Below, piece by piece: positions 1 through 32,843 of a stretch of DNA of 32,843 nucleotides. Under the pieces are notes generated by a model. The model did not search any database. It was not told the origin of the DNA and saw nothing but the letters and a program-made list of their open reading frames with translations. The stretch's first letter is position 1; the number at the start of each line of letters is the position of its first letter. The stretch lies in assembly GCA_030754995.1 (NCBI GenBank), contig JASLZG010000010.1, positions 291 through 33,133 on the forward strand, in the 5' to 3' direction. The position numbers and the translations under genes are program-made. The DNA comes from Lentisphaeria bacterium (GTDB lineage: Bacteria > Verrucomicrobiota > Lentisphaeria > JABSQK01 > CAJWLW01).

Positions 1-2
1 AC

Positions 3-824
3 GACCAGCCGGACACGCCGCCGGCGGAAAGTGCCGAGGACTGGACCAGCCACAACGTCTCGACCCAGATACGCATCGTCGGCCCCGAAAGCACGGTCCC
101 GCCCATTGAACGACCGGCGCCGGCTTCGACCATGCCCACCACAGACACCGGTAATCTGATAGATTCGAAAATCGCGGCAGCAGCGAAGAACGACGAAATC
201 AAGGTGGCCAAACCTGTCCAAGCCGATTTCATCACCAGCATCACCGAGCATGAAAGGATGGCCGGCAACGATGCACTTCACGTTGTCGAAGAGGAGGCAC
301 TCCGTCGAGCTGCAGAGACGCGGCAGGAGGCGGAAGAAGCGATGCGCGCCATCGAGGAGGCCAAGCGGGCGGCGTTCGCCGATGCCGAACGCGCCAAGGA
401 AGCCGCCGAAGAGGCGAAATGCCTGGCAATGGAGGAAGCGCAACGCGCCCGTGACGCCGCCGAGGAAGTGAAGCGTGCCGCGGAAGCTGAGGCCGAGCGC
501 GCCAAACAGGAAGCGGAGCTGGCCAAGCAGAAGGCTGTGGAGGAAGCAAAGAATGCGCGAGCCGCCGCCGCCAGCTTGAAGCGCCAGCAGGCGATCGCTG
601 CCGCCCGCCGCGAGGCCGAAGAAAAAGCCCGCCGCGTATTGGCCGAGAAACAGAGCCAGAGCGAGGCGGCAGCCGCAGAGGCCGCCCGGCGGAAGAAGAT
701 CGAGGAGGCGAAAAAGAAGGCCGTCGAGGTCGCCCGCCAGAAGGCGATAGTCGTTGCGAAAGAAAAAGCCAGGCGGAAAGCACAGTCCGGTGACAAGGGA
801 AAGAATGATGGACCAGAAACCTGA
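3..824 (+). CDS. Ala/Glu/Lys-rich coiled-coil protein (5' partial)
   Basis: The frame is open from the first complete codon at base 3, so the gene begins outside the window. An ATG at 132 exists, but the 43 codons before it are also open and read as a plausible Pro/Ser/Thr-rich linker, so I treat 132 as internal. About residues 55-225 after that ATG are an almost unbroken alpha-helical stretch rich in Ala, Glu, Lys and Arg with few helix breakers, including four 18-residue repeats. Composition resembles TolA-like or other elongated coiled-coil rods, but I see no TolA C-terminal domain, and such composition is not evidence of homology. The stop overlaps the start of the next gene by about 20 bases, so the two are probably translationally coupled. 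Function unknown; likely structural or scaffolding. A membrane anchor or enzymatic domain could lie in the missing N-terminus. Confidence 0.75.
   Translation, partial: DQPDTPPAESAEDWTSHNVSTQIRIVGPESTVPPIERPAPASTMPTTDTGNLIDSKIAAAAKNDEIKVAKPVQADFITSITEHERMAGNDALHVVEEEALRRAAETRQEAEEAMRAIEEAKRAAFADAERAKEAAEEAKCLAMEEAQRARDAAEEVKRAAEAEAERAKQEAELAKQKAVEEAKNARAAAASLKRQQAIAAARREAEEKARRVLAEKQSQSEAAAAEAARRKKIEEAKKKAVEVARQKAIVVAKEKARRKAQSGDKGKNDGPET
354..569 (+). repeat. Four 54-bp (18-residue) coding repeats
   Basis: Four consecutive 18-residue units can be aligned without gaps: EEAKRAAFADAERAKEAA, EEAKCLAMEEAQRARDAA, EEVKRAAEAEAERAKQEA and ELAKQKAVEEAKNARAAA. A more diverged copy may precede them. Eighteen residues equal five turns of alpha helix, or one heptad plus one hendecad, so the unit fits a continuous helix or a shallow coiled coil. 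The copies have diverged at the DNA level, so this is an old duplication. Confidence 0.7.
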
Positions 825-2046
825 CGCGCACGAACAACTCAAGGCGGAGATCCTCAAAGACGTCGAGGAAAAGATTGCCGCGCAGCACGAGGACGGTGAG
901 CCGTCGGCGAGCAGCAGTGAGCAAACGGCGGACGACGGCAGTCAGGCTCTCGAGGCGGAAATCCGCGAGCAGGCCGAAGCCAAGCGCCAGCAGGCGCAGC
1001 AGAAGGCCGATGGCAACGACAAGCCCCCACCCGTATCGAAACCTGCAGACAAGGATGGTGCCATCCCCGCCGACAACGACGCTGAGTCCGGCGACAGGGG
1101 CGACGACGAAGCTGCCGATAAAGGCACGGCCAAAGACCGGAAGCAGGAAGCTGGAGGTGGGGGCGCCGGTGTGAAACGTAGTGCCGGCAAAGGTGCCAGG
1201 CGCGCTGGTAAAGGCGCCGCCCCCGATGCTGCGCGGGGAAAAAAGAAGTCTGGTGTCAGCGCCAAGGTTGCAAAGCAACTGCAGTCGGCCACCGGCAACA
1301 AGAAGCATGCCGCCAGGCTGCTTGAAGAGAAGCAGGTGATTGACAGCCACTTCCGCAAATGGCAGATGGTGATGTACGTGATGATCTCCATGGGCACGAT
1401 CGCGGCCGCGGTCGTTATTTTTCAGGTTGCCCGGAATCGCGACAACAGTGCCCCCGCCGAACCGGTAACCAGGAACCTGCCGCCACCCACTGTTGTTCAG
1501 CCAGCGCCGCCCCCGGACGACCGCGACCCGGCGATGGAACCCAGTCCCGCCTTGCGGGCGCTCATGGACGAGGCGAAGGAGTTGGTGGCGATGGGCAAGT
1601 TCAAGGAATCCATCAAACTATTCGAGGACCATATCCACGATGCACCCTCGGAGAAGCCGCTGTGCGAGCGGGCGATGGACCAGCTTATTGCCGAACGTGA
1701 TCACCTTGACCGCGGCTCGCCGCGCTGGCGGAAAGTGCACAAGCAGGCGAGGGAACTGATTGCGCCGGCGTCCGATACCAGGGACGTGAAGGCGATTGTC
1801 CGGGCGTTGACGCTGGTCCGGACATTCAACGAGCGACCGGGAAAAGACCGGGATCGGGCCGAGGAACTGCTTCGCAAGCTGGACCGCATCCACTTCAAGA
1901 TGACCGGCATAACAGCGCCGGACTCACCCCGCGGCAGTGGTCCGGGTGCCGCGGTGCCGCCGGAACCCGGAGACGGTGGGGCGGTTGACGGCCGGGAGCT
2001 GCTGCCGCCTCGTGGGATAGAGGACGACTGGGACGCCGGCGAATAA
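805..2046 (+). CDS. Single-pass membrane protein with TPR-like C-terminal domain
   Basis: About 413 residues from ATG 805 (ATG 808 is equally possible); AAGGGA at 797-802 is a nearby ribosome-binding site. An upstream in-frame ATG at 754 lies deep in the preceding gene and is less likely. The N-terminal ~185 residues are highly charged, low-complexity and Lys/Ala-rich. One hydrophobic segment follows at about 188-210 (core ISMGTIAAAVVIFQVA), then a proline-rich linker, then a helical region from about 245 with a TPR-like unit (LRALMDEAKELVAMGKFKES). The C-terminus is Gly/Pro-rich. With the charged part before the hydrophobic segment, the expected topology is N-terminus in the cytoplasm and the TPR-like part in the periplasm (inference). 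It overlaps the coiled-coil gene upstream and converges on the pseudokinase gene downstream. No family recognised. Confidence 0.8.
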   Translation: MMDQKPDAHEQLKAEILKDVEEKIAAQHEDGEPSASSSEQTADDGSQALEAEIREQAEAKRQQAQQKADGNDKPPPVSKPADKDGAIPADNDAESGDRGDDEAADKGTAKDRKQEAGGGGAGVKRSAGKGARRAGKGAAPDAARGKKKSGVSAKVAKQLQSATGNKKHAARLLEEKQVIDSHFRKWQMVMYVMISMGTIAAAVVIFQVARNRDNSAPAEPVTRNLPPPTVVQPAPPPDDRDPAMEPSPALRALMDEAKELVAMGKFKESIKLFEDHIHDAPSEKPLCERAMDQLIAERDHLDRGSPRWRKVHKQARELIAPASDTRDVKAIVRALTLVRTFNERPGKDRDRAEELLRKLDRIHFKMTGITAPDSPRGSGPGAAVPPEPGDGGAVDGRELLPPRGIEDDWDAGE

Positions 2047-2152
2047 GACGCTGTCGACGGTGTACCTTGGCGCCACGGCACAAATCCGAAGTGCCGGCCG
2101 AGGCCTTCGATCTTGAGTTCATCTCAGCGCCATTGTGGGCGGGAGCCCGTCC

Positions 2153-3139
2153 TCAGACGATGCCTGCCACGGTCGCGATGGTGGCGACAATGATCACCGC
2201 GACCACCGCCAACTGTAGCGTGCACCCCTTGCCCCAGCGCTTGCCTTCACCGTTGGCTGCCGCCGCCGCACCGCTGCCGCTTCGGGCGGCCACTGATTTC
2301 ATGGCATCGGACAGGGCCTGCCAGCTTTCGTAGCGGTCCTCACGGTCTTTCTTGAGCATCCGATTGAGCAGGTCGGCGCATTCCGGCGAGACGTTCACGT
2401 TGCGTTCGTTGGCGGGCTCGGGCGGTTCGTCCATGTGTTTCTGCATCAGCAGCAGCGGCGCTATTTCCTCGAACGGCAGCGAGCCGGTCACCATTTCGTA
2501 CATGCCGATGCCGAGCGAATACATGTCGCAGCGGAAATCGAGGTCCTCGGAGCCCCTGATCTGTTCCGGGCTCATGTATTCGGGGGTGCCGATGGTGAAG
2601 CCGATGCCGGTAAGGTCCATTGACTGCCCCTCTTCGGAAGATTTGGCGATGCCGAACCCGGTAAGCCTGGCCTGGTGGTCACTGGTGATGAAGACGTTGT
2701 TGGGCTTGAAATCGCGATGCAGCAGCTTCTTGCTCTCCCAGACGTAGTGGAGGGCATCGACGATCGGGATCATCAGCTCCATGACCTCGCGCTCTGCCAG
2801 CGGGCTGTGCTGCAGCATGTAGTCGTCGAGCGTACAGCCGCCGGCCTCGCTCTGGGTCACCAGGTAATAGCAGCCGGCGTCTTCGCCGGCGTCGATGATG
2901 CGCAGGATATGTGGATGATCGATGGTCGCGAGCAGCTCGACCTCCTGCAGAAAACGGCCGACGTTCTCGTCGTCCATAGTGCCGGAAAGGATCTCGACAC
3001 GGACGCAACTGGAGCCCTCCCCGTCTTCCTGTGTGGCGTCATAAATTTCGCCCAGGCTACTTTCACCGACACGCCTCTCGAGGGAATATTTACCGGCAAT
3101 TTTTGTCCCTGCGAGGAGACCGATTTGCTCTTCGCTCAT
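2153..3139 (-). CDS. Tail-anchored serine/threonine kinase-fold protein, predicted pseudokinase
   Basis: 328 residues from the ATG at 3139 (MSEEQ); in-frame ATGs further upstream add only residues outside the fold. The eukaryotic-like kinase (PF00069) fold is clear: glycine loop at 25-30, alpha-C glutamates at 66/68, HRDFKPNN at 141-148, intact GTPEYMSPEQ at 184-193, and the CDMYSLG helix around 204-210. Two catalytic positions are lost: the VAIK lysine is Glu49 (VRVE) and the DFG aspartate is Gly161 (TGFG). The glycine loop is GESSLG rather than GxGxxG. ATP-Mg binding and phosphotransfer are therefore doubtful, although the HRD Asp143 remains. A Gly/Ala linker leads to a C-terminal hydrophobic segment (about 306-328) that ends the protein, a tail anchor holding the domain at the cytoplasmic face. 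It is the last gene of a minus-strand unit after the giant TPR and J-like genes. Confidence 0.88.
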   Translation of the reverse strand: MSEEQIGLLAGTKIAGKYSLERRVGESSLGEIYDATQEDGEGSSCVRVEILSGTMDDENVGRFLQEVELLATIDHPHILRIIDAGEDAGCYYLVTQSEAGGCTLDDYMLQHSPLAEREVMELMIPIVDALHYVWESKKLLHRDFKPNNVFITSDHQARLTGFGIAKSSEEGQSMDLTGIGFTIGTPEYMSPEQIRGSEDLDFRCDMYSLGIGMYEMVTGSLPFEEIAPLLLMQKHMDEPPEPANERNVNVSPECADLLNRMLKKDREDRYESWQALSDAMKSVAARSGSGAAAAANGEGKRWGKGCTLQLAVVAVIIVATIATVAGIV

Positions 3140-3276
3140 GGCTGTCCCCATAACTCCCGCAACGGTATGGCGGAGTATTAAGTGTAGTTGTGCAGTCGCT
3201 GTTAAATGATCGCCACAAAGTACCATGCACCGAGGCGATTTCAATTGCGGCCCGGTATCGGGTCAACGGCGGTGGT

Positions 3277-3756
3277 TCAGTTGTCAAAGACGATATGCCG
3301 GGGCGTCCGGCGGCGCTGCAGTTCAGCGATCTCGGCGACATTGACCTGCAGTTCCGGATCCCGCTCGGACTCGGGGAAATCGAGGTCTGCGAGTTCATTG
3401 CTGGTGCCTTCCACCAGCACCTGGGCGAGGCTTGGTGGCGGCAGTGTGACGTTTTCGGACTGCAGATCCGGCAGGTTCTTCAGGCGGTTCTGAATGGCGC
3501 GCACGTCGATACGGTCGAGGATGAGTGCATTGACCTGCACGCGCCGGTGACGGGCTTTCAGGATCTCGATGTGCTCCTGAAGCCGTGCTGCCTTCGCGAC
3601 CCGTTCGTCCTCGGGCAGCGAAGAGATCGCGGTCATAGCCGTCTCGAGCTGGGCGCTGATTTCTTCAGCAGACGCCGTCGGCTCGAGGCCAAGCTCGTCA
3701 TATATTGACGGGGTCCTTGGACTGGGCGGGTTTGAGTTTTTTGCTTGAGTTGTCAT
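3277..3756 (-). CDS. Small J-domain-like protein lacking HPD
   Basis: 159 residues from ATG 3756. Residues about 17-33 (SIYDELGLEPTASAEEI) match the helix I and turn pattern of J-domains (YxxLGLxxxAsxxEI). The following helices are charged, but the HPD tripeptide needed to stimulate DnaK ATPase is absent, so classical co-chaperone activity is unlikely. The second half is a charged region with an acidic/proline-rich linker and no motif I recognise. The start lies 59 bases inside the preceding giant TPR gene; no ATG, GTG or TTG between it and the J-like motif offers a shorter version. The pseudokinase gene starts about 137 bases downstream. The context suggests an adaptor working with these two membrane proteins (inference). 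Confidence 0.7.
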   Translation of the reverse strand: MTTQAKNSNPPSPRTPSIYDELGLEPTASAEEISAQLETAMTAISSLPEDERVAKAARLQEHIEILKARHRRVQVNALILDRIDVRAIQNRLKNLPDLQSENVTLPPPSLAQVLVEGTSNELADLDFPESERDPELQVNVAEIAELQRRRTPRHIVFDN

Positions 3757-6700
3757 CGTCAGTGCTTGCCTTTTTGATGTTGAGATTGCGCATGGCGCTG
3801 TACATTTTGTCGAATTCGGCGGTCATTTTCTTGCTGTTCTCTGCCGCCGCATCAGGGGCCTTGGCGGCTTCGCGCAGAACTCGCAGCGGCCCCTCGAGGC
3901 TGCCCAATTGGATGCCGGCGGGCTTGTCACGCAACAGCTTTTCAAGAAATTCCCCGGCCGTCGCGAACTCGCCCATGGCGCCACGCTGCAGGGCGTTGAG
4001 CATGTTCGTGGTGAACTCGCGCTTGGCCTTTTGAAAATCGCTGTATTCAGGAAAGACGCTACGGGCTTCGCGGAGACTTTCGAGATCGGCTGTGAACGAT
4101 GTCATGTCACGGCCATCGGTCTCGCCGATGCGGATGTGAACCAGCAGATTGCAGATGAGAAAGCCCCATTGGTCGGTGCGTGGGTCGTCGCGGCCGATGT
4201 CGGATTTAAAGGCGTTGTGGCGCTGGCCAAGCATGGCCAGGTTGTCGCGCGGATTTTCACCGGCCGAGGTCAGCAGAGACAGGTAACTCTCGAGCCCGGG
4301 CTCGTCGCTCGCTTCGATTCTCTCCAGTGTGTATTCGACAAGGGGGGTGACAAAACTCTCGAGCTTGAACCGGGTGTTGATGGCCGCGATATCATCGTCA
4401 CTGAACGGCGTTACAGTCCCGCCCGGCGCCGCAAAGCGCTGGCTCTCGCGATTCCAGAATTGCGGATTGACAAAAACATTCTCTTCCCAGAAATTCAGAC
4501 ATTCGTTCCAGGCCCCGAAGGCCTCGTCGACAGCCTGCCCCGCCTCGAGAATGCTCGCAAGCTGGTAATGCAGCACCGCCAGGTTGTGCACCAGCGAGTG
4601 CGCCAGATCCTTGTCCGCCATGCCGTCGAGCCTTTCCTTGAGTGCGAGGATTGTCTGGCGCACGGCCGCTGGATCGTTCGTGTGGTCCAGCACTTCACTG
4701 AGCGACAGCGCCATGATGACCGTCTTGATTTCCGGCGCCGGCGCCGGAATCTGCTCGAAAATATGGCGGGCACCGGCGAGGTCGTGCTTGCCGACAGCGG
4801 CAATGGCCAGCTCGGTCGAAAGAATTGAAAAGAGCTTGCTGCCACGGCCTTGATTATCGCTGAGGTAGGGCGCCAGGGCGGCCTTGGCCAGGTCGTTCTT
4901 GCCCTCCTGAATGAGAGCGACTGCCTGCAGATAGGCAACACTGGCGCGGCTGTGCACCGGCAGTTCGTCCATGAGCCCGGCAACTCTGTTGAAGTCGCGG
5001 AGGTGACACAGGTAAAAGGCCTGGTTGAGGGCCACGTGCTGATCGACGAACGCGGCACCTGTGTAGCTGCCGCCGGCAGACTGCACATCGAGTTGGCGGA
5101 TGGCTTTGGCGTAGTCGCCCTGGTGGCCCGCGAGATAGGCATTGATCGTGGCGATACCCACTTTGACGTGGGGCATCACATCCGGCATGGCGGTGAGCTG
5201 CTGCATCATCGACTGCACGGCGGTGTCGTGTCCGAGTCCGAGCTCGGCGACGATCGCATGGTATTGATAGCGGCTGTTGCCCTGCTCGGTGTCCCGCAGA
5301 CGGTTCAATGTCGCCAGGGCTTCTTCATAGCTGCCCCGGTGCAGATGGTTCATGGCGGTATAGAACTGACAGAGCCGCTGGTGCTGCGGGTCGCTGCTCC
5401 GGGCCTGCAGTTCGGACAGTACACTCTGCGCCTCGTCATGGTTTCCGTTGGCCTCGAGGCCGACCACGTGACGAAGCTGCGACTCCGCAACGAGCCGTGA
5501 GAGCCGCTGTTGCCGGGCCGGGTCGGTGACGCTCGCAGCGACCGACTCGAAGCATTGCCGGGCGGCGTCGTAAGCGTTGTGATCGATCAGAAAGAGTCCC
5601 AGCGAATAGAGCGTCCGCTGGGCAATGCCGGACCAGACGGTATCGACGGACGCCGGGTTCACAAGATGTGGAATGATTTCGCCGCAGCGGTCGAGACGGT
5701 GCTGTGTCGCCAGCGCCCTGGCATAGAAGTAGAGGTCCCAGGCGGACAGCAGATCAATCGATTCGACGGCGCCATAATGCTGCAGGGCCTTGTCGTTGCG
5801 CTCGGCCATGGCATAAATGCGACCCAGTGCGGTGTGCGCCGGAAGGCTGAGAGCGCTGCAACGGGCGGCCTTCTCGAGGTGCATGATTGCTTTGGCGATA
5901 TTTTTGTCCTCGTACAGCAGGCCGCGGTAGTAATTGGCGCTGAAATTGTCCGGCTCGGTCTGCAGAACCTGATCAAATATGGTTGCCGCCTTGTCGCCGT
6001 CGCCGCCTTCGAAAGCCAATTGCCCCATGCCGACGAATGCCGGAATGCAGTTGGCGTCGATCGTCAGCGCCTGCTTGAACTTCGCCTTGGCGTCCTGCAG
6101 GTCGTTGGCCAGGTATTTGATGTTGCCGTGCAGCGCCAACGCCCTGGAGTAGAAGACGTCGTCCTCCTTGATGAGCCCGGCTATCTTGACCGCCTTGTCC
6201 ATGGCGCCGTGGGCGGCCAGGGAGGATGCCAGGAAATACACCGCTTCGCTGTCATTCGGGTCGCGCTTGAGCAGTTGCTGGAAGTGATCGACGGCCTTGT
6301 CGATCTCGTCGGCGCGGGCATAGGAGCGGGCGCTCCAGAAGAGGCTGTCGCGGTCCTTGTCGGGGATCGAGTCGTAACACTTGTAGGCGGAGACATACTT
6401 GCCGGTCTCGAAGAAGCAGCGGCCGAGCTTGGACCACAGGTCACGGTTGCCGCCGCGGGCGGCGAGACACACCTTGACGTGTGAGATCGCTCCTTCGTAG
6501 TCGTGCGACTCGAACAGCAGGTCACCGAGCAAGAGGCGGGTATCGATATGCTTGGGATTGAGGCCGACGTGCTGGTTGAGATAGCGGCGTGCATCCTCGG
6601 TGAGGCCCAGCTCGACCGCCAGGCGGCCGAGCTGGCACAAGCACTCGGCGAAGTTGTTATTCCAGTCTTCGGTGGTCTTGACCAGTTCCTTGTCGAGGCG

Positions 6701-9700
6701 CTTGAGCAGGCGCTCGAATTCCTGGTAGCCGCGCTGCGGTTTGGAATCTGCCAGTTCGCGAGCCTTGGAGATGCGATAGAGTAGCCGGTCATGGAGCAAC
6801 GGCAGATCCTTTTCGAGGCGTACGATATTCGCAGAAAGCCGGTCCTTGAAAGAGTGTGTTGCAATCGGCCGGTCATCCCTTGTGCCGCCCAGCACCTGGA
6901 GCAGCAGGCGCTCGAACACCAGCCGGCGCTCGGCGTAAATCAGCGGGAAAAAGAGGTAGGTGCTGAAGCCGATACCGTAGAACAGGACACCCGGGATTAT
7001 GGTGGCCCGCACGAAGGCGGTTGAGAAGTCGACATTGGAGATCAGGCATGGCACAAGTATTGCCAGGAACGCCGCAAAAACGGTTGCGAACTGGAGCAGG
7101 CGATAGTGCAGATGGCCGCGCGCCCGGCCGTGGCGGTGGGCGACGACATAGGCACTGAGCCAGATGATGATGGTGACACCGAACAGAAACCAGTCGAGGT
7201 CGGTCTTGATCCCCATGGGCCTTTGAATGCGGGCAAGGCGCACCTTGCGGGCCAGCTCGCGGCGGCGTTCCACCAGCGAATAGTCCAAGGCGACAAGCGG
7301 GAAGTTTATCAACACATCGCCGTAGATTGCATCGGCCTTGATACTTTGGCCGGTTTCGTTGTAGTTCTCGGCCAGGGCGATTTTCCACTTGACCAGGAGA
7401 TCGTCGAAATTCTCGGCCGCGCTGATGTTCTCGAAGCGGCGCACAAATAATTGCAGCGCTTCCACGAAAAGGACGGATACTTGCCGGCCCTGTTGGCTGT
7501 CCCGGTCGTACTGTCGAACGGTCTGCCGGACGATCGGCACGATGGCGCTCTCGAGGTCAATTTCCTTTGAGAGGCTGGCGTACTGTGATTGGAACTCGTA
7601 CACTGCGACGATGGCCTGGACGAACTTTCCCTGCTTCCAGATTTCCTCGAAGTCCGCCACAATGTCGCCCGCGATGGCGCTGATGCTCGAGACCCCACCG
7701 GCCGCCCCCGGGTAGTCGGCGCAGAGGTCATTGAAAATTTTCAGGCGGCTGTCGTCGTCGAGATTGTCGGGCAGCAATTGCAGCCGCAGTTCGACGATGC
7801 GCTCACGCACCCGCCCGCTGCGGGCGAACATCGGGTCGGCAACGGCCAGTGCCTCGAGCTGCCCAATGGCTTCCTCCGGCATCCCGGCCGCGGCCTTCTG
7901 GTTGGCCAGCCGCAGTTGCAGCTGGGCCATTTGCTGTTGCAGCGTGCTGTCGTGACGCGACTCCTCGTCTTTCCCGATCAACTGGTTATAGCAATCAAAG
8001 GCCTTGGCGTTGAGGCCCTTGAGCGCATAGGCTTGTGCCAACTGCTTCTGCAGGCTGAACAGCGACCGCGAGCCGTCCGGGGTCAAATATTCGAAACCGA
8101 ACTGCAACAGTTCATCGGCGCGTTGCAGGCGACCGTCGGCCAGGCAATACTCGACCAGGCTGATCAACGTGTCGTGGCCGCCGCCGGCCAGAGACGAAAT
8201 GTCGTTGCTGAACACGTTGGAAGCGCGGGTGAACAATGCCAACCGCTGCTGTTCGGCGAAATCGGCCCATTGCGAGTAGGCCTTGTTGTGGACCTTGCCA
8301 CGATTGTCCAGCAGCCACCGGTCGAGAGCAGTGTAGCGATCCCACTGCTCGACAGCGTCGCCTTCGAGGATCGCCGCGAACTGCTCCTGAAAAATGGCAT
8401 AGCCGGCCACCTTGCGGATGCCCGACTCGATCACGTCGAGGCGGTATTCCGCGGCCAGCAGGGCATCGTGGTTTTCGGCCAAGAACCTCTGGGCACGCTT
8501 CACCAGCTCCTGGTTCTGTGCCGGCGTGTTGCCGACGACCGCTGCCAGCTGCATCGTCGTACGTGCCCCGGTTGCCCGCAGGATGCCAGCGTTTGCATGC
8601 GCCTGCATGCCCGCGTCGTCCGTTGCGTCGAGCACTTTGCCCAGCTCGGCGATGGCGTCGTCGTACCGCTTCTGCAGCAAGGCGCGATTGCCGTTGTGCA
8701 AGAAGCGTTGGATCGTCATGATCTCGCGGTGCCGAGCGGTGGCGGCGGCACGGTGGCCGCGGATTTTCCGGAGCTGCTCATCCAGGGTGCTGTTGAGCTT
8801 GACGATATCCGGCCCGAACATCTGCAGTTTCGCCCGACTCAGAAATAACTCGATCCCGTGGACCCTGCGCTGGGCCTCCTCGTACGCTTGCTGTGGCAGA
8901 TCGATGTCGGCTTGGAGCAGGTTCTCGACCGCCGGCATCACCTGCTCCAGTCGCCGGTCGACGATCTCGTAGACCTGCGCCAGGAAGGTCGCCAGATTCT
9001 CATGATAGAGGTCGTTGACACCGGCACCGCCATTGATCCCCAGCAAGTAGGATTCGGCACGGGCGGTGAGCGAAGTCGTCCGTAGCTGCTCGATGGCTTG
9101 TTCATGGAGCGTGTCGACACACAGTTGCTGTTCACGGCGCAGGATCTCGGCAACTTCGGCGCGATCATGCCGGACCAACGGCGTATCACCCTTGATCTGG
9201 ATAAGGTCACGCTGGAAACGGATCAGCTTCGCCAGGTTGCTGTTGTTGTACGGCTCCCGGCCGTTGACCAGATCAAGAACCAGGTGATCGACGTGCTTTT
9301 GCAATTCCAGCACCGCGATTGTGTTCGGCACGGCCGTAATCATCTCATCGTAATATTCGATCGCGTGGTACAACGCTCGACTCTGGTGCTTCTGTGCTTC
9401 CAGCCGGGCCGCCAGAAACGGCTGCACCGCCAGCTTGAACTTGGCGACAGCCACTTTCAGGTCCTCGGTATTGCGAGTGGCCCGGGCGAATTCCTGCTCC
9501 TTGATGTTGCGGTCGATAATGTTGAGCAGCTGGCTGACATTGCTGGTTTCCTGGAACATCGTTCCGGCGATGCGGACATCTTTGAAGCGCAGATGCACAA
9601 TCTCCGCATCCGTTGCCACGAAGTAACGCTTGGCACCGTCGTCGGCACGCACGGGGACGCCCTCGACCGCCATGTTGCTCCACATGTAGAACGTCCGCAG

Positions 9701-9805
9701 GAACTCGGTCTGAGCCCGTGCCGGCAAGGCGCACATAGCCGTCAGCAGTGTCACAGCGGCAAGCCGCCGGATGTCTCGACAAGTTGGGCGGTGCGATTGT
9801 ATCAT
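3698..9805 (-). CDS. Giant membrane-spanning TPR protein
   Basis: About 2035 residues from ATG 9805. That start gives a good signal peptide: Arg-rich n-region, hydrophobic LAAVTLLTAMCALPA, and ARA-Q cleavage near residue 32. An ATG at 9883 would add 26 residues before it and is less convincing. About 830 residues of mostly helical, TPR-like sequence follow. Then come three transmembrane segments at about 865-960 (first core FLFGVTIIIWLSAYVV, third core FYGIGFSTYLFFPLIYA), then about 1070 residues of TPR-rich sequence, for example SLFWSARSYARADEIDKAVD. Signal peptide plus three membrane passes puts the first half in the periplasm and the second in the cytoplasm. It is the first gene of a unit with the J-like protein and the pseudokinase. 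No enzymatic domain seen; scaffold or sensor is inferred. Confidence 0.85.
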   Translation of the reverse strand: MIQSHRPTCRDIRRLAAVTLLTAMCALPARAQTEFLRTFYMWSNMAVEGVPVRADDGAKRYFVATDAEIVHLRFKDVRIAGTMFQETSNVSQLLNIIDRNIKEQEFARATRNTEDLKVAVAKFKLAVQPFLAARLEAQKHQSRALYHAIEYYDEMITAVPNTIAVLELQKHVDHLVLDLVNGREPYNNSNLAKLIRFQRDLIQIKGDTPLVRHDRAEVAEILRREQQLCVDTLHEQAIEQLRTTSLTARAESYLLGINGGAGVNDLYHENLATFLAQVYEIVDRRLEQVMPAVENLLQADIDLPQQAYEEAQRRVHGIELFLSRAKLQMFGPDIVKLNSTLDEQLRKIRGHRAAATARHREIMTIQRFLHNGNRALLQKRYDDAIAELGKVLDATDDAGMQAHANAGILRATGARTTMQLAAVVGNTPAQNQELVKRAQRFLAENHDALLAAEYRLDVIESGIRKVAGYAIFQEQFAAILEGDAVEQWDRYTALDRWLLDNRGKVHNKAYSQWADFAEQQRLALFTRASNVFSNDISSLAGGGHDTLISLVEYCLADGRLQRADELLQFGFEYLTPDGSRSLFSLQKQLAQAYALKGLNAKAFDCYNQLIGKDEESRHDSTLQQQMAQLQLRLANQKAAAGMPEEAIGQLEALAVADPMFARSGRVRERIVELRLQLLPDNLDDDSRLKIFNDLCADYPGAAGGVSSISAIAGDIVADFEEIWKQGKFVQAIVAVYEFQSQYASLSKEIDLESAIVPIVRQTVRQYDRDSQQGRQVSVLFVEALQLFVRRFENISAAENFDDLLVKWKIALAENYNETGQSIKADAIYGDVLINFPLVALDYSLVERRRELARKVRLARIQRPMGIKTDLDWFLFGVTIIIWLSAYVVAHRHGRARGHLHYRLLQFATVFAAFLAILVPCLISNVDFSTAFVRATIIPGVLFYGIGFSTYLFFPLIYAERRLVFERLLLQVLGGTRDDRPIATHSFKDRLSANIVRLEKDLPLLHDRLLYRISKARELADSKPQRGYQEFERLLKRLDKELVKTTEDWNNNFAECLCQLGRLAVELGLTEDARRYLNQHVGLNPKHIDTRLLLGDLLFESHDYEGAISHVKVCLAARGGNRDLWSKLGRCFFETGKYVSAYKCYDSIPDKDRDSLFWSARSYARADEIDKAVDHFQQLLKRDPNDSEAVYFLASSLAAHGAMDKAVKIAGLIKEDDVFYSRALALHGNIKYLANDLQDAKAKFKQALTIDANCIPAFVGMGQLAFEGGDGDKAATIFDQVLQTEPDNFSANYYRGLLYEDKNIAKAIMHLEKAARCSALSLPAHTALGRIYAMAERNDKALQHYGAVESIDLLSAWDLYFYARALATQHRLDRCGEIIPHLVNPASVDTVWSGIAQRTLYSLGLFLIDHNAYDAARQCFESVAASVTDPARQQRLSRLVAESQLRHVVGLEANGNHDEAQSVLSELQARSSDPQHQRLCQFYTAMNHLHRGSYEEALATLNRLRDTEQGNSRYQYHAIVAELGLGHDTAVQSMMQQLTAMPDVMPHVKVGIATINAYLAGHQGDYAKAIRQLDVQSAGGSYTGAAFVDQHVALNQAFYLCHLRDFNRVAGLMDELPVHSRASVAYLQAVALIQEGKNDLAKAALAPYLSDNQGRGSKLFSILSTELAIAAVGKHDLAGARHIFEQIPAPAPEIKTVIMALSLSEVLDHTNDPAAVRQTILALKERLDGMADKDLAHSLVHNLAVLHYQLASILEAGQAVDEAFGAWNECLNFWEENVFVNPQFWNRESQRFAAPGGTVTPFSDDDIAAINTRFKLESFVTPLVEYTLERIEASDEPGLESYLSLLTSAGENPRDNLAMLGQRHNAFKSDIGRDDPRTDQWGFLICNLLVHIRIGETDGRDMTSFTADLESLREARSVFPEYSDFQKAKREFTTNMLNALQRGAMGEFATAGEFLEKLLRDKPAGIQLGSLEGPLRVLREAAKAPDAAAENSKKMTAEFDKMYSAMRNLNIKKASTDDDNSSKKLKPAQSKDPVNI

Positions 9806-9961
9806 ATCTGCGGCCCCGCAGGGCCTGTCTCGGTTCGGTTCCGGCAACCAGTAGAACGGCGATGCCAATAGCATGCAAATCAACTTGGGTCAATGCATTG
9901 GGATGAAGCCGCCGTGTACAGGCAGTAATCCCCATGACCGGCCACTCTCAACGAGATGTTT

Positions 9962-9989
9962 AATATACCGGAGCAGTGAAATTTGTCAC
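9962..9989 (-). promoter_or_regulatory. Candidate sigma-70 promoter for the giant TPR operon
   Basis: On the minus strand GTGACA, 16 bases, then TATATT, each one mismatch from the TTGACA and TATAAT consensus. Transcription would start near 9955, about 150 bases before the preferred start codon at 9805. Confidence 0.45.
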
Positions 9990-10075
9990 CGTTGGAGTCG
10001 TAATTTGCCGCGGGCGCGTCAGACTACATTTGCTTTTGCCGTCTCACAAGCGCCAAACAATCTCTTAACCGCCAT

Positions 10076-10927
10076 ATGCCCGCCTGGTCCAAGGACAACA
10101 TTGCCCGTCATCTGCTGCACGCTGCCGGGATTGCACTGCATTACTACGACAATTCAGGGCCGACTGAGAAGGCCGACGGCAGCGTTGTCACCCGGGCCGA
10201 TCATGAAATCGAACAGTACTTCCGGCAGACCTTCGACCACCCTTCTGCAGGTACGTACCTGCTGGGCGAGGAAACCCAGGGGACGCTGGACGACGACTAT
10301 GTCGCCGAGGCGCTGTCTGGTGAGTTGTACATTGTCGATCCGATCGACGGCACCGCGCCGTACGCCAACCGGCTGCCCATGTGGGGCATATCCATCGGCC
10401 TGGCACAGGCCGGCACGCTGCGCCAGGGCGCTGTCTATATGCCGATGACTCGCGAGCTCCTGGCGTCCGACGCCGATGGTGTCTGGTGGCTGGACCTGTG
10501 CAACTGGACGGACGGTGAACCGCTGCCCTGGCAGCCGCTGGCGCCGCCGACGGCACGGTACACTGTCCATGGCATGATCTGCCTGACCCAGGCGACGACG
10601 AAGCACGGCAGTATCGACATTTGCAATCCGGTACAGTGCGTCTGTTGCGCCGTCATGTCGTTCGCCTATCTTGCGGTCGAACGCTACCTGGCGTATCTTG
10701 GCGACCACCGGATCTGGGATCTCGCCGGCTGCCTGCCGCTGCTTGAGCGGCTCGGGTTCGAGGCCCGGCTGCTGAGCGGCGGCAGCCTTGGCTGCACCAT
10801 CGACGCGACTGGCTACTGCCTCGAGAAAGGTCACCGAGACCGGTGGCGCGTTGTCTCGCCGTGCCTCTATGCGGCGCCGGCGGTGGCGGGCCATGTCATG
10901 CCGGCGGTCGATTTGAACGGCAACTGA
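10076..10927 (+). CDS. Inositol-monophosphatase-family phosphatase
   Basis: 283 residues, the usual family length. The metal-dependent phosphatase signatures are present: substrate-loop-like EKADGSVVTRAD (31-42), GEE with Glu65/Glu66, DPIDGT at 88-93 with Asp88 and Asp91, and IWDLAG with Asp215. All ligands for the two or three Mg ions seem intact, so a soluble cytoplasmic enzyme hydrolysing a phosphate monoester is expected. The family includes inositol-1-phosphatase, histidinol-phosphatase (HisN-type), CysQ and fructose-1,6-bisphosphatase; the substrate cannot be read from the sequence. No clear Shine-Dalgarno precedes ATG 10076. The LarA-type gene follows after 22 bases, so the two are probably co-transcribed, which hints at a sugar-phosphate or hydroxy-acid route. 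Confidence 0.88.
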   Translation: MPAWSKDNIARHLLHAAGIALHYYDNSGPTEKADGSVVTRADHEIEQYFRQTFDHPSAGTYLLGEETQGTLDDDYVAEALSGELYIVDPIDGTAPYANRLPMWGISIGLAQAGTLRQGAVYMPMTRELLASDADGVWWLDLCNWTDGEPLPWQPLAPPTARYTVHGMICLTQATTKHGSIDICNPVQCVCCAVMSFAYLAVERYLAYLGDHRIWDLAGCLPLLERLGFEARLLSGGSLGCTIDATGYCLEKGHRDRWRVVSPCLYAAPAVAGHVMPAVDLNGN

Positions 10928-10949
10928 ACCTGCAACATAAGGGGCCGCC

Positions 10950-12242
10950 ATGCCAATGCTTGTCAACGACGGTGCTACCGACCGTGTCATCCTGCCCGAG
11001 GAGCAGCGCCGCCACCTGCAGACGGCGCTCGAATCGATTGCCGACCGGCCACGCAAGGTGCTGCTCGTGCCGCCCGACATTACCCGAAAGCACTCGCAGG
11101 CCGGTCCCCTTACAGCCATGGCTTACGAGCTGCTCGGACCGGACGTCCAAGTCAACGTCATGCCTGCTATTGGCACGCATTTTGCCATGACCGACGACGA
11201 AATCGCCGCCATGTTCGGTGACACTATCCCGCGTGACCGCTTCCTCGATCACGATTGGCGCGACGGTGTCGAGTCCGTCGGGGTCATTCCGTCGGCGTTG
11301 GTTGCCGGGTGGTCCGCCGGCCTCGTCGATTACGACATCGAGGTTTCGGTCGACCGCGAACTGATACACGGCGGCTATGATCTGATCCTGTCTCTTGGCC
11401 AAATTGTGCCGCACGAAGTCGTTGGCATGGCCAACTACAGCAAGAATATCATCGTCGGGCTCGGCGGTGCCGACTTGATTAATCGCTCGCACTACGTCGG
11501 CTCGGTCCACGGCGCCGAGCGGACCATGGGACGGATCGATACACCGGTGCGGCGGATTCTCAATTACGCCTTGCATGAATTCCTCGGGACTCTGCCGATC
11601 TGGTTCGTGTTCACCGTCGTGGAGCTCGACACAGGTACCGGCACGCTGAACATGCGCGGTATCTATATCGGCGATGATGACGAGACTTTTGCCAGCGGCG
11701 CGCGCCTCAGCCAGCAAGTCAATCTGAATCTTCTGGGGCAGCCTCTGCACAAGGTCGTTGCCTACCTCGAGGCGGACGAGTTCAAGTCGACCTGGCTCGG
11801 CAACAAGGCCGTCTATCGCAGCCGGATGGCCATCGCCGATGGCGGTGAGCTGCTCGTGTTGGCTCCGGGGTTGCGCGAATTCGGTGAGGATCGGACGATT
11901 GACGCGCTGCTGCGCAAGCACGGTTATCCGGGCACGCCCGAAACGATCGCGCTGGTGGCACAGGATGAAGACCTGGGCAATTGCCTGGGCGCTGCTGCAC
12001 ACATGATACATGGCTCCAGCGAAGGACGCTTCTCCATCACCTACTGCCCGGGCGAAGCGATGAGCCGTGAAGAAATCGAGTCGGTCGGGTACCGCTATGC
12101 CGATCTCGGTGAAATGCTCGAACGCTATCCGCCGGATCAGCTCGATGAGGGGTTCAACATCATGCCGGACGGTGAGGAGATCTATTTCATCAGCAACCCT
12201 GCCCTGGGTCTGTGGGCGTTGCAGAGCGACTTTCCGGGTTGA
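10950..12242 (+). CDS. LarA-family nickel-dependent racemase/epimerase-like protein
   Basis: 430 residues with ribosome-binding site AAGGGG about 8 bases before the ATG. The N-terminal domain has the LarA signature PPDITR (41-46), then AIGTH (His77) and DHDW (His101). The central motif carries His155, Lys165 and His181/His188, spaced as the residues that hold the nickel-pincer (NPN) cofactor and do the acid-base catalysis in lactate racemase (there His108, His174, Lys184, His200). The family interconverts stereoisomers of 2-hydroxy acids including sugar acids; lactate is only one substrate. The cofactor-making LarB, LarC and LarE genes are not in the window and would have to be elsewhere. It sits directly behind the IMPase-family gene and converges on the regulator region at 12313. 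Confidence 0.87.
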   Translation: MPMLVNDGATDRVILPEEQRRHLQTALESIADRPRKVLLVPPDITRKHSQAGPLTAMAYELLGPDVQVNVMPAIGTHFAMTDDEIAAMFGDTIPRDRFLDHDWRDGVESVGVIPSALVAGWSAGLVDYDIEVSVDRELIHGGYDLILSLGQIVPHEVVGMANYSKNIIVGLGGADLINRSHYVGSVHGAERTMGRIDTPVRRILNYALHEFLGTLPIWFVFTVVELDTGTGTLNMRGIYIGDDDETFASGARLSQQVNLNLLGQPLHKVVAYLEADEFKSTWLGNKAVYRSRMAIADGGELLVLAPGLREFGEDRTIDALLRKHGYPGTPETIALVAQDEDLGNCLGAAAHMIHGSSEGRFSITYCPGEAMSREEIESVGYRYADLGEMLERYPPDQLDEGFNIMPDGEEIYFISNPALGLWALQSDFPG

Positions 12243-12283
12243 GGACGGGCCGCGACAACATGGATTTGCGGTGGACGCGTCCC

Positions 12284-12298
12284 GAGGCCGCCGGCCTC
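12284..12298. terminator. Short hairpin between convergent genes
   Basis: GAGGCC-GCC-GGCCTC is a perfect 6-bp stem with a 3-base loop in the 70-base gap between the racemase stop and the HTH region stop. No T-run follows on either strand, so intrinsic termination is weakly supported. Confidence 0.25.
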
Positions 12299-12312
12299 AT
12301 TGATCTTCGGCT

Positions 12313-12988
12313 CTATTTGATTGGTTCGATATGCTTCTTGATGCGGCCTTTGACGAAGTTCCCGAGGCTCGTCAGCTCATCCTCGTCGAGGCTCTCTGCC
12401 AGTTCGCGGACAGCCCGCCAGGCGCCGCCGCCGATCATGATGTTGTAGGTCTCTTCGATGGCCGAGTCCATGAGCGATTCGACGGCGTTTTCGTGCGATT
12501 GCATGAGCCGCGCGATCTGCCGGCGCCTCACAAGATCGACCAGGGCTTTGGCCGGATGGAACCCCAGACGCTGGTGCGGCAGCTCGACCTGCTTGAGGGT
12601 GCCCGGCTTGATGCCGATGTTCTGAGCCAGCTCGTCACGCGTCAGGCCCAGGGACTCGCGCAGCTTGCGGACACGGTCACCGATTGGCGAATGACATTTT
12701 CATCCAGGCTGTCGCTGTAATCCTTGTCGTTCCCGGCAAAGATCGCCGGGCGAATCTCCGCCATCGCCCGCCTTCCAAGATCCAGTCGCGTGAAATCCCG
12801 TACTTGTGGGAAACCATGTACAGCAGGCCCCCGCCCAGCCCGACCGCGCCCACCTCGATCTTGGACCAGTGACTGAGGCTGATGTTCAGGTCGTTGGCCA
12901 TATCCTGCTGCGTCTCACTGAGCGCCAGCCGCAGCTTCTTCAAGCGATGGCCAATCTCATGTTTTTCTGACACCGATTTCTTGAGCAT
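12313..12988 (-). pseudogene. Tandem XRE-type HTH regulator broken over three frames
   Basis: ATG 12988 (AAGGAA about 9 bases upstream) opens a clear Cro/C1-type HTH: LKKLRLALSETQQDMAND, then a second half ending ISRDWILEGG. That frame then runs into unrelated residues and stops at 12677. A second frame continues well from about 12768 (AMAEIRPAIFAGNDKDYSD), and a third from about 12684 carries another HTH (GDRVRKLRESLGLTRDELAQ) and a helical tail ending at 12313. Adding one G to the GGG run at 12767-12769 and one A to the AA at 12684-12685 would restore a single two-HTH protein of roughly 225 residues. The third frame has no usable start codon of its own. An alternative is two genes, the second starting at ATG 12764 behind GGAAGG with one frameshift. 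Either decay or two single-base sequencing errors would explain it. It follows the secreted protein gene by 47 bases on the same strand. Confidence 0.65.
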
Positions 12989-13035
12989 CAACCATGTTCC
13001 TTTAGGTCTGCATGCCCCGCCCCGCGCCACCGGTG

Positions 13036-14115
13036 TCAGCCGCCAGTGTTTCCACCGGCTGTCGCTGCCGCCCAGGCGTTGTTCTCCGGCCGGCCGGTGC
13101 TGCCGCTTTTCTCCCACGGCAGGCGAGGCTTGTCGGGCTTGTCGGGCTTGTCGGGTGTCGTTGGCTGCTGCTGCTCGTCCGGCCGTTCCCACGGCGGGAT
13201 GACGTCCGTGGGCCGATGGCTGCCGGGCGGCGGCCTGGGATCACTGGGCGGCATAACGGCCGGCCCTGGCCCTATGCCGATCAGTACCGGCGGTTTGCCA
13301 ATCCCCGCAGCCGGGTCCGTGATTGCCGGGATGTCTGCAGGCTTTACCCAGCTGCCCTCGTGCAGGGTGTATCCGAATTCTGTATAAACCTCTGTTTTGA
13401 TTCCCGGCAGGAGTTTCTTGGCGAGCTTCTTGCGGTAAAAGGTCACTGCCTGATCGAGAAATTCAGTTGCTGGTATCCATTTGCCGCTGCGCCGGAGGTA
13501 ATTGCTGCTCGTGTAGAGTTCTTCGGCCAGCTTCTTGCGCATCTCCTTGCTGATCTCTGTCAGGCGGTTGCGCTCGGCCTGCAGTTGACGACGCACATGA
13601 CGCTGGCGCAGCTTGGTGTTCACCTGCTTGTCGAAGGTGGCCAGCGAGTCACCGGTGATATCGATCTTGTTGATGCGGCGCCCGGAGACGTCGATGTAGG
13701 TTTTGTAGTTCTTCAGCAGCACGCCTTTGACAACGCCACCGCGTTTCGTGACTATCTCGACCTCGTCGTTCACCTGCTTCAGGGGAAACTCCTCCGCCGC
13801 CTCGGCCTCGTATTTTCTGGACAGTTCTTCAGTAAAGTATTTCTCGACGTGCTGGTGAACTCTCTCCTCCACTTCCAAGTCGATCTGGCTCGCTGTCTGG
13901 GTAATCTTGGGAACCGGGGTGTCCAGCCCCAGGCGCTCGGCGATCTTTTCACGGTCGATGCCGGCCACGATCTGGGTCCGGAGCTCGTGGCGGATCTTTT
14001 CCTTGATCTGCTGCCGTTCCTTCCGTGCGGGATTCGCCATGGCGTCATTCTGCCCGTACAAGGGCAGCGGCAGGAGGGTGAGGAGCACCAGGAAATATCT
14101 GGGATGCAACATCAT
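13036..14115 (-). CDS. Secreted protein of unknown function with Pro-rich C-terminus
   Basis: About 359 residues from ATG 14115 (or ATG 14112). Both give a signal peptide (hydrophobic YFLVLLTLLPLPLYG, cleavage near GQ), while an upstream ATG at 14172 would add a non-hydrophobic leader. The mature part is charged and helical (about 25-100). A short beta-rich segment around 115-145 (EIVTKRGGVVKGVLL, then YIDVSGRRINKI) looks like a small Sm/SH3-like barrel strand pattern. More helices follow, then a Pro/Lys/Asp-rich C-terminus with DKP repeats. No known family recognised. The regulator region follows on the same strand 47 bases later and may be co-transcribed; the ECF sigma gene is divergent. 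Confidence 0.75.
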   Translation of the reverse strand: MMLHPRYFLVLLTLLPLPLYGQNDAMANPARKERQQIKEKIRHELRTQIVAGIDREKIAERLGLDTPVPKITQTASQIDLEVEERVHQHVEKYFTEELSRKYEAEAAEEFPLKQVNDEVEIVTKRGGVVKGVLLKNYKTYIDVSGRRINKIDITGDSLATFDKQVNTKLRQRHVRRQLQAERNRLTEISKEMRKKLAEELYTSSNYLRRSGKWIPATEFLDQAVTFYRKKLAKKLLPGIKTEVYTEFGYTLHEGSWVKPADIPAITDPAAGIGKPPVLIGIGPGPAVMPPSDPRPPPGSHRPTDVIPPWERPDEQQQPTTPDKPDKPDKPRLPWEKSGSTGRPENNAWAAATAGGNTGG

Positions 14116-14239
14116 TGACACAATAGTGACCGGCGGTGATGGGCATGGGGGAGGATGCCAAACAAGCAACAAGTGGTTAATGTGCCCGGAGGCGTTATTT
14201 TTTCAAGCCGGCCGGCACCCTGCAGCCGCGACATGCAAA

Positions 14240-14268
14240 GGAACCGGACGCCGTGCGTTACGGCATAA
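14240..14268 (+). promoter_or_regulatory. Possible ECF-type promoter upstream of the sigma gene
   Basis: GGAACC, 17 bases, then GCATAA resembles the GGAAC...GTCTAA pattern used by many ECF sigma factors, about 137 bases before the proposed start codon. Autoregulation is common for this class, but the match is partial and was found by eye. Confidence 0.25.
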
Positions 14269-14404
14269 AATATCTCCCGCAACCCGGGTGTGCATTGCCC
14301 GGGACCTGTATCGTTGGTCGAAAACAGAAACCAACCGGTCTAATAAACCAACATCTGCCGCGTCATGTTTAGTAAAGCGACGCAGCTATTCGCGGAAGCA
14401 CAGG

Positions 14405-14926
14405 GTGGAAAAGAGCCTGGCCGATGAAATAACCGCGGTGGTCGAGCAGTACCAGGCACCGTTGTTGCGGTATGCCGGGCGCATGCTGCGCAATGCCGTG
14501 CAGGCCGAGGACATTGTCCAGGACGCCTTCACGAAGTTCGTGCAGCATCGCCACGACAGCGACGAATCGATTCGCAACGTGCAGGCGTGGCTCTATCGGG
14601 TGACGCACAACCTGGTGCTCGACCACATACGGCGCCACCAGCGCCACCAGGGCCACCATGAAACACTGCAGGCGGACCTGCAGGACGCGGCCGCGGAGAG
14701 CCCGGCAGCCGAGTACAGTCGTCGCGACGCCGCAGATCGCGCCTGGCAGATGCTCGATGTGCTCAACGACAGGGAACGACAGATCGTGATGCTCAAAATC
14801 GTCGATGAATTGTCCTACAAGGAAATCGCTGAAACCATGGAAATCTCAGTCAGCAACGTTGGCTTCATTCTACACACTTCGATGAAGAAGATGGCGAAGG
14901 CCATGCGCCGGGAGCCGTCATCCTAA
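14405..14926 (+). CDS. ECF-type RNA polymerase sigma factor
   Basis: 173 residues if started at GTG 14405, a normal ECF length, with GGAAG a suitable distance upstream. The frame is open further upstream, but those residues are not sigma-like. Region 2 is clear (LLRYAGRMLRNAVQAEDIVQ then DAFTKFV; AWLYRVTHNLVLDHIRR covers the -10 recognition helix). Region 4 is also clear (LNDRERQIVMLKIVDELSY, then KEIAETMEISVSNVGFILH). There is no region 3, as expected for group 4 factors. The anti-sigma gene begins four bases after its stop, the standard arrangement for a sigma factor held inactive at the membrane until a signal releases it. Confidence 0.9.
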   Translation: MEKSLADEITAVVEQYQAPLLRYAGRMLRNAVQAEDIVQDAFTKFVQHRHDSDESIRNVQAWLYRVTHNLVLDHIRRHQRHQGHHETLQADLQDAAAESPAAEYSRRDAADRAWQMLDVLNDRERQIVMLKIVDELSYKEIAETMEISVSNVGFILHTSMKKMAKAMRREPSS

Positions 14927-14930
14927 ACTC

Positions 14931-16907
14931 ATGAACACCTGTCACGACATTGAAACGCTCCTGACCGACTACGCGCTCGATGAGCTCGACGCCGGCCGCG
15001 CTGCTGCGGTCGGCGAGCATCTCGCCGACTGCCCAGCCTGCCAGGCCGTGCTTGACGATATCCGCCAGGTCGTCTCGACCGTCAGCACGGCGTTTCCCGT
15101 CGACAGCTCGGTTCCGAATCGCCTGGCGGCTGAGCGAATCGCCGCAATCACGGCGCCGGCCACCGCCGCCCCGGCCTCCGATACCGGGGCGAAGCCGCTG
15201 CTCTCAATGATCTGGCGCTCGCCCGCCCTCCGGCTCGCCGCCGCAGTGATATTGGTGTTCGGGCTGGCGGCAATAATCATGCAGCGGGGTGACCCGACTG
15301 CTGACTTCGCTCGGCAAGGTCCGCAGAAAAGCACGGAAATGGCCGATGCCGCCACCGCTGCTGATGAACCGGTGGCGATCGCCGCGGTTGTCGAGCTCCA
15401 AGGCGACCCGATCGCCCAGGCAGACTCCGCAAGGCCGGCCGGTGCGGAGTTCCCGACGAAATTGTCCAGCGTTCGTGAGCTCGCATTTGACTCGCCCGCG
15501 GCATCCGCCAGTGTGGCTGTCGACACTGTCGCCGTCCCTGCCCGCTCGGGGAAATCCGGGGATGAATCGGATATTCTGATGACCGCCGCTGCCGATGATG
15601 CCGACGATGAGTTCACTGACATTGCCGACGCCGACGCCGGGCAGCCTCCGGCTGTTCTGGAGGCCGCCGACCTGGTGCCGGTGGCGCCCGCGGCCATCGA
15701 ACCCGGACCCGGAGGCATCGAGTTCGAGCTGGATGAAGCCGTGGAAGAAGTACAGGCTGCTGCCGGCGGGATGTTCGGGACCGAAGAGCCCGCAGGAAAG
15801 GTTCTATTCTTCGGAAACAACGTATCGGAGAGGACGGTTGCAGAACCGGCATTGACCGCCACCCTCGCGCTGCCGCCGCCCGATCCCGTTGGCGCCGGCA
15901 GTGTCGCGCTGGTTGCCGACGATGCCGAGGGGGGCCTCGACCTGTTCGAACAAGATTTTGCTCTTGTCGCGGATCCGGAGCAACCGCAGGAGATCAATAT
16001 AGCGCCGGCCGAGGTTGGTCGGCAGCAGGGTGCCGCATTGAACGTTGCCGGCAGGCCCGCAGAGGAGACGCCCGCGGCAGCCGCGGACAACCAGTCGGGC
16101 GCGATTACTCCTTCAAATGTCGCGGAAAGCCTGAACGTGTTACGCAAGAGAACGCCAAAGTTGGATCGCCTGCCCGGCGGCAAGTTGGCCGGAAAGGCCA
16201 AGCGCAAGGCCGATGATGGCGGTCGCGATGTGCTGCAACTGATGCCGGCCGACGCCAAGGATGAAATGCGCCAGGCACAGCTGCCGCCGGCGAGCCGTGG
16301 CGGGAAACGCTTCAATGCCGTCGCCGCCGCGCCGACAACCAGCATTCCACTGTCCCGTTTGCGGCACCGCCCGGCACCGCCCGAGAGTGTTGGGCGGACC
16401 CGCGTAAAGGCGGTCGCGGGAGCGACGGCATATTCGGTTGCCGGGCCGCCGGCGGGGGAGGAACCGGTCGTCATTACGCACGACTTTGCCCCCGTGCCGA
16501 ACCGCAACGTCTACGTGCTGCGCCTGGCCGTGCAGGCCGCCCGGCACCTGGCGGACGGCCTCGCCAACGTCTCTGTTCAGGTCACCTTCGACGGCGATGC
16601 GGTTGACGGTTACTACAGGCTCAATGCTGCCGCACCCGTCCCCGAGCAGGATGCCCGCAACGACCTGAACCCGGGTGAAACGGTGATCATGATCTTCGGC
16701 CTCAACATGCGGGCCGAAGACGTCCAGCGCCTCGCCACCATTGAGGTGACTTTCCGCGATCCGCTCACCGGCGTGCGGCAGACCGTGATTTCCACTTGTG
16801 ACAGCACCCATGGTTACCCCGACACCAGCCAGGCGCCCGCGGCCCTCAAGAAAGCCGTGCTTGAGGTGATCCTGGACGGCGCCACAGGCGCCGCCGGCCA
16901 GGAATAA
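14931..16907 (+). CDS. Zinc-finger anti-sigma factor with large periplasmic region
   Basis: 658 residues. The N-terminus has the zinc-binding anti-sigma (ZAS, zf-HC2) pattern with His30, Cys34 and Cys37 (HLADCPAC), expected to bind the ECF factor encoded just upstream. One transmembrane segment follows at about 101-118 (LRLAAAVILVFGLAAIIM). About 370 residues of Ala/Asp/Pro-rich low-complexity sequence and a basic segment lie beyond it. The last ~130 residues form a folded, beta-rich domain containing NVYVLRLAV, NPGETVIMIFGL and LATIEVTFRDP. The order (aliphatic strands, a YRL-like segment, a GETV strand, a final LATI-V strand) resembles the DUF3520 tail of YfbK-type vWA proteins, but no vWA domain is present. 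That resemblance is from memory and uncertain. Anti-sigma role fairly sure; the sensed signal is unknown. Confidence 0.85.
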   Translation: MNTCHDIETLLTDYALDELDAGRAAAVGEHLADCPACQAVLDDIRQVVSTVSTAFPVDSSVPNRLAAERIAAITAPATAAPASDTGAKPLLSMIWRSPALRLAAAVILVFGLAAIIMQRGDPTADFARQGPQKSTEMADAATAADEPVAIAAVVELQGDPIAQADSARPAGAEFPTKLSSVRELAFDSPAASASVAVDTVAVPARSGKSGDESDILMTAAADDADDEFTDIADADAGQPPAVLEAADLVPVAPAAIEPGPGGIEFELDEAVEEVQAAAGGMFGTEEPAGKVLFFGNNVSERTVAEPALTATLALPPPDPVGAGSVALVADDAEGGLDLFEQDFALVADPEQPQEINIAPAEVGRQQGAALNVAGRPAEETPAAAADNQSGAITPSNVAESLNVLRKRTPKLDRLPGGKLAGKAKRKADDGGRDVLQLMPADAKDEMRQAQLPPASRGGKRFNAVAAAPTTSIPLSRLRHRPAPPESVGRTRVKAVAGATAYSVAGPPAGEEPVVITHDFAPVPNRNVYVLRLAVQAARHLADGLANVSVQVTFDGDAVDGYYRLNAAAPVPEQDARNDLNPGETVIMIFGLNMRAEDVQRLATIEVTFRDPLTGVRQTVISTCDSTHGYPDTSQAPAALKKAVLEVILDGATGAAGQE

Positions 16908-16947
16908 CGAGCAACGATTGGTCGCCGTCGCGCCGGCCGCGCGGTTC

Positions 16948-16975
16948 TTGAATCGCCCCGCTCCTGAACTATTGT
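16948..16975 (+). promoter_or_regulatory. Candidate sigma-70 promoter before the TIM-barrel gene
   Basis: TTGAAT, 16 bases, TATTGT: four of six matches in each hexamer, in the 107-base gap after the anti-sigma gene. It would give a leader of about 30 bases with GAGGA before ATG 17015. Confidence 0.35.
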
Positions 16976-17014
16976 TCTGCCTGTGCTGTTCATGGTCATT
17001 ACCGAGGATTCAAG

Positions 17015-17761
17015 ATGACCGACATCTGCCGAAACCTTGGGGTTCAGAGCTACTGTTTCCGCGCTGTCGACGACCACGCCAAAGTGGCTTCGCTCGTTTG
17101 TGAGCTGGGGCTGGATGCTATCGAGTTGTGTGGTGTCCACGTTGATTTTTCGGCCCCCGACACCTTCGACGATGTCGTCAAAACCTACGAAAACGCCGGC
17201 GTCAGGATTGTTTCCATCGGCGTCCAGACCATGCGCAATCGGCCGGACCTCGAGGAGGATTTTTTCGAGTTCACCCAGCGCGCCGGATGCCGGTTCATGA
17301 GTGTCGATTTCGACATTTCAACGACGCCCGACAGCTACGAAACGGCGGCCCTGCTGGCGGAGAAGTACGATATTCACCTGGCGGTCCACAACCACGGCGG
17401 GGCGCATTGGCTGGGTAACGCCACTTCGATTGCCCACGTCTTCTCGCAGACCAGTCCACGCATCGGCTTTTGCCTCGATACTGCTTGGGCACTGCAGGCC
17501 CACGAGGATCCGCTGGCCATGGCCGGACGCTTTGGTGAGCGGTTGTACGGTGTGCACATCAAGGATTTCGTGTTCGATCGCAGCGGCACCCCTGTAGACG
17601 TGGTGGTAGGCGAGGGCAATCTCGACCTCGGAGCGTTGCAGACCGTCCTCAATGATGGCGACTTCGAAGGCTACATCGTCCTGGAATACGAGGGGGACGT
17701 CAACGACGCTGTGCCGGCATTGAAGAATTGCGTCGCGGCAGTTCGCGAACACATGGTTTGA
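17015..17761 (+). CDS. Sugar phosphate isomerase/epimerase-like TIM barrel
   Basis: 248 residues, within the range of the xylose isomerase-like TIM barrel (AP endonuclease 2) superfamily. Typical strand ends are visible: GLDAIELCGVHVDF, HLAVHNHGG (His pair), IGFCLDTAWA (Asp), LYGVHIKDF (His) and YIVLEYEGD (Glu). These supply the acidic and histidine metal ligands of sugar isomerases and epimerases of the YcjR/IolE/Hyi type, so an intact divalent-metal enzyme acting on a small sugar or hydroxy-acid is likely. The substrate is not determined. GAGGA precedes the ATG. The glycosyltransferase gene follows after 22 bases, probably in one transcript. Confidence 0.85.
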   Translation: MTDICRNLGVQSYCFRAVDDHAKVASLVCELGLDAIELCGVHVDFSAPDTFDDVVKTYENAGVRIVSIGVQTMRNRPDLEEDFFEFTQRAGCRFMSVDFDISTTPDSYETAALLAEKYDIHLAVHNHGGAHWLGNATSIAHVFSQTSPRIGFCLDTAWALQAHEDPLAMAGRFGERLYGVHIKDFVFDRSGTPVDVVVGEGNLDLGALQTVLNDGDFEGYIVLEYEGDVNDAVPALKNCVAAVREHMV

Positions 17762-17783
17762 ACGAACCGCAGGAAGTTGAGCT

Positions 17784-18749
17784 ATGAGACTGAGCGTCAT
17801 CATCCCGACCCGCAATCGCTACGAAATCCTTCGCTCGACATTGGCGGCAATGGAGAATCAAACACTCCAGAAGCATGAATTCGAGGTCATCGTTGTCGAC
17901 ACCAGCACGGACGCGTACCACCGCAAGAAAATAAACGAGCATCAGCGGCAGAAGGCGACCCTGCGTACCCTGGAATTGGACACCGACAACGTGGCTGCCG
18001 TCCGCAATTTCGGCGCCGACAATGCCGAAGGTGAGTACCTGCTGTTTCTCAACGACGACATTGTTCCGGCGGTCGACACATTGAAACAACACCTCGAGAT
18101 ACATGCCGACTCTCAAGAACGGATCGCGGTCGTTGGCAAGATCAGGTTCGCCGATCAACTGCCGAAGAGCTGTTTTGTGCACTATCTCGAAAACTCCCAC
18201 TACTACGATGCCTACAGCCAGGTGCGCCATAACCCGAATATCCTGCCGCCGATCCACGGCAATTCCTCGCTGGCGAAGGAACTGTTCAACGAGATCGGGC
18301 AATATGACGCCGACCTGTTTACCGGTTACGGCGCCGCGGCCGAAGAACTTGGCCTGCGCCTGACCAAGGCCGGTACCAGGGTCGTCTATGCTGACGGTGC
18401 GATCGGCTACCACGCGGTCGCCAAGACATTCGAGGAAGTTGCCCGGGACATGGCGGAAACCGGCGTGGAAGTGATCAAAATGTTCCGCAAGCACCCGGAG
18501 ATCGAATCGCTCAAGGACGTGGACGTTATGATAGATTCCAGCGGGGAACTGTCACGCGCAAAACTCAAAGTGCGTGCCGCCCTCACCGCCGACCCGGACT
18601 CCACCGGCATACGCTTCGCGAATTACTTTATCAAGAAGGCCCGTAACAGGGAATTTTTCGCCGGGCTGCTAATGAAATCATTTGACAAAGTGCTCAAGAT
18701 CCACTACGGCCGGGGTATGGAGGAAGGCCTGTCGAAGAAAGTGAAGTAG
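17784..18749 (+). CDS. Family 2 glycosyltransferase
   Basis: 321 residues. The GT-A fold signatures are present: N-terminal LSVIIPTRNRYEILRSTLAA, VIVVDTSTD, NVAAVRNFGADNAEG, then FLNDDI, the DXD-like metal/nucleotide-sugar site, at about residues 90-95. A later GYGAAAEELGLRLTKAG matches the ED acceptor/base region of GT2 enzymes. No transmembrane segment, so it is expected at the cytoplasmic face of the membrane or in the cytoplasm. AGGA precedes ATG 17784. Donor and acceptor are unknown; surface polysaccharide or glycan assembly is the usual role, in line with other glycan genes in the window. Its stop is one base from the stop of the convergent gene at 18751. Confidence 0.88.
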   Translation: MRLSVIIPTRNRYEILRSTLAAMENQTLQKHEFEVIVVDTSTDAYHRKKINEHQRQKATLRTLELDTDNVAAVRNFGADNAEGEYLLFLNDDIVPAVDTLKQHLEIHADSQERIAVVGKIRFADQLPKSCFVHYLENSHYYDAYSQVRHNPNILPPIHGNSSLAKELFNEIGQYDADLFTGYGAAAEELGLRLTKAGTRVVYADGAIGYHAVAKTFEEVARDMAETGVEVIKMFRKHPEIESLKDVDVMIDSSGELSRAKLKVRAALTADPDSTGIRFANYFIKKARNREFFAGLLMKSFDKVLKIHYGRGMEEGLSKKVK

Positions 18750-18750
18750 C

Positions 18751-19416
18751 TCACTTCTTTTCGGTTGTGCCGCCTTCCCCTGTGCCGCCTGCCCCTGTGC
18801 CGCCTTCCCCTGTGCCGCCTGCCGTGTCGCCCCCGGTGTCGCCGCTTAGCAACTTCTCCGTCAGCCGGCCGACATTGTCCTGGTCCGCAAGTTTCTGAAG
18901 CTTCGGGTTGGTCAAGAGTTTCAGCAGGTTCATGTTTTCGATGTCCTTCATCAACTCTTTGTCTTCAAGGAGCTCCAGAAAGGCCGGATCGGTGGCGAAG
19001 TCGGTCAACACCGAGTTCATCAGGTCGGGGTTCGACACGATCTGTTCCTGCAGCGTCGCCACATCGCCGGCATAATCCTGGCGCGGCTGCTCAATTGTTT
19101 TCTTGACGCCGTACTCGACTTTGCGGACCTCCGCCTCCGCAACGGCCATTTCACCGGCGGACTCCGATTCGATCGTGTACGTACCATCCTTGATTTCCTT
19201 GACGACACCGACAATCCTTGTGCCGTCCCGCAGTTCGATAGTTGCCTTCCGTGGTTCCGTCGTGGTGTCCGACGCCTGGGCACCAGCCGTCGGCTTGGTG
19301 CGTTGCTCACCATCGAATGCCCCCGCCGCACCGGCCAGATAGATCATTGCGAAGACCGCCGGGGCGGCCAGCCGCAACAGGCTGCCGGGGGCGTGCTGTG
19401 AAGATCGTGCTTTCAT
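18751..19416 (-). CDS. Small secreted protein with Gly-rich repeat tail
   Basis: 221 residues. A signal peptide is evident (basic start, hydrophobic LAAPAVFAMIYLAGAA, cleavage near AGA-F). A Thr/Ala-rich linker leads to a beta segment at about 58-100 (ATIELRDGTRIVGVVKEI, then GTYTIESESAG), of the kind seen in short barrels with the pattern L-x-D-G-x-x-I-x-G. A helical region (about 110-190) and a Gly/Thr/Glu tail encoded by 15-bp repeats follow. No family recognised. The ATG at 19416 overlaps, in an ATGA arrangement, the stop of a doubtful upstream frame. Likely periplasmic or surface-associated. Confidence 0.75.
   Translation of the reverse strand: MKARSSQHAPGSLLRLAAPAVFAMIYLAGAAGAFDGEQRTKPTAGAQASDTTTEPRKATIELRDGTRIVGVVKEIKDGTYTIESESAGEMAVAEAEVRKVEYGVKKTIEQPRQDYAGDVATLQEQIVSNPDLMNSVLTDFATDPAFLELLEDKELMKDIENMNLLKLLTNPKLQKLADQDNVGRLTEKLLSGDTGGDTAGGTGEGGTGAGGTGEGGTTEKK
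18766..18825 (-). repeat. Four 15-bp tandem repeats in the 3' end of a secreted protein gene
   Basis: On the plus strand the unit is TGTGCCGCCTTCCCC alternating with TGTGCCGCCTGCCCC; four copies, the last imperfect. They encode alternating GEGGT and GAGGT pentapeptides on the minus strand. Near-identical units imply recent slippage and possible length variation. Confidence 0.8.
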
Positions 19417-19853
19417 GATTCGGCTCGGTTGTTCACGTGTTCAAGTGCGAGGACACAGGCCACGCCGTTGCTGGCCAGCCGGCGGCCTCGACATCTGCCA
19501 GCCCAATCGGCAGGAAAGGGGTGGCGGCTCAAGAAGAACATACGTCTTGACCGGTGCGGCTGCAAGGCCTGCGGCGTACCATTGCTGCCTTCGCAACCAC
19601 GGCGGCGCGGCGCCGAAGCCGGCTTCAGCCTGGTCCGGCAACAGCTTTTCCGGGACCCGTGCGATACCGTGCGGGCCCGCGCCGGCCCCGATGCCGGCCT
19701 TGCCGTACCGCTGGGGCCCGTGGCTCCCGGAAAGTTGACCAAATGGCGACCGCCGGACAGTGTACAGACGGCGCTGGCAGCCGCTGCCGGGGTCGAGGCG
19801 TTGACTGCGGCAATCGGCGAAGCGGTGACGATTACGCTGCCGTCCGGGCCCAT
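19413..19853 (-). CDS. Doubtful hypothetical protein
   Basis: A 146-residue frame from ATG 19853 whose TGA overlaps the ATG of the secreted protein gene (ATGA). Codon third positions are mostly G or C as in true genes here, and the coupling is suggestive. The protein itself (Ala/Pro/Arg-rich) shows no domain, and an opposite-strand frame at 19429-19878 is about equally long. A second minus-strand frame through about 19441-19750 also reads plausibly, so a frameshifted gene is possible. The rest of this gene-poor stretch to 20103 holds only the promoter and leader of the beta-helix gene. Confidence 0.25.
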   Translation of the reverse strand: MGPDGSVIVTASPIAAVNASTPAAAASAVCTLSGGRHLVNFPGATGPSGTARPASGPARARTVSHGSRKSCCRTRLKPASAPRRRGCEGSNGTPQALQPHRSRRMFFLSRHPFPADWAGRCRGRRLASNGVACVLALEHVNNRAES

Positions 19854-19965
19854 TTCATGCCGGCAGCTTGCGCCGTAATGTGTTTTTGCGGTGACGGTGT
19901 ATGCCAGGAGGAAACGGCACGGTTGCCGCGAAATTATAACCGGCCGCGACGAGGCGAAAAAGTGC

Positions 19966-19994
19966 TTGGAAAACTGCTTTTATTTTCCTATAAT
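19966..19994 (+). promoter_or_regulatory. Strong sigma-70-like promoter for the beta-helix gene
   Basis: TTGGAA, exactly 17 bases, then a perfect TATAAT, in an AT-rich patch unlike the surroundings. The transcript would start near 20001 with a leader of about 100 bases. That leader contains a 14-bp palindrome, CATGTTTGAACATG, at 20066-20079. Confidence 0.65.
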
Positions 19995-20103
19995 GACACC
20001 AAATCATCAACATGAACAAACATGGAATTTCCGGTAACCGGCCGGATGTCCCGTCCGTTGTCGGGCATGTTTGAACATGTGCATACATGGAGGCAGGAAA
20101 AAC

Positions 20104-21885
20104 ATGCAACACATAACAACACTCTTGTGCCGGCTTGCGGCAACGACTCTCGCGCTTTGCATCATGACCGTCCTCGGCAGCACGGCACCAGCTGCAACCG
20201 TCACGGTCGACTCGGGCGGCGCTGGCGATTCGACAACTATCGCCGGTGGACTGGCGCTGGCGGGGCCAGGCGACACCGTTGAGGTCGTTGACAGTGCCAC
20301 TTACGCTGAGTTTGGTCTCACGGTGTCCGCAGGTGTCACGTTGCGGTCGACCCAGGACCCGGCGCCGACCATCACCTTCGGCCTTGGCGTTACGCTTGTG
20401 CACCTCGACGGTGGTGTCATCGACGGCTTTTCCCTGACCAACTCCGGGCTGAACATTGGGCCGTTTGACGCACTGCACACACCGGCGCTCGGGAACGCCG
20501 CGGGCGGCGGCGAAGTGAGCAACTGCTCTTTCAGCAACAACGAGGTGGGTATCCAGTTGGCTTCCGGCGGCGGCCACGTAGATGTCATCGATTGTACCTT
20601 CAACGACAATGTACTGGCGCTGACGACCGATAACGGTTCCTCTCTCTCGGCGGACATAGACGGCTGCACGTTTTCCTCGAACGGCAACAATTCGGCGATC
20701 GGTTTTTACCCGAACAACGGCGCCATTGTCATCCGATCGGAGTTTTCCAACATCACCATCGACGGCTGCCACTTCAGTGCCAACGAGACTGTGAGCCCGA
20801 ATGTTTATTCAAGCACCATCGACTCGGCTTCGTCCATCTGGGCCGGCGACCAGGGCGGCTCTGGCCTCGGCACGGGGTTGATCATCAATGGCAATCATTT
20901 CGACGGCAGCAATGACCCCCTCGGTGTCAGCATTGGCAATGTCGAACACTTTGAATTCACCAACAATGAGGTCGAGCTCCCGACCTCCTTCAACGCCGGC
21001 GCCGTCGGCGGCTCACTCGGCGATGGCGCCAGTGTGGTTTCGGGCAACAGCTTCGTCAAAGCCGGGTACATTGAGGTCGCCGGCCCGGTCGAGGCGACCT
21101 TTACCGGCAACCTTTTTGTTGGTACCCAGTACGTTTTGAAGGGTACCCGTCCCACCGCGGTGATCGTGCATCACACCTTCACCAAGCCGGTCTCCCTGAC
21201 GGAAGCCATTTTGCTCGATAATTCAGCAACACTGCGGAGCGGGCCGCCGATACCCAACGCCATTCCCCCGAACACGCCGACCATCAGGGACCACATATTT
21301 GCCGGCTTTCCGCGAGGTATCGTCCGCACGGAGCCTGGTGACTCGCTCCTGGCCTCCAGCAATTTCCCCGACGTCGGCAACGCCGACATCGGTACGGCGA
21401 TCGCCGTGCACAACGCCTACGACTCTACCGACCTCGCCTACAACGATGGCGGCATGGTTGATAACAACAACGCCGACCCGCGCTTTGTCGATCATTCCGG
21501 CGACGATTATCAGCTCGATTGCGATGCCCCGGCGAATGTCCTGAGCGACGCCAGTGACAGTGACCCCATGGGTGCTTTCCCGCAGATCGGCGGCTGTGGC
21601 GGTGGTGGTGACTGCATCCCCTGCATTGATCTCGAGGACGCTCTCTATGATGAGTTCTGCAACGAGCTGTTCAGCCAGGGCATCCCGTCGATCAGCGATG
21701 CCTGCACCCTGCTCAATCAACTGGTTGACGGTGATCTCGCCGGAATCGTCATCTGCAGCGGTGCCCAGGCCAATCCCGCCGGCGTCGAAACGGCCCAGCA
21801 ATGCAAGGATTACCTGATCGGGCAGATCAACACGTTCCTCACCTCCGTACCTGCCACGACCTGCGATATCAATCCTGTCCCGTAA
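20104..21885 (+). CDS. Secreted right-handed parallel beta-helix protein
   Basis: 593 residues from ATG 20104, preceded by GGAGG and AGGA; this start gives a normal signal peptide (hydrophobic LAATTLALCIMTVLG, cleavage near APAA-T). An ATG at 20071 has less support. The mature protein shows the irregular ~22-25-residue repeats of pectate-lyase-like beta-helices, each turn with an N/D/G-C/N-x-F motif: NCSFSNNEVGI, DCTFNDNVLAL, GCTFSSNGNNS, GCHFSANETVS, GNHFDGSN, GNSFVKAGYI, GNLFVGTQYV. The repeats end in DPRFVDHSGDDYQLD, a common closing motif of such proteins. The last ~100 residues are Cys-rich (CIPC, then six more Cys). No PEP-CTERM or LPXTG sorting signal is seen. Probably surface or extracellular; catalytic activity cannot be inferred. 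It has its own promoter and terminator. Confidence 0.88.
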   Translation: MQHITTLLCRLAATTLALCIMTVLGSTAPAATVTVDSGGAGDSTTIAGGLALAGPGDTVEVVDSATYAEFGLTVSAGVTLRSTQDPAPTITFGLGVTLVHLDGGVIDGFSLTNSGLNIGPFDALHTPALGNAAGGGEVSNCSFSNNEVGIQLASGGGHVDVIDCTFNDNVLALTTDNGSSLSADIDGCTFSSNGNNSAIGFYPNNGAIVIRSEFSNITIDGCHFSANETVSPNVYSSTIDSASSIWAGDQGGSGLGTGLIINGNHFDGSNDPLGVSIGNVEHFEFTNNEVELPTSFNAGAVGGSLGDGASVVSGNSFVKAGYIEVAGPVEATFTGNLFVGTQYVLKGTRPTAVIVHHTFTKPVSLTEAILLDNSATLRSGPPIPNAIPPNTPTIRDHIFAGFPRGIVRTEPGDSLLASSNFPDVGNADIGTAIAVHNAYDSTDLAYNDGGMVDNNNADPRFVDHSGDDYQLDCDAPANVLSDASDSDPMGAFPQIGGCGGGGDCIPCIDLEDALYDEFCNELFSQGIPSISDACTLLNQLVDGDLAGIVICSGAQANPAGVETAQQCKDYLIGQINTFLTSVPATTCDINPVP

Positions 21886-21908
21886 AGCCCGTTCCAACTT
21901 TACCGCTG

Positions 21909-21947
21909 GCGGCGCATCTGATTGTTTCGGATGCGCCGCTTTTTTTT
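21909..21947 (+). terminator. Rho-independent terminator of the beta-helix gene
   Basis: A 12-bp stem, GCGGCGCATCTG with CGGATGCGCCGC (one G-T pair), 7-base loop, then eight T, 24 bases after the stop codon. Confidence 0.92.
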
Positions 21948-22134
21948 GACTCGCCGTTTCATGTCATCGTCACTGGCCGCGCTGCCCATGACGGAACAGA
22001 TGCCGGTAGTGCCCAGCACACCGTGCCGGAGCTTGATGACGCGAGGCGACCCGAAAACCCAACCTGCTTCTGATCAACCAGTGTCATGGGCAGTTGACTT
22101 ACAAAAGCGGCGTTGTGGCAGGAGAAGCGGCGGC

Positions 22135-24642
22135 TCAGGGCTCCCAGGTTTCCCGGTAGAGCAGGGTGAACGGCTCGGTCAGGCAGCAGGTGTTGAGGTC
22201 GAGCACGGTTGCCTCTGCAAAGGCTGCCCCGGTGTCGAGGATATGGACGATCGGAATCTGGTCGAACCGGAACTCGAATTCCGGCACGTACCGGCGGACG
22301 TAAACGCCGATAAGCTGGTTCCGCAGCATGAACGACTGGGGGGCGCAGTAGATTCGCGGCCCCTGGGACTGGAGCAGCAGCGCCCGCAGTCCGGCGGCAT
22401 CGGTTACGGTTGGCGGCAAATCTGCCGTCGCCATGTCGAACACAATGAAACGAGACGCCTCGGCAACCGCTGCGAAGAGGCTGGTCTGCGTTTCGAAGAT
22501 AATCGCCGGTATTTCGGCGCCCTGGCACAGAAAAGCAAACAGCGCCGCGCGGGACAGCGCCGACCCGGTGCCGTTTTCCAGCGTGCGCGCCGGCAGGTCG
22601 AAGGCCGCCTCGGGCTGCAGTCGTGTGGCTTTCGCCAGCGCCCGGGCAATCCGCAAGGCGGTGCTGTGTTCGTCCGTCGGCAGCTCTGCGAGGAAGCTTG
22701 CCAGGCGCCCGATGTCCCGCCAATAGGCGTAGTCCAGCTCGCCGCTGCGAGTGTATACAGCAGTTGCGGGCCATTCCGGCGGGGCATAGTCGTGGAACAA
22801 CGGATCGACAAAAAACCCGGGGGCTTTGAACAGAAGTTGTTCACCAACCAGGCTGACGGCGGCAACGTCGGTTTTCGCGGCAGCGCACCACTGCGCTGTG
22901 ACGGCACTGCGATCCCATCGCGCTCGTTCGATATACAGTCGCTTGAGACGGCGGTCGAGGACGTGAAGTTCGGTGTACGGCGGGCCGTTGCGTTCGAGCG
23001 CCATGAAATAGTATTGAATGGTATCGGGATCGAACGGATGCAGTTCATAGTCGCGAGCGAAATAGCGCACTGCGGTATCCAGCTGCCGCATGGTGCCGTG
23101 GGCCTGCCCGAGAAAGCGGTTGAGATGCGCGTAGTTCGAATCCAGCGCCTGGGCCTTTTCGAGATACGGCAAAGCCCGTTTCGGGTCCATGAACTTCTCA
23201 ATGGCAATGGCTCCACAGCCGTACCAGCCGTCGATCCGCCGCGGCGCGATTCGCGTAACGGCATCGTAGCAGTCAAAGGCGCGATCGTAGTCGCCGGCGA
23301 AGTCGTAGTGTGCGGCGCCACGCTGCATCCAGCCGAGCCGAATCATATCGATGGTATGCCACAGGCTGAAAACCACGACGACTGCGAACAGTGCCGGGCC
23401 CCATCGTCTCGCCGAACCAGCAGTCTGGCAGGTGATTTGACCGGGCGTTGCGGGCTCGGCCTGGTCATCTGCCGTCGTTGTTTGTGCCAGGACGCAGCGG
23501 CTGTACAGCAGGCCAAGGCAGCACAGTGCGATAATGCTGGACGGCGGCTGTACCAGGGGTTTGTCCAACATGGCGTGCAGATAGATCACGAAGGCGCTGA
23601 AATGTGCAATCTGCACGTATGCCGGTGCACCCCGCGGCAGCCGCAGGAGCGGCAGGAGCGCGATCAGCCAGGCCAGGGCCGCCGGGATGCCGATGTTGGC
23701 GGCGATGTTCAGAAACTCGTTGTGCGGATGTGCGATAGTTTCCGATGCGACGGCCCGGCGGTGGTAGGATGATGTCGTCAGGTATTCGGCGTAGACATTG
23801 ACGAAGCGGCCTGGGCCAACGCCGACAACCGGGTGGTCGGCGGCCAGCTGGGCGGCGGCCTCCCACACCGGTATGCGGATGTCTTTGTCGACGATCTGGA
23901 CGACCCGCTCGTGGTTCGCGATGGCAGCGCTGCCACCAATGATCACGATGAGGGCAAGAACCAACAGGCGGACCCGGGGCCGCAGCCGGCTGACTCCAGC
24001 GAACAGGAGATAACAGACGAGCGCCACCCAGGCGGCGCGGCTGAGACAGCGATGAATCAGCAACAGCACCGGAGATATTGCAACGGCAGCGATCGCGAGG
24101 CGCCACGCCCGCCGGCGCAGGCCCCGGCACAGGGCATAGATGGCGATGGCACCCCATGGCGCCGTCGCCAACAGGCAGATAGCCATCCAATTGCGGTTGC
24201 CGGCGATACCGACAACGTCTGTGCGGGCGTCGAATCCGTAGATCATCAGCAGCAGCCACAGCCCGGCAAGGACGACGACGGTACGTGACCAGCGGAAAGC
24301 GGCCTGGCGGCTGTAGAGGGCCATGGCCAACGGCACGGACAGGTAGCCGATGAAGCCGACAGTGCGTTGCCAGTCGGCCGGCTGCCGAAGCAGATTGATG
24401 GTGACAGCGACGGCGAGAACGGTCAGGCAGAGGCGCCAGCGCCGCTGGACGTGTTGCAGGCCGACCAGGAGGATCGGCACGGACAGGCAGGTGAGCACGA
24501 GGAGGGCCGGGAGGCGCATGTAGTAGGAGTCGCCGCCGCCGAACCGATAGGGAATGAGCGCGATTGGGTAGGTGCAGAAGGTGAAGAAAGCGACCGCGGC
24601 ACCGAAGACCCGGTAGGCAAAAGTTGTCAGTCGTGTCGACAT
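22135..24642 (-). CDS. O-antigen ligase-like membrane protein with TPR and degenerate transglutaminase-like domain
   Basis: 835 residues. The first ~430 hold about ten transmembrane segments and the Wzy_C/WaaL signatures: RIPVWEAAAQLAADHPVVGV, then GPGRF, and HPHNEFLNIAANIGIP, the periplasmic loop of O-antigen ligases and oligosaccharyltransferases. A large periplasmic C-terminus follows. It starts with TPR units at about 455-560 (FAGDYDRAFDCYDAV, RALPYLEKAQALDSNYAHL). Residues about 640-750 read like a transglutaminase core (NGTGSALSRAALFAFLCQG, AEIPAIIFE), except that the catalytic Cys position after GTG is Ser/Ala. Likely role: transfer of a polymer or glycan at the periplasmic face; substrate unknown. 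A TATAAT at 24654-24659 ends about 11 bases before the ATG and no Shine-Dalgarno is seen. It converges on the beta-helix gene. Confidence 0.85.
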   Translation of the reverse strand: MSTRLTTFAYRVFGAAVAFFTFCTYPIALIPYRFGGGDSYYMRLPALLVLTCLSVPILLVGLQHVQRRWRLCLTVLAVAVTINLLRQPADWQRTVGFIGYLSVPLAMALYSRQAAFRWSRTVVVLAGLWLLLMIYGFDARTDVVGIAGNRNWMAICLLATAPWGAIAIYALCRGLRRRAWRLAIAAVAISPVLLLIHRCLSRAAWVALVCYLLFAGVSRLRPRVRLLVLALIVIIGGSAAIANHERVVQIVDKDIRIPVWEAAAQLAADHPVVGVGPGRFVNVYAEYLTTSSYHRRAVASETIAHPHNEFLNIAANIGIPAALAWLIALLPLLRLPRGAPAYVQIAHFSAFVIYLHAMLDKPLVQPPSSIIALCCLGLLYSRCVLAQTTTADDQAEPATPGQITCQTAGSARRWGPALFAVVVVFSLWHTIDMIRLGWMQRGAAHYDFAGDYDRAFDCYDAVTRIAPRRIDGWYGCGAIAIEKFMDPKRALPYLEKAQALDSNYAHLNRFLGQAHGTMRQLDTAVRYFARDYELHPFDPDTIQYYFMALERNGPPYTELHVLDRRLKRLYIERARWDRSAVTAQWCAAAKTDVAAVSLVGEQLLFKAPGFFVDPLFHDYAPPEWPATAVYTRSGELDYAYWRDIGRLASFLAELPTDEHSTALRIARALAKATRLQPEAAFDLPARTLENGTGSALSRAALFAFLCQGAEIPAIIFETQTSLFAAVAEASRFIVFDMATADLPPTVTDAAGLRALLLQSQGPRIYCAPQSFMLRNQLIGVYVRRYVPEFEFRFDQIPIVHILDTGAAFAEATVLDLNTCCLTEPFTLLYRETWEP

Positions 24643-24741
24643 CGAACCAGAATATTATAATGAGGCGCGCCGCCGCACGGGCCGTTGCCCTTGGCCGCCG
24701 GATGATGCCTAATTCGGCGATGCACCCGGGAGCAGCCTTTT

Positions 24742-24776
24742 AAAAAAGAACGAGGAGGCCGGAGGCCTCCTCGTTC
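24742..24776 (-). terminator. Rho-independent terminator of the pseudopilin gene
   Basis: A perfect 13-bp stem GAACGAGGAGGCC / GGCCTCCTCGTTC with loop of 3, followed on the minus strand by six T, 26 bases after the pseudopilin stop. Confidence 0.93.
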
Positions 24777-24802
24777 GAATCTCGATGATAGGACGCCCGT
24801 GA

Positions 24803-25267
24803 TTACGGCTTTGAACCGCTGGCATGCCCATCGATGTAGAGCGCATTGACCCAGGCGTTATCCGGATGGTTGCCGGATTCGTCATAGGCCAGTGAACTCG
24901 TGGTCGGGCTCTTGTTGGTGTCCTTAAGACCGCTACCAACGAATGTGTAGTCACTGTTTGACGCAGTACTTGCTGGGTTGTCCTTACTCGGGCAACCGTA
25001 AACCTTACCATTCACCAGATACTTCTGTGCGTGGAGGTCACTGAGGTCTTGGGCGGTTCCGTCTGGGAAGAAACCGCCTTCTATGTCGTCACCAGCATAC
25101 ATGATCAGAGCCAGGCCGATCTGCTTAAGGTTGCCGAGGCAGTTCATGCGGCGTGCTTTTTCGCGTGCTTGGTTAAGTGCCGGCAGAAGCATGCCCGCCA
25201 AGATAGCGATGATCGCGATAACGACCAGCAGCTCGATGAGGGTGAATCCTTTCTTGCGCTTTTCCAT
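24803..25267 (-). CDS. Type II/IV pseudopilin with prepilin cleavage site
   Basis: 154 residues. The N-terminus [12 protein letters not shown] is a class III prepilin leader with cleavage after Gly7, Phe8 for N-methylation and Glu12 in the fifth mature position. The hydrophobic helix follows ([20 protein letters not shown]), then [19 protein letters not shown], the phrase typical of pseudopilins in Lentisphaerota and Planctomycetes. The C-terminus has His followed by a short spacer and IDGH, resembling the H-X9-DG motif of that group with a slightly longer spacer. The product is processed by a prepilin peptidase and inserted in the inner membrane as part of a type II secretion or pilus-like filament; no other assembly gene is in the window. 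GAGAAGG precedes the ATG. A long leader, a sigma-54 promoter candidate and an upstream activator gene suggest tight regulation. Confidence 0.93.
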
Positions 25268-25335
25268 TGTGCCTTCTCGTTGGGTTGGGTTGAGTCGGTT
25301 GTAATGTCGCCACCGGTGACGACGAGGTAATCAAT

Positions 25336-25370
25336 TTCGCCTGACCTGCGTCCGAGGCGAATCAGGCGAA
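25336..25370 (-). promoter_or_regulatory. Stem-loop in the pseudopilin leader
   Basis: TTCGCCTGA and TCAGGCGAA form a perfect 9-bp inverted repeat around a 17-base loop, about 70 bases before the pseudopilin start. The right arm region also contains AGGCGAA twice in direct orientation (25355 and 25364), so it could be an operator rather than an RNA structure. There is no T-run, so it is not an intrinsic terminator. Confidence 0.45.
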
Positions 25371-25643
25371 CCGTAAATTTATGTCACGGTACACCAAGTC
25401 AATTCCAGACGATCACTAGGTGAGATGTAATCACCGGAAAAGTTAAAAAGCAAAACTTGTCGATCCCTCTCACCTCCTGCGTTTGAGCGTTCTGTCTTCT
25501 ATTTCCCCAAATCGGTTTTGCCAACCTCATAGTCCGGAATGGTCCGGAAATACGAAATGTGGGCGCTACTATAGCCACGCGCATCGTGGATGCAAAGGCG
25601 ACAAAACAAAAAAAATCAAAAATTCAATCACCCTGGTTTTTCA

Positions 25644-25659
25644 TGCAACTGCACCACCA
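25644..25659 (-). promoter_or_regulatory. Candidate sigma-54 (-24/-12) promoter for the pseudopilin gene
   Basis: Minus strand TGGTGGTGCAGTTGCA against consensus TGGCACG-N4-TTGCA: the invariant GG and GC are present with exactly ten bases between them, and TGG and TTGCA match fully. It points to the pseudopilin gene, giving a leader of roughly 365 bases, and lies next to a gene for a sigma-54 activator. Confidence 0.55.
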
Positions 25660-25680
25660 ACACAATCAATGTATTGTGGT

Positions 25681-25704
25681 TCGTGCAATGCCGGATTAGC
25701 ACGA
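25681..25704. promoter_or_regulatory. Imperfect dyad upstream of the sigma-54 promoter
   Basis: TCGTGC and GCACGA are perfect inverted arms separated by 12 bases, centred about 35 bases upstream of the -24 element. Spacing suits a dimeric regulator, but it is a single copy found by eye. Confidence 0.35.
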
Positions 25705-25801
25705 GGCGTACCAAGCACTATTTTTTTCGGCGTAACTGATTATAGGTGACTCTGTTAAAGAATAAGTTGATTTGCCGGGTCGCGCAGTCAGATTCAGATT
25801 G

Positions 25802-25829
25802 TCACGCAAAAAGTGTGAAAATCACGCAA
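25802..25829. promoter_or_regulatory. Paired TCACGCAA direct repeats, possible enhancer sites
   Basis: TCACGCAA occurs at 25802-25809 and 25822-25829, a 20-base period (two helical turns, same face). They lie about 145-165 bases upstream of the -24 element, where NtrC-type activators usually bind. Confidence 0.4.
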
Positions 25830-25842
25830 CTGTGCGTCGCTG

Positions 25843-25864
25843 CCGCGATCACAAAAAATCGCGG
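25843..25864. terminator. Hairpin downstream of the activator gene
   Basis: CCGCGAT / ATCGCGG, 7-bp stem with an 8-base A-rich loop, about 45 bases after the activator stop. No T-run follows, so a terminator role is only possible. Confidence 0.3.
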
Positions 25865-25909
25865 GGCCGGCAATATGTCAGACCGAAGCCCAACCGCGTC
25901 ACCAACACC

Positions 25910-27268
25910 TCAGTCGTTGGTATCGATACCCAGTGTCTCCATCTGGTAACGCAGGGCATGCCGGCTGACCCCAAGACGCTCTGCAGCCTTGTTCAAGCGC
26001 CACTTCGACTGCTCCAAGGCCTCGATGATCTGTGATTTCTTGAACGCCTCTACGGCATCTTTCAACGGCAGGTGGCTGAGCGATGCATGGTCAATCTGAG
26101 GCGCCGCCCCCCGCACCAGGTAATCGATCTCATCGAGGTTGTCGAGGATCACGACACGTTCCATCAGGTTCTGCACTTCCCGTACGTTGCCCGGCCACGG
26201 GTATTGCTCGAGCCGGGTGATTGTTGCCGGCGACAGCTCGATATTGTCGTTTTCGGGGAACTTGTGCCGGGCCTGATCCAGAAAGGTCCTGGCCAGCAAC
26301 GGGATGTCGCCGTGTCGTTCACGCAGCGGCGGGATTTTGATATTGATCACGTTGAGCCGAAAAAACAGGTCCTCGCGGAAGTTGCCGCGGACGATTTCTT
26401 CCTTCAGATCCTTGTTGGTCGCCGCAATGATCCGCACGTTGGTGTGCACCGCCTCGCTGCCGCCGACGCGGAAGAAGACCTTTTCCTGAATACCACGAAG
26501 CACTTTTGCCTGGACCGACAGACTCATGTCGCCGACTTCGTCGAGATACAGGGTGCCGCCGTCGGCGATTTCGAACTTGCCCGACGTGCGTTGATCGGCT
26601 CCGGTGAAGGCGCCTTTCTCGTAACCGAACAGTTCGGATTCGAGCAGCGACTCGGCGAATGCGGCGCAGTTCACCTCGATGAACGGTTGGCCGACGCGGC
26701 CACTGTGGTAATGCAGACTGTGTGCAACCAGTTCCTTGCCGACGCCGCATTCGCCTTCGACGAAAACCGTGGCGTCGGTGGGAGCGACCCGCGCGACAGT
26801 GTCTTTAAGTTGCCGCATCACCTCCGATTCGCCGATAATATCGGAGAGATTGTAGCGGCTGCCGATCTCGTTCCGCAGCATCAGGTTCTCAACCATCAGG
26901 TTCTCGTAATCGAGAGCCTTCTTGACGGTCACCAGAAGTTCCTCGGGCCGGAACGGCTTGGCCAGATAGTCGAAGGCACCGCGCTTCATGGCGTCGACCG
27001 CCGATTTCATGTCACCGAAGGCCGAGATCATCATCACAGGAATCGACGGGAAATTCTCCTTGATGGCGGACAGAAACTTGATGCCGCTCATGCCGGGCAG
27101 GCGGACATCGGATATGATCAGGTTCACCGGCTCTTTGTTGACGACACTGAGGCCGTCGCGGGCATCGCCCGTGGTGAGGACGTCGTAGTCCTCGGCCTCG
27201 AGGATGGCCTTGAGGGTCTCGCACATCGCGGCTTCGTCATCGATCACCAATACGCGTGGTTTTGTCAT
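25910..27268 (-). CDS. Sigma-54-dependent response regulator (NtrC/PilR type)
   Basis: 452 residues with the complete three-domain layout. Receiver: acidic Asp10/Asp11, phosphoacceptor Asp54 in IISDVRLPGMSG, and the Lys of YLAKPFRPEE. AAA+ domain: Walker A GECGVGKE, the sigma-54 contact loop GAFTGA, Walker B GGTLYLDEVGDMS, and arginine-finger region FREDLFFRLNVI. C-terminus: FIS-type HTH (LNKAAERLGVSRHALRYQME). All catalytic residues for ATP-driven remodelling of sigma-54 polymerase are intact. The histidine kinase gene lies 148 bases upstream on the same strand, and the pseudopilin gene with a sigma-54 promoter candidate lies downstream, so it plausibly activates that promoter after phosphorylation. 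The PilR analogy is contextual; orthology is not shown. Confidence 0.95.
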   Translation of the reverse strand: MTKPRVLVIDDEAAMCETLKAILEAEDYDVLTTGDARDGLSVVNKEPVNLIISDVRLPGMSGIKFLSAIKENFPSIPVMMISAFGDMKSAVDAMKRGAFDYLAKPFRPEELLVTVKKALDYENLMVENLMLRNEIGSRYNLSDIIGESEVMRQLKDTVARVAPTDATVFVEGECGVGKELVAHSLHYHSGRVGQPFIEVNCAAFAESLLESELFGYEKGAFTGADQRTSGKFEIADGGTLYLDEVGDMSLSVQAKVLRGIQEKVFFRVGGSEAVHTNVRIIAATNKDLKEEIVRGNFREDLFFRLNVINIKIPPLRERHGDIPLLARTFLDQARHKFPENDNIELSPATITRLEQYPWPGNVREVQNLMERVVILDNLDEIDYLVRGAAPQIDHASLSHLPLKDAVEAFKKSQIIEALEQSKWRLNKAAERLGVSRHALRYQMETLGIDTND

Positions 27269-27416
27269 CTTCGGCGTCCGCCTCGGTCATCAAGCCTGGC
27301 CCGTCCATGGATTTTCGCGGTTGCATCAAGAAAACGCATGGAGAGTCCAGGGTTAAAGTGGCCCCGTCTACCTTTTTACATTTGTTCAATTTCCGTCAAA
27401 ATTCAATCGTTTCGTG

Positions 27417-28790
27417 TCATTCCGTGGCACTGATGACCAGCGGGAAGCGGATTTCCACCAGGGTGCCATCGCCGACGGCGCTGGCCAGATCGACCCTGCC
27501 GTTGTAATTCTCTATGATATTCCGGACAATCGTCAGACCCAGGCCGCTACCGGTTGATTTGGTTGTGTAAAACGACTCGAATACCCGCTCGAGATTCCTG
27601 GGTGTGATGCCTTTGCCGGAGTCTTTGATGGTGATGGTGATGACGCGGTTGACCTCGTCAAGTCCGGTTTCTATGGTCAGACGCTTGCCGCGCTCACCGG
27701 CCATTGCTTCGAGTGCGTTGCGGATGAGATTAATAAAGACCTGCCGGAGTTGCCCGGCGTCGATCAGCAGCGGCGGCAGTTTCAAGTCGTACTGTTTCTT
27801 GACGAGCACCTTGTTGCCGTGGCCGGTGTCGCTGTATAGGACCATGGCCAAGGCACTGTCGATGTTCTCGTGCACGTCCGATTCCTCGATGCTGCCCTCG
27901 CGCATGCGCGCGTAACCCAAGAGGTCCGTGATGATGCGGTCCGATCGTTGCACTGCGTCGTCGATGATGTCCAGGTGCTGATTCACTTTTTCGACGTCCG
28001 ACTTTCGAATATTGCTGCGGGCCAGGTACAGCGCGTTGGTGATGATCGCCAGCGGGTTCTTCAGTTCGTGTGCAACCTCCGAGGCAAGCTTGACCTGCGA
28101 CGAGAACTTTTCGCGCCGCAACAGCAATTCCTGGCTGGCAAGCCGCTCCTCCTGCTTCAGGTACAACTGGTTGAAGACGCCCCACCCGCAGAAGCTCAGC
28201 AGTAGCAGAAGAACGGGTCGAAAATAGAACTGATTGGCGCTGAGAAACGCAAACGAGGCCTTGAATTCTGTCGTCCAAAGATCCTTTTCCCAGTTCACGT
28301 CCATGTAGACAATCCCGACATATAGCGCCACAAACGAAACGTTTAGCACGGTCTGCCGGGATAGCGACGGAAAATTGGCTGAGTTCCGCACGATCAGCGG
28401 GCAGTAAAACCAGTACAGCGCGCTGTTGATACCACCGGTCATCTTGATCATCCAGCACAGGAAAAGACCGTCGATGAAAGCCAGGCCGTAGGCCGAGAAG
28501 CGCACCGCCGCCAGGTTGCGCCGGACCAGCTCGACTCGCAGCATCAGCACCAGGAAAGAAGTTGCCGCATAAATGCCGAGTGCCGAACGAAACTCCATCC
28601 AGGGATCACCCGCATGGAACGCTATTTCGGCGGACTGCAGATACAGGAACGCCGCTAGGCAGACGGCAACCTTCGCCGGCAACATCACCCACAGCTCATT
28701 CCGAATGATCCAGTTGATCTGGGTAAGCTCATCCTGGGCATAGATGCTGCGCTTCCGTTCGCGGTGCTCACTGCTCTTTTCAGATGCCAT
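27417..28790 (-). CDS. Membrane sensor histidine kinase (PilS-like)
   Basis: 457 residues. About six hydrophobic segments fill residues 35-215 (for example KVAVCLAAFLYLQ, ALGIYAATSFLVLMLRV, VLLLLLSFCGWGVF) with little loop sequence, so there is no large periplasmic sensor domain and no PAS domain; PilS and other 6-TM sensors look like this. A short coiled linker leads to the HisKA H-box (ASEVAHELKNPLAIITNAL, His about residue 245). The HATPase_c boxes follow: N (LIRNALEAMAGE), G1 (IKDSGKGIT), F (FESFYTTKS) and G2 (GSGLGLTIVRNI). All needed residues appear intact. Predicted to autophosphorylate and pass phosphate to Asp54 of the adjacent activator. Its first 11 bases overlap the end of the glycosyltransferase gene upstream, suggesting coupling. 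Confidence 0.93.
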   Translation of the reverse strand: MASEKSSEHRERKRSIYAQDELTQINWIIRNELWVMLPAKVAVCLAAFLYLQSAEIAFHAGDPWMEFRSALGIYAATSFLVLMLRVELVRRNLAAVRFSAYGLAFIDGLFLCWMIKMTGGINSALYWFYCPLIVRNSANFPSLSRQTVLNVSFVALYVGIVYMDVNWEKDLWTTEFKASFAFLSANQFYFRPVLLLLLSFCGWGVFNQLYLKQEERLASQELLLRREKFSSQVKLASEVAHELKNPLAIITNALYLARSNIRKSDVEKVNQHLDIIDDAVQRSDRIITDLLGYARMREGSIEESDVHENIDSALAMVLYSDTGHGNKVLVKKQYDLKLPPLLIDAGQLRQVFINLIRNALEAMAGERGKRLTIETGLDEVNRVITITIKDSGKGITPRNLERVFESFYTTKSTGSGLGLTIVRNIIENYNGRVDLASAVGDGTLVEIRFPLVISATE

Positions 28791-29634
28791 CAGTTCTCAG
28801 GTCTGTAATCGTTACCGTTTCACCAACAGGCCCCCAGATATCGGGATCGGTCGCTAAAAATACAGCCTCGGTGGGAATTGCCAAAGCAGCCGCCAGATGC
28901 GTCACGCCGGTGTCGTTACCCAGAAAGGCCGTGGCGCGGCTCGCCAACGCCGTTCTCAAAGCCGTCACCGCGGCCGGCCGGACCACTTCGAAGGGCACCC
29001 CGGCAGCGGCGAAGCAGCTCGTCAGCAGCGGTGCCACTGCTTCATCCGCTGCCCCAAATGAGACAGTCACACTGGTCCCGCCTTGCGCCAGGAATTGTTT
29101 TGCGGACTCCGCAAACCATTCCGGGGCGGCGTTTTTCGCCGCCGCACCACTGCCGGGATGTATCCACAGCAGTGCCGGTCTGCCACTGGTCGTTTCTTCC
29201 GGGTGCCCGGGCCGGCGCAGGTGTGACGTGGTCAGCACGTCGGGTTCGGCGGTCAGGCCGCTGTCCAGCAGGATTCGCAGTGCCGCGTGCGGCGGCGCCG
29301 TGGGCCGTGCATCGATGCGGCGAAAGGCGGTGGCGCCGAGCCGGCAGGCCGCCCGTTGCAGCGTCCCGTCCGGATCCGGAAGCAGGCAGAACACTTCCGC
29401 ATCGGCAAACACCGCTGCCAGGTCTGGCATTGCATTCGACCACAGGCTCGCGAAGCGGGCGCTGTCGATGTCCGTAAAACCGTCCGCCAGGCCGTCAGGC
29501 GCGATCAACTGATGCCAGGCGCGGCGGGTGACCAGATGAACCGCCCGCCCGCCCGCCTGCAACCGGGCAAGCAACGGCAGCGTCAGCAGAAAGTCGCCGA
29601 GCCCGCCGGACCGAATAACCACGGCACGGCTCAC
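28780..29634 (-). CDS. Family 9 glycosyltransferase (heptosyltransferase-like)
   Basis: 284 residues, somewhat shorter than the usual ~320-350 of GT9 enzymes. The N-terminal GT-B loop VVIRSGGLGDFLLTLPLL matches the ADP-heptose:LPS heptosyltransferase start. The second domain has IHPGSGAAAKNAAPEWF (donor-phosphate loop) and GNDTGVTHLAAALAIPTEAVF (the conserved D-[ST]-G-x-x-H motif). Expected to transfer heptose or a related sugar to lipopolysaccharide core at the cytoplasmic side of the inner membrane. Its 3' end overlaps the histidine kinase gene by 11 bases; the functional link, if any, is unclear. The ribosomal protein operon is divergent. Confidence 0.88.
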   Translation of the reverse strand: MSRAVVIRSGGLGDFLLTLPLLARLQAGGRAVHLVTRRAWHQLIAPDGLADGFTDIDSARFASLWSNAMPDLAAVFADAEVFCLLPDPDGTLQRAACRLGATAFRRIDARPTAPPHAALRILLDSGLTAEPDVLTTSHLRRPGHPEETTSGRPALLWIHPGSGAAAKNAAPEWFAESAKQFLAQGGTSVTVSFGAADEAVAPLLTSCFAAAGVPFEVVRPAAVTALRTALASRATAFLGNDTGVTHLAAALAIPTEAVFLATDPDIWGPVGETVTITDLRTDGI

Positions 29635-29684
29635 AACGCCGTCGCGAGCGTTGAAAATCTCGAGATATTCCTTGATCCCACCAC

Positions 29685-29713
29685 TTGCATGGCGCCGTTT
29701 CGATTCCTATATT
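29685..29713 (+). promoter_or_regulatory. Candidate sigma-70 promoter for rplM-rpsI
   Basis: TTGCAT, 17 bases, TATATT: a good -10 and a partial -35, about 72 bases before the rplM start in the divergent gap with the glycosyltransferase gene. Confidence 0.5.
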
Positions 29714-29784
29714 AGGTGTTTTCCCATTACAATTTCGGGGCGGTCCGGACTAAGCGTCACTGCCAACTGATTGAGACACGGTTC

Positions 29785-30213
29785 ATGAAAACTTACCTGG
29801 CCAAAATCGACGAGGTCGAGCGCAAATGGTATGTGGTCGATGCGGAGGACAAGATTCTCGGTCGACTCGCCGTTGAGATTGCCACCATTCTGCGTGGCCG
29901 TCACAAGCCAACTTACACGCCGCACGTTGACACCGGTGACTTCGTCATCGTGATCAACGCCGACAAGGTGAAGCTGTCCGGCAACAAGGACCGCGACAAG
30001 AAGTACCAGTTTTATTCCGGCTACATGGGCGGGCAGTCGGAAAGGACGGCGGCTGATATCCGCCAGACGAAGCCGACATTCATGGTCGAGGCAGCGGTTC
30101 GCGGCATGATGCCCAAAAACACCCTGGCTCGTGGCCAGTGGAAAAAGCTGAAAGTTTACGCCGGAGCTGAGCATCCGCATGAGGCGCAGCAGCCGGCAAC
30201 ACTGGAACTGTAA
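29785..30213 (+). CDS. rplM: 50S ribosomal protein L13
   Basis: 142 residues from ATG 29785, the standard bacterial length; an upstream in-frame start at 29716 would add 23 residues not found in the family. The hallmark phrases are all there: [51 protein letters not shown] and [20 protein letters not shown] followed by [13 protein letters not shown]. It is a core 23S rRNA-binding protein needed early in 50S assembly. No strong Shine-Dalgarno is seen. rpsI follows after 47 bases, the near-universal bacterial pair. Confidence 0.98.
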
Positions 30214-30260
30214 TATGACATCGCGGACCTTCAAGGGCCTGCGAATTTCCGGAGGAAGCA

Positions 30261-30647
30261 ATGGAGTTTACATGGGCAACAGGCCGTCGCAAATGCGGCG
30301 CGGCGCGGGTGCGCATTCGTGCCGGCAGCGGCCGTGTGACAGTCAACAAGCGTGATTTTGAAGCATACTTTCCGACCGAGGCCCTGCGTGGTTATATCCT
30401 GCAGCCGTTACAGGTGACCGGCGCCGAAGGCAAGTACGACATTGTCTGCACTGTCAAAGGCGGCGGCGACGTCGGTCAAGCCGGTGCCGTGCGGCATGGT
30501 TTGGCACGCGCCCTGGTCAAGACCGATCCCAGTTTGCGCGATGTCCTCAAGGAAAGCGGTATGCTCACCCGGGACAGTCGTGTCAAAGAGCGTAAGAAGC
30601 CCGGGCAGCCGGGGGCTCGCAAGCGCTTCCAGTTCTCCAAGCGATAA
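30261..30647 (+). CDS. rpsI: 30S ribosomal protein S9
   Basis: 128 residues with GGAGGA before the ATG. The family features are clear: N-terminal [14 protein letters not shown], the [17 protein letters not shown] segment, [20 protein letters not shown], and the basic tail [20 protein letters not shown] ending in SKR, which reaches the tRNA in the P site. It is the second gene of the rplM-rpsI operon and is followed by a strong terminator, so argC is probably transcribed separately or by read-through. Confidence 0.98.
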
Positions 30648-30674
30648 ACTGGAATTCGCTTTCAGCGTTTTGCT

Positions 30675-30710
30675 AAACCCCGATCTGCCCACCATGCAGA
30701 TCGGGGTTTT
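30675..30710 (+). terminator. Terminator after rpsI
   Basis: A perfect 14-bp stem, AAACCCCGATCTGC / GCAGATCGGGGTTT, with a 7-base loop; the T-tail is short and partly inside the stem (TTTTCTGTTT). It begins 28 bases after the rpsI stop. Confidence 0.88.
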
Positions 30711-30742
30711 CTGTTTCCAACCCGATACGACCCACTTTACCC

Positions 30743-31771
30743 ATGAAAAAGACACATATCGCCATTGTCGGCGCCGCCGGCTACACCGGTGAAGAACTGC
30801 TGCGTTTGCTCAGTCGCCATCCGCAGGTCGAGATTGCTGCCATTACCTCGCGCGCCAGTGCGGGCCGGCTCGTCGGTAGCGTCTTTCCAAGGCTTGCTGA
30901 TCTTGAGCTGCACTTTATCGAACCCGATATCGCCACCATTGCGGCCGCCGCGGATACGGCGTTTCTGGCGCTGCCGCACGGCACGGCTGCGGAGTTCGCG
31001 GCACCGCTGCTCGAGGCCGGGCTCAAGGTTATCGACATCAGCGCCGACTTTCGCCTGCGCAGCCACGACGACTACCGTGAGTACTACGGCGGCGACCATC
31101 CGGCCCCGGCGCTGCTCGGGACCTCTGTCTACGGGTTGCCGGAGAAGAACCGCGCCGCGCTGAAAGGGGCCCAGCTGATCGCCTGCCCGGGCTGCTATCC
31201 CACCAGCATCATCCTGCCGGTGTCGCCGTTGCTCAGCAGCGGCATCGCCAGTTCCGACGGCATCACCGTCTGCTCGATGAGCGGCGTCTCCGGTGCCGGG
31301 CGGAAGCCCTCCGTGCCGCTTCTTTTCGCGGAATGCAACGAGAGCGTGCGCCCGTACAACATCGTTCGGCACCGGCACCTGCCGGAGATCGAGCAGGAGC
31401 TGGCAGACGCCGCCCCGGCCGACAGTGTCACGCTCAATTTTATTCCGCACCTGGTGCCGGTGAACCGCGGCATCCACTCGACCATCGTCCTGGAGGCCGC
31501 CGGCGAGGTTGGCCCGGAGCGGGTCGGGCAGGTGCTGCGGGACGCCTATGATGGCGAACCCTTCGTCCGTGTCCTGCCCCACGGCAGCCTCGCCGACATC
31601 AAGAACGTGGCGCTGACCAATGTCTGCGAAATCGGCTTCGACCATGATCAACGGACCGACCGGATCATTGTCAGTTCGGCGATCGACAACCTCACCAAAG
31701 GCGCCGCCGGCCAGGCGGTGCAATGCATGAACGTTGCCCATGGCTACCCGGAAACAACAGGTTTGATCTGA
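30743..31771 (+). CDS. argC: N-acetyl-gamma-glutamyl-phosphate reductase
   Basis: 342 residues, typical for the enzyme that reduces N-acetylglutamyl phosphate to the semialdehyde with NADPH in arginine synthesis. The NADP-binding start IAIVGAAGYTGEELLRLL is clear. The catalytic Cys is Cys151 in IACPGCYPTS, and the active-site His lies in FIPHLVPVNRGIHSTI. The segments SADFRLRS and YGLPEKNR are standard ArgC phrases. It overlaps argJ in a TGATG junction, so translation is coupled. No clear Shine-Dalgarno before ATG 30743. Confidence 0.97.
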   Translation: MKKTHIAIVGAAGYTGEELLRLLSRHPQVEIAAITSRASAGRLVGSVFPRLADLELHFIEPDIATIAAAADTAFLALPHGTAAEFAAPLLEAGLKVIDISADFRLRSHDDYREYYGGDHPAPALLGTSVYGLPEKNRAALKGAQLIACPGCYPTSIILPVSPLLSSGIASSDGITVCSMSGVSGAGRKPSVPLLFAECNESVRPYNIVRHRHLPEIEQELADAAPADSVTLNFIPHLVPVNRGIHSTIVLEAAGEVGPERVGQVLRDAYDGEPFVRVLPHGSLADIKNVALTNVCEIGFDHDQRTDRIIVSSAIDNLTKGAAGQAVQCMNVAHGYPETTGLI

Positions 31772-32843
31772 TGACTCTGATTGCCAACGGCTCGGTCACC
31801 ACGCCGGCGGGTTACAGCGCCGCCGGCATCGCCTGCGGCATCAAGGCCAGCGGCAAACCCGACCTCGCCATCATCCTCAGTGACCGGCCGGCGACCGTTG
31901 CGGCGGCGTTCACCGCGAACCGGATTGCCGCAGCACCGGTGGGGCATGGTCGCGAACTGCTGGACCGTTGCGACACCATCCGCGCCGTCGTCGTTAACAG
32001 CGGCAACGCCAATGCCTGCACCGGGCAGCGGGGCCTCGACGACGCCGCCGCGATGGCTGGGCACGCGGCGGCGGCGCTGGGCCTGTCGCCGGACGAGATC
32101 CTGGTGTCGTCGACCGGCGTCATCGGTGAGCACCTGCCAATGGAGACGGTCTGTGCCGGTATTGATGCGGCGGCAGCGGCCTTGTCCGGCGACGGTGGGG
32201 CGGCGGCGGCACAGGCGATCCTGACCACCGACCTGGTGCCGAAAGCCGGCGCCGTACAGCTTGAATCAAATGGTGCCACCATTGCCATCGGGGGTATTGC
32301 CAAGGGCTCCGGCATGATCGGGCCGCAACTGGTGACGGCGAAGCCGCACGCCACCATGCTTGCCTACCTGACCACCGACGCTGCCGTCGAAGTCACTTTT
32401 CTGCGGGACTGCCTGGACCGCGCTGTTCGCGGTTCTTTCAACGCGATCACCGTCGACGGTGACACCAGCACGAACGACACCGTTGCGATCCTCGCAAACG
32501 GTGCCGCCGCCGGCGCCCCGATTGTCGAGGGTACAGCGGCGGCGGCCGCCTTCGAGGCTGCCGTGACAGAGATCTGCATTGAGTTGGCCAAAGCCATCGT
32601 CCGCGACGGCGAAGGTGCCACGCGACTGGTCGAGATCGCGGTCACCGGGGCGATGAACGACGACGAGGCGCGCCGGTGTGCCGGGGTCATTGCGAACTCC
32701 GCGCTTTGCAAGACCGCCTGGTTCGGCGGCGACCCGAACTGGGGCCGCATCGTGGCGGCGGCCGGGCGTGCCGGCGTCGAGCTGGAACCGGCGGCGGTGC
32801 AGTTGCGATTCGGTGGGCTGGTCGTGGTCGATGGCGGCGCCCC
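31771..32843 (+). CDS. argJ: Glutamate N-acetyltransferase / ornithine acetyltransferase (3' partial)
   Basis: ATG 31771 shares one base with the argC stop. The frame stays open to the end of the window (357 codons of about 390-410 expected), so only the C-terminal tail is missing. ArgJ marks: VNSGNANACTG (79-84 region), SSTGVIGEHLPM, and KGSGMIGPQL (Lys178). The autocleavage site is HATMLAYLTTDA, where Thr195 becomes the N-terminal nucleophile of the beta chain. Further marks are TVDGDTSTNDT and KTAWFGGDPNWGRI. The enzyme recycles the acetyl group from acetylornithine to glutamate. Whether it is also able to use acetyl-CoA cannot be told from these residues. Confidence 0.96.
   Translation, partial: MTLIANGSVTTPAGYSAAGIACGIKASGKPDLAIILSDRPATVAAAFTANRIAAAPVGHGRELLDRCDTIRAVVVNSGNANACTGQRGLDDAAAMAGHAAAALGLSPDEILVSSTGVIGEHLPMETVCAGIDAAAAALSGDGGAAAAQAILTTDLVPKAGAVQLESNGATIAIGGIAKGSGMIGPQLVTAKPHATMLAYLTTDAAVEVTFLRDCLDRAVRGSFNAITVDGDTSTNDTVAILANGAAAGAPIVEGTAAAAAFEAAVTEICIELAKAIVRDGEGATRLVEIAVTGAMNDDEARRCAGVIANSALCKTAWFGGDPNWGRIVAAAGRAGVELEPAAVQLRFGGLVVVDGGA

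Follow-up and report, generated by a model that had tools for sequence, protein, structure and literature searches.

A gene for a giant TPR protein and a gene for a small J-like protein devoid of the HPD motif form what is apparently an undescribed two-gene membrane unit of a single, small order of bacteria related to Verrucomicrobia. With moderate confidence, we regard this unit as an order-restricted inner-membrane scaffold, in which the J-like protein would be the cytosolic subunit and act as a binding adaptor. The pair lies in the window, i.e., the whole stretch of 32,843 nucleotides analyzed here, which is part of one contig (C11) of a 4.94-Mb draft genome, and a gene for a kinase-like protein follows on the same strand. 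A preliminary description had proposed the three genes as an undescribed system. A conserved and apparently new TPR/J-like pair and a true pseudokinase both emerged from our analysis, but the pseudokinase lost its place as third member, its gene being linked to the pair in only one of five genomes. In the literature searched, no account of such a TPR-J system was found.

Open reading frames and translations agreed with the first reading of three same-strand genes, including an overlap of exactly 59 bases (3698..3756) between the TPR and J-like genes in the window (Table 1). Orthologues at 25 to 57% identity exist for all three, which marks them as protein-coding rather than chance frames. Two plus-strand genes of the window were also annotated. 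The first (754-2046), convergent to the pseudokinase gene, encodes a 430-aa single-TM protein with a Lys/Glu/Ala-rich N-terminus and no match in Pfam or NCBIfam; the second (10950-12242) matches NCBIfam NF052594, a nickel-dependent putative hexonate epimerase, at 589 bits (cut-off, 500).

Table 1. Features of the locus in window coordinates; sides of the membrane are those predicted from hydropathy
Feature	Position	Strand	Basis
Pseudokinase with C-terminal TM helix, inside ORF 2153-3244; adjoins the J-like gene only in this genome	2153..3154	-	Pkinase 4.3e-45 (Pfam), motif losses, five-member clade
J-like protein, 159 aa, without TM segment, signal peptide or HPD	3277..3756	-	ORF, profile, fold, hydropathy
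C-terminal tail of the J-like protein, conserved in all five (position -3 Phe, position -2 Asp or Glu)	3280..3294	-	Alignment; tail kept in G002 relic
J-like domain, residues 18-81; HPD position is LP-E or similar	3514..3705	-	Profile alignment to DnaJ; model helices
Giant TPR protein, 2,035 aa	3698..9805	-	ORF, translation, full-length orthologues in four same-order genomes, Pfam TPR
TPR arm in the cytosol (residues 961-2035), the most conserved region	3701..6925	-	Pfam, identity by region, column conservation
Order-specific membrane core of three TM segments (residues about 870-958)	6932..7198	-	Hydropathy; phylum profile search
Fast-evolving helical/TPR-like solenoid in the periplasm (residues about 85-861)	7223..9553	-	AF2 model, Foldseek, weak Pfam TPR, regional identity
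Periplasmic beta domain of five strands at the N-terminus (residues 37-79)	9569..9697	-	AF2 model strands
Signal peptide, residues 1-31 (...LPARA/Q, cleavage before Q)	9713..9805	-	Sequence; hydrophobic N-terminal segment in orthologues
Inositol-monophosphatase (IMPase)-like gene, divergent from TPR gene	10076..10927	+	Same neighbor in 4/5 genomes with the pair

Conservation and natural loss of the TPR-J gene pair

The comparison set comprised six members of the order, five of which, from four families, hold an intact TPR-J pair, so that all statements on conservation refer to only five orthologue pairs. Full-length TPR orthologues were recovered in four same-order genomes (25 to 30% identity over about 2,000 residues). 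A plain search detected the J-like protein in four of the five same-order relatives; a profile detected it in every one of the six members, although in the sixth only a fragment is left. The TPR gene sits directly upstream of the J-like gene, in the same orientation, in all five genomes holding both, across the four families; the conserved neighborhood that the preliminary description had named as its test is thus present for this pair. The 59-base overlap was dismissed as a meaningful signal, since it is absent in the relatives, where the two genes are spaced by +2, +3, +26, and +244 bases; it is peculiar to the window because of a C-terminal extension of the TPR protein encoded there. In three relatives the neighbor downstream of the J-like gene is not the kinase gene but gpmI (phosphoglycerate mutase). 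Conservation of gpmI (3/5 genomes with the pair) and of the IMPase-like gene (4/5), the latter probably background synteny, means that the adjacency of the TPR and J-like genes may itself partly reflect such synteny.

The sixth genome, G002, which belongs to the genus of G005 and has a main contig of 1.95 Mb, carries a natural deletion of the unit. IMPase and gpmI genes are kept, and between them lies a remnant (L064:13804-14110) in which about 57 TPR codons, with stops, run into about 46 J codons. The 5′ end of the TPR gene (to codon ~57) is fused to the 3′ end of the J-like gene (from codon ~111), so that a single deletion removed the bulk of both. One deletion across two neighboring genes does not prove that they function together. 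The G002 genome is reduced (a relative in its genus has 7.3 Mb), contains transposase-like fragments and almost no Hanks kinases, and may be that of a host-associated organism.

Profile searches across wider taxonomic ranges argued against members outside the order. In 198 genomes of the class, the hits of the J-like profile beyond the order were all weak (E about 1e-4 to 1e-3) and correspond to the J domain of canonical DnaJ. Among 388 genomes of the phylum, the profile of the TPR membrane core (A4) yielded outside the order one fragmentary match (E=5e-4) interrupted by two internal stops.

Architecture and proposed working of the unit

The preliminary description had placed TPR-like sequence on both sides of the membrane, and our analysis supports TPR-type solenoids on both predicted sides, with different kinds of evidence for the two halves. 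TPR repeats are certain in the cytosolic half, where Pfam TPR_19 matches five stretches (4.4e-33). Pfam TPR matches to the periplasmic half are weak (TPR_6 in four of the five orthologues; best, 3.3e-4), and it is the AF2 model (mean pLDDT 83.8) that reveals a helical solenoid there, with a five-strand N-terminal domain followed by long helices and then by TPR-like hairpins at residues 514 to 832. Neither profile nor Foldseek searches of the PDB returned a solved homologue of this half, the matches being generic TPR solenoids and scaffolds. The Campylobacter flagellar periplasmic scaffold 9hmf_K and the T9SS protein SprE are among these Foldseek matches and likewise consist of long TPR-like solenoids, but the resemblance is that of generic solenoids at low TM-scores, and the TPR protein described here, unlike them, is predicted to cross the membrane and to have in the cytosol another TPR arm, which is the more conserved of the two. 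A signal peptide, three closely spaced TM segments, and TPR-rich sequence beyond them make an N-out/C-in topology the natural reading of the hydropathy profile. Conservation is split accordingly between the two predicted faces: mean identity among orthologues is 18 to 22% in the periplasmic half and 29 to 40% in the cytosolic half, and columns invariant in polar class, Trp, Cys, or His number 10 and 59, respectively, in the five orthologues. Selection has thus acted chiefly on the side facing the cytosol, the one on which the J-like protein has to reside. Seven cysteines (residues 1055, 1113, 1130, 1143, 1374, 1418, and 1600) are invariant in all five orthologues; all of them map to the cytosolic half (window 3698-6925) and none to the periplasmic half.

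The assignment of the small protein as J-like, also made in the preliminary description, is backed by both profile and structure. A Pfam search with the window protein alone returned no DnaJ match, and three of the five orthologues did match Pfam DnaJ (best, 4e-5). The five-member profile retrieved J domains from the PDB (DNAJA1, E=1.2e-4) as well as the canonical DnaJ of class relatives. The model, of moderate overall quality (pLDDT 63; about 80 in residues 20-70), has helices at 18-22, 30-45, 49-67, and 69-80, and its first Foldseek matches in the PDB are J domains, with probabilities up to 1.00 at E-values of only 0.1. A chance resemblance of helices was rejected on the basis of these profile and fold matches. 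HPD is absent in all five orthologues, in which the loop reads LPEDE, LPAEE, LPKEQ, LSKVE, or is deleted, with no fixed residue set in its place. Because fold and profile are present while HPD is missing, we call the protein J-like and not an Hsp40 cochaperone. Elsewhere, the genomes of the order encode J proteins above the Pfam cut-off, most with a readable HPD, and a canonical HPD-containing DnaJ is among them. Hydropathy revealed neither a TM segment nor a signal peptide in the J-like protein, which would therefore meet the cytosolic TPR arm. Its C-terminal half is conserved, with a motif of its own, and ends in Phe-(Asp/Glu)-x in all five orthologues, a tail that is a candidate docking peptide.

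From these features we propose the following working of the unit. The signal peptide would export the N-terminal half, placing the beta domain and the long helical/TPR-like solenoid in the periplasm; three helices would cross the membrane, and the second long TPR solenoid would extend into the cytosol. The J-like protein would be a dedicated subunit that docks directly on the conserved cytosolic arm, perhaps via its C-terminal tail. Without HPD, it would most likely bind proteins as an adaptor instead of activating DnaK. So assembled, the unit may tether cytosolic partners to the membrane and link them to partners in the periplasm that change rapidly. A precedent for HPD-less J-like domains as binding modules is plant CJD1, whose J-like domain interacts with ARC6, a membrane protein, in yeast two-hybrid assays and does not substitute for DnaJ/CbpA in E. 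coli (PMC3196505). CJD1 and Pam16/Tim16 share with the protein described here a J fold without HPD and an association with membranes. However, the latter is predicted to be soluble, with no TM segment, shows an operon-like pairing with a giant TPR protein, has no detectable homology beyond the J region, and belongs to a family that our searches located in a single bacterial order.

The precedent for a link to Hsp70 comes from Pam16 and other J-like proteins (PMC11349236); in this reading, the J-like protein would use the TPR platform to recruit or restrain DnaK, or a genuine J protein, at the membrane. The retained J fold and the presence of canonical DnaJ in the order genomes are compatible with such a role. 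We nonetheless consider it unlikely, since no Hsp70 or J gene was recognized near any of the five TPR-J pairs and the loss of HPD in every orthologue left no fixed replacement residues. That the J-like protein is needed only to fold, insert, or stabilize the giant TPR protein would fit a small cytosolic protein strictly paired with one large client, but its conserved C-terminal half, with motif and tail, suggests a lasting subunit and makes a mere assembly chaperone quite improbable.

A conserved pseudokinase, linked to the pair in one genome

The best NCBIfam match of the kinase-like protein is PknB/Stk1-type (201 bits, below the curated cut-off of 450), and PknB-type kinases are among its best PDB profile matches. 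It differs from PknB/Stk1-type kinases in having no PASTA domains and in the loss of two catalytic residues. Orthologues occur in four relatives (51 to 57% identity), and the five proteins form one clade (SH-aLRT 99). In all five, the VAIK lysine is replaced by Glu and the DFG aspartate by Gly (GFG/GFA), while HRD-K-N is kept. Among about 60 kinase domains tabulated, only these five carry both losses, on which ground an active PknB with sequence noise was discarded. By hydropathy, four of the five orthologues have a TM segment at the C-terminus; the fifth runs to the contig end, with none there.

Degenerate motifs of other kinds occur in related kinases. The nearest kinases at class level (L076, L079, L075, and L077) keep the VAIK lysine and the DFG aspartate, and most have HRE or HRN instead of HRD, i.e., the opposite loss; in L076 and L079 (733-734 aa), it falls in the second of two tandem kinase domains. 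Five order genomes encode one tandem kinase protein each (L004, L027, L042, L066 [1647-5267, minus strand], and L068 [1-1779, minus strand]), with a degenerate catalytic loop (HHD, HND, or HWD for HRD) in the second domain, and these second domains form one clade. DLHK bacterial pseudokinases have lost the beta3 lysine and kept the HRD aspartate, and one member is listed with GFG for DFG (PMC12599244); they are devoid of TM regions and often linked to helicase/DNA2 domains (PMC12599244). The motif pattern is similar, but the pseudokinase described here has Glu at the beta3 position and, in most orthologues, a C-terminal TM segment, and its closest relatives are PknB-type kinases from its own class.

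The conserved linkage to TPR-J by which the preliminary description would have the kinase judged was not found. The four other orthologues lie on separate contigs, away from the pair, so that linkage is limited to this genome (1/5), and these neighborhoods led us to reject the kinase gene as a conserved operon partner. In G004 and G005, the pseudokinase gene instead adjoins genes for a Pkinase plus cNMP-binding protein and a CHASE2 cyclase. This conserved cluster (L066:5647-10954 and L067:5895-11219) comprises a Ser/Thr kinase-cNMP-binding fusion, the pseudokinase, and a convergent CHASE2 adenylate/guanylate cyclase; it is possibly a PKA-like cyclic-nucleotide signaling set.

It could still be argued that, despite the kinase gene lying apart in most genomes, TPR, J-like protein, and pseudokinase build one noncatalytic membrane scaffold. 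All three genes occur together in five of the six order genomes, so that some looser connection in function is conceivable, and in G002 each of them is either absent or disrupted. In addition, the double motif loss is strictly conserved and the membrane anchor is present in most orthologues, and in the window no terminator-like site was found on the minus strand between the J-like and kinase genes. We hold this three-part arrangement to be very doubtful given the single case of adjacency and the different company that the pseudokinase gene keeps in G004 and G005. Its joint absence with TPR-J from G002 carries little weight, because that genome has lost nearly all of its kinases (2 Hanks kinase matches versus 63 in G005). 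The broader picture of a transmembrane scaffold made of binding modules only, which would count the unlinked membrane pseudokinase as a further noncatalytic member and couple envelope and cytosol in an order-specific manner, we likewise judge improbable. In our preferred reading, which confines the scaffold to the TPR and J-like proteins, the pseudokinase would be a separate conserved protein that neighbors them here by happenstance.

Significance of the two families

Bacterial HPD-less J-like proteins and bacterial pseudokinases have barely been studied. The J-like protein has one obvious candidate partner, the giant TPR protein, so that the idea of J domains serving purely for docking can be put to a direct test in bacteria. 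In the pseudokinase clade, Glu invariably replaces the catalytic Lys and Gly the Asp of DFG, which makes it a clean family in which to address a noncatalytic role of the kinase fold.
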